Shown here in pieces: positions 1 through 64,000 of a stretch of 64,000 bases of DNA (position 1 is its first letter; every line of letters begins with the position of its first letter). The translations under genes and the position numbers were made by a program. The stretch is from Rhodoluna lacicola (GTDB lineage: Bacteria > Actinomycetota > Actinomycetes > Actinomycetales > Microbacteriaceae). The DNA is taken from assembly GCF_000699505.1 (NCBI RefSeq), contig NZ_CP007490.1, forward strand, positions 1 through 64,000, given 5' to 3'. The notes below the pieces were generated by a model. That model was not told the DNA's origin. It saw only the letters and a program-made list of their open reading frames with translations, and searched no databases.

Positions 1-1440
1 GTGGATAAAGTTGGGGAAAACGTGGCTGAAGACGATGTAGTTGCCGGACTGTGGCAACAGCTAGTCGCCCAGCTAAATGGCGATGATCGCCTAACCCCGC
101 AGCTTCTTGGCTTTATCAGCCTGGTTGAACCAAAAGGTATTTTGGGCGAGACCCTTTATCTTGAGGTTCCCAACGAACTAACCCGCGAAATGATTCAGCA
201 GCGCATGCGCACCTATATTCAGGAAGCCCTTGCGCCAAACGCCGACTTCGGCGGCCCAACAAACTTTGCCGTGGTGGTTAACCCCGATATCGAGGCTGCC
301 TTTACCCCGGCAACTCCAATAGAGGAACCAATCGCCACGGTTACTCCCATCGGTGCTCCGATAAATTATGCGGAACTTCGCACTGGCGGGCCGGCGACCA
401 ACACTTTTGACACTCGGCTGAACCCAAAGTACACATTTGACTCGTTCGTGACCGGTGGATCTAACCGCTTCGCCCACGCGGCGGCATTTGCGGTGGCCGA
501 AGCCCCGGCCAAGGCTTACAACCCGCTGTTTATCTATGGAAACTCGGGGCTGGGCAAAACTCACCTTTTGCACGCCATTGGTCACTATGCGCTTAGCCTT
601 TACCCGCGAATCAAGGTTCGCTACGTGTCTTCTGAGGAGTTCACCAACGACTTCATTAACGCCATTCAGAACAACAGAACCGTCGACTTCCAGGCAACTT
701 ATAGGGACATTGACGTCCTGCTGATTGACGATATTCAGTTCTTGCAGGGTAAAGACCAGACCCAAGAGGCCTTCTTCCACACCTTCAACACCCTGCACGA
801 TCACAACAAGCAGGTTGTAATTACCTCTGATTTGCCGCCAAAGCAGCTGACTGGCTTTGAGGATCGCATGCTTAGCCGCTTTGAGTGGGGTCTTTTGACC
901 GATATTCAGGCTCCGGAACTTGAGACTCGCATTGCGATTCTGCGTAAAAAGGCCGAAAACGACAAACTCCGCGTACCTGATGACGTACTCGAATACATGG
1001 CGGCCCGTGTTTCTTCAAATATTCGCGAGCTTGAGGGTACTTTGCTGCGTGTGAACGCTTTTGCGGCACTAAACCGCCAGGTAGTTGACATGCAGCTGGT
1101 TCAAACAGTGCTGAAAGATGTAGTTCCCCTCGGTGAAGACTCTGTGGTTGCACCAATTGAAATCATCAACGCTGTGGCGGCCTACTACAAGATCACACCC
1201 GATGACCTTTACGGCCAGAGCCGAATTGCAGCAATCGCGCTAGCCCGCCAGATTGCCATGTACATCTGCCGTGAGCAGACAAACTTGTCGCTACCTAAGA
1301 TTGGCCAGCTATTTGGTGGCCGTGATCACACCACGGTGATGTATGCCCAAAAGAAGATCACCGAGTACATGAACGAACGCCGCTATGTTTACAACCAGGT
1401 GACTGAGATTATTGGCCGAATCAAAGCCGGTCAGCGCTAG
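1..1440 (+). CDS. dnaA: Chromosomal replication initiator DnaA
   Basis: DnaA is the AAA+ ATPase that binds DnaA boxes and melts oriC. The 479-residue product shows the N-terminal DnaB-interacting domain, a variable linker (about 85-140), Walker A GNSGLGKTH at about 180-188, Walker B LLIDDIQF at about 240-247, and the domain IV DNA-binding signature FGGRDHTTVMYAQKKI near 437-452. oriC and dnaN follow directly, the usual actinobacterial order. The GTG at position 1 is the first base of the window, so its ribosome site cannot be seen. A second GTG at 22 is preceded by TTGGGGA and is a credible alternative start. Function certain; start uncertain. Confidence 0.97.
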   Translation: MDKVGENVAEDDVVAGLWQQLVAQLNGDDRLTPQLLGFISLVEPKGILGETLYLEVPNELTREMIQQRMRTYIQEALAPNADFGGPTNFAVVVNPDIEAAFTPATPIEEPIATVTPIGAPINYAELRTGGPATNTFDTRLNPKYTFDSFVTGGSNRFAHAAAFAVAEAPAKAYNPLFIYGNSGLGKTHLLHAIGHYALSLYPRIKVRYVSSEEFTNDFINAIQNNRTVDFQATYRDIDVLLIDDIQFLQGKDQTQEAFFHTFNTLHDHNKQVVITSDLPPKQLTGFEDRMLSRFEWGLLTDIQAPELETRIAILRKKAENDKLRVPDDVLEYMAARVSSNIRELEGTLLRVNAFAALNRQVVDMQLVQTVLKDVVPLGEDSVVAPIEIINAVAAYYKITPDDLYGQSRIAAIALARQIAMYICREQTNLSLPKIGQLFGGRDHTTVMYAQKKITEYMNERRYVYNQVTEIIGRIKAGQR

Positions 1441-1806
1441 AAATCTGAATTTTTTATAAATTCTTTATAAATATCCACATTGGGTACAACCCTGTGGATA
1501 ACTGTGGATAAATCCCTAGTTTCCGTGTAATTCCGTCTATTTGGCTGTGATATCTAGATCGCTAATTCACAACCCCAATAGTTATCCACAGAATAATCCA
1601 CAACTGTGTAAACATCTTTCATCGATGTAGTTCCGTGAGAAACATTGGTAAGTAGTTACTTATCCACATTTTCCACAGGGGTTAATAATGTTGTTTTAAA
1701 TATTTAAATATTTAGCTAACTCATAACTCTTTAGTTGGAATTACAAGAAATTTTGGGCAAAACAATTTATGCCACAATAAACCCCTAACCGAATTTGGGG
1801 AGAATC
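1441..1806. other. oriC: Replication origin oriC between dnaA and dnaN
   Basis: This non-coding stretch holds a dense cluster of DnaA boxes (consensus TTATCCACA). Perfect copies lie at 1493-1501 and 1503-1511 (both on the minus strand, in tandem), 1582-1590 and 1660-1668. One-mismatch copies lie at 1471-1479, 1594-1602 and 1669-1677. An AT-rich run at about 1681-1715, including TTTAAATATTTAAATATTTA, is a likely DNA unwinding element next to the rightmost boxes. The placement between dnaA and dnaN is typical of Actinobacteria. The dnaN promoter must also lie here, but I could not pick it out with confidence. Confidence 0.93.
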
Positions 1807-2949
1807 TTGAAGTTCCAGGTCAATAAAGACGTGCTCAGTGAAGCCGTTTCATTTGCTGTTCGACTATTGCCACAGCGAACCACTTTGCCAATTCTTGGTG
1901 GAATCCTGATTGAAGCAGACGCCAACGCGCTGCGCCTATCGGTGTTTGACTATGAGGTTTCAGCGCAAGCCGAGATCGTGGCCAAGGTGGAAGAGTCCGG
2001 CCGTGTCTTGGTTTCTGGACGACTGCTTTCAGAGATCGCCAGCAAGCTGCCAAATGCCCCGGTTGAATTTGCCACCGATGGCTCCAAGGTCACCGTGAGC
2101 TGTGGCTCAACCAAGTTCTCACTTTTGACCATGCCGGTCGATGAGTACCCAACTCTTCCTGAAATTCCATTGCTGTCTGGCACCATCAGCGGTGAAGCAT
2201 TTGCAAATGCCGTTGGCCAAATTGCAGTTGCCGCGTCGAAAGATGATGTGACCCCGGTGCTTACCGGCGTGCAAATTGAAGCCAGTGAAAAGACTTTGTC
2301 ATTCGTAGCTACAGACCGATACCGCGTTGCTCTTTGTGAAGCAGCATGGAACGGATCAAAAGACGCAGATGGTTCAGTTGCTTTGGTACCTGCCCGCACA
2401 CTGCAAGAAGTTGCAAAGACTTTTGGCAACCAGGGTGACATTCAAATTTCAATCGCCAAGAGCGATGATCGCGAAATGATTGCTTTCAAAGCTAACAACC
2501 GTTCAGTTACCTCGTTGTTGCTGAAAGGAAACTTTCCTCCGGTGAAATCTTTGTTCCCTGCCGAGATTGAGAACTACGCGGTAGTTGCTACTCAGGATCT
2601 TATTGATTCAACTCGTCGTGTCTCTCTAGTGCTTGAGCGCGAGGCTCCACTGCGTTACTCATTTGACGATGGCAAAGTTTCTATGGAAGCTACCGGAAAC
2701 GAAACTGCCCAAGCTTCTGAAAATATTTCTGCCGAGCTAGAGGGTAAAGAAATTGTGGTCTCTCTAAAGCCGCAGTTCCTGATTGATGGACTTGCCGGCG
2801 TGCACAGCGAATTTGTGAAGATCGCTTTTACCAACAACGAGAACCCAAATAAGCCGGGTCCGGTTTTGATTTCGTCACACGGTTCAAAAGAAAAGACTGC
2901 CGCGGATTCTTACCGCTACCTATTGCAGCCAAATCTTTTGGTTCGCTAG
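1807..2949 (+). CDS. dnaN: DNA polymerase III sliding clamp, beta subunit
   Basis: The ring-shaped beta clamp tethers DNA polymerase III to DNA. The product (380 aa) has the three-repeat clamp length and the expected start MKFQVNKDVLSEAV, close to actinobacterial DnaN N-termini. I place the start at TTG 1807 rather than the upstream in-frame TTG at 1795: the bases GGGGAGA at 1797-1803 make a good Shine-Dalgarno site for 1807, and family members begin with MKF. Other clamp features are LLPQRTTLPILGGI near the N-terminus and a C-terminal strand ending in YLLQPNLLVR. It lies between oriC and recF and is probably the first gene of a dnaN-recF-DUF721 transcript. Confidence 0.97.
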   Translation: MKFQVNKDVLSEAVSFAVRLLPQRTTLPILGGILIEADANALRLSVFDYEVSAQAEIVAKVEESGRVLVSGRLLSEIASKLPNAPVEFATDGSKVTVSCGSTKFSLLTMPVDEYPTLPEIPLLSGTISGEAFANAVGQIAVAASKDDVTPVLTGVQIEASEKTLSFVATDRYRVALCEAAWNGSKDADGSVALVPARTLQEVAKTFGNQGDIQISIAKSDDREMIAFKANNRSVTSLLLKGNFPPVKSLFPAEIENYAVVATQDLIDSTRRVSLVLEREAPLRYSFDDGKVSMEATGNETAQASENISAELEGKEIVVSLKPQFLIDGLAGVHSEFVKIAFTNNENPNKPGPVLISSHGSKEKTAADSYRYLLQPNLLVR

Positions 2950-3004
2950 TTAGCAATAACTAGGGCAAAATTACAAAAATCTGAGTCGAAGGGGCTGACG
3001 CGAG

Positions 3005-4186
3005 ATGTTAATTAAGCATCTTTCGTTAGCCCATTTTCGTAACTACGAGAACGCGGAAGTTGAATTACAAAAAGGTGTGAATCTTTTTGTTGGTCCAAAC
3101 GGTCAAGGCAAAACAAATCTTGCGGAAGCAATTAGATATTTGTCGACTCTTTCTTCGCACCGTGTGGCCGGCTACATACCAATGATCAAGCAGGGTGCAG
3201 CCCAGGCAGTTGTTCGTGCACTTGCATCATTTGATGACCGCGATGTTTTGCTTGAACTGGAATTAAATCGCGACAACCCAAACAAGGCACGTGTTAATAA
3301 ATCGCCCGCGCAAAAAGTGCGCGACATTTTGGGTTACGTAAATTCAGTGACCTTTGCGCCGGAAGACCTAGACATCATCAAGCGCGACCCAAGTAATCGC
3401 CGTGCTTTCATTGACGAACTTGTAGTTCAGGTGTGGCCAAGATTTGCTGGCGTGTATGGCGATTATGAACGCGTGCTGAAACAACGAAACACACTTTTAA
3501 AAACCGCGCGCCAAACTGGCGCTAAAGGCTCCGCGCTGTCGACCCTGGATGCCTGGGATCAATCACTGGTTTCCTACGGCTCAGAAATTATTGCCGCGCG
3601 AGTTGATTTGATTGAACGACTTCGCCCCCACTTATTTGCCGCTTACCAATCAATTGCGATTGCCAACAACGAGCCAAAGATTTTGATTAAGTCATCTTTA
3701 CTGAGCGCAACTGTTGCGCACTACCTGGACGAAGATGAAAGTTCCGAGTTTGCCGAAGCGGAATTCTTGAACACTGGCGATCGCGCCGAGATTGAAGAAT
3801 TGTTCCGCCTGAAATTACAAAGTGTGCGCAACAAAGAGCTAGAGCGCGGAATTACATTAGTTGGCCCGCACCGCGATGATTTGGTGTTGCTGCTTGGATC
3901 ACTGCCGGCAAAGGGTTATGCGTCGCACGGCGAATCATGGTCTTACGCACTTGCACTTCGTTTGGCATCGATTGCACTGCTTCGCGCAGAAACCAGAAGC
4001 GGCGACCCAATTTTAATTTTGGACGACGTGTTCGCCGAGCTTGATGCTGGCCGCCGCGAACGCTTGGCCCAAATGGTTAAAGAAAACGAGCAGGTACTTA
4101 TTACCGCTGCCGTTGCTGAAGACATTCCAAAAGATTTGATCGCCACCGTGTTTCACGTGAAAGCCGGGGTGGTCACGAGTGAATAA
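3005..4186 (+). CDS. recF: DNA replication and repair protein RecF
   Basis: RecF is an SMC-like ATPase that helps load RecA at single-strand gaps behind stalled forks. The 393-residue product begins MLIKHLSLAHFRNYENAEV, has Walker A GPNGQGKTN at about 30-38, the RecF-type SHGESWSYALALRL signature segment near 303-320 and Walker B ILILDDVFAELD near 333-344. It starts 55 bp after dnaN and overlaps the following DUF721 gene by 8 bp, which suggests translational coupling. Family, length and context all agree. Confidence 0.96.
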   Translation: MLIKHLSLAHFRNYENAEVELQKGVNLFVGPNGQGKTNLAEAIRYLSTLSSHRVAGYIPMIKQGAAQAVVRALASFDDRDVLLELELNRDNPNKARVNKSPAQKVRDILGYVNSVTFAPEDLDIIKRDPSNRRAFIDELVVQVWPRFAGVYGDYERVLKQRNTLLKTARQTGAKGSALSTLDAWDQSLVSYGSEIIAARVDLIERLRPHLFAAYQSIAIANNEPKILIKSSLLSATVAHYLDEDESSEFAEAEFLNTGDRAEIEELFRLKLQSVRNKELERGITLVGPHRDDLVLLLGSLPAKGYASHGESWSYALALRLASIALLRAETRSGDPILILDDVFAELDAGRRERLAQMVKENEQVLITAAVAEDIPKDLIATVFHVKAGVVTSE

Positions 4187-4706
4187 TTCGAACTCGCCTA
4201 GCGACGAAAACAAGGGCCAGGAATCCCCACAGGATTTTGCCCAAGAGTTCTACTGGAAGATGCGCGAGGCCATCACCGGCCGACTAAGCCGAGACGCCAA
4301 GAGGATTGCCGAAAAAGAGCAAAAGGCCAACTCGCGCCCGTTTGAAAAAGGTCGCGATTTTGTAAAGGGCGGCGATGCCATCGATGGTTTGATGAAGGCC
4401 TTCCGCTGGGAGAGCCAGCTGGCCGAGGCCGACCTTTTCAATAAGTGGGCCGAGATCGTGGGCGACACCAATGCTGCCAGCAGTCAGCCTGAGACCCTGA
4501 CCAGCGGAACCCTCACGATTCGCTGCAAATCAACTGCCTGGGCCACCCAGCTGCGCCTGATGCAGGCCCAGATCCTGGAGAAGATCAATGCGGCCTATCC
4601 CGAGGTTGATATCAAGGCCTTGAAGATGCTTGGACCGGATGCTCCGAGTTGGAAAAAGGGCCCACGCTCTGTACCGGGCCGTGGCCCGCGCGATACCTAC
4701 GGATAG
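4179..4706 (+). CDS. DUF721 (DciA-like) protein
   Basis: This 175-residue protein belongs to the DUF721 family usually found between recF and gyrB in Actinobacteria. The family is related to DciA, which assists the replicative helicase in bacteria without DnaC. The conserved part runs from about residue 65 to 160: a W-E-I-V-G element (KWAEIVGDTNAA), then GTLTIRCKSTAWATQLRLMQAQILEKIN. The start is GTG 4179, inside the end of recF. The N-terminal 60 residues are charged and low in complexity. A role in helicase loading is inferred from the family, not shown by this sequence. Confidence 0.85.
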   Translation: MNNSNSPSDENKGQESPQDFAQEFYWKMREAITGRLSRDAKRIAEKEQKANSRPFEKGRDFVKGGDAIDGLMKAFRWESQLAEADLFNKWAEIVGDTNAASSQPETLTSGTLTIRCKSTAWATQLRLMQAQILEKINAAYPEVDIKALKMLGPDAPSWKKGPRSVPGRGPRDTYG

Positions 4707-4709
4707 AAA

Positions 4710-5897
4710 TTAATCCAGAGCTTTTGCGCGCTGTTTCAAAAATGCTGCGACGTCGTAATTTTGATCGCGCCTAAATGGCAGTGCGCCAGAAATAATTTGA
4801 TCGGGCAAGTCGGCAAGAGTGGCAAGTTGCTCTGTGATTACAGCCTCTGCGGCTTTTCTAGAAACCCCAAGTTCCCCAGCTGCTTCAACCAAAAGCGATC
4901 TTGACCAGTTAGTGGTCAACTCGTTGATCGCCAGGGCCATGGTGCGATCTTCGTAGTATCGGGTGCAGAGCAAATCGTAGGCAGGTGAAACTCGCCACTC
5001 GCCGGAATCAGATTCCAGCACAGAGAAATTCTTGGCGTGTGCGTCACCGTTGCCAATGAGCCAGTTGAAAATAAGTTGTTTAAAGAGTTCGTAGCCGGCA
5101 ACCATCGAAGCCGGGCAAAGCGAGGCCAGCCCCTTGGCCATTTGCAGAAAATCAATGTTGTATTTGTCTGCCGGGTAAAGATTCGCCACCTGGCAACCGT
5201 CCTCGGCTGCTAACAACTGCTTGCCTTGCTTGGTTGCTAAGCGGTCAAAGCGTTCCAACAACAAAGCGGGTTGCCCTTGACCATCGATCAACAATTTGTG
5301 ATTCGCGACCTTGATTCCACATTTTTTTGCGAGACCCAAAAAATACGCCTCGTTCTCGACCGCAAAGGGAACATCGGTGGGGTTTAGTTTCAACATGTAA
5401 TCCACGTTTGCCATTCGCGCGCGGGCATTCAACATCTTGCTGGATAGTTTGTCTTGAACTCCGGGAATGCCAGTTGGTTTGGCGCCTTTGAATCGCTCGC
5501 GAATTTCTGAAAATGAGATTTCCGCGAGATCGTTAGGAAGCATCAGCGACTCACGCTCTGTTGCTGGGTTGGCGCCCGGGGCTAAGACCTGAACATCACC
5601 AATCAAATCTGCACCGATTTCCAGCAGCAAACCAAGGTCATCACTAAGGGAGGTCTTTAGGCGGTCGCTGATGGCGTTTAGTCGACGGCCCTCTGGTAGT
5701 AGCCCGGCAAAGTATGCCGGAGCTGCGCTGCCGCTCAGTAGCAAGGGTTCAGACGTGCGCGGCAAGGTAGTGGCGACTGGCTGACCACCAGAGGCCAGGT
5801 AGGCGTCGTCGTATTGAAACTTGATGTTGCCGCCCTGGCTGCTTAGCGTTGCCGCGAGCACACCCTTTTTGTAGACGAGGCCAAGCTGCTTATTCAT
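4710..5897 (-). CDS. hipA: HipA-like Ser/Thr kinase toxin
   Basis: HipA-type toxins are kinases that inactivate targets such as glutamyl-tRNA synthetase and drive growth arrest. The roughly 395-residue product has the HipA N-terminal domain, a glycine-rich loop TGIPGVQDKLS (about 145-155), the ligand segment YMLKLNPTD, the catalytic motif IGNGDAHAKNFSV, and SPAYDLL as metal-binding loop. I prefer ATG 5897, which overlaps the hipB stop, to the TTG at 5906. It is convergent with DUF721, 3 bp apart, and follows the antitoxin gene. The residue matching the autophosphorylated Ser150 of E. coli HipA appears to be Gly here, judged by eye. Family assignment is firm; toxicity is inferred. Confidence 0.92.
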   Translation of the reverse strand: MNKQLGLVYKKGVLAATLSSQGGNIKFQYDDAYLASGGQPVATTLPRTSEPLLLSGSAAPAYFAGLLPEGRRLNAISDRLKTSLSDDLGLLLEIGADLIGDVQVLAPGANPATERESLMLPNDLAEISFSEIRERFKGAKPTGIPGVQDKLSSKMLNARARMANVDYMLKLNPTDVPFAVENEAYFLGLAKKCGIKVANHKLLIDGQGQPALLLERFDRLATKQGKQLLAAEDGCQVANLYPADKYNIDFLQMAKGLASLCPASMVAGYELFKQLIFNWLIGNGDAHAKNFSVLESDSGEWRVSPAYDLLCTRYYEDRTMALAINELTTNWSRSLLVEAAGELGVSRKAAEAVITEQLATLADLPDQIISGALPFRRDQNYDVAAFLKQRAKALD

Positions 5898-6114
5898 TAG
5901 TTGCAAGTTCTAACTTGAGACTGAGGCCAAGCGTTGAAATTACTAACAGCATGCGATCTAGAGCAACAGTGGCCTTACCGTTTTCTAAATTGTGAATAAA
6001 ACTAGATGAAACCCCAGCTAAGTCAGCGAGCTCAATTTGGGTAATTCCCAGCTGTTGTCGACGTTTTTTTATTGCAGACGCAAAACCTAAAACCGAGTCA
6101 TTAATATCGCTCAA
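5890..6114 (-). CDS. hipB: HipB-like XRE-family antitoxin
   Basis: This 74-residue protein is a single helix-turn-helix domain of Xre/Cro type: IKKRRQQLGITQIELADLAGVSSSFIHNLENGKATVALDRMLLVISTLGLSLKLEL. HipB proteins bind the cognate HipA and repress their own promoter. The start is TTG at 6114, with TGAGG a few bases upstream as ribosome site. The gene overlaps hipA by 8 bp, the normal antitoxin-first arrangement. Candidate operators lie just upstream: a perfect palindrome at 6129-6142 and a related site at 6193-6200. Confidence 0.9.
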   Translation of the reverse strand: MSDINDSVLGFASAIKKRRQQLGITQIELADLAGVSSSFIHNLENGKATVALDRMLLVISTLGLSLKLELATNE

Positions 6115-6128
6115 AATGGCCTCATTTT

Positions 6129-6142
6129 TATTCGTTCGAATA
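6129..6142. promoter_or_regulatory. Candidate HipB operator palindrome
   Basis: TATTCG-TT-CGAATA is a perfect 6-bp inverted repeat with a 2-bp spacer, starting 15 bp upstream of the hipB TTG. The core TCGTTCGA (6132-6139) recurs in reverse complement at 6193-6200, about six helical turns away. Position and symmetry fit autoregulation by the XRE antitoxin. No binding data are visible in sequence. Confidence 0.5.
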
Positions 6143-6222
6143 GATTATGGATAGATTACGTCAGAAAAAACGCTTAAACAAGGATTATTTACTCGAACGA
6201 CAAAATTCAAGCGAAATCGGGG

Positions 6223-6231
6223 TTATCCACA
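6223..6231 (+). promoter_or_regulatory. Perfect DnaA box upstream of gyrB
   Basis: TTATCCACA matches the DnaA-box consensus used in the oriC cluster. It lies 177 bp upstream of the gyrB start, between hipB and gyrB, outside the origin. It could let DnaA affect gyrB or hipBA transcription, or it could be chance. Confidence 0.45.
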
Positions 6232-6248
6232 AGTTCGCCGACGGGCCT

Positions 6249-6273
6249 ATATCCCGCATAAATACTGGGATAT
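6249..6273. promoter_or_regulatory. Inverted repeat in gyrB upstream region
   Basis: ATATCCC (6249-6255) and GGGATAT (6267-6273) form a perfect 7-bp inverted repeat with an 11-bp spacer. The arms contain TATCC/GGATA, the half-sites of the E. coli HipB operator as I recall it, though the spacing here is larger (13 rather than 8 bp between those half-sites). It may be an operator for gyrB or hipBA. The rest of 6115-6408 holds the gyrB leader with a TAGGAG ribosome site at 6391-6396. Confidence 0.4.
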
Positions 6274-6393
6274 TGGCATTTCCGAGTGGTAAAAATTGTC
6301 TGCCCGGCGGGGTAGAATTTGGGTAGTTAATCACCCCGAAAATCAGTCGCTCGGACGAGCGCATTTCTATAGGGCCTAACTACCGAGAATTAG

Positions 6394-8388
<1,995 letters not shown>

Positions 8389-8402
8389 GAGCGGGGGAAA
8401 TC

Positions 8403-10946
8403 ATGGCAGAAGAAACTACAAATTCATCAGGTCTTGTAGACCGAATCGAGCAGGTCGACCTACAGGTCGAAATGCAGCGCTCATACCTTGACTACGCAAT
8501 GAGCGTTATCGTGGGCCGTGCTTTGCCAGACGTTCGCGATGGTCTAAAGCCAGTTCACCGCCGCGTGATCTACGCGATGTTTGACGGTGGTTACCGCCCA
8601 GACAAGCAGTTCTCAAAGTGCTCACGCGTTGTTGGTGACGTTATGGGTCAGTTCCACCCCCACGGTGACAGCGCCATTTACGACACCATGGTTCGCCTTA
8701 CCCAGGACTGGAACCTGCGCTACCCACTTATCAGCGGCCAGGGAAACTTTGGTTCACCCGGTAACGACCCAGCGGCGGCCCCGCGATACACCGAGTGCCG
8801 CATGGCACCACTGGCCATGGAAATGGTTCGCGACATCGACGAAGAGACCGTTGACTTCCAAGACAACTACGACGGCCGCACCCAGGAACCAACCGTGCTG
8901 CCTTCGCGAATTCCAAACCTTTTGGTTAACGGATCTATTGGTATTGCAGTTGGTATGGCTACCAACATTCCGCCGCACAACCTTCGCGAGGTTGCCGCCG
9001 GTGCCGAGTGGTACCTAAAGAATCCAGAAGCAACCGATGAAGAACTGCTTGCAGCACTTATCGAGCGCATCAAGGGCCCAGACTTTCCAACCGGCGCACA
9101 CATTCTTGGTCGCAAGGGAATTGAAGAGGCGTACCGAACCGGTCGTGGATCAATCACCATGCGCGCGATTGTTAACGTTGAAGAACTAAACGGCCGCACC
9201 TGCTTGGTAGTTACCGAACTTCCTTACCAGGTAAACCCAGACAACCTTGCAGAAAAAATTGCTGGGCTAGTTAAAGAAGGCAAGCTTCAGGGCATCGCGG
9301 ATATTCGCGATGAGACATCGGGTCGTACCGGTCAGCGTTTGGTCATTGTCCTCAAAAAGGACGCGGTGGCCCGCGTTGTGCTTAACAACCTTTACAAGTT
9401 GACACCGCTGCAAGAAAACTTCAGCGCCAACATGTTGGCACTTGTTGATGGCGTGCCTCGCACACTGGCACTAAACGGATTCGTTAAGTACTGGGTTGAG
9501 CACCAGGTTGAAGTAATTGTTCGCCGCACTCAGTACCGTTTGCGCAAGGCAGAAGAACGCGCACACATTTTGCGCGGTTACCTAAAGGCGCTCGATGCAC
9601 TTGACGCAGTAATCGCTTTGATTCGCAAGAGCCCAACAGTTGATGAAGCTCGCGATGGCTTGATGCAGCTTTTGTCTATTGACGAACTACAGGCTCGCGC
9701 AATTCTTAACATGCAGTTGCGTCAGCTTGCGGCTCTTGAGCGCCAGAAGATTATTGATGAAGCTGCTGAACTTGAAGCGCAAATCATTGACTTCAAGGCA
9801 ATCATTGCTAGCCCAGAGCGTCAGCGCACAATCATCAGTGAAGAACTTGCCGAAGTTGTTGAGAAGCACGGCGATGACCGACGCACTCAGATTGTTGCCG
9901 GCGGCGAAGGCGATGTTCAGACCGAGGATCTAATTCCTGAAGAAGAGATGGTTATCTCACTTACTCGCGGTGGTTACATCAAGCGCACTAAGAGTGACAA
10001 CTATCGTTCACAGCACCGCGGCGGTAAGGGCGTGAAGGGTGCAAACCTTCGTGCCGACGACGTAGTGGAACACTTCTTTGTAACCACCACGCACCACTGG
10101 TTGTTGTTCTTCACCGATAAGGGCCGCGTTTACCGCACCAAGGCATACGAAGTTCAAGAAGCTGGTCGCGATGCAAAGGGACAGCACGTTGCTAACTTGC
10201 TAGCCATGCAACCCGATGAAAAGGTTGCTGCGGTTCTAGACATTAGCGATTACCAGGCTGCTCCTTACCTAGTGCTGGCAACCAAGAGTGGTCTTGTAAA
10301 GAAGACCGCACTTGATGCTTATGACACTGCTCGCACCGGCGGCATCATCGCAATTAAGTTGCGCGATGGCGACGAGGTAGTTTCTGCAGTGCTTGCATCA
10401 GAGACCGATGACCTACTACTTGTTTCACACAAGGGCATGTCAATCCGATTCTCGAACAGCGATGAATCCCTTCGTCCAATGGGTCGCGATACCTCTGGAA
10501 ATATCGGTATGAATTTCCGAAAGGATGACTACCTGCTTTCGGCAAGCGTGATTAACGACGTGGAAGATTCGTTTGTGTTTGTGGTGACTGAGGGCGGCTA
10601 TGCAAAGCGCACAGAGGTTTCGCAATACCGACCACAAAACCGTGGCGGCCTTGGAATCAAGGTGGCCAAGCTTGAAGAGAAGCGCGGCGATGTTGTTGGA
10701 GCGATTATTGTTGCCGAAGACGACGAAGTTCTTGTAGTTTTGGCCAGCGGTAAGGTTGTGAGATCTGCAGTAAGTGGTGTTCCGGCTAAGGGCCGCGACA
10801 CCATGGGTGTGGTTTTTGCTCGCTTTGCCGATGACGATAGCGTTATTGGTCTAGCCAAGAACACCGAGAGAAACTTGGAGTCTGCTACAGAAGCGCAAGA
10901 CGCTACTGTAGATGAATCAAGCGAAACTGAAGGAGTAACTGAATGA
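8403..10946 (+). CDS. gyrA: DNA gyrase subunit A
   Basis: GyrA carries the breakage-reunion activity of gyrase. The 847-residue product shows [24 protein letters not shown] at about 32-55, the catalytic tyrosine in [10 protein letters not shown] near 127, and six C-terminal beta-pinwheel repeats with the GyrA box [10 protein letters not shown]. In the quinolone-determining segment [14 protein letters not shown], the positions matching E. coli Ser83 and Asp87 are Ser and Asp, the sensitive type. A GGGGGAA ribosome site precedes the ATG. The stop overlaps the DUF3566 start by 4 bp. The C-terminus has a short acidic tail. Confidence 0.98.
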
Positions 10947-11356
10947 GCCTTTTCGCCCGCGCAAAGCGCAACATTCCGCCAGTCAAGCAGGTAAAGCTCA
11001 AGCTGGTTCACATTGACTTCTGGTCTGCAGTTAAGACTGGTCTTCTAGTGACCACCGCAACCGGCATTGCAACTATCGTTGCGTTCTTCCTAATCTGGTT
11101 GCTGGTTTCTCAGACCGGCCTATTCGGCTCACTATCTACCCTGGTAAACAGCGTGATTGGTGGTGGCGCCGGTGCTTCGCAGCAGGGCGTTGACGTGGCT
11201 CAGACCCTTAGCCTGCCTAGAGTGATGTCTTTTGCCTTCACCGTTTCACTTTTCAACTTAGTTTTGGGCACCGCCCTGGTTGGCATCAGCGCATTGATCT
11301 TCAATGTGATTGGTCGCCTAACAGGTGGTATCTCAATCGGCTTTACGAACAACTAA
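10943..11356 (+). CDS. DUF3566 membrane protein
   Basis: This 137-residue membrane protein is the DUF3566 member regularly found after gyrA in Actinobacteria. A basic N-terminus with [19 protein letters not shown] leads into a first membrane helix (about 33-58); a second lies at about 92-120 ([27 protein letters not shown]). The ending GGISIGF is typical of the family. It overlaps gyrA through ATGA, so it is translationally coupled. Its function is not known; the link with gyrase is only by neighbourhood. Confidence 0.88.
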
Positions 11357-11362
11357 GTTGGT

Positions 11363-11391
11363 TTGATTCAGTGAACTTTTTCGTGTAAAGT
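11363..11391 (+). promoter_or_regulatory. Promoter of tRNA-Ile
   Basis: TTGATT (11363-11368) and TAAAGT (11386-11391) are spaced by exactly 17 bp, a good sigma-70-like match. Transcription would begin close to the tRNA 5' end at 11406. It starts 7 bp after the DUF3566 stop codon. Confidence 0.6.
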
Positions 11392-11405
11392 CGGAAAGGT
11401 TCTAC

Positions 11406-11482
11406 GGGCCTATAGCTCAGGTGGTTAGAGCGCTTCACTGATAATGAAGAGGTCGGAGGTTCAAGTCCTCCTAGGCCCACCA
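11406..11482 (+). tRNA. tRNA-Ile (GAT anticodon)
   Basis: A full cloverleaf can be drawn. The acceptor stem GGGCCTA pairs with TAGGCCC, the anticodon stem CTTCA/TGAAG encloses loop CTGATAA with anticodon GAT, and the T arm contains GGTTCAAGTCC. The discriminator A is followed by an encoded CCA (11480-11482). It sits after the gyrase operon, next to tRNA-Ala, the common actinobacterial arrangement. Confidence 0.97.
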
Positions 11483-11550
11483 GGAAGCCTTTCTCAACTG
11501 AGACAAGGGATCCAAACGTAGAAACACAGCAACAAAGTGCACCAAGACCC

Positions 11551-11623
11551 GGGGATTTAGCTCAGTTGGTAGAGCACCTGCTTTGCAAGCAGGGGGTCAG
11601 GGGTTCGACCCCCCTAATCTCCA
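11551..11623 (+). tRNA. tRNA-Ala (TGC anticodon)
   Basis: The acceptor stem GGGGATT pairs with AATCTCC (one G-U). The anticodon stem CCTGC/GCAGG encloses loop TTTGCAA with anticodon TGC, and the T arm carries GGGTTCGACCCC. The discriminator is A11623; a complete CCA is not encoded, unlike in the neighbouring tRNA-Ile. It lies 68 bp after tRNA-Ile and is probably on the same transcript. Confidence 0.97.
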
Positions 11624-11754
11624 CAGAAAAGAATGTTAAAGTTACGAAAAAGTCGTGAGCATCGACTAACCTCAGATACACAAATCGGGAACTGTTAAAC
11701 GCGAGCTAATTTTGCCGCACAAAACAGCCCTAAAAACATCAGCCGGGGGTTAGA

Positions 11755-13260
11755 GTGACGTTTTTGAGAAACCTAATCAAGAAAGTTTCTGCTCTTGAGG
11801 AAATTTACATTGAACGGTATCCGGACGTTAGCAGTGCGAAACTAAAACCTTTTACACACTGGTTAATTTGGGGAGTTCGCGAACGCCGCGTTTTCTTTCC
11901 AAACCTGAGATTGGCGTTGGCGGGAAATAAACTCACGGTAACAGCTTCTTTCGATCGCGACAATACATCAGATACTCGAATTCCTCTAGAAGTACTCGAG
12001 CAGTTTGATCGAAGTAGTGAAATTGAAATGGCGTTACCAACGACAAACGAAATCACTAATAGTCGCTTCAGCGTATTTGATGGAAGCGCCATTAGAACTC
12101 GAACAGGTGTAGATCCTAAGATTGTCAAACCATTCCTTGAGCGAAGATACCAAGCTATTCTGATTACTTCTCGCTTAGTCACGGGGGGCGCCGAAAAATA
12201 CCTTGCAAAAATCGCAGGTCACATCCCGAATGGAAATATTTCCAAAACTCTAGTTATTTCAACGGAAGACACTAAAAGAGAATTTGAAGAACGTGATCTT
12301 CCAAACGTGATTGAAACCCTTAGAAATGCCGATCACCTTTTCTGGAGCGTAAACTCTGGATTTCCCGATAATGAGGAGACTTTCGCTCGTTTCGTACGCG
12401 GCCTTAGTTCTGAAGTTATCTTTGTTTGCAATTCAGATCTGGGTTACAGAATGTTGGATAGATTTTCAAAGGGAATTGCCACATCCTCAAAGTTGGTAGC
12501 ACTTTTTTTCTCATTCGGTAATCGCGAGACCGTCACATGGGCACGTCTCTACGCGCGAAAACTTATTGGGAAAGTCACAATCGTATCTGACAACTCGACA
12601 TTCGTTCGTGAGGCAAGAGATCTGGACCCCCTGGTAGGGGAGACTCTCATGAAAGTTATTCCTGCACCTTGTGAACAAGTTCCGACTCAAGAATTCATGG
12701 AAAAAATAAAAAGGCGATTTGAATTTCAATCGACAATCACCCGCTGGCTGTGGATTGGAAGGATAGAAACACACAAAGATATAGACGCCTTGGCCATACT
12801 TGCAAAGCTTCGTCCTAGGGATAAATTTGAGCTTTTTGGAACAGTCGAGAGGTCACCTAGCACCAAAACACTCTTTCGTCTCAGAAATGTCTACTACAAG
12901 GGGTTTCAAAAAAATTGGAAGGAGTTTCCTTTTGAAAGATATGCGGGTTTAATTTTCACCAGCTCCTTTGAAGGCATGCCAAATACGCTGCTAGAGTGCT
13001 CCCAAGAGGCAATCCCAATGATCATTTCTGACGTTGGTGGCATTCGAGACACATTTGACGAACGCAACAGCCTGCTTGTTAAACGTTCTCACGACCCAAT
13101 ACAAACAGCCCAAAACTTTGATGAAGCTATAGGAAGGCTGCTTTCTAAAACTGAATTGGAAATGAGAGAACTTCTCATCGAAGCACATGAAAGGGTCGCT
13201 TCCCGACATTCAGAAGATGCCTTCGGCAAACTTTTGAGAGAGTTACTAGAAAATGGATAG
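11755..13260 (+). CDS. GT4-type glycosyltransferase
   Basis: This 501-residue protein begins with a short segment IYIERYPDVSSAKLKPFTHWLIWGVRERR, which matches the Y-PDV...HWL..G..E.R element common at the N-terminus of cell-surface glycosyltransferases. The C-terminal half is a GT-B fold glycosyltransferase: TRWLWIGRIETHKDIDALAILAKL, then LIFTSSFEGMPNTLLECSQEAIPMIISDVGGIRDT near 400-430, the nucleotide-sugar site of family GT4. The start is GTG 11755. The next gene overlaps its end by 8 bp. The gene is AT-richer, with more AGA/AAA codons, than the gyrase genes upstream, which suggests acquisition. Its acceptor and sugar cannot be told. Confidence 0.85.
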   Translation: MTFLRNLIKKVSALEEIYIERYPDVSSAKLKPFTHWLIWGVRERRVFFPNLRLALAGNKLTVTASFDRDNTSDTRIPLEVLEQFDRSSEIEMALPTTNEITNSRFSVFDGSAIRTRTGVDPKIVKPFLERRYQAILITSRLVTGGAEKYLAKIAGHIPNGNISKTLVISTEDTKREFEERDLPNVIETLRNADHLFWSVNSGFPDNEETFARFVRGLSSEVIFVCNSDLGYRMLDRFSKGIATSSKLVALFFSFGNRETVTWARLYARKLIGKVTIVSDNSTFVREARDLDPLVGETLMKVIPAPCEQVPTQEFMEKIKRRFEFQSTITRWLWIGRIETHKDIDALAILAKLRPRDKFELFGTVERSPSTKTLFRLRNVYYKGFQKNWKEFPFERYAGLIFTSSFEGMPNTLLECSQEAIPMIISDVGGIRDTFDERNSLLVKRSHDPIQTAQNFDEAIGRLLSKTELEMRELLIEAHERVASRHSEDAFGKLLRELLENG

Positions 13261-14002
13261 TGAAAATTCCAAAAAACAGGTAGACGTGTTCATACTATTT
13301 CATGCTGAAGGTCTACTAGCGCTTCCAGCCATGAAAAGCGCACACGAATTAGTTCAAAAAGCCAAATCTTTTGGAAAAGTTACACTCAATGCTGTTCTTG
13401 ATAATGCCGATCCGAAAACTAAGGAAATTGTTAGCTCAGCTAAGAGTTGCTTTGATTCAATCCACTTCGTTGAATTCGGCGACCTTGGAAAAACTCGAAA
13501 CTTCTGTATTCAAGTCGCCAAAGGAAGCCACATTTCAATGTTGGATGGTGATGACTTGTGGGGTGCTGAGTGGATTAGCAGGGCCATGACTCATGAGAGT
13601 AATGAGGAGGAGGCAACAGTTTTACATCCTGAATTTCTATATTACTTTCACGAGGATGACTTGGCCAACAGGGGGAAAGTAAAAAAGTCGTTCTTTATTC
13701 GCCATCAATCCTCTATTTTGACCCAAGCGTCCCCGAAATTGCTTTACTTGGCCAATTTTTGGTCCGCCAATAATTTCATGCCCTTGAGTATCGCAAGAAA
13801 ATATCCTTATAGACCAACCATTCAGGAATTGGGCCTTGGCATTGAAGACTGGAGTTGGAACTTAGAAACGGTTGCCAATGGGATTCTGCACGAGGTCGTC
13901 CCAGGCACAATTCATTTCATACGAGTGAAACAAGCAGGTTCTCTCGGAGTTCAAAATTCACTTAGTGGTTTATCAGTCCATCGCCCTAACATTTCCGGAT
14001 AA
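13253..14002 (+). CDS. GT2-like glycosyltransferase
   Basis: The 249-residue product has a GT-A style glycosyltransferase layout: VDVFILFHAEGLLALPAMKSAHELV at the N-terminus, LGKTRNFCIQVAKGSHISMLDGDDLWGAEWI near 80-105 with a DGDD metal-binding motif, and a C-terminal ELGLGIEDWSWNLETV segment typical of the acceptor region. It overlaps the preceding GT4 gene by 8 bp and the convergent glycosyltransferase gene by 17 bp. Sequence is AT-rich like its neighbours. Substrate unknown. Confidence 0.78.
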   Translation: MDSENSKKQVDVFILFHAEGLLALPAMKSAHELVQKAKSFGKVTLNAVLDNADPKTKEIVSSAKSCFDSIHFVEFGDLGKTRNFCIQVAKGSHISMLDGDDLWGAEWISRAMTHESNEEEATVLHPEFLYYFHEDDLANRGKVKKSFFIRHQSSILTQASPKLLYLANFWSANNFMPLSIARKYPYRPTIQELGLGIEDWSWNLETVANGILHEVVPGTIHFIRVKQAGSLGVQNSLSGLSVHRPNISG

Positions 14003-14933
14003 AGGGGTCTTTTTGGAGAGACGAACCGTGTTTGTAAATCATATACAGGGTGTCATAAATTGCCCGCCGAATTTGAGAAAAGGATCGTATCTTCCCTCGA
14101 GTTTGGGATTCGTGGTGGATAGCCCTAATTTTTGGCGCCAAAACAATTTTTAAGCCAAGGTTTCTAATCGACATGCAGAGGTCAACATCGTTGTAGCCCA
14201 CAGGCAAATTCTCGTCAAACCCTCCAACTGTCCTGAAAATCGAACTTTTGATTGCGAGACACGCTCCGGTCACAGCCGAAACCTCAATAGGAGCCTCTAA
14301 GGCTTGGCTTAAATTTATGTTCCTTATACTTGAACCCTGAAATGGGTGTCCAGCTACAAGACCTTGACCGAGTTTTACCCCAAAGTGTTGAATCGAGCCA
14401 TCAGGATAAATAAGTTTCTGTCCCACGACTGCAATCAGTTCGTGTTTCAACAATCCAGTTACGTCTTCAAGCCAGCCAGCCGAAAATATTTCAACATCAT
14501 TATTTAGAAAAATTGATATTTCTGCATTGACTTTCTTAAACGCGACATTATTTAGCTGTGAATAGTTGAATGGACGACCATCTCTCATTACGTCAATAAA
14601 GGGGAAATCCCCCTTGAGCCTCGACAGCAGGATAAAGGTCTCCGGTTCCTCGCTTCCATTATCCACAATGGTTATCCGAAGTTTCCAGCCTGAACTGAAT
14701 TTAATAATTGATTTAACACACTTTTCGAGTAGGTAAGCCTTATCTTTAGTTGGAATTATTATGTGGACTTCTTTGTCGAAGTTTTCCTCTTGACTTAGGC
14801 GCAACATCTCAGCGAGGGAGGATTGCTGATTAAATGCAAAATAAAGGTCAGTCCCCTTGTTCTTTGTCAAATGATTTCTTAGTCCCGTAAAAAGAGATTT
14901 GATTAAAAGTTCCGTCAGACGAAACTTACTCAT
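13986..14933 (-). CDS. GT2 glycosyltransferase (rhamnosyltransferase-like)
   Basis: A GT2 glycosyltransferase. After an N-terminal extension come VHIIIPTKDKAYLLEKCVKSII, ITIVDNGS, the metal-binding region EISIFLNNDVEIFSAGWLEDVTG, VSAVTGACLAIKSSIFRTVGGFDENLPVGYNDVDLCMSIRNLG and a C-terminal HHESQTRG, as in O-antigen or rhamnan GT2 enzymes. The frame opens at ATG 15011, which would almost coincide with a start of the divergent permease. I prefer ATG 14933 (MSKFRLTEL, about 315 aa), leaving a divergent promoter gap. It overlaps the convergent GT2 gene at its 3' end. Start is uncertain. Confidence 0.82.
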   Translation of the reverse strand: MSKFRLTELLIKSLFTGLRNHLTKNKGTDLYFAFNQQSSLAEMLRLSQEENFDKEVHIIIPTKDKAYLLEKCVKSIIKFSSGWKLRITIVDNGSEEPETFILLSRLKGDFPFIDVMRDGRPFNYSQLNNVAFKKVNAEISIFLNNDVEIFSAGWLEDVTGLLKHELIAVVGQKLIYPDGSIQHFGVKLGQGLVAGHPFQGSSIRNINLSQALEAPIEVSAVTGACLAIKSSIFRTVGGFDENLPVGYNDVDLCMSIRNLGLKIVLAPKIRAIHHESQTRGKIRSFSQIRRAIYDTLYMIYKHGSSLQKDPFIRKC

Positions 14934-15060
14934 GCAAGTTACTTGTTTGAGATCAAATAGAGCGAAAGGTAAAGCCCAAAGGATCAGTAAGGATCTCACA
15001 ATTAATTCCATGCAAGGCGGCTTTCTATCCTATGATCCTAGAACTGGTATCTTTCTTTCT

Positions 15061-15825
15061 ATGGGACAGCCTAGCCATTCAAACATTGCCCTAACATTAG
15101 CTTGGCAAGATATACGGCAAGCCTATCGACGCTCGGCCGTCGGGCCTTTTTGGCTAACAATAGGCATGGCTCTTCAGATTGTTACCATGGGGTTGGTTTT
15201 TGGTCTCATCTTCAAGACCGAGTTAACGGAATACTTGCCTTTCTTGGCAACAAGCATCATCTTCTGGGGCCTAATTTCAACTGCAATCAATGATGGATGC
15301 ATGACCTTTATTTCGTCTGAGGCAATGATCAAGCAGTTAGAGGTGCCGCACTATCAATATGTAGTGAGGACAGTTTGGCGAAATCTTGTTTCAGCCGGGC
15401 ACAACCTCGTTATCTTGCCTCTAGTGTTGTTGTTCTTTTGGCGTTTTCCCAGCTGGACACTTATCGGCTTGATCCCGGGTCTAGTGATTCTGGTCCTCAA
15501 CATTAGTTGGTTAGTTTGGCTGCTTGGAATGATGAGTGCACGATTTAGGGACATGCCACCCATTGTTTCGTCAGTAATGACCATTGCTTTTTATGTGACC
15601 CCGGTTATGTGGTATCCGAAGCTCATTGAAAATAATTCATTGGCTCACTTGCTGATTGGTCTAAACCCTTTGTACCACTGGTTGCAGATTGTGCGACTTC
15701 CAATTATGGGACAGTGGCCGACATGGGAAAACTGGGGGCTTGGATTGCTCTCTGCCGGAATCGGCTGGGCAGTCACGTTGATGGCATATAAGAAGTATCG
15801 AAACATGATTGCGTACTGGGTGTAA
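15061..15825 (+). CDS. wzm: ABC-2 polysaccharide export permease (Wzm/TagG type)
   Basis: This is the membrane half of a glycan ABC exporter. It has the family start LTLAWQDIRQAYRRSAVGPFWLTIGMALQIVTMGLVFGLIF, about six membrane helices, and the C-terminal YVTPVMWYPKLI...LIGLNPLYHWLQIVRLPIMGQ segment. The reading frame is open from TTG 14899 with ATGs at 15010 and 15061. I chose 15061 (254 aa) because TATGAT at 15031-15036 looks like a -10 box just upstream; 15010 remains possible. No clear ribosome site exists for either. The ATPase gene follows after 4 bp. Together they would flip a lipid-linked, probably rhamnose-containing glycan across the membrane. Confidence 0.87.
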   Translation: MGQPSHSNIALTLAWQDIRQAYRRSAVGPFWLTIGMALQIVTMGLVFGLIFKTELTEYLPFLATSIIFWGLISTAINDGCMTFISSEAMIKQLEVPHYQYVVRTVWRNLVSAGHNLVILPLVLLFFWRFPSWTLIGLIPGLVILVLNISWLVWLLGMMSARFRDMPPIVSSVMTIAFYVTPVMWYPKLIENNSLAHLLIGLNPLYHWLQIVRLPIMGQWPTWENWGLGLLSAGIGWAVTLMAYKKYRNMIAYWV

Positions 15826-15829
15826 TTAG

Positions 15830-16570
15830 ATGGCACACATCTCTTTCGACAATGTCTCAATTGAATTTCCAATATTCAACGCAACTGGACGCTCGTTAAC
15901 TTCAAGTATTTTGAAAGTCGCTACTGGTGGCAAGCTTGACGCTGACCCAAATGGGCGCGTGTTAGTCAAAGCATTGACTGATATTTCATTCTCGCTTCGC
16001 GAGGGTGACAAAGTTGCATTGCTTGGCCACAACGGCGCTGGTAAGTCAACAATGCTGCGTGCACTTGGCCGGGTTTATGCACCCACCAAGGGAACTGCGG
16101 AAATAGTTGGTGAGATTGGTTCGCTAATTGACATCAGCTTAGGGATAAATCCAGAGGCAACAGGTCGTGAGAATGTTTACATTCGTGGCCAGTTGTTGGG
16201 ACTAACTAAACATGAGATTTCTGAGAAGTATTCAGAGATTGTTGAGTTTGCCGAACTGGGTGACTTTATGGAGATGCCAGTTCGTACTTACTCATCTGGA
16301 ATGCACTTGCGCTTAGCTTTTGCAGTGTCTACTGTTGTGAGACCTGAAATACTTTTGATGGATGAATGGTTGTCTGTTGGCGACGCAGACTTTCAGCACA
16401 AGGCCGAAGACAGACTTCGAGATTTAGTTTCTGGCACAAAGATCTTGGCTATTGCTACTCATTCGCGTGAGTTAGTGGAGTCAGTGTGTAATCGAGCTAT
16501 TTGGCTTGAACACGGTCAAATCAAAATGGATGGACCAGTAGCTGAAGTTGTGCCCGCTTACTTTGGTTAG
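15830..16570 (+). CDS. wzt: ABC polysaccharide export ATPase (Wzt/TagH type)
   Basis: The 246-residue ATPase partners the permease just upstream. It has Walker A GHNGAGKST (66-74), a Q-loop region with the polysaccharide-type GSLIDISLGINPEATGRENVYIRG, signature YSSGMHLRLAFA near 153-164, Walker B ILLMDEWLSVGD and H-loop THSRE. There is no C-terminal carbohydrate-binding domain as in E. coli O9a Wzt, so export is probably independent of chain-end recognition. It overlaps the convergent rmlC by 4 bp. Confidence 0.92.
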   Translation: MAHISFDNVSIEFPIFNATGRSLTSSILKVATGGKLDADPNGRVLVKALTDISFSLREGDKVALLGHNGAGKSTMLRALGRVYAPTKGTAEIVGEIGSLIDISLGINPEATGRENVYIRGQLLGLTKHEISEKYSEIVEFAELGDFMEMPVRTYSSGMHLRLAFAVSTVVRPEILLMDEWLSVGDADFQHKAEDRLRDLVSGTKILAIATHSRELVESVCNRAIWLEHGQIKMDGPVAEVVPAYFG

Positions 16571-17100
16571 AAGTCTGCCGCTTTGGAGTCTTTCTCACTC
16601 AAGCTGAATTCAGTAATTCCCGAAGACTCAAAAGCGATTGCTAACTTTGCAGACAAAGCATTGATAGTTCTGTCTGCTCCTGGTGAGTACTCAGATGTGC
16701 ATAGGTAGTTTGCGACTGAGTCGTCTTCAAGGCTGAGGAACGCATGGCCTAGGCCCTCTGAAATGAATACGCTTAAGCCATTTTCGGCTGAGAGTTCAAC
16801 GGCATCCCACTGGCCATAAGTCGGCGAATCTTTACGAAGGTCAACGACAACGTCCCAGATTGCGCCTTTAGGGCAAGAGACGTATTTGGCCTGGCCTTCT
16901 GGGCTATCTGTGTAATGGATTCCCCGGATCACACCTTTATTAGAAACGCTTTGGTTGACCTGCTTCACAGTAAATGTCCGGCCAAGTTCAGATTCGATTT
17001 GCGAAATCTTGAACTGCTCCTCAAAGTGCCCACGTTCATCGTTATGACGAATAGGCGTGTGGATCCAGGCACCTTTGATCTTCATTTCTTGGAATGGCAT
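16567..17100 (-). CDS. rmlC: dTDP-4-dehydrorhamnose 3,5-epimerase
   Basis: RmlC converts dTDP-4-keto-6-deoxyglucose to the L-lyxo form, the third step of dTDP-L-rhamnose synthesis. The 177-residue product has the cupin features RGHFEEQFK, VNQSVSNKGVIRGIHYTDSPEGQAKYVSCPKGAIWDVVVDLRKDSPTYGQW and ISEGLGHAFLSLEDDSVANYLCTSEYSP. The catalytic His in RGIHY is present. Start chosen at ATG 17100 (MPFQEMKIKGAW), where homology begins; the frame itself extends to 17157. It is divergent from rmlD with 31 bp between. In many actinobacteria rmlC and rmlD are fused; here they are separate. Confidence 0.9.
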   Translation of the reverse strand: MPFQEMKIKGAWIHTPIRHNDERGHFEEQFKISQIESELGRTFTVKQVNQSVSNKGVIRGIHYTDSPEGQAKYVSCPKGAIWDVVVDLRKDSPTYGQWDAVELSAENGLSVFISEGLGHAFLSLEDDSVANYLCTSEYSPGADRTINALSAKLAIAFESSGITEFSLSEKDSKAADF

Positions 17101-17131
17101 AAAATCAAGGCTAGCCGAACAAGGGGAATTT

Positions 17132-17989
17132 ATGCGCTGGGTAGTCATTGGTGACAAAGGGCTGTTTGGCTCTGAAATGGTGGCTTACCTTGAGGCCAAA
17201 GGCGAATTAGTATCGCGATTCAATAGGTCAAATTTGAATTTAGATGAATTGCCAGAATCACTGGCCCAGCAAATTGGGCCAGCCGATGTGATTGTGAATG
17301 CCATTGGATTTACGGCTGTTGATAAAGCTGAGTCAGAACTATACGAGGCGAATACAGTAAACGGAATTTACGCTGGCAAACTAGCTCAAGTGGCTGCAAT
17401 CCTGGATGCCAAGGTTTTTTACATCTCGACAGATTATGTATTTGATGGTGGGTCTGTTACTCCTTATATCACTAGCGCAGCGACTAACCCGCAAAGTATC
17501 TATGGAAAATCTAAAGAGTTGGGCGAACAGTTGGTTGCTCAATCCGGAGCAAACTACACAATTTTTAGAACATCATGGTTGTACGGAGCACGCGGCAAGA
17601 ATTTTGCAAAGACGATTGCTGCGAAGTTAATAGAGGATGGTGCAGTGAAAGTTGTGAGCGACCAAATTGGAACACCAACCTGGACGCGCGATTTGGCGGA
17701 AGTTGTTTACGCTCATGGAGTAAATCCATTCAATGAAAAAATTGTGCATGCGGTGGCAAGTGGTAGTGGGAGTTGGTTTGATTTTGCCCGTGAAGTTGCA
17801 GCCACCTTGCCTGAAGGCTCAAAATATTTTTTGAGCCCGGTGTCTACTGAAGAATTTCCAACAGCTGCAATTCGACCAGCATTTAGTGTTTTAGCTAATT
17901 CAGAAACCAAGGGGCCAATTATTGGCGATTGGCACGAACGCTGGAAAATTGCAGCACCAGAAGTGCTTGCAGAATTTCTAACTGATTAA
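17132..17989 (+). CDS. rmlD: dTDP-4-dehydrorhamnose reductase
   Basis: RmlD performs the last step, NAD(P)H reduction to dTDP-L-rhamnose. The 285-residue short-chain reductase starts MRWVVIGDKGLFGSEMVAYL, an N-terminal Rossmann motif, and carries VIVNAIGFTAVDKAESE, FYISTDYVFDG, the catalytic YGKSK and TSWLYGARGKNF. ATG 17132 is preceded by AAGGGGA at 17121-17127, which decides the start over an upstream in-frame ATG at 17057. A weak promoter (TTGATC, 19 bp, TAAAAT at 17100-17105) overlaps the rmlC start. The 3' end overlaps convergent rmlA by 12 bp. Confidence 0.92.
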   Translation: MRWVVIGDKGLFGSEMVAYLEAKGELVSRFNRSNLNLDELPESLAQQIGPADVIVNAIGFTAVDKAESELYEANTVNGIYAGKLAQVAAILDAKVFYISTDYVFDGGSVTPYITSAATNPQSIYGKSKELGEQLVAQSGANYTIFRTSWLYGARGKNFAKTIAAKLIEDGAVKVVSDQIGTPTWTRDLAEVVYAHGVNPFNEKIVHAVASGSGSWFDFAREVAATLPEGSKYFLSPVSTEEFPTAAIRPAFSVLANSETKGPIIGDWHERWKIAAPEVLAEFLTD

Positions 17990-18838
17990 CGCTCGAAGGT
18001 AGTCGCCGTAACCAGACTTGCCATACTTGTCAGCTTCCTGAAGAAGTTGATCATTTGAAATTAACCCAAGGCGCCAAGAGACTTCTTCTGGAACATTGAT
18101 CTTGCGACCAATCTCTTTTTCAATTTTGCGAACGCCTTCGGCAGCAAGATGAAGTGAATCGATAGTACCTGTATCAAGCCATGTTTTTGTTGAATCTAGA
18201 ACTTCGACATTTAGCTGGCTGTTTGACAAGTACAGGTTGTGAAGATCTGTGATTTCAAGTTCACCACGTGCTGAAGGAGTTAAGGACTTTGCAAGCTCAA
18301 CGGCTTGGTTGTCATAGAAGTAGAGTCCCGGAATCACAAAGTTACTTCTAGGAGACTTCGGCTTTTCTTCTATGCTGATTGCCTTACCTGCTGTATCAAA
18401 TTCGATGACGCCGTACTCTTGCGGATTGGTTACCTCGTAAGCAAATACGGTTGCACCCTCACGGCCAGACATTGACTTCAGAGCCGTGCCCATTCCGATG
18501 CCATAGAAGATGTTGTCGCCAAGAATCAGTGCAACCGAATCGGTTCCTATAAATGATTCGCCAATCAGTAGAGCCTGAGCCAAGCCTTCGGGTTTTTCTT
18601 GGATGGCGTATGAAATTGAGATTCCCCATTGGGAGCCGTCACTGAGCAGACGCTTGAACTGTTCTTGTTCGTGAGGGGTCGTGATTACCAAGACCTCGCG
18701 AATACCAGCCAGCATCAGAGTGCTTAGTGGGTAGTAGATCATGGGTTTGTCGTAAACCGGAAGAAGCTGCTTTGAAGTTGGAAGGGTAAGTGGAGCTAGG
18801 CGCGTGCCTGAACCTCCAGCCAGAATGATGCCCTTCAT
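17978..18838 (-). CDS. rmlA: Glucose-1-phosphate thymidylyltransferase
   Basis: RmlA makes dTDP-glucose from dTTP and glucose-1-phosphate, the first step of the rhamnose pathway. The 286-residue product starts MKGIILAGGSGTRLAPLTLPTSKQLLPVYDKPMIYYPLSTLMLAGIREVLVIT, with the nucleotide-binding GGSGTRL and the KQLLPVYDKP signature. LILGDNIFYG and KTWLDTGTIDSLHLA are further RmlA hallmarks. It is divergent from rmlB, 37 bp apart, and overlaps rmlD convergently by 12 bp. Confidence 0.96.
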   Translation of the reverse strand: MKGIILAGGSGTRLAPLTLPTSKQLLPVYDKPMIYYPLSTLMLAGIREVLVITTPHEQEQFKRLLSDGSQWGISISYAIQEKPEGLAQALLIGESFIGTDSVALILGDNIFYGIGMGTALKSMSGREGATVFAYEVTNPQEYGVIEFDTAGKAISIEEKPKSPRSNFVIPGLYFYDNQAVELAKSLTPSARGELEITDLHNLYLSNSQLNVEVLDSTKTWLDTGTIDSLHLAAEGVRKIEKEIGRKINVPEEVSWRLGLISNDQLLQEADKYGKSGYGDYLRALIS

Positions 18839-18863
18839 GACTGCTAGCCTACTTTAGGGGTAG

Positions 18864-19829
<966 letters not shown>

Positions 19830-19848
19830 TTTTTAGGGGATTTAGGTC

Positions 19849-20808
19849 ATGGGCGCATCGGCTCCAGTTATTGCAGTGGTTATTCCTGCGTACCGAGTGG
19901 CCGCCCACATTCTTGAAGTCATTGCCGAGATTGGCAAAGAAGTCTCACAAATTTATGTAGTTGATGACGCTTGCCCTGAGGGCTCGGGTGCATTGGTTTC
20001 GGCCAAGTGTGCCGATAAGCGCGTAAAGGTTTTGACCCATGCTGAAAACCAAGGTGTTGGCGGAGCTGTTGTTACTGGGTATCGCGCGGCGCTCGAAGGC
20101 GGTGCCGAGATCGTGGTCAAGGTTGATGGCGATGGGCAGATGGACCCGGCGCTTATCGGTGATTTAATTCAACCGATTGTTGACGGCAAGGCCGACTACA
20201 CCAAGGGCAATCGTTTTGACAGCTTGGTTGGGCTGCGCGAGATGCCGGGCGTGCGCGTGCTGGGTAATGGTGCGCTGAGTTTGATGTCGAAGATTTCGAG
20301 TGGTTATTGGAACATCACTGATCCAACAAATGGTTTTACTGCGATTCACCGCGATGTGTTGCGCGCTATGCCGCTTGACATGTTGAGCAAGCGTTTCTTT
20401 TTTGAATCCGATGTTTTGTATCGCCTGAGCATTATTCGTGCGGTTGTTTGGGATGTGCCGATGGAGGCGCGTTATGGGAATGAGAAGAGCAACCTATCGG
20501 CGGTGAAGGCTCTGTTTGAATTTCCGGGCAAGCACTTTGTGCGTTTTCACAAGCGATTGTTTTACAACTACTACTTGCGCGACATGAGTGCGGCTTCGTT
20601 GGAGTTGCCACTGGGGGCGGCGCTTGGTTGGTTTGGTTTCATTTTTGGCGTGACAAAGTTTTCGGAGTCAGTTGAATCTGGAATGCCCGCGACAGCTGGA
20701 ACTGTGATGTTGTCGGCGGTACCAGTTATTTTGGGTTTCCAATTGGTGCTGGCATTTTTGAGCCATGACATTGCTTCAGTGCCAAAGCGCGTGAAGCACA
20801 AAAAGTAG
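19849..20808 (+). CDS. DPM1-like GT2 glycosyltransferase with two C-terminal TM helices
   Basis: The 319-residue protein has a GT2 catalytic domain: IAVVIPAYRVAAHILEVIAEI, YVVDDACPEGSG, NQGVGGAVVTGYRAALEGGAEIVVKVDGDGQMDP (metal-binding DGDGQ near 95) and NITDPTNGFTAIHRDVL. Two membrane helices follow at about 258-300. Such enzymes usually load a sugar onto a polyprenyl phosphate. It lies 9 bp before a GT-C-like membrane protein, a logical partner that would use the lipid-linked sugar. The sugar is unknown. Confidence 0.85.
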   Translation: MGASAPVIAVVIPAYRVAAHILEVIAEIGKEVSQIYVVDDACPEGSGALVSAKCADKRVKVLTHAENQGVGGAVVTGYRAALEGGAEIVVKVDGDGQMDPALIGDLIQPIVDGKADYTKGNRFDSLVGLREMPGVRVLGNGALSLMSKISSGYWNITDPTNGFTAIHRDVLRAMPLDMLSKRFFFESDVLYRLSIIRAVVWDVPMEARYGNEKSNLSAVKALFEFPGKHFVRFHKRLFYNYYLRDMSAASLELPLGAALGWFGFIFGVTKFSESVESGMPATAGTVMLSAVPVILGFQLVLAFLSHDIASVPKRVKHKK

Positions 20809-20817
20809 GAGTTTGAC

Positions 20818-22554
20818 TTGACTGCAGCGGTTTCAGTGAACCGATTTGATCGTGCTTACTTTTGGCTGGTTGTTCCATTTATTGCCGCGTTGATTTCAAT
20901 TGGCCGGGTGTGGCCGGTGCTACCTGCGGTAATGCAGGATGAATACGTTTACAGCATTCAGGCGCGTTTCACTCCTTTTGCTGAGCAGCTTTACCCAAAC
21001 TATTTGTTCTCTTGGTTGTACTCAGGCACAAGTGCTTGCGGAGCTGACTTTTATAGCTGCGGCAAGGCATTGAATGTTGTGTTCTTCTTTGCGACTTTGG
21101 CATTTATCTTTTTCATTTCTCGCCGTTTGTTGAGCATCACCTGGGGCGCGATGATCGCAACCGTTGCAGCGTTTAGCCCAATTCACGTTTATGTTTCTTA
21201 CTTCATGCCGGAGGCAATGTACTTTGCTTTCATCACCGCAACTATTTATGTTGCATTGATTGCCGGTGCTAAGCACAAGCTGTCTTGGTGGGTTGCAACC
21301 GGGGCACTGCTTGGTTTGAGCGCCTTGGTGAAGCCACACGCCCTGTTTACCTTGCCCGCGTTCCTCTTGTTTGCGTTGTTAGTTGCCTTGAGAAGCGAGA
21401 GCGGAAGCTTGGGCCAGGGGCTGATGGCTAGCCTGGGCAAGCTGGGAGCTTTTGCCGTTGTGAAGTTCGGCGGAGGCTTTGCTTTTGCTGGCGCTGCCGG
21501 TCTTTCCTTATTTGGAACATCCTATGAGTCATCTCTAAACCAATTCGTCTCTGAGAACGCTCAAGGGCAAGCAGATGTAGCTGCCCAGACCGTTTCGACG
21601 GTTTCTAATGCCGCGACAGAGTCGTCTGTTCAGGCTGCCGAGTCATCCGGACCTGGGTTTTTTGAGGTCTTTATTCCACACTCACTTGCACACCTAGCGC
21701 TGTTGCTTACCGTTGCCGGTATACCTTTGCTGCTTTCCATGAGCGTTATCAAAGACGCCGTGATAAAGAAGCAAGAAGTTTCAGCGTCCAGCCAGTTCTT
21801 GCTACTAATTGGTTTGCTTTCACTTTCATTTGCTCTTGTAGTAGGCGCATTTGAAGGAGTTGTGACCTCACTAGGTGATGATCACAGTTCAAGAATCATT
21901 ACTCGCTACTACGAGTTTTTGGTGCCATTGCTTCTAATAGCTGCGGCGGTATTTGCTAAGTTCGTGGAGCCAAAGATTCGCGTCCGACTGATTCAATCTG
22001 GATTCATTATTGCCGCGCTGGTATTTGGCTGGGTATACCTGAGTGGGGTAAACCAGAGTTTTGCCGATTCAATTCTGCTTTCTGGATATCTTTCAGGCCC
22101 GGCTGTGATTCCGATTATTGCCGCAATTGGAATCATTGTTGCTTTGGTTTGGATTTTCTCTGCCAACTCAGGATCAAAACTAATTGTTTATGTTGCTACC
22201 CCGTTGATCTTGTTAATTGCTGGTTTTACTTCACAGAGTTATTTGCTTTCTCAAGTTGGAACCAACGAGGCGTATTTTGACGTTGCTGGTCAAAAAGCTA
22301 AAAGTCTTTTGGCGGATGTTGCCGGAGAAAAGATTTCAATTGTTGGGCCGGTGCGCTACCAAAACTTCACCACGAAGTTTTGGATTGATAAACCGGCTAT
22401 TCAAGACGTAACTCTGCCGGATGGACAGGCAATCGATGCTGCATCGATGCCAAATGTTGATTACGTGGTGCTGATTGGCAACGCAAAGATTACCGGAACA
22501 ACAGAAGTGCTAGACCAGGCTGAGGGCTACGCAATCGTAAAGATTGTTCGCTAA
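20818..22554 (+). CDS. Polytopic membrane protein, GT-C glycosyltransferase-like
   Basis: A 578-residue protein with roughly 12 membrane helices. The N-terminal helix is followed by an acidic loop VLPAVMQDEYVYSIQARF, where the DE pair fits the first-loop catalytic acid of GT-C enzymes that use polyprenyl-phosphate sugars. A Ser/Ala-rich extracytoplasmic stretch lies at about 240-285, and a soluble-looking C-terminal 90 residues follow the last helix. The TTG start has AGGAG at 20807-20811. It probably forms a pair with the preceding GT2 gene. GT-C assignment is by layout, not a full motif match. Confidence 0.68.
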   Translation: MTAAVSVNRFDRAYFWLVVPFIAALISIGRVWPVLPAVMQDEYVYSIQARFTPFAEQLYPNYLFSWLYSGTSACGADFYSCGKALNVVFFFATLAFIFFISRRLLSITWGAMIATVAAFSPIHVYVSYFMPEAMYFAFITATIYVALIAGAKHKLSWWVATGALLGLSALVKPHALFTLPAFLLFALLVALRSESGSLGQGLMASLGKLGAFAVVKFGGGFAFAGAAGLSLFGTSYESSLNQFVSENAQGQADVAAQTVSTVSNAATESSVQAAESSGPGFFEVFIPHSLAHLALLLTVAGIPLLLSMSVIKDAVIKKQEVSASSQFLLLIGLLSLSFALVVGAFEGVVTSLGDDHSSRIITRYYEFLVPLLLIAAAVFAKFVEPKIRVRLIQSGFIIAALVFGWVYLSGVNQSFADSILLSGYLSGPAVIPIIAAIGIIVALVWIFSANSGSKLIVYVATPLILLIAGFTSQSYLLSQVGTNEAYFDVAGQKAKSLLADVAGEKISIVGPVRYQNFTTKFWIDKPAIQDVTLPDGQAIDAASMPNVDYVVLIGNAKITGTTEVLDQAEGYAIVKIVR

Positions 22555-22556
22555 CC

Positions 22557-23324
22557 CTACTTCTTTAGTTTTTTAGAAACTCGCAGGCCGGCGATGTAGG
22601 TTGCCTGGCGAACAGGCCACTCCCAGAGTTCGCTGATTGGTCGCAAGAGTTTTGGCAGGTGCGCTTTGCGCACTGCGCTGGCCTCGTTCACTGATTCACG
22701 ACGGCGACTTACGGAAAGTGACCCTGGGTGCCAACGGAAGTTTGCCAGTACTTTTGGAATGTAGACGGCCTTACCAATTTCGCTGAGCGAATAAAAAAGT
22801 TCAAAGTCAAAGGCCCAGCCAAACTTATTGCTCAAGCCACCGACGCGTTCGAATGCATCACGGCGGTAGAGTGCACCCGGCTGAGGAATTAGCTGTGGGC
22901 CAACTCGCAAAAGTGGAACCGCCCACGGGCCACTCTTGTTGGTGAAGATTGGCTTTCCGTTTGGGTCAATGTATTCGCAGCCGCCAAATACCAGAACTGG
23001 TTCATCTGGCTGTGCCAGGCGTTCGGTAGCGGCTGTTAGTGAGCCTGGGGTCAAAAGGTCGTCATCACCCAGCCAGTTGATGAAGCGGATGTCTTTTGGC
23101 AGGGCACGGAAGCCAAAGTTGATTTTGGCGGCAAGGCCGGGTTCTGGTTCGTCTAGGTACTTGTCAATTAGTCCACTGGCCAGGAATTCAGAGGCATCAA
23201 AGCCCTTGTTGCCGACCAAGATCACATAGGCTTTGCCGGCATCGCGAATGGATTGCAGGGCTAGGGGCAGGTACTCGGGGCGGCCGCCAATAGTTGGGAC
23301 GACCATACCTACACGTTCAGACAT
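22557..23324 (-). CDS. GT2 glycosyltransferase
   Basis: A GT2 enzyme of about 255 residues: VGMVVPTIGGRPEYLPLALQSIRDAG at the N-terminus, YVILVGNKG, then FINWLGDDDLLTPGSL with the DDD metal motif, LVFGGCEYIDPNGKPIF, PQPGALYRRDAFERVGGLSNKFGWAFDFELFYSLSEIG and RWHPGSLS. The ATG at 23324 is preferred to the TTG two codons upstream. It ends 2 bp from the convergent membrane protein gene. It marks the right edge of the polysaccharide locus. Confidence 0.85.
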   Translation of the reverse strand: MSERVGMVVPTIGGRPEYLPLALQSIRDAGKAYVILVGNKGFDASEFLASGLIDKYLDEPEPGLAAKINFGFRALPKDIRFINWLGDDDLLTPGSLTAATERLAQPDEPVLVFGGCEYIDPNGKPIFTNKSGPWAVPLLRVGPQLIPQPGALYRRDAFERVGGLSNKFGWAFDFELFYSLSEIGKAVYIPKVLANFRWHPGSLSVSRRRESVNEASAVRKAHLPKLLRPISELWEWPVRQATYIAGLRVSKKLKK

Positions 23325-23346
23325 ACCCAAAGTCTAGACTCGAGAG

Positions 23347-23949
23347 ATGCTTGCTTTCCTACCTGGCTTATTGACCGGACTTTCGCTGATTATTGCGATT
23401 GGGGCGCAGAACGCCTTTGTGATTCGCCAGGGATTGACCAAGAAGCACGTTTTGCTGGTGGTGGCGATTTGTGCGCTGTCTGACGCGCTGCTGATTTTCT
23501 TGGGGGTAGGCGGTCTTGGTGCACTGATTCAGGGGCTGCCTTGGTTGCTTGAAATTATCCGCTGGTTTGGTGTTGTCTACCTGGGCTGGTTCGGCATCAA
23601 GTCACTGAGGTCAGCTTTCAAGACACAGAGCTTGGATGCATCGGGAACCCAAAGTGGTTCGGCCACCAAGGTGGTTACCGCGGTGCTGGGCTTCACCTTT
23701 TTGAACCCGCACGTCTACCTAGACACTGTGATTCTTTTGGGTTCTATTGGAAATCAATTTGATGACGACAAGTGGTGGTTTGCCACCGGGGCTGCCGTTG
23801 GCAGCGTGCTTTGGTTTAGCGCGATTGGTTTTGGGGCTAAGGCGGCATCGGTGTTTATGTCTAAGCCGGTGTTCTGGAAGGTGCTTGATTTGATCATTGC
23901 TGCGGTGATGTTCTCAATCGCAATTCTTTTGGCTTTCTACAAGTTCTAG
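23347..23949 (+). CDS. LysE/ArgO-family amino-acid exporter
   Basis: The 200-residue protein has six predicted membrane helices and the LysE start MLAFLPGLLTGLSLIIAIGAQNAFVIRQGLTKKHVLLVVAICALSDALLI, plus GFTFLNPHVYLDTVILLGSIG, the second conserved loop. Members export basic amino acids such as lysine or arginine. It is divergent from the GT2 gene with a 22-bp gap. The substrate cannot be fixed from sequence. Confidence 0.92.
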   Translation: MLAFLPGLLTGLSLIIAIGAQNAFVIRQGLTKKHVLLVVAICALSDALLIFLGVGGLGALIQGLPWLLEIIRWFGVVYLGWFGIKSLRSAFKTQSLDASGTQSGSATKVVTAVLGFTFLNPHVYLDTVILLGSIGNQFDDDKWWFATGAAVGSVLWFSAIGFGAKAASVFMSKPVFWKVLDLIIAAVMFSIAILLAFYKF

Positions 23950-23972
23950 CGGCGTTCACTTAGGCTGGTTGG

Positions 23973-24242
23973 ATGGACGAGCAAGAACTAATGATCACAT
24001 TTAGCGTGTTGAGTTTTTCTGTGCTTGGCCTTGGTGCAATTGTGTTGAGTCTGGTGACTCTGCTTGGTCGCGGCAATCGTTCGTTTGCGATTATTACTGC
24101 GGCCGCAACAATTTTTCTTGGCGCATTCATGTGGATTGTGCTGGCGCCACAGGGCTTGCTGCCAACTGTGCTTGGCGTGATTGCCTTAGTGCTTAGCGTG
24201 CTGCCACAAAAGCTGCGCACTTCAACCGCTGAAGAAGACTAA
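23973..24242 (+). CDS. Small three-helix membrane protein, function unknown
   Basis: An 89-residue frame with three hydrophobic segments (about 8-30, 38-58 and 60-77), a basic cytoplasmic-looking linker LLGRGNRS and an acidic tail. I do not recognise the family. It lies 23 bp after the LysE gene on the same strand and overlaps the convergent oxidoreductase by 4 bp. Its codon use resembles the neighbours, which favours a real gene. Confidence 0.6.
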   Translation: MDEQELMITFSVLSFSVLGLGAIVLSLVTLLGRGNRSFAIITAAATIFLGAFMWIVLAPQGLLPTVLGVIALVLSVLPQKLRTSTAEED

Positions 24243-25270
24243 ATAATTTCAGCACCGATTAGGCGCACAACCTCTGCACAAACTTCTAGGTTGGCAATTG
24301 AGTCAGCGTGTGATTCGTAAGGTGATTCCAGTAGACCCTCGCTGATGAACTTGGCCATTGCGGTTGCTTGATAGGAAAGACCTTCGTGACCTTGAACAGC
24401 AGAGTCATCAGTCCAGGTTGTGTAAGGGGAACCAAAATCGGTGTTGGCAATTGTGATGCTGGCAGGTACAAAGAATTCCGGTCCAACCGTAATTTTGGCC
24501 TTGTCGCCACCAACGGATGCAATGCCCGGCACCGCGGCGCGAGCAGAAAGCACGATGTAGGCACGCGCGCCGGATTCATAATTCAACTGAACCGATACTT
24601 CTTCTTCGATTCCGTTTGGATGCATCACCCCTTGCGCGGTTATTGACTTTGGGTTGCCTAGGAAAGTCTGGATAAAGCTAACTGGGTAGATGCCCATGTC
24701 GAAGAATGGATCGCCGTGACCCTTTTTCCACAAGCGAGGAATCTCTAGGTTGGCTTGAGCCATGTGTGCGGTGACGAGATCAATGTTGCCAAGTGTGTTG
24801 GACTCAAGCAGCTGACGGATTACGTCGTAGTGCGGAAGATAACGAGTCCACATCGCTTCCATTGCAAGAACGCCCTTGGCTTTTGCCGCGGCGAAAATCT
24901 CGGCGGCTTCTTTAGGGTCTAGCGCAAGTGGCTTTTCAACCAGTACGTGCTTGCCGGCGGCGATTGCCATGAGTGCGTGATCGCGGTGTTGGGTTGGCAG
25001 GGTTGGAATGTAGATGACGTCAATGTCTTCGCGGGCCAAAAGGTCTTCGTAGTTGTCGTGAGATTCGATGCCAAATTTTTCGGCGAAGGCCTCAGCCTTG
25101 CCCGGTGTGCGGGAGGCAACCGCCACGATGTGCTGCTTGGTGTGCTTTTGCACGCCGCCAACGAATGCCTGGGCGATGTCGGCTGCGCCCATTACTCCCC
25201 AGCGCAGCACCGGAACCGATGCCGGATCGATGATGCGCGGGGCTGGAAGTACTGGGCTTGAAGTTGTCAT
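24239..25270 (-). CDS. Gfo/Idh/MocA-family oxidoreductase
   Basis: A 343-residue NAD(P)-dependent dehydrogenase. The Rossmann segment LRWGVMGAADIAQAFVGGV is followed by IYIPTLPTQHRDHALMAIAAGKHVLVEKPLALDPKEA, with the family EKP motif; the C-terminal domain has HGDPFFDMGIYPVSFIQTFLG with the usual catalytic D...Y. It starts 2 bp after the hutG stop, so it is the last gene of the hut operon. Members act on sugars, inositols, dihydrodiols or amino-sugar derivatives; no histidine-pathway role is known to me. Confidence 0.9.
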   Translation of the reverse strand: MTTSSPVLPAPRIIDPASVPVLRWGVMGAADIAQAFVGGVQKHTKQHIVAVASRTPGKAEAFAEKFGIESHDNYEDLLAREDIDVIYIPTLPTQHRDHALMAIAAGKHVLVEKPLALDPKEAAEIFAAAKAKGVLAMEAMWTRYLPHYDVIRQLLESNTLGNIDLVTAHMAQANLEIPRLWKKGHGDPFFDMGIYPVSFIQTFLGNPKSITAQGVMHPNGIEEEVSVQLNYESGARAYIVLSARAAVPGIASVGGDKAKITVGPEFFVPASITIANTDFGSPYTTWTDDSAVQGHEGLSYQATAMAKFISEGLLESPYESHADSIANLEVCAEVVRLIGAEII

Positions 25271-25272
25271 GC

Positions 25273-26223
25273 TTAGAGCATAAAGCCGGCGGCAAGCTCC
25301 AAAATTCCAAGGGCAGCTAGGCGCACGGTACGGCCGTCGGCTGAGTCTGCTGAGGCATCGATCTCTGTGAAGTCAACGGACTTGATTTGAGCGGCGGCTG
25401 CGGAGTTGCCCGCCGTCGCGGATTGGGCGCGGCCGGAGGCCTTGCCGATTTCAAAGCAGTAGGCACGGAACTCGTCGGCACTTAGGCCGCCCGGGGCGGC
25501 AGCCGGGCAGGCTGGCACCACGGATCGGTCACAGACATCAACATCAAAGTCCACGTGGATTGGGCCACCGGCAGCTCCGGCAACCTCAAGTGCCTCGGCA
25601 ACCACGTCTGCTGCGTTTCGTGAGCGCAGCGCGGTGCGCGGAATCACGTGAATGCCAAAATCTTTTGCACGCTGTGCGTAGCTGTGTGAGTTTGAAAAAT
25701 CCGCGATACCAATTTGCACGATGCGCTTGCCGTTGAGACCCGCCTCTTCAATCAGGCGACGAACCGGTGAACCATTGCTGATGCCATCGCGCAGATCGTG
25801 GTGCGCATCAAAAGTTATTAGGCCTGCGGTTGCGATGTGGTCTGCGTAAACACCCTTTGCCATTGCGTAGGTGACTGAGTTGTCACCACCTAGACCAATT
25901 GCAAGTTTGCTGCGAGTTGAAACTTGCTGCGCCAAATGCGCGGTGCGTTGTTCGCCCTCTGGTGAATCGGGGTCAACCACGTCGCCGAAGTCAGCGAATG
26001 AAAGCTGGGCAACATCTTTTTGGATGCTCCAGTTAAAAGTTGAGTAGCGCTGCAGGGCATCGCGAATTGCATTTGGAGTTAGCAGCGCGTGAGTTTTTGA
26101 AATTGAAGTTAGGTTTGCCGGAATGCCAAACAAACCAAGGTCATAGTTTGAAGTTTCGTCGGCCTCTTTCAACCACGCTGATGCGCGTGGCCAAAGTGGA
26201 TCCTCGTGAACGTGATGGTTCAT
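25273..26223 (-). CDS. hutG: Formimidoylglutamase
   Basis: HutG hydrolyses N-formimidoyl-L-glutamate to glutamate and formamide, the last step of the four-enzyme hut route. The 316-residue arginase-family protein has the manganese-binding motifs GLGGDNSVTYA, TFDAHHDLRDG and HVDFDVDVCDRSVVPACPAAAPGGLS. A short Ala/Ser-rich stretch (ASGRAQSATAGNSAAAAQ, about 268-285) before the last Asp/Glu motif VDFTEIDASAD is unusual. It overlaps the hutH stop by 4 bp. The operon context distinguishes it from agmatinase or arginase. Confidence 0.9.
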   Translation of the reverse strand: MNHHVHEDPLWPRASAWLKEADETSNYDLGLFGIPANLTSISKTHALLTPNAIRDALQRYSTFNWSIQKDVAQLSFADFGDVVDPDSPEGEQRTAHLAQQVSTRSKLAIGLGGDNSVTYAMAKGVYADHIATAGLITFDAHHDLRDGISNGSPVRRLIEEAGLNGKRIVQIGIADFSNSHSYAQRAKDFGIHVIPRTALRSRNAADVVAEALEVAGAAGGPIHVDFDVDVCDRSVVPACPAAAPGGLSADEFRAYCFEIGKASGRAQSATAGNSAAAAQIKSVDFTEIDASADSADGRTVRLAALGILELAAGFML

Positions 26224-27728
26224 GAACGAAGTAACTCTGCTGCTGCGGCAAGTTCTGGCGCAAGGAATCTATCGGTGCCCATTCCTGGTACAACCTTGCG
26301 AAGTCGCGCAATCAGCTCGGCGCTAATCGGTGATGGCTGGTGCGGTGCGCGCAGCTCAACGGCGCGAGCGGCTGCGGTAAGTTCAACCGCAAGAATCATG
26401 CGCAGGTTGTCAACAACTTTGCGAAGCTTGCGACCTGCGTGCCAACCCATTGACACGTGATCTTCTTGCATTGCCGATGAAGGAATGCTGTCAACGCTGG
26501 CTGGTGCGGCAAGACGTTTGTTCTCGCTGACTAATCCCGCCTGGGTGTATTGCGCAATCATCAATCCGCTGTCGACTCCGGCATCTGCTGCTAGGAAAGG
26601 TGGCAATCCGCTGGAACGATTTTGGTCGAGCATGCGATCGGTGCGGCGCTCAGACATTGAACCAAGATCGGTTGCCGGGATCGCAAGGAAATCAAGAATG
26701 TAAGCAACCGGAGCACCGTGGAAGTTTCCGTTGCTGGTGACCTCACCATTTTCAAGAACGATTGGGTTGTCTACCGCGGCAGCAAGTTCGCGAGTGGCAA
26801 CGACGGTGGCGTAATCGATTGTGTCGCGAAGTCCGCCGGTTACCTGCGGAGCACAGCGAAGCGAATAGGCGTCTTGCACCTTGCTGTCGCCAACGCGGTG
26901 CGAGGCAACGATCTCTGAGCCCTTGAGTGCCGCAAACATATTTGCCGCCGATTTGGCTTGGCCCGGGTGTGGGCGAAGTGGTTCGTGCAGTTCTGGTCTA
27001 AAGACCTGGTCTGTGCCCATTAGGCCCTCAACGCTCATGGCGGCAATCTTGTCTGCGTAGTCCACCAGGTGATTTAGGTCTGCGATGGCAAGGATGGCCA
27101 TGCCGAGCATTCCATCGGTGCCATTGATAAGCGCCAGGCCCTCTTTCTCACGCAGTTCAACCGGGGTGATGCCAGCTTCGGCGAGCAGGTCGGCCACTGG
27201 GCGTTCGGTGCCCAGGGTTCCATCGGTGGCTGGGCCAAAGGCGCGGCCCTCGCCCATCAGCACCATGGCGCAGTGGGCAAGCGGGGCAAGGTCACCGCTG
27301 CAGCCCAGCGAGCCGTATTCGTGCACGTATGGGGTGATTCCGGCGTTCAAGATGTCGGCCATAGTCTGGGCAACCAGCGGGCGGGCTCCGGTGCGTCCAG
27401 AGCACAGGGTCTTTAGGCGAAGCAGCATTAGGGCACGAACGACCTCGCGCTCCACCGGCTCGCCCATTCCGGCGGCGTGGCTGCGGACCAGGGACTTTTG
27501 CAGCTGAACGCGGTCTTCGATGGCAATGTGGCGGTTGGCCAAGGCGCCGAATCCGGTTGAGATGCCGTAAACCGGAGTCTCACCGTTGGCTAGCTTTTCA
27601 ATGTGCTCACGGGTGGCAGCCATGCCAGCCAGGGCCTGCTCTGAGATTTCAACGCGAGCGTTGTGGCGGGCAACATCGATCACGTCTTGCATGGTCATGC
27701 CAGCAGAGTTAATGGTGACGGTTCTCAT
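26220..27728 (-). CDS. hutH: Histidine ammonia-lyase
   Basis: HutH deaminates L-histidine to urocanate, entering the pathway. The 502-residue protein carries [15 protein letters not shown], the active-site loop [24 protein letters not shown] whose CSG would cyclise to the MIO cofactor, [28 protein letters not shown] and [14 protein letters not shown]. Cys in place of the common Ala in the MIO triad is normal for Streptomyces-type enzymes. It overlaps hutI by 4 bp upstream and hutG by 4 bp downstream. Confidence 0.97.
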
Positions 27729-28948
27729 TTTGTGACGGCCCTTCCGGCAATGTATGTCTCGCTAATCAAATTTACTCCCGGGCGGTAGGCCAGGTGAATG
27801 TAGCTAGGTGCGTTGATCACTGCAAAGTCCGCGCGAGCACCGATGGATAGATGTCCAATGTCATTTCGGCGAAGCGCCTTTGCGCCACCCATGGTTGCCG
27901 ACCAAAGTGCCTCGGCCGGTGACATGCGCATTTCGCGAACCGCTAAGGCGATGCAGAACGCCATAGAAGATGTGTAGCTTGAGCCGGGGTTGCAATCAGT
28001 TGCAAGTGCCACGGTTACACCGGCATCAATTAGTTTGCGTGCGTCTGGATATTTTGAACGGGTTGAAAATTCTGCACCTGGCAAAAGTGTTGCCACGGTG
28101 TTGGAGTGGGCAAGTGCATCAATGTCTTGATTGGTTAGGTGCGTGCAGTGATCGGCCGATGCGCAATCAAGTTCAACCGCAAGTTGGATTGCACCAATGT
28201 TCTCAAGTTGGTTGGCGTGAATGCGCGGTGCAAGACCGGCGCTGATTCCGGCTTGCAAAATTTCGCGAGCTTGATCAACGTTAAACGCACCGCGATCGCA
28301 AAACACGTCAATCCATTTTGCGTGCGGAGTGGCTGCGGTAAGCATTGCGTTTTTAACGAGGTCAACGTATGCGTCGGCGCCCGCTTCAACTGAACCAAAT
28401 TTTGCAACATCTTTGAATTCCTGCGGCACAACGTGCGCACCAAGAAAAGTTGTTTCGCTGGTGTGCTTTGCCGCAATCGCAAGTGAGCGTGACTCGGTTT
28501 CAACATCAAGACCGTAGCCACTCTTGGTTTCAAATGTGGTGATGCCGCTGGCATGCATTTCTGCAACTAGGCGTGCAAGGTTAGCTTCAAGTTGTGCATC
28601 GGTTGCTTCGCGAGTTGCAGCGACCGTGGTTTTGATTCCACCGGCACTGTATGACTGACCCTGCATGCGTGCAGAAAATTCTTCTGCACGATCACCGGCA
28701 AACATCAGGTGCGCGTGCGAATCAACAAAACCTGGAATTACAGTTTGCCCAGCTAAGTCAATTTGCACATCTGCTGCAGGTGAATTCTTTGACTCACCAA
28801 CCCAAGCAACTTTTCCGTCTTCAACAACAATTGCGGCATCGCAAATTTCGCCCAAAAAATTTTCTGCGCTACGCGCAGCAAGCGAAACCGGGGAATCCCC
28901 CTGGCTGTTGGTAAATAAACAACCAATGTTGTTGAAGAGAGTGCTCAT
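27725..28948 (-). CDS. hutI: Imidazolonepropionase
   Basis: HutI hydrolyses 4-imidazolone-5-propanoate to N-formimidoylglutamate. The 407-residue amidohydrolase has [19 protein letters not shown] with the metal-binding [44 protein letters not shown] and [15 protein letters not shown] with the catalytic Asp. It begins 2 bp after hutU and shares ATGA with hutH, so the hut genes are tightly coupled. Confidence 0.96.
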
Positions 28949-28950
28949 GT

Positions 28951-30615
28951 TTACTCAGTATCAAGCATCGGCACATGCACGTGCTTCTCGTGAGCAACGC
29001 GCTTGGCAATGTCGTAACCGCTGTCTACGTGACGAATAACGCCCATGCCCGGGTCGTTGGTCAGCACGCGGTTGAGCTTCTCGGCCGCTAGATCAGTACC
29101 ATCGGCAACCGATACCTGACCCGCGTGAATACTGCGACCCATGCCAACACCGCCACCGTGGTGCAGCGATACCCAGCTCGCACCGGAGGCTACGTTGAGC
29201 ATTGCGTTCAGGATTGGCCAGTCGGCGATTGCGTCTGAACCATCAAGCATTGCCTCTGTCTCGCGGTAAGGCGAAGCAACAGATCCACAGTCCAGGTGGT
29301 CGCGGCCGATAACGATTGGCGCGCTAACTTCGCCGCGCTTAACTAGATCGTTGAATACTGCGCCGGCCTTGTCACGCTCGCCATAACCCAACCAGCAAAT
29401 TCGCGCTGGCAGACCTTGGAATTGCACGCGCTCCTGCGCCATGTTCAGCCATCGGTGTAGGTGTTTGTTGTCTGGGAAGAGTTCCATCATGGCCTGGTCT
29501 GTGCGATAGATATCTTTCTTGTCGCCAGACAGCGCAACCCAACGGAACGGGCCCTTACCTTCGCAGAACAGTGGGCGAATGTAGGCGGGTACGAAACCTG
29601 GGAATGCGAATGGGCGCTCGTAACCACCCTTGCGGGCTTCGTCGCGAATTGAGTTTCCGTAGTCAAAGACGACCGCACCTTTGTCCATGAAGCCAACCAT
29701 TGCTTCAACGTGCTTTGCCATTGATTCTTGTGCGCGCTTGGTGAAGTCTTCCGGGTTGCTCACGCGGTAATCATTTGCGGTGTCAATGTCCATGCCCTCT
29801 GGAATGTAGTACAGCGGGTCATGCGCAGAAGTTTGGTCAGTGATGATGTCAATTGGTACTTCGCGCTTTAGCAGCTCGGCAAAAATTGTTGCAGCGTTAC
29901 CAACTACACCCACCGATTTTGCAATGCGCGCATTCTTGTACTTGGTGACGACATCAATTGCCTGATCAAGGTTGTCGGCGATTTCATCTAGGTAGCGGTC
30001 GCGCACGCGCATCTCTAGTGAACGGCGATCAACGTCAACAATTAAACAGGTACCTTCGTTCATCGTTACCGCGAGTGGTTGTGCACCACCCATGCCACCG
30101 CAACCGCCAGTGAGAGTTAGTGTGCCCGAGAGTGTGCCACCAAAAGATTGTTCGGCGACGGCTGCGAAAGTTTCGTAGGTGCCCTGCAGAATTCCCTGAG
30201 TGCCAATGTAGATCCATGAACCCGCGGTCATCTGACCGTACATGGTTAGGCCTAGGTGTTCAAGGCGTCGGAACTCTGGCCAGTTTGCCCAGTCGCCAAC
30301 CAAGTTTGAATTTGCCAGCAGCACGCGCGGTGCCCACTCGTGAGTGCGGAAAACACCAACCGGCTTACCCGACTGCACCAACATGGTTTCGTCGTTTTCA
30401 AGATTGGTGAGTGTGTTGACGATGGCATCAAAGCTCGCCCAGTTACGCGCGGCCTTTCCGCTACCGCCGTAGACAATCAGATTCTCTGGGTGCTCGGCCA
30501 CTGCTGGGTCGAGGTTGTTGTGCAGCATTCGAATTGCTGCTTCTTGACCCCATCCTTTGGCGGTGAGGTTTGGCCCGGTGGCTGCGTGCAACGCTGAACG
30601 ATTGATAGTTGTCAT
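28951..30615 (-). CDS. hutU: Urocanate hydratase
   Basis: HutU hydrates urocanate using NAD as a tightly bound electrophile. The 554-residue protein is the usual length and has [36 protein letters not shown] at the N-terminus, [17 protein letters not shown] (NAD-binding) and [14 protein letters not shown], with [18 protein letters not shown] near the C-terminus. It is the first gene of the operon hutU-hutI-hutH-hutG-oxidoreductase and is divergent from the IclR regulator. Confidence 0.97.
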
Positions 30616-30626
30616 AGGTCAATAAA

Positions 30627-30680
30627 ACTGTCTAAATCACACCGATAGAACCCTCAGAAAACTAGTAGTGTCTGAAATAC
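30627..30680. promoter_or_regulatory. Direct repeats in hutU/iclR divergent region
   Basis: ACTGTCTAAATCAC (30627-30640) and AGTGTCTGAAATAC (30667-30680) share 10 of 14 positions and lie exactly 40 bp apart, close to four helical turns. They sit in the 102-bp gap between the hutU and iclR starts. They may be the operators of the IclR-type regulator. Individual -35/-10 boxes could not be assigned with confidence. Confidence 0.4.
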
Positions 30681-30717
30681 GAGATTGCTGAACTACCGGC
30701 GAGACAAGGGGCCAAAG

Positions 30718-31488
30718 ATGACCAATGTGCCTGGTGCAACCAGAGCATTGGCCATTCTGCAGGCCCTGGGCAAGGCTGGTTCGCCCATGCCAGCGGCCGC
30801 GATTGCCAAGAAACTGGGCCTACCCCGCTCCTCTACCTATCACCTGCTGGCCGCCATGGAGAAAGACGGCTTTGTGATCCACTTTCCAGAGGATCAGCGC
30901 TGGGGGCTAGGGGTATCGGCATTTGAGCTGGGCTCAGCCTATTTGCGGCACGATCCTCTGGAGCGATTGGCCCGTCCATTGCTTGCACGACTAGTTCGCG
31001 AAACCGAAAAGAAGATTCCGGCGGTTGCTCAACTTGGCATTCTGCAGAATAACGATGTCTTGTACCTGGCAAAGGAAGTTCCGCATCACCCGGTGACCAT
31101 CGTTACCGAGGTGGGTGTTCGATTACCCGCACACTTGACTGCATCAGGAAAAGCGATTTTGTGTCAGCTTGATGCCAAGCAGGTGCGTGCCATGTATGGC
31201 GGAAACGTTGCGCTACCAACACGAACCGGAAAAGGTCCGGTGTCTGTCAAAGAACTCAACGTTGATTTACAAAACGCAAAACAAAAAGGTTTTAGTTTTG
31301 AAAACGGTTTTGTTACAGAGGGATTCAGCTCAATCGCTGTAGCGGTTTTGAATCATCTGCAGATGCCAGTTGCTGCAATCGGAATGACATTCAGAAATGA
31401 TTCCGGCGCGGATGTGCATCAGGGATTTCTTGTGAAGCAATTACAGGCTGCCGCAACAGAATTATCTAAGCGTTTAGGTTCGCATTAA
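30718..31488 (+). CDS. IclR-family regulator, probable hut regulator
   Basis: The roughly 256-residue protein has an N-terminal winged helix-turn-helix (ALAILQALGKAGSPMPAAAIAKKLGLPRSSTYHLLAAMEKDGFV) and a C-terminal IclR effector domain (GVRLPAHLTASGKAILCQL, GFSFENGFVTEGFSSIAVAVLN). ATG 30718 has AAGGGG at 30705-30710 and is preferred to the frame opening at 30685. Divergent orientation to hutU suggests it controls histidine use, with urocanate or a related intermediate as a likely ligand. That link is inferred. The 3' end overlaps the convergent methylase by 23 bp. Confidence 0.88.
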   Translation: MTNVPGATRALAILQALGKAGSPMPAAAIAKKLGLPRSSTYHLLAAMEKDGFVIHFPEDQRWGLGVSAFELGSAYLRHDPLERLARPLLARLVRETEKKIPAVAQLGILQNNDVLYLAKEVPHHPVTIVTEVGVRLPAHLTASGKAILCQLDAKQVRAMYGGNVALPTRTGKGPVSVKELNVDLQNAKQKGFSFENGFVTEGFSSIAVAVLNHLQMPVAAIGMTFRNDSGADVHQGFLVKQLQAAATELSKRLGSH

Positions 31489-32563
31489 TAATTTGCCTCG
31501 CAAGCGCGTAATCAAGGCGGCGACGTCGGTTGCCTTTTTTATCGTTGCCCTTGAAGGGCGCAAGGATTAGGTCGCTAGATTTTGCGCGAAGAATTTCTAG
31601 GTGCGCGTTGGCACGAACTACAAGTTCTTGAATTTGGGCATCGCTAAGTTCCGGAACGTCTAGGTAAGTCAACAAGCGAGATGAAACTTTGATGCGAGTG
31701 CGCTTGTATTCGAAATCACCGTAGATGAATTCAATGCGACGAACACCATCGTGTGAATCAACAGCACGCAAACCAATGCGACCGTTTGGATCGTTGAAAA
31801 CAATTTGAATTCCTGATCTTGCGCGACCAGTACGTAGTTCAAAAATTTCATGTAGTGAACCAATTAGTGCATCGCCGTTGTAAACGCTGGCATTGCCAAG
31901 TTTGAATTCACCAAGTTGCTGAAGACCATCTGGACCAAAGCAGGCGACCACTGCCGGTGCCTCAGTGTCGGCAAATAAATCTCCCTCGATAACTGAAACC
32001 AACGCAAGCCGAGACTTATCAAAACTAGAAAGCAAAAATGTTTCTGGAATAACCGCTACGACAAAATCTGCGGCAGCTAAACATTTATCGAGCGCGATCT
32101 TGTAGAGGTTGTCATAATCACTGCCATCAAAGTAGGTGGCAACTAATCCATCAACGCCTTTGCGTTTGGCTGAGTGATTGGCCAGATAGGGCGGGTTGGT
32201 CACAATCACAGATGAGCTGGCATTGGGGATGCTCACCAGCGAGTCATTGCGAGCCCACTTGTCACCGGCGATATCGAGGCCAAAGGTGGCCACCCCAAAC
32301 TCACGGCGAACCAAGTCCAGCAGGTGGCCATCGCCGGCAAAGGGGTCTAGGGCGCTGGTATTGGTAAAGAATGCCTGCGATAGAAAGGCACGGACCGGGG
32401 CATTGAGCCACGCGCCATCGGTTGTGTAGAAGGAGCCGCGGGAGACTTTATCGGGGTCAATTTCTACAAAGCGGTCGCGATCAGCCGAGACCAGCATTTG
32501 CCCGATACTTCGGGCGTTCTTTTGGCCGACCGTCCGACCGGATTCGGCCCGCTTTTCACTCAT
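31466..32563 (-). CDS. N6-adenine DNA methyltransferase, orphan
   Basis: A 365-residue class-I methyltransferase with SAM motif I LDPFAGDGHLLDLV, an acidic motif II FGLDIAGD, and catalytic motif IV IVTNPPYLANHSAKRKG (NPPY). Motif I comes before motif IV, the gamma-type order for N6-adenine methylases. The C-terminal third is a putative target-recognition region ending in a basic KGNDKKGNRRRRLDYALARQI. No restriction endonuclease lies nearby. The ATG at 32563 is preferred to a start at 32590, because only 15 bp then separate it from divergent ppiA. Target sequence unknown. Confidence 0.82.
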   Translation of the reverse strand: MSEKRAESGRTVGQKNARSIGQMLVSADRDRFVEIDPDKVSRGSFYTTDGAWLNAPVRAFLSQAFFTNTSALDPFAGDGHLLDLVRREFGVATFGLDIAGDKWARNDSLVSIPNASSSVIVTNPPYLANHSAKRKGVDGLVATYFDGSDYDNLYKIALDKCLAAADFVVAVIPETFLLSSFDKSRLALVSVIEGDLFADTEAPAVVACFGPDGLQQLGEFKLGNASVYNGDALIGSLHEIFELRTGRARSGIQIVFNDPNGRIGLRAVDSHDGVRRIEFIYGDFEYKRTRIKVSSRLLTYLDVPELSDAQIQELVVRANAHLEILRAKSSDLILAPFKGNDKKGNRRRRLDYALARQIINANLNA

Positions 32564-32578
32564 GCGACAATAGTAACC

Positions 32579-33109
32579 ATGACTCAACACACTTCAGTAG
32601 CGACCCTGCACACAAACCACGGCGCAATCAAAATCAACCTTTTCGGCAACCACGCCCCTAAGACCGTAGCGAACTTCGAAGGTCTAGCAACTGGTGAGAT
32701 CGAGTGGAAGGACCCTCGCAACGGTGCAACCCAGACCGGCAAGCCGCTATACAACGGCGTGATCTTCCACCGCATCATCCAGCAGTTCATGATTCAGGGT
32801 GGCGACCCAACCGGAACCGGAATGGGCGGCCCTGGTTACCAGTTCGGCGACGAGATTCACCCAGAACTTAACTTCAACGAGCCTTACAAGCTAGCCATGG
32901 CAAATGCGGGGCCTGGCACCAATGGTTCACAGTTCTTCATCACCACCGCAGCCACCGGTTGGTTGCTAGGCAAGCACACCATCTTTGGTGAAGTTGCCGA
33001 CGAAGTTTCAAAGAAGGTAGTCGACAAGATTGAAAACGTTGACACCGATGGTCGCGACAAGCCACTTGATGACGTAATCATCGAGTCGATCACAATCGAG
33101 AAGGTCTAA
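32579..33109 (+). CDS. ppiA: Cyclophilin-type peptidyl-prolyl isomerase
   Basis: The 176-residue protein is a single-domain cytoplasmic cyclophilin that speeds proline cis-trans isomerisation. It has KTVANFEGLATGE, NGVIFHRIIQQFMIQGGDPTGTGMGGPGYQFGDE with the catalytic Arg in FHR, NAGPGTNGSQFFIT and LLGKHTIFGEV. ATG 32579 is used; the upstream reading frame lacks homology. No signal peptide is seen. The divergent methylase starts 15 bp away, so the promoters must overlap or be leaderless. Confidence 0.95.
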   Translation: MTQHTSVATLHTNHGAIKINLFGNHAPKTVANFEGLATGEIEWKDPRNGATQTGKPLYNGVIFHRIIQQFMIQGGDPTGTGMGGPGYQFGDEIHPELNFNEPYKLAMANAGPGTNGSQFFITTAATGWLLGKHTIFGEVADEVSKKVVDKIENVDTDGRDKPLDDVIIESITIEKV

Positions 33110-33133
33110 TTTAGGCTTCGCCTAATTAATCCC

Positions 33134-33778
33134 ATGTTAAACATGTTCAAGCAGAGCCAGGCCCGAGTAACCCTCGGGCTGGTTTTGCTTAACGTGGTCA
33201 TTTGGATTTTGCAGATCCTGCCTGGCTCGGGGCTGACTAATAAGTTGGCTTTCGTTCCGCTATCGGTGTTTATTGAACCGTGGCGAATGATTACCGCAGG
33301 CTTTGCGCACAGTGAATCAAACTTTTTGCACGTTGCGCTGAACATGTACTCGCTTTACATCTTTGGTTCAATTCTTGAACCGATGCTTGGGCGTTTGCGC
33401 TTCTTGACCGTGTGGTTGATTTCTATCTTCGGCGGATCAGTTGCGGTGATGTATTTGAACACCCCGGACACCTGGGTGATTGGTGCATCCTCTGGCGTAT
33501 TTGGATTGATGGCCGCCTACTTTGTTGTTTTGCGCGCGGTGGGGGATCGCTCGCGCGGACTGGTTGGTTTGATTGCCATCAACTTGGCCTTTGGCTTCTT
33601 GATGCCTAGCGTTAGTTGGCAGGCGCACCTTGGTGGACTGCTTGCCGGTGGTGCCATGACCGCTGTTTACACAAACGCTCGGGGCTCTAAGCAGGCGCAA
33701 GTAGTTGGCGGAATCCTGGTGGCGCTGGTCTTTGTTGGGCTAACCATCTATCGAATGAACACAATGTTGGTTGGCTAA
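33134..33778 (+). CDS. Rhomboid-family intramembrane serine protease
   Basis: A 214-residue polytopic protein with six or seven membrane helices. It has the oxyanion segment HVALNMYSLYIFGSILE, catalytic serine motif GASSGVFGLMAAYF near 120-133, and the catalytic histidine in SWQAHLGGLLAGGAM near 178. These make up the rhomboid Ser-His dyad. The start could be ATG 33134 or 33143; no Shine-Dalgarno is evident. A 6-bp hairpin (TTAGGC/GCCTAA) lies between ppiA and this gene. Substrate unknown. Confidence 0.9.
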   Translation: MLNMFKQSQARVTLGLVLLNVVIWILQILPGSGLTNKLAFVPLSVFIEPWRMITAGFAHSESNFLHVALNMYSLYIFGSILEPMLGRLRFLTVWLISIFGGSVAVMYLNTPDTWVIGASSGVFGLMAAYFVVLRAVGDRSRGLVGLIAINLAFGFLMPSVSWQAHLGGLLAGGAMTAVYTNARGSKQAQVVGGILVALVFVGLTIYRMNTMLVG

Positions 33779-33842
33779 AAAGATTTCAACAGTTAGTTAG
33801 TTGCCGGCAATAAATGTCGGTGTTGGTTTCTAATTTTTTTCC

Positions 33843-34127
33843 ATGACAAAAAATAAACTTGTTCCGCTGAAAGATGCGGTTGATGCATTCAATCTTGAGG
33901 TAGCAGCTGCGCTGGCCGAGTCAAGAATGCCCAAACCCATTTACCTCGGTGACAAATCTGAAACAGAGGCGGTACTTGTTCCCGCGGGTCTCATGGAGGA
34001 GTTGCTTGGACGGCTTGATGATGCAGATTTAGCCGACTTGATCACAGCCCGTAAATCGGCTGGTGATTCCAGGCCACTTGATGAGCTGGCCGAAAGTCTT
34101 GGGCTCGATAAGTCTGACTATCAGTAG
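33843..34127 (+). CDS. Small antitoxin-like protein (Phd/YefM-like)
   Basis: A 94-residue acidic protein. The middle part, MPKPIYLGDKSETEAVLVPAGLMEELLGRLDDADLADLI, resembles the Phd/YefM antitoxin pattern in which a conserved strand precedes an E-A-V-L-V...L motif, and the C-terminus is a charged, probably flexible tail. It is followed after 24 bp by a DUF3800 gene on the same strand. It has no clear ribosome site. A toxin-antitoxin role is inferred from size, charge and context; I could not match a family firmly. Confidence 0.6.
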   Translation: MTKNKLVPLKDAVDAFNLEVAAALAESRMPKPIYLGDKSETEAVLVPAGLMEELLGRLDDADLADLITARKSAGDSRPLDELAESLGLDKSDYQ

Positions 34128-34151
34128 CGCTCGCCCGCCAAGGATTAAAAG

Positions 34152-34868
34152 ATGCACATACTTTTTGTGGATGAGAGTGGCACGGCACCGGAGCCAGCGC
34201 ACGCGGAGAAGTCGCCGAAGTTTGTTTTGGGCGGGATTGTCATTTCCGAAAAGACTTGGCCAAAGCTGCGTGATGAACTTGAAATAGTCAAAAGAAAATA
34301 TTCGGTTGATGGTGAAATCAAGTGGAGATATTTTCATCGCTCTCAAACGCTTCATCATGAAACGCTGGAACATTTAAGTGCAAGAAATCGTGATCGATTA
34401 CGAGTTGATTTGTTTTCCATACTTAAGAGATACCCATCAGCAAAAGTAATTGCATGCGTAGTTGATCCGGTTCACGCGTATAAGCAGAATCTATTTCAGA
34501 CTGCAGATGACCTCTACCACCACGCCTTTGGGTTGATAACGAAGCAGTTCGTAAGTTATCTAACTGAGTTGTCAGACAGGCACGGCCTAAATGCCAGGGG
34601 CCTCGTAGTAGCTGATAGCCGAAGCACGAGGCAGGATTCAAGACTTAGAACTTTTCATCATCTAGAAATGACAGAGGGGAAAGCTAAGGATTTTGAGATG
34701 CTTGTTGAAGGACTCTTCCTAGTGCCTTCGGATTTGAGCGTCGGAATTCAGTTTGCAGATTTGGTTGCCGGGGCAATTTTCAGGAAGCATGTCAGGCACG
34801 ATAGCGAGTTCTGGGACGCCTTGGCTAGTTCGGCAATCAAAGGCATTGACACAAGTCTTTGCGCTTAA
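34152..34868 (+). CDS. DUF3800 protein, putative RNase H-like nuclease
   Basis: A 238-residue DUF3800 member. The N-terminal HILFVDESG (Asp-Glu), an internal LVVADSRS and the C-terminal VGIQFADLVAGAIFRK supply the acidic residues typical of this family, which is thought to adopt an RNase H-like fold. Such genes are common in accessory and defence regions. It follows a small antitoxin-like gene by 24 bp and is followed by a structured inverted-repeat element. Biochemical activity is unknown; nuclease function is an inference from the acidic pattern. Confidence 0.82.
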   Translation: MHILFVDESGTAPEPAHAEKSPKFVLGGIVISEKTWPKLRDELEIVKRKYSVDGEIKWRYFHRSQTLHHETLEHLSARNRDRLRVDLFSILKRYPSAKVIACVVDPVHAYKQNLFQTADDLYHHAFGLITKQFVSYLTELSDRHGLNARGLVVADSRSTRQDSRLRTFHHLEMTEGKAKDFEMLVEGLFLVPSDLSVGIQFADLVAGAIFRKHVRHDSEFWDALASSAIKGIDTSLCA

Positions 34869-34876
34869 GTACTTAA
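34865..34876. repeat. 12-bp perfect palindrome at the DUF3800 stop
   Basis: TTAAGTACTTAA is its own reverse complement and includes the DUF3800 stop codon TAA (34866-34868). It lies 7 bp before the three-way-junction element and may be part of the same boundary structure. Confidence 0.6.
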
Positions 34877-34883
34877 AAGTAAG

Positions 34884-34932
34884 ACGCCGTGTCTAGGTTT
34901 CCCTAGAACCTGCGAAGTCGCAGTCACGGCGT
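34884..34932. repeat. Three-way-junction inverted-repeat element
   Basis: An 8-bp closing stem ACGCCGTG (34884-34891) with CACGGCGT (34925-34932) encloses two further hairpins. One is TCTAGG/CCTAGA (34892-34897, 34902-34907, loop TTTC). The other is CTGCGA/TCGCAG (34910-34915, 34918-34923, tiny AG loop, more likely 5 bp with loop AAGT). All stems are perfect. There is no strong T-tract, so a simple terminator does not explain it. It lies between DUF3800 and the crgA terminator. Confidence 0.7.
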
Positions 34933-34974
34933 ATTTATAAATTAGCAGAGGGTGCCGACAAAGTTCAACAGGGC

Positions 34975-35002
34975 AAAAGAAAACCGCCCCTAAGGGCGGC
35001 TT
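34975..35002 (-). terminator. Intrinsic terminator of crgA
   Basis: On the minus strand the stem CCGCCC/GGGCGG (arms at 34994-34999 and 34984-34989) with loop TTAG is followed by TTTTCTTTT. It starts 27 bp after the crgA stop codon. It could also work weakly in the plus direction. Confidence 0.8.
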
Positions 35003-35025
35003 TCGAAAGTTATCGGTGTTGGACT

Positions 35026-35277
35026 TTACTTCCAGCGGGTTGACATCATGAAGCCAACCATTGCGATGCCAAAGCCAATCAAGATGTTCCAGTTTTCTAG
35101 GTTCCACGGGGTTCCCGCGCCTAGCGGGAACTGAGCACTGGTCACGTAATAAGTGATGATCCAGACCAAACCAAGAATCATGAAGCCGAACATAACCGGC
35201 TTGAACCAAGCTGGGTTAGGCGCGTCTTCTGCGTTGGTTGGGATAGCTTTAGGGGCTTTTGGCTTCTTTTCAGACAT
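35026..35277 (-). CDS. crgA: Cell-division protein CrgA
   Basis: CrgA is a small actinobacterial membrane protein that joins FtsZ, FtsI and other divisome parts. The 83-residue product has a Lys/Pro-rich N-terminus (MSEKKPKAPKA), PNPAWFKPVMFGFMILGLVWIITYYVTS as helix 1, the conserved loop PLGAGTPWNLENWNILIGFGI, helix 2, and the ending FMMSTRWK. It sits beside the pknB-pknA-pbpA-rodA operon as in other Actinobacteria and has its own terminator. Confidence 0.95.
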   Translation of the reverse strand: MSEKKPKAPKAIPTNAEDAPNPAWFKPVMFGFMILGLVWIITYYVTSAQFPLGAGTPWNLENWNILIGFGIAMVGFMMSTRWK

Positions 35278-35379
35278 GAGCCAATTCTAACCTGCCGATT
35301 GGGCCGGCCGCCAAGGCCAAGGGCCGCCGGATCGCGGGCCCGGGGAACGCTGCTGCCCAGCAGGTATTCTTAAGCCCTG

Positions 35380-36036
35380 ATGGTAAAAATCCTGGTTCTA
35401 GACAACTACGACAGCTTTGTCTACACACTCAACGGCTATCTGCAGCAGCTTGGTGCAGAAACCGATGTACTGCGCAATGACTGCGTTGCCGAGGCGGATT
35501 TGCCTGAACTTTTGGCTAAGTATGACGCGGTGCTGATTAGCCCGGGGCCTGGCACTCCGGCCGAGGCGGGCCTAAGCATTCCAGTGGTCAAGTTGGCGCT
35601 CAAGACCGGTCAGCCGGTATTTGGTGTTTGCCTAGGTCACCAGTCAATCGCAGAGGCGATGGGCGCAACCGTTACCAGTGCACCAGAGCTAATGCACGGC
35701 AAAACATCAATCGTGAATCATGATGACTCTTTGATTTTCAACGGCATTCGCCAGGGTTTCAATGCAACCCGATACCACTCGCTAGCCGTAGTTGATTCGA
35801 CAGTTCCAGAAGATCTGATCGTTACCGCTCGCACCGGCAAGAGCGAGACTTCGCAGGGCGGAGTGATCATGGGATTGCAACACAAGACGCTGCCTATTTA
35901 CGGAGTGCAGTTTCACCCAGAAAGTGTGCTGACCGAATCTGGTTACCAAATGCTTGGTAACTGGTTGGAGTCAATTGGCCTCAAGGGTGCCGCAGAAAAA
36001 GCCCGTGGATTATCTCCACTTGTTAATCTCACTTAA
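35380..36036 (+). CDS. pabA: Glutamine amidotransferase, PabA/TrpG type
   Basis: A 218-residue class I glutamine amidotransferase supplying ammonia to aminodeoxychorismate or anthranilate synthase. It begins ILVLDNYDSFVYTLNGYLQQLG and has ISPGPGTPAEAG, the nucleophile VCLGHQSIAEAMG, HGKTS, RYHSLAV and the catalytic HPESVLT. The neighbourhood (crgA, pknB) is where actinobacterial pabA/trpG-like genes are usually found, without the large subunit. It abuts the pknB stop codon with no gap. PabA versus TrpG cannot be decided by sequence alone. Confidence 0.88.
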   Translation: MVKILVLDNYDSFVYTLNGYLQQLGAETDVLRNDCVAEADLPELLAKYDAVLISPGPGTPAEAGLSIPVVKLALKTGQPVFGVCLGHQSIAEAMGATVTSAPELMHGKTSIVNHDDSLIFNGIRQGFNATRYHSLAVVDSTVPEDLIVTARTGKSETSQGGVIMGLQHKTLPIYGVQFHPESVLTESGYQMLGNWLESIGLKGAAEKARGLSPLVNLT

Positions 36037-38100
36037 TTACTGAGAACAGCCAACGTAAAGGATTACGGCCGAACCTTGGTTGGCAAGTCCCGGTGCAACT
36101 GACTGATCAACCACGATGGTTCCCTGAGCACCAGTACATTCTTCACGAGTGGTAATCGAAACCGGAAGACCAACCGCTGGCGCACTCATCGCTGCACGAG
36201 CATCACTGATGTCTAGGTTGCGAACATCAGGAACCATAACTTTTCCATTTGAAACTATTAGGTTCACCGCTGAACCCTCGGCGACCTCTGTGTTCAAGGC
36301 CGGAAGAGTTTCAATGACTTTGCCGGCGGCAACCGTTGCAGAGTTGCCCTGCGTAATTGTGCCAAGGGTGAGCTTCATGGTTGCCAAAACTCCGGCAGCT
36401 TCAGTCTCAGTAAGACCAGTCAGCGACGGAACCTTCACGGTGTTGGCACCTGCAGAAACATAAACGGTAATCACCTGACGGTCACCAACCACGGTTCCGG
36501 CAATTGGATCGGTGCGAATGATTGTGTCAACCGGAACGGTGTCACTTGGCTCCGAAGCCTTTGATACCAACAGACCCTGCGCGGTTAGTGAGCTGTAGCC
36601 ATCGGTGTAGGTCTGACCAACCACGTTTGGCACACTGATTCCGCCACCTGGCTGAATGTTTAGGTTGAAGTTTCCGAATGCCACCAACCAAACCAACAAA
36701 CCGATAAGCACAACTGACGCAGCCGATGCAACGGTGACAATCAATCCCTTTGATGGGCGGTTGAGTCCGTCAAGCAGCGGAGCCGGGGTTGAGCCGGTAT
36801 TGGCTGGCAGGTCAACGCCAAGAGTTGAGAATGGGTTGGTTGCCGGTGTGCGCAAGTCGTTCCAGTCAGCGTTTGAACGCGGCGCTGCCTTTTCGTATCC
36901 GGTGTAATCAACCACTGTTTCTTTGACTGATGCTGCAGTCTCTTTTGCGCGACCAAAGAAAGATTTCTTTTCTTCAACCGGTTCAACAGGTGTTGCCGGT
37001 GCTGAGTGCACAACCGCGTCGGCGGCGGCAAGATCTGCAATCAAAGGTGATGCGGTTGTTGAAGGAGCTGCTGCACCAAGTAGTGCCTCAAAGTCGTCTT
37101 CGGCAACCGGCGCGCTTTCATTTGATGCACTAGGAATTACTGGTGCAGATTCCTGCGATTCCGCTGGGGTTTCGTCGAGAGTCCAAGCAGTAGTTGTTGC
37201 AGCAACTGCGTTTGGTGAAATTACCGGAGTAGAAATTGTTGCCGGTGAACCATTCGCTGCAGCAATCAGGTGCTCGCGGAATTCTTCTGCAGTTTGAAAA
37301 CGCTCTTCGCGATCTTTAGCAAGACCACGCAGAACTACCGCATCAAGTTCAGGAGTAATTGACGAATCAAATTGTGACGGCGGAATCACCGCTTCTGAAA
37401 CGTGCTGATAGGCAACCGATACCGCGCTCTCACCCTTGAACGGTGGACGACCGCAAAGCATTTCGTAAAGCAGAACTCCGGTTGAGTACAAATCGGTGCG
37501 AGCATCAACCTGTTCACCCTTAGCTTGCTCCGGTGAGAAATACTGAGCGGTGCCAACGATGCCAGAGGTGTGCGCCATGGTCGCTGAAGAATCTGAAATC
37601 GCGCGCGCAATACCAAAGTCCATTACCTTTACCTGGCCGGCATCGGTGATCATGATGTTTGCAGATTTGATGTCGCGGTGAATCACTCCCGCGCGGTGTG
37701 AAAATTCAAGAGCGGTTAGAACTCCGCTGGTCCACTCGATTGCTTCTTGACGAGTCAGGCGACGTTCGTGCAACAGATCACGCAGCAACTTGCCTTTGAC
37801 GTACTCCATAACAATGAACGGATACTTGTGCTGGTTGCCGTATTCATCGGTGGTGATTTCTTCACCGGCATCGTAAATACGAACGATTGTTGGATGACCC
37901 ATGCGCGCAGAGGCCTGGGCCTCTTGACGGAAACGAGCCTCAAAGGCCGGGTCGTTAGCAAGATCTGACTTGAGCAACTTGATGGCCACGGTGCGGCCAA
38001 GGCGAGTGTCGACACCCTCATAGACATCGGCCATCCCGCCGCGCCCAATTAGGTTTCCAACTTCGTAGCGACCGGCGATAACCCGCTGGTTTTCAGTCAA
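36037..38100 (-). CDS. pknB: Ser/Thr protein kinase PknB with PASTA domains
   Basis: PknB senses cell-wall fragments and controls growth and division. The 687-residue protein has a kinase domain (about 1-280) with VGNLIGRGGMADVY, VAIKLL, HRDIKSANIM, MDFGIA and SPEQA, then a long juxtamembrane linker rich in Ala, Pro and acidic residues, one membrane helix near 457-478 and three PASTA repeats. M. tuberculosis PknB has four. TTG 38100 is preceded by GGAG and is a believable start. It is the last gene of the fhaA-fhaB-pstP-rodA-pbpA-pknA-pknB operon and converges on pabA. Confidence 0.95.
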   Translation of the reverse strand: MTENQRVIAGRYEVGNLIGRGGMADVYEGVDTRLGRTVAIKLLKSDLANDPAFEARFRQEAQASARMGHPTIVRIYDAGEEITTDEYGNQHKYPFIVMEYVKGKLLRDLLHERRLTRQEAIEWTSGVLTALEFSHRAGVIHRDIKSANIMITDAGQVKVMDFGIARAISDSSATMAHTSGIVGTAQYFSPEQAKGEQVDARTDLYSTGVLLYEMLCGRPPFKGESAVSVAYQHVSEAVIPPSQFDSSITPELDAVVLRGLAKDREERFQTAEEFREHLIAAANGSPATISTPVISPNAVAATTTAWTLDETPAESQESAPVIPSASNESAPVAEDDFEALLGAAAPSTTASPLIADLAAADAVVHSAPATPVEPVEEKKSFFGRAKETAASVKETVVDYTGYEKAAPRSNADWNDLRTPATNPFSTLGVDLPANTGSTPAPLLDGLNRPSKGLIVTVASAASVVLIGLLVWLVAFGNFNLNIQPGGGISVPNVVGQTYTDGYSSLTAQGLLVSKASEPSDTVPVDTIIRTDPIAGTVVGDRQVITVYVSAGANTVKVPSLTGLTETEAAGVLATMKLTLGTITQGNSATVAAGKVIETLPALNTEVAEGSAVNLIVSNGKVMVPDVRNLDISDARAAMSAPAVGLPVSITTREECTGAQGTIVVDQSVAPGLANQGSAVILYVGCSQ

Positions 38101-38164
38101 TCTCTTGCTCCTTTTAGCGCAAAACGCGCGTGAACTCCCAGTCTAATCGCCCGTTTCTGGCTGT

Positions 38165-39547
38165 TTACTGAGAGACCGAGGGGCTAGGGGAGCCACTTGG
38201 CTCTGGCGTCGGAGTGGTTGGCTCCTGGCTTGGGGTTGGCACCTCGCCCGCAGGGACGTAGTAAATCAGAGTGACTTCAGTACCCAGGGTCAAAGTGCCC
38301 AGCGGGGTAGCGTCGTAAACGCTCATCAGGCGCGGATCGCCGTCAGGCAGCACGTCACCGGCCACGGTCTTTACCAAAAGCCCCTTGGCGCTTAGCTCGG
38401 CCGAGACCTCGGCCACATTCTTGCCCTGAACATCGGTCAGCAGCACGACTATGGGTGCACCCGATGGGTCTGGGCTGCCGGTTCCACCACTGCTAGATGG
38501 ATAAGGCGACTGAGACCAGGTTGGCAGTTGCGGTTGCATTGAACCCACGATGATGGCCACGACCACCGATACCGCGGTCAACGCCAGAGCACCGATCAGC
38601 ACAAACCAGGGCCAGACAATCGGCGGCTTTTGGGTTGGGTTTGTGTCGGCTGCGATTTCGAGCACCGCGGTGCGATCACTGACATCTTTTGGTTGCTGCA
38701 GCAGCTGGGTGGCCGCCGACTGACGTGGTGCGGTAGACATTAGTGACTCTGCGCGCTTGGCAAGAGCCAGTGCTGATTCCGGGCGCTGGTTGGGTTTCTT
38801 GGCCAGGCAAGACATAACCAGGTTGGCAACGCGAGGGTCAACCGACGATGGCAGTGCCGGCGGAGTCTTGTTGATCTGCGCCATTGCGATTTCCATTTGC
38901 GATTCACCGGTGAATGGCCGCTTACCGGCAAGGGCTTCGTAGGCAACGATTCCCAGTGAGTAGATATCGGTGCTTGGGGTTGCCGGTTTTCCGGTTGCTT
39001 GCTCTGGGGCAAGATATTGAACGGTGCCCATGACTTGACCGGTTGCAGTGAGGCCAACTTGATCGGCAACGCGCGCGATGCCAAAGTCGGTGATTTTTAG
39101 TTGACCGTCTGGAGTGATTAGTAAGTTACCGGGCTTTACGTCGCGGTGCACAAGACCAGCTTCGTGTGCCTCGTAAAGTGCGCGAGCAGTTTGCGCGATG
39201 ATATCTAGCACGCGCTCGCTGCTTAGAGATTTTTCAACTTCAAGAATTCGCGCGAGTGAATCACCCGGCACAAGTTCCATCACCAAATATGCAGAGCCGC
39301 CGTCTTCACCGTAGTCATAAACGTTGGCGATGCCCTCGTGATTAACCATTGCTGCGTGACGTGCCTCTGTGCGAAAGCGCTCTAGGAACCCGGGGTCACC
39401 CATGTATTCCTGCTTAAGAATCTTGATTGCAACATCGCGCAGAATTACTTCGTCGTGCGCTTGCCAAACCTCACCCATACCGCCAATTGCGATTCGTGAA
39501 ATTAATTTGTATCGGCCGCCATAGAGTTGACCAGCTTCTGGCTTCAC
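38165..39547 (-). CDS. pknA: Ser/Thr protein kinase PknA
   Basis: A 460-residue membrane kinase. The kinase domain has [56 protein letters not shown] and [10 protein letters not shown] membrane helix lies near 322-345. The external part contains a single PASTA-like unit ([30 protein letters not shown]...), followed by a Pro/Ser/Thr tail. Mycobacterial PknA lacks PASTA domains, so this external unit is notable. The start overlaps the pbpA stop by 4 bp. Confidence 0.93.
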
Positions 39548-40992
39548 TTGCGCAACACCGCCTCCATTACTTTTCTGGCAACCGGTGCAGCAAGAGAGTT
39601 ACCTACTCCGCCCTGACCAATGCCACCCCCGTCAGCAATTACAACTGCAACTGCAACCTGTGGATTATCTGCAGGTGCAAAACCGGTAAACCAAAGTGTG
39701 TATGGCTCGCCTTTTCCGTTTTGCGCAGTTCCGGTCTTACCGGCCACCACAACATCTTTAATTCGCGCGTTTCCTGAAACACCACGCTGCACTGCGCCAA
39801 TCATCATTTCCTTAACCGCCTGTGCTGATTCTTTTGACAGTGGCTGAGAGAAAATATCCGGTTGCGGCTGTGCAATCACGGCAAGGCTTGATGACAAAAC
39901 ATTTTCAACCAGGTTCGGCTTCATCAGCACACCCTGGTTGGCAACGGCGGCAGAGACCATGGCCATTTGCAGTGGGTTGCTGCGAACGTCGTACTGACCA
40001 AATGACGAAAGGCCAACCTGCGCGTCATCCATGTTTTCTGGGTAAACGCTGGCGGTTGAGGTCATTGGGTAGCTGACCTTTTTACCAAAGCCAAACAGCT
40101 CTGCCTGCTTGCGAATGGTGTCTTGGCCAAGAGCGATACCCAGCTGGGCCATCGGCACGTTGCAAGAAAAACGCAGCGCATCGGCGATTGAAACCGTTGG
40201 CTTGCCACCGCACTTGCCCTCGCCAGAGTTCTGCACAAAAACATTTGTGCCCGGCAGTTGGAACTTGGGTGGGTTAGGGAAAGTTGAGTCTTTGGTGTGC
40301 TTGCCTGACTCAACCGCCGCTGCAGCCATGATCACTTTGAAAACAGAACCCGGTGCATAAAGTTCATTGGCCGCGCGATTAAGCAGTGGACCATCTTTGT
40401 CGTTGAGTAACTTGGCATAGTTCTCGTTTGATTGCACACCGCTATGCACGGCAAGCAAGTTTGCATCAAAGCCAGGCTTTGAAACTAACGCCAGAATATT
40501 TCCGGTCTTTGGATCAAGTGCAACAACGGCACCCTTCATCTTTCCCATTGCATCCCAGGCAGCTTTTTGCACCACCGGATCAATGGTCAACTCAACTGAC
40601 GCACCTTGCACCGGATTACCTGAAAGCAGCGCAGAGATTTGCTCAAAGAATTGCGAAGAGTTTTTACCGGTTAGGTATGAACCCATTGACGATTCAATTC
40701 CGGTTGAACCCTGATACAAACTAAAGAACCCGGTAACCGATGAATACATCGGACTCTTGTACACGCGCAGATATTGGTAGACATCGTCACTGCGAACTGA
40801 TTCGGCAATTGGCTCTCCGTTTACCAAGATCGCACCGCGTTGTGTTTTGTATGAGTCATAGGCGCTGCGCACGTTGCGTTGATCTTGCGCAAGAGAATCA
40901 GCAGCAAAAATCTGAATCGTGGTGCTGGCAATGAACAAACTTAGGAACATTACAAAGATGACCAGGCTGACTCGCTTGAGTTCGCGATTCAT
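39544..40992 (-). CDS. pbpA: Penicillin-binding protein A (class B transpeptidase)
   Basis: PbpA cross-links peptidoglycan. The 482-residue product has an N-terminal membrane anchor ([22 protein letters not shown]), a dimerisation region, and the transpeptidase motifs SVFK in [18 protein letters not shown] in [12 protein letters not shown] and KTGTAQN. It overlaps pknA by 4 bp and rodA by 1 bp, so the enzyme, its RodA partner and the kinases are made together. Confidence 0.95.
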
Positions 40993-42386
40993 TACCTCAC
41001 CCCACTTGAAATGGTTGTGGGCTCGGAAAAGTTTTCACCGTTGCCGATGCTGTCTGAAATTCTGAGCAGCACACCAACGATGATCCAGTTGGCTAGCAAT
41101 GACGAACCACCGGCGGCAAGCAGCGGGGTAGTCAGACCGGTTAGTGGAACCACGCGAGTCACACCACCAATCACGATGAAGCACTGCAGCGCGATTACAA
41201 AGCTCAGGCCGGTGGCAAGCAGCTTAGAGAAATCATCGGGGTGATTGAAACCAATGCGCATGCCGCGTGAAACGAATAGTAGGTAGAGGGTCAAGATGGC
41301 GAACATGCCAACCAGGCCAAGTTCTTCGCCGAGTGAGGCAATGATGAAGTCCGATTCGGCCAGCGGAACCAGGTGCGGAATGCCGCCGCCCAGGCCGGTG
41401 CCCAGCAGGTTGCCGTGGGCCAGGCCAAAGATTCCCTGGGCCAACTGGTAGCTGCCGCCAACCGCATCGTAGTTTGCCTGGTCAAAAGGGTTGAGCCAGG
41501 AATCGATACGGCCACTCACGTAGCCCATTAGTCGGCTGGCCACCAGGGCCCCGGTGAGGAACATGGTTAGACCAACCACCACGTAGATGGCGCGGCCGGT
41601 GGCCACGTAAACCAGCACTATAAATAGGCCAAAGTAAAGCAGTGAGGTACCAAGATCGCGCTGGAGCACCAAAACGATCAAGCTGGCGGCCCAGATCACC
41701 AGGATTGGGCCCAGTTCGCGGGCGCGAGGGATGCGCATGCCCAAAATCTTGCGGCCGGTCAGGGCCAGGGATTCGCGCCGGGTCACCAGGTAGCCGGCAA
41801 AGAACACGGTCAGCGCAATCTTGGCCAGCTCGCCGGGCTGGAAGGTAAACGGGCCAATGCCAATCCAGAGGCGGGCACCGTTAATGCTGCGGCCAATTAG
41901 CGGAAGGTTTGGCGCAAGCAGCAGCGCGATACCGATCAGCATTGATACGTAAACGTAGCGGCGCAGGAACAAATGGCTTGGCACGTAAATGATCACGAGA
42001 GCCGCCACGGTCATTGCCACCATGGTCCAAATAATTTGCCTGCTACCAAATTGTTCTGGATTGTCGTTGGCAATTGCACCAAGATCCAGTCGATAAATCA
42101 TCGATAGCCCAAGCGTGTTAAGAATCACGGCGATCGGCAAAATCATTGGGTCAGCCTCGCTGGCGCGACGACGCAAGATGTAGTGAATCGCAAAACTAAA
42201 CAGCGTTGGTGGTAACCAGTAGAAGAAAAGTTCTGTAGTTAGAACCTTCAACACCGATAGTTGCACCTGAGCCAACTCGTAGGCGTAAATTCCAGATGCG
42301 AAGAACAACAGTAGGAATTCGATGTTTCGATTGCGCGGAATTACCCGAACGATTTTAGGAATCGTGATGCTTGAGGTATCGGTCAT
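40992..42386 (-). CDS. rodA: RodA/FtsW-family glycan polymerase
   Basis: A 464-residue SEDS protein with about 12 membrane helices that polymerises peptidoglycan strands with a class B PBP. It has INGARLWIGIGPFTFQPGELAKIALTVFFAGYL, LQRDLGTSLLYFGLF with the catalytic Asp region, YQLAQGIFGLAHGNLLGTGLGGG, and ESDFIIASLGEELGLVG. It lies directly before its partner pbpA and after pstP with a 4-bp overlap. Confidence 0.95.
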   Translation of the reverse strand: MTDTSSITIPKIVRVIPRNRNIEFLLLFFASGIYAYELAQVQLSVLKVLTTELFFYWLPPTLFSFAIHYILRRRASEADPMILPIAVILNTLGLSMIYRLDLGAIANDNPEQFGSRQIIWTMVAMTVAALVIIYVPSHLFLRRYVYVSMLIGIALLLAPNLPLIGRSINGARLWIGIGPFTFQPGELAKIALTVFFAGYLVTRRESLALTGRKILGMRIPRARELGPILVIWAASLIVLVLQRDLGTSLLYFGLFIVLVYVATGRAIYVVVGLTMFLTGALVASRLMGYVSGRIDSWLNPFDQANYDAVGGSYQLAQGIFGLAHGNLLGTGLGGGIPHLVPLAESDFIIASLGEELGLVGMFAILTLYLLFVSRGMRIGFNHPDDFSKLLATGLSFVIALQCFIVIGGVTRVVPLTGLTTPLLAAGGSSLLANWIIVGVLLRISDSIGNGENFSEPTTISSGVR

Positions 42387-43636
42387 TTATTTGAACCTTC
42401 CTCAAGAAGTTTCACAATTCGATTGGCATCTTCAAGTGATTCGGCGCTGATCGTGCGCTGCACCAAATTCAACTGGTAACTGTTTAGGTCATCAACAATC
42501 AATGTGGTGTCTTTATAAGGTGATGACAACATCAACGGGCCAAGTGATTCTTTGATGCCTTGGAAAATATAGACCTTGTCGTTTTGCAAACCAATGTAGT
42601 AACGAGTTTGGGTGTAGTCGTATGCCCAGCGCACGCCAAGCACCGCGATTGCAATAAGCGTCAAGATAGTCACCATCTGACGAACGCGGCGCCACCAAAT
42701 GCGGCGCTTAGTTTCGCGCAAGAATTTTTCTAGGTAGTCATCGGCACCCGGCAGGTAACTTTCGGCATCGTCAACTTTGCGCAGCAGATCAAATAGGTTG
42801 AGCGGGTTAAGAATCTTTAGAGTGCGGCGACCCTTAGCTTCTTCAATTACAACTTCGTTTGCTGCGGAACCCACAAAGCGCGCGGTTGGTTCAAAGTCTG
42901 TTTGCAGGCCGGCGTCAAGAACATCAACCACAACCACGGTCACGTTGTCAGGAGCACCAAACTCCAAAGCTTCGCCAACCAGTAACTCGGTGGCTTCTTT
43001 TGAATCCATTTTGCTAAGCAGAATGCGCTCGGCAATTTCATCTGGCACCACCCCGGAAAGCCCGTCAGAACAAAGCAACCAGCGGTCGCCCGGCTTTGCA
43101 TCCATTGAGAAGGTGTCAACATCTGGGAACTCTTCAACGTCACCAAGCACGCGCATCAACACCGAGCGACGCGGGTGAACCAGTGCTTCCTCGGCGGTGA
43201 TGCGGCCGGTTTCAACGAGTCGCTGTACGAAGGTGTGGTCGCTGGTTACCTGCGAAACTTCGCCTTCACGCGCAAGATAAATTCTTGAGTCACCAATGTG
43301 ACCCACGGTCACGCGATCGCCGGTGAAAACAATTCCACTGAAGGTGGTGCCCAGACCAGAAAGTTCTGGGTGTTGCTGCGCGGTTGTTCCAAGTAGTGCG
43401 TTGGCTTCCCAGATCACGTCGATGAGAGCCTTGGTTGCCTCTTCTGTTGAATCGTAAACCCGATCAACCTTGGCAACTTTTTGCGTGGTTAGTGCGGATG
43501 CAATGTCGCCACCGGCGTGACCACCCATGCCGTCGGCTACGAAGAATAAGTTGTAACCGGCGTAACCAGAGTCTTGATTGCTCGCGCGAATCCGACCAAT
43601 GTCGGATGCCGCAAAGCTAACAGTCTTGATTGCCAA
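42383..43636 (-). CDS. pstP: PP2C-type Ser/Thr protein phosphatase PstP
   Basis: PstP reverses PknA/PknB phosphorylation. The 417-residue protein begins with a PP2C domain (about 1-235) with the metal motifs RASNQDSGYAG, FVADGMGGHAGGD, VGHIGDSRIYLA, LLCSDGLSGVV and GAPDNVTVVVV. A membrane helix (about 318-337) and an external tail of about 80 residues follow. It is placed between fhaB and rodA and overlaps rodA by 4 bp. Confidence 0.95.
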   Translation of the reverse strand: MAIKTVSFAASDIGRIRASNQDSGYAGYNLFFVADGMGGHAGGDIASALTTQKVAKVDRVYDSTEEATKALIDVIWEANALLGTTAQQHPELSGLGTTFSGIVFTGDRVTVGHIGDSRIYLAREGEVSQVTSDHTFVQRLVETGRITAEEALVHPRRSVLMRVLGDVEEFPDVDTFSMDAKPGDRWLLCSDGLSGVVPDEIAERILLSKMDSKEATELLVGEALEFGAPDNVTVVVVDVLDAGLQTDFEPTARFVGSAANEVVIEEAKGRRTLKILNPLNLFDLLRKVDDAESYLPGADDYLEKFLRETKRRIWWRRVRQMVTILTLIAIAVLGVRWAYDYTQTRYYIGLQNDKVYIFQGIKESLGPLMLSSPYKDTTLIVDDLNSYQLNLVQRTISAESLEDANRIVKLLEEGSNK

Positions 43637-43646
43637 TTAGTAGACC

Positions 43647-44144
43647 TTAGGCTCGCAACTCAAAAACTGTTTTGCCAACTCGAACCGGAGTGTTTAGTTT
43701 TACCACCGCTGGTGTGCCAACTCTTGAACCGTCAAGGAAAGTTCCGTTGGTTGAGTTGAGGTCTTGAATCAACCAGTCGTTGTTAATCAAAACAAGTTTT
43801 GCGTGATGGGTTGAGGCAAATTCGTCGTCAACAATTAGATCTGAATCTTCCGCCCGGCCTATGGTTAGCTCGCGACGATCAAGTGCAATGTTGTGTCCGG
43901 TTCTGTCGCCTTCAACAATTACCAATTTGGTTGCGTTGCTGCCGGTTGGTTCCATGACCAGTGAGCCCGGTGCGTTTGGTGCGATGGGTGCAGAGACAAC
44001 CTTTGGTGCGTTTGCCGATGCTACGCGGCTGATAACTTTTTGACCAAACAAGTCGGCGCGAATTACAGAGATGATGCTGAAGATGAAAATCCAAAGCACC
44101 ACAACAAAACCGGTGCGCACAAGAAAGAGTGCTAACTCGCTCAT
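43647..44144 (-). CDS. fhaB: FHA-domain protein FhaB/FipA
   Basis: A 165-residue protein with an N-terminal membrane helix (TGFVVVLWIFIFSIISVIRADLFG) and a C-terminal FHA domain (LTIGRAEDSDLIVDDEFASTHHAKLVLINNDWLIQDLNSTNGTFLDGSRV), which binds phosphothreonine. Mycobacterial FhaB links the kinase system to division. It overlaps fhaA by 4 bp and precedes pstP. Confidence 0.93.
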   Translation of the reverse strand: MSELALFLVRTGFVVVLWIFIFSIISVIRADLFGQKVISRVASANAPKVVSAPIAPNAPGSLVMEPTGSNATKLVIVEGDRTGHNIALDRRELTIGRAEDSDLIVDDEFASTHHAKLVLINNDWLIQDLNSTNGTFLDGSRVGTPAVVKLNTPVRVGKTVFELRA

Positions 44145-44833
44145 TCAGTGACCGCCATATCGTTGTTGATGGTTCGCGCAACTACTTTGAACACAAAGGT
44201 ATTGGTGCCAGCTTGAATTTGAGTGTCACCCTGAATTGCGACTTCGCTGATTGGTCGCCCGGCGATGCGAGTGCCGTTGGTGCTTTTTAGATCTTTGGCT
44301 GCCGCGTTGCGACCATCCCAGATGATGGCAAAGTGCTGGCGACTGAGCCCTGTGTCTTGAATCTGAATATCGGCGCTCACATCTCGGCCAATGGTGGTCT
44401 GCCCAAGTTTCAAGATGAACCGCTGGCCGTTGACCTCCAGGGTCGGTAGCCACTCGATTTCGTGGTTTTGGGTGTTTGAACGCACCGATACCTGGCCCAG
44501 GTTCAGGCTGGAATCCTCAATCAGCTTGATGGCTAGGGCTGCTCCGAACTGAAAACCCTGCTTTTTAGCGTGTTTTGTGGCCAAATCCGTCAATTCGGTG
44601 ATCAAAGAGTCGCCCAGGGCCGCCATCCGCTTGAAATCGGGAGTGGAAAGGCTCACGGTGAAGGTATTTGGGGCCAAAATCCGGTCTCGGCTGAGAATTG
44701 AGGCTTTTGAGTCCATTTCGGCACGAATGTGGCCGCTGATTTCAACCGGCTGGAGCTCGGACTTGAAGGTTTTGGTGAAAGCGCCGTTGACGACTCTTTC
44801 CAATCCCTTTTCGAAGTTATCCAAGAAGCCCAT
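44141..44833 (-). CDS. fhaA: FHA-domain protein FhaA (DUF3662-FHA)
   Basis: A 230-residue cytoplasmic protein with an N-terminal DUF3662 domain (MGFLDNFEKGLERVVNGAFTKTFKSELQPVEISGHIRAEMD) and a C-terminal FHA domain (TTIGRDVSADIQIQDTGLSRQHFAIIWDGRNAAAKDLKSTNGTRIAG). M. tuberculosis FhaA has a long Gly-rich linker between the two; here it is nearly absent. It is the first gene of the kinase/cell-wall operon. Confidence 0.94.
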   Translation of the reverse strand: MGFLDNFEKGLERVVNGAFTKTFKSELQPVEISGHIRAEMDSKASILSRDRILAPNTFTVSLSTPDFKRMAALGDSLITELTDLATKHAKKQGFQFGAALAIKLIEDSSLNLGQVSVRSNTQNHEIEWLPTLEVNGQRFILKLGQTTIGRDVSADIQIQDTGLSRQHFAIIWDGRNAAAKDLKSTNGTRIAGRPISEVAIQGDTQIQAGTNTFVFKVVARTINNDMAVTE

Positions 44834-44874
44834 TGGAAAAGTTTACTTCCCGATACCTCTTATAAACCTTTCTG

Positions 44875-44939
44875 AGAGGTCGCTGAAAGCCATCGGTGTT
44901 TTCTGGCAGTTCGCTGGCAGGTGTCGCAGAGGTCGCTGA
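44875..44939. promoter_or_regulatory. Direct repeats upstream of fhaA and the secreted-protein gene
   Basis: AGAGGTCGCTGA occurs at 44875-44886 and again at 44928-44939, 53 bp apart, near five helical turns. Between them a partly similar CAGTTCGCTGGCAG occurs. They lie in the 191-bp divergent gap between fhaA and the gene at 45025. CTTATA at 44859-44864 reads TATAAG on the minus strand, a possible -10 for the fhaA operon. Regulator unknown. Confidence 0.4.
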
Positions 44940-45024
44940 GTTTTCCGACCTGAGTTTGCGAATTTCAATAAATTCAAAGAGTTCCGATTTTCTCCTAATC
45001 AGAACTCAAACAAAGGATTATGAA

Positions 45025-45597
45025 ATGACTAAGAACTTCAAGCGCAGCGCAATCGTTGCAGCTTCAGCGGCGACAGTATTGTCACTTGCTGTAGCAACCC
45101 CGTCTTTTGCTCACCAGGGTGTTGGTTCAAAATCTTCAACCAGCGAGACCCGTGTGGCACCAGTTGCTCACACAGAGGCAACTCTTCCGGTAACAATCAC
45201 CGATATTCCAGCAACAGTCACTCAGATCGGCAAGATCACCAAGGGTGCCAAGTTTGTTGCTTATGCACTAGCTGCAGATGCAACTGCAATTCCAGCGACT
45301 CAGCCAACCACCGGTGGAAAGCCAGCAAAGGTTGAGGCAAACATTTCTTCAAACAGCACAGTTTCATACGCACTAGAAATTCACGTTCCAGTAACAGCTG
45401 GCACCACCAAGTTTGCGGTTTACAACGCGGCTGGAGTTGGCGCATTTGTGACCGTGACCGTTGATGCCGCTGGTGTGGCAACCGCAACTACTTCTGCAGC
45501 ACTAACCGCCGCCTACGTTGAACCAACCAAGCCAGCGCTAGGTGAAGGAAAGGGCTTCAAAGGTGAGCGCGGTTTCAAAAAAGGCCACCGTCGTTAA
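45025..45597 (+). CDS. Secreted protein of unknown function
   Basis: A 190-residue protein with a clear signal peptide: MTKNFKRSAIVAASAATVLSLAVATPSFA, probably cut before HQG. The mature part is rich in Ala, Thr and Val with strand-like repeats and few charges, and ends in a basic Gly/Lys tail GKGFKGERGFKKGHRR. I do not recognise the family. ATG 45025 has AAAGGA at 45013-45018, which decides the start. It is divergent from fhaA and ends before a strong terminator. Confidence 0.8.
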   Translation: MTKNFKRSAIVAASAATVLSLAVATPSFAHQGVGSKSSTSETRVAPVAHTEATLPVTITDIPATVTQIGKITKGAKFVAYALAADATAIPATQPTTGGKPAKVEANISSNSTVSYALEIHVPVTAGTTKFAVYNAAGVGAFVTVTVDAAGVATATTSAALTAAYVEPTKPALGEGKGFKGERGFKKGHRR

Positions 45598-45643
45598 GAA
45601 TTAAAAGCTTCACAAGCGATTCCTCTCTCCAATAGATAAAAAG

Positions 45644-45681
45644 CAAGAATCCCCCACCATTGTGCCGGTGGGGGATTCTTG
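45644..45681. terminator. Strong bidirectional terminator
   Basis: A perfect 15-bp stem (arms 45644-45658 and 45667-45681) with loop ATTGTGCC sits between the convergent secreted-protein gene and trhO. The minus strand continues into CTTTTTATC and the plus strand into TTTAAGTTT, so it can stop transcription from both sides. Confidence 0.9.
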
Positions 45682-45691
45682 TTTAAGTTTC

Positions 45692-46603
45692 TTAACCTAC
45701 TTGTTCCAGGTTGCGCTTTCCGCGAGTGTGAGTTGGTTTGTGCTCGGTGTGCTTAGGGTCTGAGTAGCAGCTATCGCAAAGCAAAATTAGATCTTTGCAA
45801 CCCAGGTGTGAACAGTTGCGGAAGGCATTGGTTGCACCGCCGCAGCCCTCGCACTCTCCAATAACTTTGGCTTCATCGCTGAAGTCCTGAACCATTCGGT
45901 CGTCAAAGATGTAGAGCGAGCCCTCCCAAAGACCAGAGTCCTTGAACTTCTCGCCATAGCGAACGATTCCGCCGTCGATTTGGTACACCTCTTTAAAGCC
46001 ACGGTTAATCATCACCGCAGACAAGATCTCGCAACGAATACCGCCGGTGCAGTAGGTCACGATTGGCTTGTCTTTCAGGTGGTCGTACTTGCCGCTCTCT
46101 AGCTCGGCAACAAAGTCGTGTGAGGTCTGAACATCAGGCACGATCGCGTTCTTGAACTTGCCAATCCTGGCTTCAAAGGCATTCCGGCCGTCAAAGAAGA
46201 CGACCTCATCACCGCGCTCTTCAACCAGCTTGTTTACGGCCGCAGGCTTGAGGTGCTTGCCACCGTTGGTGATGCCAGACTTCTCTACCTTGATTTCATC
46301 GGGGGCAGTAAAGGCAACGAGCTCGGCACGATTCTTCACCGATAGGCGAGGAAAGTCATTGCCGGTCCCGTCAGACCACTTGAAGTCAATCTTGCCGAAA
46401 CCTGGGAACTCCTTGGTTGCACGTACGTACTTCTTAAGGTCAGACATGTTGCCACCCAGGGTGCCGTTGATGCCGTGCTTAGAAACGATGATGCGACCCT
46501 TTAGATTCAGCGACTCACACAGAGTCTTCTGCCAAAGCTTTAAGGCAATAGGGTCGGCAACCGGCGCAAAGCCGTAGTACAAGATGATTTTTTGGAGCTC
46601 CAT
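45692..46603 (-). CDS. trhO: tRNA uridine(34) hydroxylase TrhO (rhodanese domain)
   Basis: TrhO makes 5-hydroxyuridine at wobble position 34 of certain tRNAs. The 303-residue protein has the family start [24 protein letters not shown], a rhodanese domain with catalytic Cys in [10 protein letters not shown], and a C-terminal cysteine-rich zinc-like region ([29 protein letters not shown]). The assignment follows the E. coli YceA/TrhO family. Confidence 0.9.
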
Positions 46604-46701
46604 AAGCCCAATTCTACCGATGGGCTGTGTGGCGGGCTAGCCCTGGTTGTTAGGCCGGGCAGCCGAACGTCCGCCATAGGTCAGCGATTTAGGATTGTGA
46701 G

Positions 46702-48684
46702 ATGAGCATGAAGCCAGGCATTGAAGAAACCTCTTTTGACCACTCGATTCGCGTGCAGGACGACCTATTTAGGCACGTAAACGGCACCTGGTTCAAAGAA
46801 ACCCAGATTCCAGAGGACAAGAGCATGTATGGCTCGTTCCACATGCTGGCTGATGATGCCGAAGCCGCGGTCAAAGAGATCTTGCTGCAGGCTGCCGAAT
46901 CAGCAGGTTCGGGCAAGGCCCCGGCCGGCAGCCCAGAGCAGCAAATCGGTGATCTGTATGCCTCTTTTATGGACGAGGCTCGCGCCAACGAACTTGGTGC
47001 CGCCCCGATAGCCGCCGAACTCAAGTTGATTGAGCACATCACCACTCTCGACGAAGCCACCAAGCTGATGGGCGAGTTCTCGAAGGCGGGCATCGGTGGG
47101 CTGTTTGGTTCATACGTAGACAACGATCCGGGCAATCCAAACCGCTACCTGGTGAATCTGTACCACGGCGGCATCGGCCTGCCCGATGAGGCTTACTATC
47201 GCGAAGAAAAGCACCAGGAAATTCGCGATGCCTACGTGCCGCACATTGCTCAGATGCTTTCGCTCGCCGGGTGGTCAAACACCGATGCCGAAGCAGCCGC
47301 ACACAAGATCTTTGAGTTCGAAACCGCGCTCGCCGCAGTGCACTGGAACAACGTTGATTCTCGCGATGCGGAAAAGACTTACAACCTGGTTGCCTTTGAC
47401 GACTTGCAAGCGACAACCAAAACTTTTGACTGGTCGCTTTGGTTGGCCGGTGCGCAACTTGAGCGCAAGGTTCTTGAAGAGTCTGTTGTGATGATGCCTT
47501 CGTTCTTTGAAGGACTTGAAAATATTTACAAGCAAGAGAACCTTGAGACCATCAAACTGTGGATGGCCTGGAAAGTCATTGGCTCAGCCGCAAGTTTGTT
47601 GAGCGATGATTTTGTAAATGAACGCTTTGCGTTTTATGGCACCAAGTTGACCGGTGCTCCGGTTAATCGCGCTCGTTGGAAGCGCGCGGTATCACTGGTC
47701 GAAGGATCGCTTGGTGAACTCATCGGAAAAATCTATGTTGAAAAACATTTCCCAATGGAAGCCAAGCACCGCATGGATGAACTTGTTGGTTACTTGATTG
47801 AGGCTTACCGTCAAAGCATTCTTGAACTTGACTGGATGAGCGAAGAAACCAGACAGAAGGCGTTGGTGAAACTGGATAAGTTCACACCAAAGATTGGTTT
47901 TCCAGATAAGTGGAAAGACTATTCGTCACTTGTGATTAAACGCGATGATTTGGTGGGCAACGTGCGCCGAGCAAACGCATTTGAACACGAACGCGAAGCG
48001 GCAAAGATTGGTGCACCGCTAGATCGCGACGAATGGTTTATGACTCCGCAAACCGTGAACGCGTATTACAACCCGGGCTTCAACGAGATTGTTTTTCCGG
48101 CGGCAATTTTGCAGCCACCGTTTTTCTCGCTAGAAAATGATGATGCGATTAACTTTGGCGCTATCGGTGCTGTGATTGGTCACGAGATTGGTCACGGTTT
48201 TGACGACCAGGGCTCAAAGTATGACGGTGACGGCGCGCTGCAATCATGGTGGACCGATGCCGACCGCGCCGCATTTGAAAAGCGCACCAAGAAGTTGATT
48301 GATCAGTACAACCAGCTTTCGCCGGCGCAACTTGGTGACGAGCACAAGGTGAACGGTGAGCTGACCATCGGCGAGAACATTGGTGACCTAGGCGGACTTG
48401 GCATTGCCTACAAGGCATACCTGCTGTCTCTAAAGGGTGCCGAAGCTCCGGTGATTGACGGCCGCACTGCCGCGCAAAGATTCTTTATTGCGTGGAGTCA
48501 GTCTTGGCGTGCGATTGGTCGCGACGAAATGGTCTTGCAGCGTCTGGCCACAGACCCGCACTCGCCCGCCGAGTTCCGTTGCAATCAGATCGTGCGAAAC
48601 ATCGATGTTTTTTATGAGGCATTCAACGTTCAGCCTGGCGACAAGCTGTGGCTTGACCCGGAAGAGCGAGTGGTGATCTGGTAA
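46702..48684 (+). CDS. M13-family zinc metallopeptidase
   Basis: A 660-residue neprilysin/PepO-type endopeptidase. It starts near the M13 domain (VQDDLFRHVNGTW) without a signal peptide, so it is probably cytoplasmic. It has NAYYNPGFNEIVFPAAILQPPFF, the zinc site VIGHEIGHGFDDQGS (about 491-505) with HEIGH, the third ligand region GENIGDLGG and a C-terminal CNQIVRNIDVFYEAFNVQPGD...VVIW. The next gene starts on the base after its stop codon, so the two are co-transcribed. Confidence 0.93.
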   Translation: MSMKPGIEETSFDHSIRVQDDLFRHVNGTWFKETQIPEDKSMYGSFHMLADDAEAAVKEILLQAAESAGSGKAPAGSPEQQIGDLYASFMDEARANELGAAPIAAELKLIEHITTLDEATKLMGEFSKAGIGGLFGSYVDNDPGNPNRYLVNLYHGGIGLPDEAYYREEKHQEIRDAYVPHIAQMLSLAGWSNTDAEAAAHKIFEFETALAAVHWNNVDSRDAEKTYNLVAFDDLQATTKTFDWSLWLAGAQLERKVLEESVVMMPSFFEGLENIYKQENLETIKLWMAWKVIGSAASLLSDDFVNERFAFYGTKLTGAPVNRARWKRAVSLVEGSLGELIGKIYVEKHFPMEAKHRMDELVGYLIEAYRQSILELDWMSEETRQKALVKLDKFTPKIGFPDKWKDYSSLVIKRDDLVGNVRRANAFEHEREAAKIGAPLDRDEWFMTPQTVNAYYNPGFNEIVFPAAILQPPFFSLENDDAINFGAIGAVIGHEIGHGFDDQGSKYDGDGALQSWWTDADRAAFEKRTKKLIDQYNQLSPAQLGDEHKVNGELTIGENIGDLGGLGIAYKAYLLSLKGAEAPVIDGRTAAQRFFIAWSQSWRAIGRDEMVLQRLATDPHSPAEFRCNQIVRNIDVFYEAFNVQPGDKLWLDPEERVVIW

Positions 48685-49233
48685 ATGAATCTCTGGCTAC
48701 GTCTGCTTTACGAAAAACTCACCTGGCGCCTGCGCACTAGGGAATCTTGGCTGGCGGTTGGGCGCCGCACCTATCGGGTTTGGCCATCGGATCTAGACGT
48801 CTTCAACCACATGAACAACGGTGTCTACCTAACCCTGATGGATCTGAGCCGCTACGACCTTGGCCTGCGCTCTGGTATTTGGCAAAAGTGGAACAAGCTG
48901 GGTTGGTATCCGGTGGTGGTTGCCTCAACAATTACCTTTAGAAAATCGCTGATGCCGTGGCAATCTTTTGACATTGAATCAAAGGTCATCGGCTGGGATG
49001 ATCAGGCCTTCTATTTTGAGCAGAGATTTGTAGTTGCCGACGAGATTTACAGCAAGGCAATCGTGCGAATTCGTTTTCTAAAGCGCAAGCGTGGAATTTT
49101 GACACCGATGGAAGTTCTTGAGGGCACCGGTGGCTGGGATGGAACCAGACCAGAGTTGCCTCAGTGGGTTAAGGATTGGTCAGTGAGTGCTTCGCTACCT
49201 AAGGGTAAAGAGGCAGCGCCAAATATTTGGTAG
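48685..49233 (+). CDS. Acyl-CoA thioesterase-like hotdog protein
   Basis: A 182-residue hotdog-fold protein: RVWPSDLDVFNHMNNGVYLTLMDLSRYDLGLRSG carries the 4HBT-type Asp and the N-x-x-Y core, followed by FRKSLMPWQSFDIESKVIGWDDQAFYFEQRFV. The family hydrolyses acyl-CoA or acyl-ACP thioesters. Its ATG follows the M13 peptidase stop directly. Substrate unknown. Confidence 0.82.
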   Translation: MNLWLRLLYEKLTWRLRTRESWLAVGRRTYRVWPSDLDVFNHMNNGVYLTLMDLSRYDLGLRSGIWQKWNKLGWYPVVVASTITFRKSLMPWQSFDIESKVIGWDDQAFYFEQRFVVADEIYSKAIVRIRFLKRKRGILTPMEVLEGTGGWDGTRPELPQWVKDWSVSASLPKGKEAAPNIW

Positions 49234-49252
49234 AGCCAACATTTTGGCTCTA
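49231..49252. terminator. Hairpin between convergent thioesterase and apbE genes
   Basis: TAGAGCCAA (49231-49239) and TTGGCTCTA (49244-49252) form a perfect 9-bp stem with loop CATT, beginning at the thioesterase stop codon. No immediate T-run follows on either strand, so it may be a weak terminator or an RNA 3'-end protector. Confidence 0.55.
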
Positions 49253-49282
49253 CTGCAAATATTTTTAATAAAAAGCGAACCG

Positions 49283-50089
49283 TTAGTTTTTCGCAAACAA
49301 CTTTTGAAAGTTTTCGGTGGCCGCAAGATCTCCGTTGGCAAGAATAAAAAGCGCTTCAATCCCATCTACTGCCGCTAGCAACGGGATGCCCCGGGTACCT
49401 GCCGCAAAAGCTGCGGTTGCCCAAACATCGGCGGTGACCAAATCTTTTGCCACCACACTCACCTGAACCAAATCCGTGGGTGCAGATTTTCCAGCGGCCT
49501 TGGGATTCCAAATGTGATCGCCGCGTTCCGCAGAACCGCTGGTTGCCAGGGCTCGGTAATCGGTGTTCTTCAAATCAATCACGGTGAGAATTGCGTGATC
49601 TGAAGATGCGATAGAAATTGGTTTTGAAATTGCAATGCGCCACTCTTGGTCACTGGTCAATTCATCGCTAAGCCATACATCGCCACCGGCATTCATGGTG
49701 AAGTCGTTGATGCCGGCCTGCAAAATATATTCGGCGGCGCGCTTGGCGGCCCAGGTCTTAACCACACCGGATGGATCAAAAGTATTTTGTGGAGTCATTG
49801 CGCTGAACCAACCATCGGTGCGTTTTTCCCACTCGTCGCAGGCGTCCCAAATTTCTGCCACTACCGGCGGGCAATCGGCAAGACGAGTCTCACCGCGGGC
49901 AAGCCTTGAAAGTGGTGAATCAGATTTGTAGAGACTGAAGGTTCTGTCTGCCTCGTGAAGAATCTCGCACGCTTGGCTCAGAATATTTTGAACCTCAACC
50001 TCGCCAAGTTCACTGCGACCGGCAAAACGAAAAGTCGTGCCCATGCAAATTTCTACGCGCTCAAAATAATTTCGATCAGTCGATGTCAT
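49283..50089 (-). CDS. apbE: FAD:protein FMN transferase
   Basis: ApbE attaches FMN from FAD covalently to Thr or Ser of target proteins outside the membrane. The 268-residue protein has GTTFRF, SGVVKTWAAKRAAEYILQAGINDFTMNAGGDVWLS with the conserved N-A-G-G-D, and DLVQVSVVAKDLVTADVWATAAFAAG with the D-x-x-A/T metal motif. No signal peptide is evident. It shares one base with the stop of the FMN-binding gene upstream; its targets are presumably the two FMN-binding proteins. Confidence 0.9.
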   Translation of the reverse strand: MTSTDRNYFERVEICMGTTFRFAGRSELGEVEVQNILSQACEILHEADRTFSLYKSDSPLSRLARGETRLADCPPVVAEIWDACDEWEKRTDGWFSAMTPQNTFDPSGVVKTWAAKRAAEYILQAGINDFTMNAGGDVWLSDELTSDQEWRIAISKPISIASSDHAILTVIDLKNTDYRALATSGSAERGDHIWNPKAAGKSAPTDLVQVSVVAKDLVTADVWATAAFAAGTRGIPLLAAVDGIEALFILANGDLAATENFQKLFAKN

Positions 50090-50496
50090 TAGCCCAACTT
50101 CGACATAGCACTCGACAGCGCTTGCTTGTAAGCATCGGTAGTGAAGGTGGCGCCAGAAAGATTTCCAAAGCTCGCGCTCTGCGCCTTCATTGCCTCTTGA
50201 TTCAAGATTGGAATTGCCTGATCAAAGCCCGGGCTTGCGGTGGCCTGAAGCTCTGTGATTGATTCAATCTTTCCCGCCGTTGCGGTTACCTCAAGTTCAA
50301 TCACGCCGTATCGGTATTGAATTGCATCACCCTTTACGGTTTGAGTTTTGGTTGCACCAGCTGCCGAGCCACCCAAGTCTTTGGCCGGGTTCAACCAAAG
50401 TGCATTGATTCCAATCGCTCCACCAATGCTGGCCAGCACCAACAATGTGGTTGAAAGAATCCACGGCCGCTTTTTTGAGTAGGGATTAGCCAGCAT
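50089..50496 (-). CDS. Membrane-anchored FMN-binding domain protein (second copy)
   Basis: About 135 residues from ATG 50496. An N-terminal membrane helix (WILSTTLLVLASIGGAIGINALWL) is followed by an FMN-binding domain with VIELEVTATAGKIESIT and the flavinylation motif SGATFTT, whose Thr would carry FMN added by ApbE. The start is 7 bp after the stop of the first FMN-binding gene; an earlier in-frame start would overlap that gene. It resembles its neighbour in the last 80 residues, suggesting duplication. Confidence 0.85.
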   Translation of the reverse strand: MLANPYSKKRPWILSTTLLVLASIGGAIGINALWLNPAKDLGGSAAGATKTQTVKGDAIQYRYGVIELEVTATAGKIESITELQATASPGFDQAIPILNQEAMKAQSASFGNLSGATFTTDAYKQALSSAMSKLG

Positions 50497-50503
50497 CAGG
50501 TCT

Positions 50504-51043
50504 TTAGAATTTGCCAAGAGCCGACTCCAATGCTTGCTTGAATGCCTGGGTGGTAAAGGTCGCCCCAGACACATTGCCAAAGTTTGAGCCGTTTGCGTTC
50601 ACCGCGGCCTCGGCCAGCATGCCTGGTACCACGGCCCAGTCGGGCCCCTTGGTTGAAGACTGAATTAGGTTTACGGCCGTGATGCTTGAGCCGGACTTCA
50701 CAACCTCTAGCTGAATTACCCCGTATTTATAAGCTACGGCTGCGCCGGTTTGTGACACCGATGCGGTCGCCGGCTGCTTGGTTGGCGCAGGAGCTGTGGC
50801 TTTAGTTGGTGCCGACGATTGGGATGCGGATTGGCTTGGAGCGGTGCCCGGTTCAGCGGGTGTGGCTGGTGTGGCGCTCGGCTCGGCTGTCGGGACGGCC
50901 GGGGCATCGGTGTTGTTGGTTGCAGCAGGCTGCGGAGCGGTTTCCAAGCTAAGGCCAGTATCGGCCGCTTGCCCCAGCGACCACGAAGTCGCCAGCACGC
51001 CAAGGCTTAGAACGCCAACAATATTTTGAGTTGCTTTTCTCAC
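50504..51043 (-). CDS. Secreted FMN-binding domain protein (first copy)
   Basis: A 179-residue protein with an N-terminal signal or anchor (IVGVLSLGVLATSWSLGQA), a Pro/Ala/Ser/Thr-rich linker (about 35-100) and a C-terminal FMN-binding domain with VIQLEVVKSGSSITAVNLIQSS and SGATFTT. It overlaps the reductase gene by 4 bp. Together with its neighbour it probably accepts electrons from the membrane reductase outside the cell. Confidence 0.85.
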   Translation of the reverse strand: MRKATQNIVGVLSLGVLATSWSLGQAADTGLSLETAPQPAATNNTDAPAVPTAEPSATPATPAEPGTAPSQSASQSSAPTKATAPAPTKQPATASVSQTGAAVAYKYGVIQLEVVKSGSSITAVNLIQSSTKGPDWAVVPGMLAEAAVNANGSNFGNVSGATFTTQAFKQALESALGKF

Positions 51044-52461
51044 CAGGCGTACTCCTCTGAGTGAATGTTGTCGACAGGGGTACCAGCTTTGCGCACTGTT
51101 TTAATTACGCTGTGGGTCCATGCTTCCGGGCCGCAAATGTAGACGTCGGCTTCTGAAACATGTGGCGCCATCACGGTGAGGCGAGCAACGTCTGGTGTGT
51201 TTGATCCATCATCATTTAGCCAAGAATTTTTACTAGCGCGCGGACCAGCTATCACGTGTAGTGGAAATTCTCGTCTGCGACATATTTCTTGAATCTCACT
51301 CAACAGAGATGCATCCGCTTCATTGCGCACGCGATAGATCACAGTGATGTCACCCGGGCGCGCGGCCATAGATTCGGCAAGAGTGCGAATTGGTGGAATA
51401 CCAATTCCCGAAGCAATCAAAACAACTTTTTCTTTGGTGCGGCGTTCCTCAGTGAACAAACCGTAGGGTCCTTCAATTGCAATAGAGGTACCCGGCTTGA
51501 TGTTTTGCATCAGCTTGGTGTCATCACCGCGATCACCAATCGTGAAGCGCAGGTACTCACCATTTGGCGCAGCCGAAATTGAGAATGGATGTGGGCGCCA
51601 CCACTGCGAAGGTGTTAGCACTCGCAAGAAATAGAACTGCCCCGATACCGCTTCAATCTTTTCAAGGTGCTTGCCGGTCAAATAAAGCGAGACGGTGTCT
51701 GAAGAATCACGAACGGTTTGTGCAAGCACCAGGCGCTTACGGAACGATTTACGAATCGGAATAATTACGCGGAACCAAAGAATATTTAGAAAAACAAAAA
51801 GGTAAAGCGCAACCCAGATAGTTGTCTGCACCGGCTTACCTGCTACGTCACTACCGGCTGTAAAAATATGAGGCACTGCAAGGGCTACTGAAACATAAGA
51901 TGTGAGGTGCACAAAGAACCAAGCTTCATAACTCATCTTGCGACGAGTGAAGTTGATTGAGGTCAACACCACAACAATCATCAAGGCCAAACCGATAGTG
52001 GCAATCAGCATGTCTTGTACATCGGTGATGAACCACCAAAGAGTTGTGCCGATAGCTTTGGCGTTAGTAATTGAGTACTGAACCAGCGAAGCCAAAAAGT
52101 GGGCAACAATCAGGTACAGCACCGGCTTGCCGAGGCGCTTGTGAACCACGGTTGCGCCATCGTGACCGTAGAACTTGTCAATCCAGGGAACTCGGGCAAC
52201 GAGAAGTAGCAATATCAAGAGCAGGGCGGTGCCCAATAAAGAGGTAAGCCGGCTAATTGCACCAAGTGCGCTGGGTAGATCTGTGACGCCCTTTAGCCCG
52301 CCGTCGAGCAGAAACATCACCAGCACCGTCATGATGATTGACCAGGCAATTACCTCGATCACGTCTTGGGCTCGTTTTACCCGCACCGCCTTGCGTTCAC
52401 CAATGCGAACCGCTTTATTGGGTTGGCTTAGCCGAAGTTGATTGGCCGGTGCGTCGTCCAT
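51040..52461 (-). CDS. Membrane ferric-reductase-like flavohaem oxidoreductase
   Basis: A 473-residue protein with about six N-terminal membrane helices holding candidate haem-ligand histidines (LYLIVAHFLASLVQ, AWFFVHLTSYVSVALAVPHIF), then a ferredoxin-reductase module: FAD-binding RPHPFSISAAPNGEYLRFTIG, phosphate-binding GPYGLF and NAD(P)H-binding IASGIGIPPIRTLAESM, ending CGPEAW. It would pass electrons from cytoplasmic NAD(P)H across the membrane to the FMN-binding proteins. It heads a four-gene operon with overlaps or short gaps. Confidence 0.87.
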   Translation of the reverse strand: MDDAPANQLRLSQPNKAVRIGERKAVRVKRAQDVIEVIAWSIIMTVLVMFLLDGGLKGVTDLPSALGAISRLTSLLGTALLLILLLLVARVPWIDKFYGHDGATVVHKRLGKPVLYLIVAHFLASLVQYSITNAKAIGTTLWWFITDVQDMLIATIGLALMIVVVLTSINFTRRKMSYEAWFFVHLTSYVSVALAVPHIFTAGSDVAGKPVQTTIWVALYLFVFLNILWFRVIIPIRKSFRKRLVLAQTVRDSSDTVSLYLTGKHLEKIEAVSGQFYFLRVLTPSQWWRPHPFSISAAPNGEYLRFTIGDRGDDTKLMQNIKPGTSIAIEGPYGLFTEERRTKEKVVLIASGIGIPPIRTLAESMAARPGDITVIYRVRNEADASLLSEIQEICRRREFPLHVIAGPRASKNSWLNDDGSNTPDVARLTVMAPHVSEADVYICGPEAWTHSVIKTVRKAGTPVDNIHSEEYAW

Positions 52462-52548
52462 TCTTGTAGTCTGTTCGCCAAGTCTGGGAGTTATCTGGAT
52501 GTGGGCTGTGTGTCAGGGATGAATCCGCCCCAGATATAAAGTTGCCTC

Positions 52549-53433
52549 ATGACAGCTCTTCCGATTGTGCGAACCTACACCGATGCCGAGGGCATCGACA
52601 TCACTTTTTACGAATGGCCAGTGGCCCAGCCAAAGGGCTGCATTCAACTGGTGCACGGCTTGGGTGAGCATGCACGCCGATACGACCACGTGGCCGCTGC
52701 GCTAAATCGCGCGGGCTTTAGTGTTTATGCCGACGATCACCGCGGGCACGGTGCAACCGGATTGCGCATGACCGCCGAGGGCATCACCAAGAAGCAGGGC
52801 AATCTTGGCCCGGGTGGAATGGCAGCGGTATTTGCCGGAGTGCGTCAGCTAAGTCACATCATCGTTGGCGAAAACCCGGAGGAACCGCTGGTGCTTCTTG
52901 GCCACAGTTGGGGCTCAATGATTGCGCAGCGCATTTACAACAAATACTCCGATGAGTATGACGGCCTAGTTCTGAGCGGTTCATCCATTTTGATTCCAGG
53001 TGTGGTGCCAAGTTCTGGTTTCAACAAGAAGTGGAGCAAAACTCCAAACGCAACCGGATACGAATGGTTGAGTCGTGATGAAGAGGTTGGCCGCGAATTC
53101 CTGGCTGACCCAAAGAATTTCCCAGAGACAGCGATTCAAGTTTTTGGAATCACCAACACCGCAAAACTCATGGGTGTGCCATCAAAGCAAATTGATTCGC
53201 ATGTTCCGATTTTGATTATGGCTGGATCAGCTGATCCGCTTGGCGGTGAGAAGGGTAACAAGAAATTACTTGATGCCTACCGCAAGGCCGGAGCGCACGA
53301 TGTTGAGCTGGTTATTTATCACGATGCTCGTCACGAAGTTTTCAATGAAATTAATAAGCAAGAAGTGCTTGAAGATTTGATTGCCTGGTTGGATGACCGA
53401 CTAGATGCCCACCAGCACCTTGACGAGATCTAA
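52549..53433 (+). CDS. Alpha/beta hydrolase, monoacylglycerol-lipase-like
   Basis: A 294-residue serine hydrolase. CIQLVHGLGEHARRYDHVAAALNRAGFSVYADDHRGHG is the oxyanion region, LLGHSWGSM (about 118-126) the nucleophile elbow, IMAGSADPLGG holds the catalytic Asp, and YHDARHEVFNE the His. The HGLGEH and DHRGHG motifs fit the lysophospholipase/MAG-lipase group. It overlaps the convergent GNAT gene by 4 bp. Confidence 0.88.
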   Translation: MTALPIVRTYTDAEGIDITFYEWPVAQPKGCIQLVHGLGEHARRYDHVAAALNRAGFSVYADDHRGHGATGLRMTAEGITKKQGNLGPGGMAAVFAGVRQLSHIIVGENPEEPLVLLGHSWGSMIAQRIYNKYSDEYDGLVLSGSSILIPGVVPSSGFNKKWSKTPNATGYEWLSRDEEVGREFLADPKNFPETAIQVFGITNTAKLMGVPSKQIDSHVPILIMAGSADPLGGEKGNKKLLDAYRKAGAHDVELVIYHDARHEVFNEINKQEVLEDLIAWLDDRLDAHQHLDEI

Positions 53434-53759
53434 TCCTTTTTAGGTAGCTCGCAAAAAGCCACTGCTTCTTCGATTGGGTTTAGCAGTAGGTCATGGGTCT
53501 CTGGGTGCTTCTCCATGTAGCGCACGGTGTATGAACAAACTGGCACCACCTTGTCAGCCCCCTGCTCACGAATGTCATTCAGTGCGAACTTGGTCAAAAT
53601 TGCAGCCAGGTTCTTGCCCTGATGCGCCGGGTTAACGTGAGTGCTCACCATGTGGATTTCACCAGGAGTCTTGCGGTACTTGAGATCGCCGACTTCTTCG
53701 CTGCCCAGAAAGATTGCGTATCGGTGTTGCTCTGGTTCGTGAATGACTTTGGCTTCCAT
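53430..53759 (-). CDS. Small GNAT-like acetyltransferase
   Basis: About 109 residues from ATG 53759. It matches the short GCN5-like family: HRYAIFLGSEEVGDLKYR, HMVSTHVNPAHQGKNLAAILTKFALNDIREQGADKVVPVCSYTVRYMEKHPE. The acetyl-CoA loop (HQGKNLA) and the CSY...HPE ending are typical. Substrate unknown. The stretch between this gene and tctC (306 bp) holds the tctC promoter and structured leader. Confidence 0.82.
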   Translation of the reverse strand: MEAKVIHEPEQHRYAIFLGSEEVGDLKYRKTPGEIHMVSTHVNPAHQGKNLAAILTKFALNDIREQGADKVVPVCSYTVRYMEKHPETHDLLLNPIEEAVAFCELPKKD

Positions 53760-53867
53760 ACTTCTAATTATGGGCCCCAATCTAAATAGGCCGGTGAGGC
53801 TCGTTTATCAAAACGTTACCTAAATTGGATTTTTGTTCTGGTTATCAGGAGTAGATTCAAGAACTAC

Positions 53868-54065
53868 TGGGGGAGTATCCCAAAGCAAGTGCAACGACAT
53901 AACCGGCTTAGGTGCCCGGGCACTTGGTCACTAGAAATAGTGACGGAGAGACTCAGTCTTCGGTCAACATTGGGGTTGACGGGTAAGACTGACCACCCCA
54001 CTGAAGACCGTCGCGGACTTTCCGCCGGAGAGTCCTCGTTCCAAATCCATGGAGGACAAAAAATC
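53868..54065 (+). promoter_or_regulatory. Structured 5' leader of tctCBA, riboswitch candidate
   Basis: Helices seen: CAAGTGC/GCACTTG (53886-53892, 53920-53926); a 7-bp GNRA hairpin GTCACTA-GAAA-TAGTGAC (53927-53944) stacked on it; CAGTCTT/AAGACTG (53954-53960, 53985-53991) with inner GTCAAC/GTTGAC (53963-53968, 53975-53980). An alternative helix GTCTTCGGT/ACTGAAGAC (53956-53964, 54000-54008) excludes the former. GGACTTTCC/GGAGAGTCC (54015-54023, 54027-54035, one G-U) competes with GTCCTC/GAGGAC (54032-54037, 54052-54057). The latter hides the Shine-Dalgarno of tctC. This layout of aptamer-like part plus anti-SD switch suggests ligand control of translation. I recognise no known class. Confidence 0.65.
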
Positions 54066-55184
54066 GTGAAGAAATTTACTATCGTCGCAACTGCGCTGGC
54101 TTTAGCTGCATCTAGCATGAGCCTGGCACCGGCTGCGAATGCGGCAGCGGTTCCAGCTGCAAAAGCGAGCGTTCTAAAAGAATGTTCAAAGCTTGGCGAA
54201 GTTGCCAAGAAGAAAGGTGCAGACGGCTCAGACCTTTTCTGCATAAAGGCCACTAAAGGTGGAATGAAGGGCAAGCAGGTTTGGCAGTACAAGAAGCTGC
54301 CTGTTATCAAGAACTTGGACGTTATTGTTCCAAACTCACTGACCTCTGGTTTTGGTGGGTTTGGTAAGGCAATTGCTGACGCACTTAAGGCAGAGGGACT
54401 TACCGATGCCGAGCCAGTACTAACCTCAAAGCCAACCCCGTACAGCAACAGCTTGAAGTACGTCAACGAAGAGATGGCTGGTAAAGCCGGCAAGCTTGCA
54501 GTGACCGGATTCGCTCAGGTAGGTGGAGCATTCACCGCTAAGGCTGGATCTTTGGTTTCTGACGGTACTCCGGTAGCACGTATGTACGCAGAGTACAGCG
54601 CTATTGCAGTGAAGGCTGACTCAAAGTACAAGACCATCGAAGAGTTGGTTGCCGACATCAAGAAGGACCCAAAGTCAATGGCAATCGTAGGTAACGCCGT
54701 TGGTGGTGTTGACTACTTCGTTGCTGCTCAGCTTTACGAGGCACTAGGTCTGACCGTCAAGGACATGAACTACACAGCAAACAGCACTGTTGCAGCTTCA
54801 ATCCTGAGTGATGCCAAGTATGCTTTCGCAGTTTCTGGTTACGGTGACTTCCCTTCATACGTTCAGGCTGGAACTCTAAGACTGTTGGCAGTAACTGGTC
54901 CAACCCCAATCAAGGGTGTAAATGTACCAACCCTGGTATCAAAGAAGATTGACGTTGTAGTTCAGAACTGGCGTGGAATTGTATTGCCACCAAAGACCAG
55001 CCCTGCCGGACGCGCACTAGTAATTCGCGCACTTGACATCGTGAACGCATCGCAGTCATTCGCCACTTACCTAGAGACCCAGAAGGCCTTCTACAACTGG
55101 CTACCTGGAACAGCCTTTGATAACTGGCTAAAGGGTGAAGAGAAGAAAATCCGCAGACTATACGCTGAAATCGGTCTTTTGTGA
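54066..55184 (+). CDS. tctC: Tripartite tricarboxylate transporter receptor TctC
   Basis: The extracytoplasmic solute receptor of a TTT transporter. The 372-residue protein starts at GTG 54066 with GGAGGA at 54051-54056, decisive over the longer open frame. A signal peptide (VKKFTIVATALALAASSMSLAPAANA) is followed by an extra domain of about 45 residues with two cysteines and a GKQVW motif (ECSKLGE...LFCIK). The TctC fold then begins at DVIVPNSLTSGFGGFGKAIADAL and continues to VQNWRGIVLPPKTSPAGRAL. The stop overlaps tctB by 3 bp. The ligand is a carboxylate by family, identity unknown. Confidence 0.92.
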   Translation: MKKFTIVATALALAASSMSLAPAANAAAVPAAKASVLKECSKLGEVAKKKGADGSDLFCIKATKGGMKGKQVWQYKKLPVIKNLDVIVPNSLTSGFGGFGKAIADALKAEGLTDAEPVLTSKPTPYSNSLKYVNEEMAGKAGKLAVTGFAQVGGAFTAKAGSLVSDGTPVARMYAEYSAIAVKADSKYKTIEELVADIKKDPKSMAIVGNAVGGVDYFVAAQLYEALGLTVKDMNYTANSTVAASILSDAKYAFAVSGYGDFPSYVQAGTLRLLAVTGPTPIKGVNVPTLVSKKIDVVVQNWRGIVLPPKTSPAGRALVIRALDIVNASQSFATYLETQKAFYNWLPGTAFDNWLKGEEKKIRRLYAEIGLL

Positions 55185-55714
55185 TTTTAGATAAAAAGCG
55201 TTCTGCAAAGGGGGAGCTGGTTTTTACCAGCTTCCTCTTTCTCGCGGGTGTAGTTGTGTTGTGGGATGCAAGTCAGCTTCCCGAATTAGCTTCTGCAGAT
55301 TTTGTTGGAAGTAAAACTTTTCCAAGCATTATTGGTTGGTTGCTAATCATCTTGTCTACCCTTCAATTGATCTCTGTTGCCCGAGGAAACCTTGGAGAAC
55401 CAGAGGAAGTCGAAGGTGGTCAAGTTGCCAGCAAGTTGCGACTAAAGCCATTCCTATTGATGATTACCGGGCTGCTGGTGTTTGCATTTGGATTACCAAT
55501 CATTGGATTTCCAATTGCCGCAACGATTTTGTTCGCATCGGTGGTCTACGCATTAAATCCAGCGAAGACAAAATGGTTTATTGCCATTCCCATTGCAGCA
55601 GCCACCGCTGCGGTTGTTTATTTTGGTTTCACCCTTGGCCTGCAAATTGATCTGCCTTGGGTATTTAATTTTGACTTTGGCCCTGCTGAGGTTGTTGTGG
55701 AAGAGGACTGGTAA
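55181..55714 (+). CDS. tctB: Tripartite tricarboxylate transporter small subunit TctB
   Basis: A 177-residue protein with four membrane helices: a first helix ELVFTSFLFLAGVVVLWDASQLP, GSKTFPSIIGWLLIILSTLQL, a long soluble loop, then two or three C-terminal helices. This is the TctB layout. It starts at GTG 55181, inside the tctC stop, and ends in the ATG of tctA, so the three subunits are strictly coupled. Confidence 0.9.
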   Translation: MILDKKRSAKGELVFTSFLFLAGVVVLWDASQLPELASADFVGSKTFPSIIGWLLIILSTLQLISVARGNLGEPEEVEGGQVASKLRLKPFLLMITGLLVFAFGLPIIGFPIAATILFASVVYALNPAKTKWFIAIPIAAATAAVVYFGFTLGLQIDLPWVFNFDFGPAEVVVEEDW

Positions 55715-57207
55715 TGGACTTTGGTTCTTTTCTTGAGGGTTTCTCAAACTCCCTGACAATCACAAACCTTGGCTTTGGACTTTTGGGTTCATTGCTTGGA
55801 ACTTTGGTAGGTGTGCTTCCGGGCATTGGTCCAGCTCTAGCAATCTCGTTGCTATTGCCGGTCACCTATGGTCTTGAGCCGCAGAGCGCGATCATCATGT
55901 TCTGCGCCATTTACTATGGCGCAATGTTCGGTGGCTCTACCACCTCAATTCTTTTGAATGCACCAGGTGAATCTGGTTCGGTAATGACAGCCATCGAAGG
56001 AAACAAGATGGCCCGGGCCGGCAAGGCCGGAGCCGCGCTTGCTACGGCGGCTATCGGTTCTTTCGTAGCTGGTGCAATTGGCACAGGAATTCTGGCGATT
56101 GCGGCCCCTGGCATTGCAGCCCTTGGCCTAAAGATGACTCCGCCAGACTTTTTTGCTTTGATGATTTTGGCCTTCGTGACCGTGAGCTCGCTAATGGGGC
56201 GTTCGATTAATCGGGGTCTAATTGCACTGACCATTGGTCTGGTTATTGGCATGGTGGGCATTGATCCCAACTCTGGCGCAGCCCGACTTTCGTTTGGCAG
56301 CCCAGATGCCATGGAGGGGTTCTCAACCGTAGTGGTTATTGTGTCTTTGTTTGCGGTTTCTGAGGCGCTGTACATTGCGCTCTCGGGTCGGCTTGAAAGC
56401 GGAACCCTGAACAAGCTGGTTGGTTCGGCTCGCATGAATAAAGAAGAGTGGGGTCGCTCTTGGAAGCCATGGCTTCGTGGCACTGCGATTGGTTTTCCAA
56501 CCGGAGTCATGCCAGCGGGTGGTTCTGAACTACCAACCTTTTTGAGCTACACGCTTGAGAAGAAGCTTTCCAAAAATTCAAGCGAATTTGGCAAGGGTGC
56601 AATCGAGGGCGTTGCAGGGCCAGAGGCAGCAAATAATGCCAACGCGGCAGGAGCACTGGTGCCACTTTTGGCCCTGGGAATTCCAACCTCGGGAACAGCG
56701 GCAGTAATGCTTGCAGCCTTTGATCAATTCAGAATCAGCGCCGGCCCAATGCTTTTCGCAGAGCAGCCGCTTTTGGTCTGGACTTTGATTGCATCTTTGT
56801 TCATCGGAAACTTCTTGCTACTGGTAATTAATTTGCCGCTGATCAAGATGTGGGTTCAAATTCTAAGAGTGCCGGCACCATATCTATTTGCCGGAATTCT
56901 GGTATTTGCCATGGTTGGTGCCTACTCGATCAAGAATTCAACTTTTGATCTTTTGGTTGCAATTGGTATTGGTGCGCTCGGAATGATTCTGCGCAGGTTT
57001 GGCTACCCAATTACTCCACTGATTCTTGGTGCGATTCTTGGGCCAATGGCCGAGACGCAATTCCGCCGGTCAATGCAATTGAGCCAAGGTGACCCAGGAA
57101 TCTTCATCAGCACACCGTTCACGATTATTACTTACCTGCTGATGTTGGTTGCCCTTGGTTGGCCGTGGATCAATAAAGCAATCAAGAATTCTCGCGTAAA
57201 GAACTAG
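55714..57207 (+). CDS. tctA: Tripartite tricarboxylate transporter large subunit TctA
   Basis: The 497-residue permease has about 12 membrane helices and the TctA motifs [60 protein letters not shown] and [41 protein letters not shown]. TctA forms the sodium- or proton-coupled transport path. It overlaps tctB by one base; an MFS gene follows after 9 bp. Confidence 0.95.
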
Positions 57208-57216
57208 GCTCAACTA

Positions 57217-58395
57217 ATGAGCAGCAAGACAACGAGTGGTGGCCATTGGCTGCCACTCGTTGTTTTCAACTCCCTGATGATTCAGGGGGGCATTTATGTG
57301 GTGCGCCCAATTGTTTCTTACAAAGCACTTGAGCTGGGCGCTGATGCGGCGATGGTTGGAATCATCGGTGCCACTTTTGCTCTGGCGCCCCTAATTTTTG
57401 CAATTAGATTCGGCCGGGCCGTGGATAAGGGCAAATCCGGATTGGCAATGTTGTTTGGATCAATCATCTTGGCACTCACATCTTTTGGTTTGCTTTTTGT
57501 GGATTCAATACCGTTGCTAATGATTGCAATGCCGTTACTTGGAATCGGTCACCTGCTCTGTATGGTTGGTGGTCAAACCATGATTGCTAATAGGTCCCAA
57601 TCCAAACTCTATGAACGAAACTTTGGACTCTTTACTTTTTACGCTTCGCTTGGCCACGCTTTTGGCCCGCTAATTGGTGGTTGGCTGGCTGACTCTGGAG
57701 AGCAGCGTGTGAATGCAAATGCCGCATTCACATTTGCAATCGTGATTTTTATTCTTGCCGCAATAAGCGTCTTGAAACTTTCTACTCGGCGAGAGAACCA
57801 GCCAGTTCCAGAAAAGACCAGCGCAAAGATTACGGCGCGAGAGGTGCTGAGCGTGCCAACTTTCAAGTCAGCCATCTTTGTGGCCAGCGCAACAACTGCC
57901 GTCGTTGACGTGCTGCTGATCTTTTTGCCTTTGCTTGGGCGGGAGCTGGGCATTGGTGTGACAGAGGTTGGAATCTTGCTGGCGATCAGATCCGTTGCGT
58001 CAATGGCAGTGCGTGTGTTGCTGGGGCAGATTACCAATTGGCTTGGTTTGCGAAAGATCTTGATCTGGGGAGCATCTGTAACTCTGGTAAGCATGCTGGC
58101 TCTTGCCCTCACCGATAATTTCTGGGTGATTGCCTTGATTATGGTGGTCTCTGGCTTTGCGATGGGCATTGGACAACCGGCTACCATGGCCTGGGTCTCG
58201 CGGATTTCATCGGCCGACAGCCGCGGGCTGGCGATTGCAATTCGCCTGACTGCAAATCGTTTTGGCCAGGTGGCCATGCCGGCAGTTGCTGGTTTGATTG
58301 CGGTCGGCGGGGTTGCATCGGTGTTTTACATGTTGGCATTGGTTCAAGCAGGATCAATCTTGGCAACCGCCCGCGCGTTAAAGTCGGAAGATTAG
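57217..58395 (+). CDS. MFS transporter
   Basis: A 392-residue protein with about 12 membrane helices. It shows the MFS A-like loop IRFGRAVDKGKSG between helices 2 and 3, LGHAFGPLIGGWLAD in the middle and GMGIGQPATMAWVSRI in the second half. It starts 9 bp after tctA and is likely on the tct transcript. Whether it moves a related organic acid or exports a toxic compound cannot be told. Confidence 0.87.
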   Translation: MSSKTTSGGHWLPLVVFNSLMIQGGIYVVRPIVSYKALELGADAAMVGIIGATFALAPLIFAIRFGRAVDKGKSGLAMLFGSIILALTSFGLLFVDSIPLLMIAMPLLGIGHLLCMVGGQTMIANRSQSKLYERNFGLFTFYASLGHAFGPLIGGWLADSGEQRVNANAAFTFAIVIFILAAISVLKLSTRRENQPVPEKTSAKITAREVLSVPTFKSAIFVASATTAVVDVLLIFLPLLGRELGIGVTEVGILLAIRSVASMAVRVLLGQITNWLGLRKILIWGASVTLVSMLALALTDNFWVIALIMVVSGFAMGIGQPATMAWVSRISSADSRGLAIAIRLTANRFGQVAMPAVAGLIAVGGVASVFYMLALVQAGSILATARALKSED

Positions 58396-58429
58396 TCGCT
58401 GGTTTAAATCGGCGATTAAGATTGGGCTC

Positions 58430-59284
58430 ATGCCTAGCAATCAGCCAAAGACTAATCAGCTTCACTTTGGCGACAACCTAGGGATCCTTCGAAAGTTGCC
58501 CAGCGAGTCAGTTCAGCTGATCTACATTGATCCGCCGTTCAACACTGGGCGCACTCAGACTCGCGGCACCACAACAACAACCCGCACCGATGCCGGTAAT
58601 CGCGTGGGCTTCAAAGGTAAGCGCTACGACGTGGTGCGTGAAACTGTGCTCTCTTACGACGATGAGTTTGAAGATTTCTGGTCATTCTTGGAGCCTCGCC
58701 TTGAAGAGGCCTGGCGCCTGCTAAACGAAACCGGAACGCTTTACCTGCACCTTGATTACCGCGAGGCGCACTATGCCAAAGTCTTGCTGGATGCGCTGTT
58801 TGGTCGAGAGTGTTTTTTGAATGAAATTATTTGGGCGTACGACTACGGCGGCAAAAGCAAAAATAAGTGGCCGTCAAAGCACGACACCATTTTGGTTTAC
58901 GTGAAGAATCCGGCAAAGTATTTCTTCAATTCCTCAGAGGTTGATCGTGAGCCATACATGGCACCGGGGTTGGTGACTCCGGAAAAAGTTGAAAAAGGAA
59001 AACTACCAACCGATGTTTGGTGGCACACAATTGTTTCGCCAACCGGAAAAGAAAAAACTGGCTACCCAACTCAAAAGCCAAAGGGAATTTTGCGCCGCGT
59101 GATTCAGGCATCTTCTGAGCCAGGCGATTTGGTTTTGGATTTCTTCGCGGGTTCTGGAACAACCGGTGCGGTAGCGGCCGAGCTTGGTCGTAAATTTATT
59201 CTGATTGATCAGAATCCGGAATCTATCGGTGTGATTTCAAAGCGATTGAACGACGCCGGCGTGGAATTCGAGCTGAAGAGCTAA
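58430..59284 (+). CDS. Site-specific DNA methyltransferase (beta class), orphan
   Basis: A 284-residue DNA-amino methyltransferase. Catalytic motif IV LIYIDPPFNTGRTQT (near 30) precedes SAM motif I VLDFFAGSGTTGAVAAELGRKFILID (near 228-253), the beta-class order of CcrM/N4-type enzymes. The segment between holds GTLYLHLDYREAHY and EIIWAYDYGGKSKNKWPSKHDTILVY. No endonuclease lies nearby. Its last 62 bp overlap convergent thiP, unusually long. N6-adenine versus N4-cytosine cannot be decided here. Confidence 0.9.
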   Translation: MPSNQPKTNQLHFGDNLGILRKLPSESVQLIYIDPPFNTGRTQTRGTTTTTRTDAGNRVGFKGKRYDVVRETVLSYDDEFEDFWSFLEPRLEEAWRLLNETGTLYLHLDYREAHYAKVLLDALFGRECFLNEIIWAYDYGGKSKNKWPSKHDTILVYVKNPAKYFFNSSEVDREPYMAPGLVTPEKVEKGKLPTDVWWHTIVSPTGKEKTGYPTQKPKGILRRVIQASSEPGDLVLDFFAGSGTTGAVAAELGRKFILIDQNPESIGVISKRLNDAGVEFELKS

Positions 59285-60863
59285 ACACCAAAACAAAAGT
59301 CAGCACAATCATGATTGCCGACACCGCCATGGCCATGCCATAGTTGGTGGAACCCGGTCGCGAAATCAAAGCGTAGAGAACCGTTGGCAGAGTTGCTTGA
59401 TCACCAAAGGCCAGCAGCGATGCCGCACCAAATTCACCAATTCCGGCAATGAGCGCAAAACCAATCGCGGTGAGAATCACATGCCGAATGATCCCAGACT
59501 CAATGTGCCACCAAGTTTGTCGTGAGTTGGCACCGGCAAGCGCCGCGGCCTCGCGATGATCGGCACCAATTGAAATAAGCGCCGGGTAGATCAGGCGAAT
59601 CACCAGTGGCAGCGCCATCAGCGCTTGAACGATTGGCACGACCAACCAGCTGGCACGAATCGGCAGCGGCCCATCGCCAAAGGTAATCAGGTAGCCAAAA
59701 CCAAGCACCACCGATGAAATTCCAATTGGGATCAGGAACAACAGATCAATGGTGCGATTTGAGAATCGAGCGCGGCGACTGCGGTGAGTGCGAGACAGCA
59801 GGTATGAAACCAGCGAACCAAGCACAACCGCAATGCTTGCCGAGATGGCAACGTTTCGCAGGGTATTCAGGGTGGCCTGCCAAACCGAGATATTTAGTAG
59901 TTCGCGATCACCACGACCGGCCAGGTTCATGAAGTTCTGCAGGCTTAGGCCACCGTCAAAGGTGAAGGCCTTGGCCAGCAACACAAGCATTGGTATGCCA
60001 ATCATGCCGATTACAGCCAGAGCCGTGATGGCAACTGCTGGCCAATCTCGGGCATCCACCGCCGGCTTGCGAGTGCTCTCGTCAACCTGTTCGATGCCGA
60101 TTGGGTGCTTGGCGATCGCCTCAGAGATACTGAAGGCAACCACCGTAATTAAGGTTTGCAATAGCGCCAGGGCCGCGGCCTTATTTAGGTCAAGAAATTG
60201 CAGGGCTGCGGTTGCAATTTGAGTCTCCACCGATTGCACCTGGCCGCCGCCCAGAATCAAGATTATGCCGTAGCTGCTGGAGCAAAACAAAAAGGTAAGC
60301 GCCGATGCCGAGACAATCGCGGGCTTTAGCTGTGGCAGGGTGATCAGCAACGTTGTGCGCAGTCGCCCGGCTCCGGCCAGGGCCGCGGCTTCCTCTGTTT
60401 CGTTGTCCATGGTGGCCCAGACTCCGCCGAGTGTGCGTACCACCAGTGAGTAATTCACAAAAACGTGCGCCGCGATTATCCAGTAGATGGAATTCTCAAA
60501 GAAGAACCCCAAACCAATCTGCTCGTAGATTTTGTGTTCTGCCCTGAATGACGAAAAGACAATGGCAACGACGATGGTCGGTAAAACCAGCGGCACAGTA
60601 ATCAGCGCACGAATGAAGCGCTGACCAAAGAACCGCTTGCGATACAAAACGTAGGCGCCAGGTATGCCAATCACAAGTGCAATCAAGGTTGAAAGACCTG
60701 CCTGCCAAATGGTGAACCAAATTGCCTTTAGCGTGGCTGGTTCAAAATAAATTTCAAACCAATTGCTAGATAAACCAAGCCCAATAATCTTTAGCAATGG
60801 CCAGTAGAACAACACCGCAATAAAAAGCAGCGGGATTACCCAAAGCCAAAGTCGTTTAGACAT
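59223..60863 (-). CDS. thiP: Thiamine ABC transporter permease
   Basis: A 546-residue fused permease with two six-helix halves. Each half carries an EAA loop: EEAAALAGAGRLRTTLLITLPQLKPAI in the first and HREAAALAGANSRQTWWHIESGIIRHVIL in the second. It follows thiB by 19 bp under the same TPP riboswitch, which identifies it as ThiP. No ATPase gene (thiQ) follows: the methylase gene on the other strand overlaps its end. A shared ATPase elsewhere is likely. Confidence 0.87.
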   Translation of the reverse strand: MSKRLWLWVIPLLFIAVLFYWPLLKIIGLGLSSNWFEIYFEPATLKAIWFTIWQAGLSTLIALVIGIPGAYVLYRKRFFGQRFIRALITVPLVLPTIVVAIVFSSFRAEHKIYEQIGLGFFFENSIYWIIAAHVFVNYSLVVRTLGGVWATMDNETEEAAALAGAGRLRTTLLITLPQLKPAIVSASALTFLFCSSSYGIILILGGGQVQSVETQIATAALQFLDLNKAAALALLQTLITVVAFSISEAIAKHPIGIEQVDESTRKPAVDARDWPAVAITALAVIGMIGIPMLVLLAKAFTFDGGLSLQNFMNLAGRGDRELLNISVWQATLNTLRNVAISASIAVVLGSLVSYLLSRTHRSRRARFSNRTIDLLFLIPIGISSVVLGFGYLITFGDGPLPIRASWLVVPIVQALMALPLVIRLIYPALISIGADHREAAALAGANSRQTWWHIESGIIRHVILTAIGFALIAGIGEFGAASLLAFGDQATLPTVLYALISRPGSTNYGMAMAVSAIMIVLTFVLVFSSSARIPRRRRSIALKSHR

Positions 60864-60882
60864 TTTGAGTCATCACAAGTTT

Positions 60883-61899
60883 TTAGTTGACTGCGAAAAT
60901 TTCAGACCACTTGTCTAACCAGGTCTTGCGGTTCTTTGCAATGTCTAGTGTGGCACCAACATGTTTTGTTGCCGCTGGGGCAAAGTCGGCCCAGGCTTTA
61001 GGTAATTCAACCGTGGCAAGAATTGGGTAGACGTACATGTTGTCGGCCAGAGTTTTTTGGAAGGCTTCAGTCAACATAAAATCGGCAAGCTTTTTTGCAG
61101 CCGCTGGGTTCTTGGCATTTTTCAAGACGCCAACGTATTCGGTTTGGCGGAAGCAGCCATCAAGAATGCTTGCGGTTTGAGATTCCCCGGCGTACTCACC
61201 GGAGTCGCGAACCTCAAATGCGGGTGATGAGGAGTAGCTCAGCACGATTGGGTAATCACCCTTGCCAGAGGATCCGCTGAACTCAGTAAAGTAAGCGTCT
61301 TCCCAACCGGCCGCAATCTTTACATCATTTGCTTTCAACGCGGTCCAGTACTGTTCCCAACCACTTTCGCCAAATACCTCAACGGTTGTGGCCAAGAAGG
61401 CTAGCCCCGGTGATGAAGTAGTTGGATTACTCAAAACGGTTAGCCCCTTGAAAGCTGGTTTGGTTAGGTCCTTGATTGAGGTTGGAGCAGGTTGCTCGTT
61501 GTTTGCAAACCAAGCTTTGTCGTAGTTAAAACAAACATCACCAAAGTTCACCGCGGCCAACTCGCCGTCGATGATGCCATTTTCAATTGCCACACCACTG
61601 AAGGTGTTGTCGATTCCGTAAACAGCATCGGCAATTGGAGAATCTTTAGTAAGAACCAATTTGTTAGTCATGGCTCCGGTGTCGCCGGCCTTGATCTGCT
61701 TAATGGTGATGCCGGTTTGCGCCTTGAATTCAGCAATTACCTCTTTGGTAAAGACGGCTGAGTCGTGAGTTGCAATGGTGACCTCAGTTGGGGTTGCATC
61801 GCCCGCCGGTGCACAGCCGGTTAGTGAAAAAGTAGCCAGGGTGATAGCCGCTAGGGTTGCGGCGGCGCGCATCGGTGTGAATTTATTGAAGTTAAACAT
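60883..61899 (-). CDS. thiB: Thiamine ABC transporter substrate-binding lipoprotein
   Basis: A 338-residue periplasmic-type binding protein with a lipoprotein signal (lipobox LTGC at about 26-29). The mature part follows the ThiB/TbpA pattern: EVTIATHDSAVFTKEVIAEFKAQTGITIKQIKAGDTGAMTNKLVLTKDSPIADAVYGIDNTF, VCFNYDKAWF and YPIVLSYSSSPAFEV. It is first in the thi operon, with a TPP riboswitch directly upstream. Confidence 0.93.
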   Translation of the reverse strand: MFNFNKFTPMRAAATLAAITLATFSLTGCAPAGDATPTEVTIATHDSAVFTKEVIAEFKAQTGITIKQIKAGDTGAMTNKLVLTKDSPIADAVYGIDNTFSGVAIENGIIDGELAAVNFGDVCFNYDKAWFANNEQPAPTSIKDLTKPAFKGLTVLSNPTTSSPGLAFLATTVEVFGESGWEQYWTALKANDVKIAAGWEDAYFTEFSGSSGKGDYPIVLSYSSSPAFEVRDSGEYAGESQTASILDGCFRQTEYVGVLKNAKNPAAAKKLADFMLTEAFQKTLADNMYVYPILATVELPKAWADFAPAATKHVGATLDIAKNRKTWLDKWSEIFAVN

Positions 61900-61910
61900 T
61901 TAAAGTTCCT

Positions 61911-61993
61911 TCCTTCGCTGGCATTACCCAGACAGGTTCTACGGTCGAAGACTGGATGTCTTCCTCTCAGCTGGGTTTACCCGGCTCCCGTGT
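61911..61993 (-). ncRNA. TPP (THI-element) riboswitch
   Basis: The minus strand shows the TPP aptamer core: GGGAGCC at the 5' side, CTGAGA (61965-61970), a P3-type hairpin GAAGAC/GTCTTC, then ACCTG and GGGTAATGCCAGCG. The ribosome site GGAAGG follows almost directly, 12-20 bases before the thiB ATG. Ligand binding would thus hide the ribosome site rather than end transcription. Confidence 0.95.
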
Positions 61994-62019
61994 TCGCATG
62001 ATTGCGTACCCCCTAAGGA

Positions 62020-62050
62020 TAAGCGAAAACCCCCACCGATAGGCAGGGGT
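62020..62050 (-). terminator. Intrinsic terminator after the DHA2 MFS gene
   Basis: On the minus strand ACCCCTGCC (62050-62042) pairs with GGTGGGGGT (62037-62029; two wobble pairs) over loop TATC, followed by TTTTCGCTT. It lies 18 bp after the stop of the MFS gene and just before the TPP riboswitch, separating the two units. Confidence 0.75.
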
Positions 62051-62067
62051 CCTCGGATTGCTTGGAA

Positions 62068-63735
62068 TTAGTGCATGCTGGCCAATTTGGCTTCCTCTTC
62101 GGCTTTTGCTGCCACGCCAGACATCTGGCGAAGCGGAACTTCTTTGACGAACCATGTCAGCACGAAACCAACAAAGATGACCGCAGCGGCAGCCGAGAAC
62201 ACGGTAACTCCGGCCTCGGTGAAGGCAATCAGAATCGGCTTTGAGATCTCTGGTGAAATGCTCTGCAAGAACGACGAGTCAGTTGCCACCATGTCGGCGA
62301 TGCCACCGGGCTGAGTGTTTTTCAAAATCGAGTTTTCAGGCAGGGTCAAAAGTTCTGGCTTGGCCATCAACACCGATTTAATCTGCTCGCCAATCCAAGA
62401 GCCCTTATCAGCCAAGGTTGCAAACAGAATCGAAAGGAATACTGCAACACCACCGGTTCCACCCATCTGGCGGAAGAAGGTTGATGAAGAAGTTGCCACA
62501 CCAATGTCACGTGCATCAACAGCATTTTGTGCCGCGATGGTTAGTGTCTGCATTAGCTGACCCAAACCAAGACCCATCACAACCATGCCGATTGAGATCT
62601 GCCAGATCTCCCAGTCGTACTTCATTTGCGCGAAGTAAACGTATGAGAGGGTCATCATCGCGGTGCCCAGCACCATAAAGATTTTGTATTTACCGGTTCG
62701 CCCGGTGATGATTCCGGAACCCATTGATGCGGTCATCATTCCAATGGTCATTGGAATCATTAGCAGGCCAGCCTCGGTAGGCGAAGCACCCTTCACGATT
62801 TGCAAGATCAACGGCAGGGTCATCATGCCACCAAACATTCCAACACCAACAATCACACCAATACCGGTGCTCATTGAGAAGGTGCGTGACTTAAATAGCT
62901 TGAGCGGCAAGATTGCGTCGTCACCCATTTTGCGTTCGATAAACAGGAACGAAATAATTCCAATCGCTCCGGTCACATACATCGTGATGGCAAGTGAGCT
63001 GTTCCAACCCCAGTCGCGACCTGACTCAGCAACCAGCAACAGTGGCACAACCGCAACGATAATCGCAGCCGAACCAAGCCAGTCAATTTTTGATTTGCGT
63101 GGAGTGTGCGGCACGTGCAAGAACGAAACCACCATCAACATGGCAGCAATTCCAATTGGCAAGTTGATTAGGAAGATCCAGCGCCAGCCTTCAACAAATA
63201 AGAAGGTATCGATGTCGGCAAACAAACCACCGATAAGCGGACCAAGAACTGAGGATGTGCCGAACACCGCCATGAACATGCCCTGGTAACGAGCGCGCTC
63301 TCGTGGCGGCACGATATCGGCAAGGATTGTTAGCGAGAGTGTAAACAAACCACCGGCACCAATTCCTTGGAATGCACGCCAGGCAGCAAGCTCATACATT
63401 GAGTTAGAAAACGCAGCCGTGACAGAGCCGATTACAAAAACCGCGATTGCAAAAATAAACAAACGGCGACGACCAAAAATGTCACCGAGCTTTCCATATA
63501 AAGGAGTGGTCACGGTTGAGGTAATTAGGTAGGCGGTGGTTGCCCAGGCCTGAAGTTCAAGACCCTGCAGGTCATCGGCAATGGTGCGCATTGCGCTACC
63601 AACCACTGATTGGTCAAGTGCCGAGAGAAACATGCCGCTCATCAAGCCGACAAGTACCAACATGATCTGGCGGTGAGTCATCACACCGGTTTTGGCAGAT
63701 TCTTCTGCTGCTGCTTTTCTGTCGGCGCGCGCCAT
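62068..63735 (-). CDS. DHA2-family MFS exporter (EmrB/QacA type)
   Basis: A 555-residue protein with about 14 membrane helices. It has LVGLMSGMFLSALDQSVVGSAMRTIADDLQG with the motif D1-like LDQSVV, the A motif YGKLGDIFGRRRLFIF, and motif C region GMFMAVFGTSSVLGPLIGG. Such proton antiporters export drugs, dyes or organic compounds. It is transcribed alone, with a terminator after it. Substrate unknown. Confidence 0.92.
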   Translation of the reverse strand: MARADRKAAAEESAKTGVMTHRQIMLVLVGLMSGMFLSALDQSVVGSAMRTIADDLQGLELQAWATTAYLITSTVTTPLYGKLGDIFGRRRLFIFAIAVFVIGSVTAAFSNSMYELAAWRAFQGIGAGGLFTLSLTILADIVPPRERARYQGMFMAVFGTSSVLGPLIGGLFADIDTFLFVEGWRWIFLINLPIGIAAMLMVVSFLHVPHTPRKSKIDWLGSAAIIVAVVPLLLVAESGRDWGWNSSLAITMYVTGAIGIISFLFIERKMGDDAILPLKLFKSRTFSMSTGIGVIVGVGMFGGMMTLPLILQIVKGASPTEAGLLMIPMTIGMMTASMGSGIITGRTGKYKIFMVLGTAMMTLSYVYFAQMKYDWEIWQISIGMVVMGLGLGQLMQTLTIAAQNAVDARDIGVATSSSTFFRQMGGTGGVAVFLSILFATLADKGSWIGEQIKSVLMAKPELLTLPENSILKNTQPGGIADMVATDSSFLQSISPEISKPILIAFTEAGVTVFSAAAAVIFVGFVLTWFVKEVPLRQMSGVAAKAEEEAKLASMH

Positions 63736-63785
63736 GGGACTCGATTCGTTCGAATTATTTTTGAGGGGAAAGTTAGGCTGGGTCT

Positions 63786-64000
63786 ATGCGTTTCCCGCGA
63801 GAGTTCAAGCCTAAGCCCACAAATTGGAAAGTAGTTCTAACTACTGCAATTGCTCTCGCTGCGCTGTTATTCCCTATTGGTGTGGCCGCTATGCCCGCTG
63901 GCGCCGTGGTTTCAACCGGAGACGTGCCCCGCGGAACCAGCGAAGTTGAGCGCAATACCAGCGATGTGCCGCGTACCTCTTTATACAACACCGATGCCGC
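63786..64000 (+). CDS. Partial gene: protein with N-terminal membrane/signal segment
   Basis: The frame from ATG 63786 stays open to the window end (71 codons seen). The product begins MRFPREFKPKPTNWKVVLTTAIALAALLFPIGVAAMPAGAVVSTGD: a basic start, then one hydrophobic helix, as in a signal peptide or anchor. The following VPRGTSEVERNTSDVPRTS has a repeated Val-Pro-Arg/Thr-Ser pattern. It is divergent from the MFS gene with a 50-bp gap. Too little is visible to name it. Confidence 0.65.
   Translation, partial: MRFPREFKPKPTNWKVVLTTAIALAALLFPIGVAAMPAGAVVSTGDVPRGTSEVERNTSDVPRTSLYNTDA

Follow-up and report, generated by a model that had tools for sequence, protein, structure and literature searches.

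A candidate yybP-ykoY-type Mn2+ riboswitch upstream of an actinobacterial tricarboxylate transporter operon

Introduction

What does the leader of the Rhodoluna lacicola tctC gene sense, and how would it control the transporter genes that follow? In the window (the whole 64-kb stretch analysed, whose coordinates we use throughout), this leader is bounded on one side by a divergent minus-strand GNAT gene, whose first codon is at about 53759-53780, and on the other by the GTG start of tctC at 54066. Downstream on the plus strand lie tctC, encoding the receptor (54066-55184; Pfam TctC, 1.7e-11), tctB (55181-55714; Pfam TctB, 2.8e-19), tctA (55714-57207; Pfam TctA, 2.3e-144) and, as the next same-strand gene, an MFS transporter (57217-58395; Pfam MFS_1). 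A preliminary description of this DNA recognized a riboswitch-like leader with a translational layout, which it fitted to no named class and for which it proposed a carboxylate, a metal-citrate complex or a linked metabolite as ligand. On sequence grounds, we assign the leader to the yybP-ykoY (Mn2+) class, in the alx-like form that lacks helix P2. The class itself is already known; what is new is a member that the library model in current use overlooks and that stands before genes not expected as its target.

Results

A complete aptamer precedes competing helices

Folding of the leader (53860-54075) gave -77.6 kcal/mol, whereas shuffled sequences averaged -62.8 (z -3.2); of 200 shuffles, 199 folded worse and 1 matched it. 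Its complete aptamer spans 53866-53957 on the plus strand and comprises P1, L1, P1b, P3, L3 and P4. The outer helix P1, which closes the aptamer and had been overlooked, joins ACUGGG (53866-53871) to CUCAGU (53952-53957), the switching strand; it is paired in all nine of the orthologous leaders treated below. Within it, loop L1 consists of GGAGUA (53872-53877) on the 5' side and GAGA (53948-53951) on the 3' side, followed by P1b (53878-53880/53945-53947). The P3 hairpin (53886-53926) contains P3a (53886-53892/53920-53926) and, in a by-eye reading, an inner GGC/GCC pairing (53905-53907/53914-53916). Its L3 loop, CGACAUAAC (53895-53903), faces CGG (53917-53919), and A53899 is the equivalent of the Mn2+-sensing adenosine. 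P4 (53927-53944), read from the sequence, carries a GAAA loop. The two stacked hairpins first noticed at this locus are thus P3 and P4, exactly where they had been placed.

Two mutually exclusive helices follow, both likewise present in the sequence as reported. P5 (53954-53991, pairing 53954-53960 with 53985-53991) overlaps the P1 3' strand and excludes P1, and is suggestive only; P6 (53956-54008, pairing 53956-53964 with 54000-54008) excludes P5. P6 was read from the sequence of the window and by eye is partial or weaker in several other tct leaders. A 9-bp hairpin (54015-54035), also as first described, adjoins the anti-Shine-Dalgarno (anti-SD) strand; by eye it is recognizable in some same-genus leaders only and so is not common to all. 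The anti-SD itself, GUCCUC (54032-54037), is complementary to GAGGAC (54052-54057) within the tctC Shine-Dalgarno (SD) sequence GGAGGAC (54051-54057). Scanning 53700-54100 returned no promoter-like site, in a kind of scan that actinobacterial promoters may escape, and no terminator-like site on the plus strand around the tctC leader.

Nine orthologous leaders share a covarying aptamer

We searched two genera, 89 genomes in total, for TctC at E<=1e-20 and found matches in nine, namely 4 of 67 in the window's own genus (g1) and 5 of 22 in a second (g28); the same leader was present at all nine of these loci. We aligned the nine aptamers over 94 columns with MAFFT, without fitting them to a structure, and counted on this alignment a structure drawn from those same sequences. 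P1, P1b, P3a and P4 together had 92.4% of cells paired and two-sided changes in 12 of 22 pairs; none of 500 shuffles reached the covariation score, and slid versions of the structure were at most 54% paired. Two-sided changes affected 6 of 7 pairs in P3a and 2 of 6 in P1, and one P1b pair varies as CG, UA or UG; a fourth P1b pair is absent from three g1 leaders, the window's own among them. P4 was paired in 75.6% of cells on this alignment, where three g1 leaders, again including the window's, look one column out of register. The covariation among related tctC leaders that the preliminary description had named as a check is therefore found across nine of them, and together with wide conservation it backs a riboswitch-type leader with a translational layout.

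Beyond the two genera, a covariance model built from the nine leaders (R1) had no match at E<=1 at 24 more distant TctC loci, of which 23 lie in further genera of the same family and one in Pararhizobium; this covered part of the 84 genomes with a TctC match. The leader DNA, searched against 40 genomes, found nothing convincing except itself (best other match E 0.002, 34 nt, in one genome), and viral contigs gave no match. A search of genome contigs returned only a distant Pararhizobium TctC. As a separate observation, tRNA genes precede the aptamer by some 100-250 nt at L025, L026, L027 and L053, that is, in 4 of the 5 g28 genomes with the operon, marking a possible insertion site.

Reciprocal models place the leader among Mn2+ riboswitches

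Among 394 genomes of the class, R1 found a match in 162 (E<=0.05, the leader's own genome counted); among 398 of the family, it did so in 129 (E<=0.01, seven tct genomes counted). We examined 71 of these loci, taking the best-scoring ones plus 20 picked by hand; some are near-duplicates, and L143 repeats L100. Within 1.5 kb downstream, 65 had a TerC/Alx gene, 2 had GDT1 (which we take to be the MneA family) and 4 had neither. Those four (L097, L113, L115 and L118, the last with an open reading frame carrying a sub-threshold baeRF_family3 match) are possibly further unusual targets or chance matches. At L095, two Mn2+-type aptamers (210-314 and 1501-1596, minus strand) are separated by about 1.2 kb, and a TerC/Alx-type gene follows each of them; L110 contains the second aptamer as well.

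A second model, R2, was trained without any tct leader on 52 TerC/GDT1 loci, giving 53 rows (52 distinct, the L095/L110 place being counted twice); 19 of the 71 loci were omitted, 4 without TerC or GDT1 and 15 look-alikes by eye. The 52 actinobacterial terC/GDT1 aptamers align end to end with the tct leaders and share the same four helices, and their alignment, made to R1 and hence biased to the structure by construction, had 96.3% of cells paired and two-sided changes in 20 of 22 pairs. It also shows covariation in P4, which is weaker on the nine-leader alignment. R2 recovered all nine tct leaders at 47.9-73.9 bits; across the 64-kb window its sole match at E<=1 was 53866-53957 (49.8 bits, E 4.6e-11).

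R2 also found the E. coli alx Mn2+ riboswitch (45.7 bits, E 6e-10); its matches at E<=1 did not include the mntP leader, in which a P2-like hairpin is present. R1 with default filters found neither; with filters off, it gave the mntP leader as the best match in its 701 nt (15.9 bits, E 4e-4) and reached only 4.8 bits (E 0.73) on alx. Because R1 loci precede TerC/GDT1 and R2 finds both the tct leaders and alx, we place the leader in the yybP-ykoY class, in contrast to the initial view that no named class fits. The suggestion that this is instead a wholly new class for citrate or another carboxylate, which draws on the transporter genes downstream and on the lack of any Rfam riboswitch at the gathering cut-off in the window, is scarcely credible given matches from models on either side and a TerC/GDT1 context that give homology to the Mn2+ class.

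The library model misses alx as well

At curated cut-offs, Rfam reported nothing on the leader and no riboswitch anywhere in the 64-kb window; at E<=10, it gave four microRNA- or frameshift-type matches to the leader, far below their cut-offs and all on the other strand. The yybP-ykoY model RF00080 matched none of the nine tct leaders at E<=5, nor any of them in searches of 13 whole genomes at E<=10. It had no match at cut-off on 18 R1 loci, and on 20 R1 loci at E<=1 it gave one partial 18-bit match, inside the L077 aptamer. We then compared accepted members: in Rfam 15, RF00080 did not match E. coli alx at E<=1 and scored mntP at 41.6 bits, below the 45-bit cut-off (test segments L062:876-999 and L063:962-1058). 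The Rfam check put forward earlier therefore yields no confident match, as the claim of novelty had required, yet this silence carries little weight because RF00080 misses alx too. It tests the library model more than class membership, and we rejected a new class based on Rfam silence alone for the same reason.

Actinobacterial Mn2+-type leaders as such are already known: PMC3890552 gives a yybP-ykoY prediction in an older Rfam (49.13 bits) for the Corynebacterium glutamicum cg2157 terC leader, which was also seen by RNAseq. Since RF00080 missed 18 of 18 R1 loci at cut-off while R1 matches 162 of 394 genomes, the annotation of this group probably overlooks part of its Mn2+ regulons.

The aptamer core resembles that of Mn2+ sensors

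On its 5' side, L1 reads GGAGUA without exception, both in the 53 TerC/GDT1 rows (52 distinct) and in the nine tct leaders. Its 3' side was GAGA in 9 of 9 tct leaders, with 48 GAGA and 5 AAGA among the 53 rows, and the Mn2+-sensing adenosine of L3, judged by alignment column, was kept in every tct leader and every row. PMC6754395 prints L3 as UCA41AU43UC in Lactococcus lactis and ACA48U49ACU52 in Xanthomonas oryzae, with A41 and A48, respectively, making the N7 contact to Mn2+. We had considered that this adenosine is replaced by U in the tct leaders and rejected the idea, as that numbering puts the site on the invariant A. With a core that is that of Mn2+ sensors, the carboxylate or metal-citrate ligand proposed at the outset found no support.

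The L. lactis and X. oryzae riboswitches, whose structures are solved (PMC6754395), share with the tct leader the L1/L3 docking motifs, the Mn2+-sensing adenosine and a P1.1-type switch helix; they differ in having a four-way junction and transcriptional control. In the tct leader, three helices rather than four meet at the junction, the P2 hairpin being absent from all nine tct leaders and, by eye, from alx. We take the missing P2 as a subtype difference, because alx, an accepted member, lacks it too. By eye, the alx leader shares L1 GGAGUA/GAGA, an L3 of CGUCAUUAC with CGG opposite, P1, P3 and P4; it differs in its longer P3 and P4 and in the gene downstream, alx, annotated as a Mn2+ exporter.

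L3 is where a changed ligand might show. A yybP-type variant that responds to another divalent ion or to a metal-carboxylate complex would suit a transporter, and a 2020 review (PMC7266159) expects yybP variants of other metal specificity that would explain genes unsuited to Mn2+. The four g1 leaders, with CGACAUAAC (in two), CGACAUACC or CGCCAUUCC, all lack CGUCAUCAC, the form that occurs most often before TerC (32 of 53 rows). The g28 tct leaders, however, carry CGUCAUCAC in all five cases, L1 and the sensing adenosine are invariant, and both GDT1 leaders also have CGACAU, the window's CGACAUAAC being close to the GDT1 form CGACAUACU (L109) and to that of X. oryzae. We therefore regard a changed ligand as improbable and Mn2+ sensing, whether it turns the operon on or off, as the probable function of the tct leader.

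Relatives favour an ON switch

How Mn2+ would act is less clear from the tct leaders themselves, where P5 and the anti-SD are less well supported than P1 and P3. The anti-SD:SD duplex is worth -11.4 kcal/mol, with a shuffle p of 0.088 for the window's leader; combining the nine leaders gave p 0.0009 for anti-SD complementarity, a value that is not a true probability as the leaders are related. The same caveat applies to P5, for which shuffles gave p 0.395 in the window's leader and 0.053 for the nine combined.

The terC/GDT1 leaders read by eye are built differently downstream of the aptamer, in that the P1 3' strand masks the ribosome site directly, and TerC or GDT1 follows in place of tct. 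We forced P1 to form in TerC/GDT1 leaders, scoring 49 of the 71 loci and setting aside 22 (3 duplicates and 19 with only 5 of 6 P1 pairs) and taking as SD the best SD-like hexamer 10-60 nt past P1, with start codons unchecked. Predicted SD accessibility rose by more than 0.1 in 26, fell in 4 and stayed within 0.1 in 19. A ribosome site masked by the P1 3' strand, together with an SD-like site that becomes accessible once P1 is imposed, fits an ON switch. Reporters of alx and mntP were likewise switched on by Mn2+ (PMC9603457); the same paper reports that the alx leader also responds to alkaline pH.

Forced P1 in the tct leaders gave no single answer: accessibility rose in L026 and by 0.10 in L025, fell in L027 and L028 and changed by at most 0.06 in the other five. 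In a separate folding run, L025 and L026 went up, L027 and L028 down and L052 slightly down. The sign for tct is accordingly inferred from the relatives, and the larger share of our confidence in a Mn2+ riboswitch goes to Mn2+ turning tctCBA on.

The same aptamer could act with the opposite sign: Mn2+ would turn tctCBA off, in a feedback loop acting on the uptake of Mn2+ or Mn2+-citrate. The tct platform is unlike that of TerC leaders, its anti-SD not being the P1 3' strand itself, and the folding predictions for L027 and L028 go the way of an OFF switch. L026 (and L025) are opposite and the remaining five hardly change, the TerC/GDT1 relatives favour ON by 26 to 4 (n=49), and alx and mntP are ON, so we consider an OFF switch unlikely. 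Much less likely still is a relic, an aptamer inherited from a TerC leader with its regulation lost: the tct platform folds do give no shared answer, but P1, P3a and L1/L3 are kept with covariation in two genera and at 9 of 9 loci, even though the TctC proteins of the eight relatives share just 39-62% identity with that of the window.

What this comparison observes directly is the aptamer fold and its homology to TerC, GDT1 and alx leaders, together with the residues of L1 and L3 that do not vary and the linkage to the operon. The explanation that we prefer is that the leader would be a cis-acting, P2-less Mn2+ riboswitch of the yybP-ykoY class that controls tctC translation and probably, by extension, the whole tctCBA-MFS operon. 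Mn2+ would dock L1 onto L3 and stabilize P1, which would withdraw AGU (53955-53957) from P5; with P5 lost, P6 could form and the SD would be freed, turning the operon on. We would guess that an excess of Mn2+ leads cells to alter carboxylate or metal-carboxylate traffic.

In two genera the aptamer accompanies the transporter operon

The window and all eight relatives have the order tctC-tctB-tctA-MFS, which replaces the usual downstream gene of yybP-ykoY RNAs, one that serves Mn2+ export or metalation and does not define the class. In Vibrio, for example, Mn-sensing leaders have TerC and MneA genes downstream (PMC13274385). With strict filters, R2 matched exactly the nine genomes with tctC among 80 genomes of g1 and g28; none of the 9 genomes omitted from the 89 had a tctC match. 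TerC was above cut-off in 16 of 17 g1/g28 genomes searched, with two TerC genes in the window's genome, and in those 17 genomes R2 matched nothing beyond the tct leader and neither GDT1 nor MntP genes were found (0 of 17). In g1 and g28, then, the aptamer is tied to the tct operon, and none was seen before a TerC gene. We infer that it moved to the operon from a TerC-type leader.

Discussion

The leader connects an RNA of a metal-sensing class with transporters of the tripartite tricarboxylate family; among the open-access titles and abstract openings searched, none described such a connection. Tentatively, these small-genome actinobacteria may have detached a Mn2+ aptamer from exporter genes and put it before a tricarboxylate transporter, placing carboxylate uptake under direct Mn2+ control as a physiological response in its own right, or may have retuned it to another metal or metal-carboxylate signal. 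With the tct leader, one can ask directly if yybP-type RNAs that precede 'wrong' genes respond to Mn2+ or to another signal, a question raised in PMC7266159.

The aptamer also stands before methylcitrate-cycle genes in two of the nine genomes, where tctCBA-MFS is succeeded by genes for PrpD (MmgE_PrpD domains) and for a lyase resembling PrpB (L173:157-2588 and L175:6288-8755). By NCBIfam, the L173 genes matched methylisocitrate lyase at 373.6 bits, above cut-off, and PrpD at 816 bits, below its cut-off of 950. These neighbours hint that the transporter substrate may be a methylcitrate-type tricarboxylate. Elsewhere in the window, consecutive minus-strand genes at 49283-52461, read by eye from their open reading frames, include one ApbE-like, two FMN-domain-like and one ferric-reductase-like gene.
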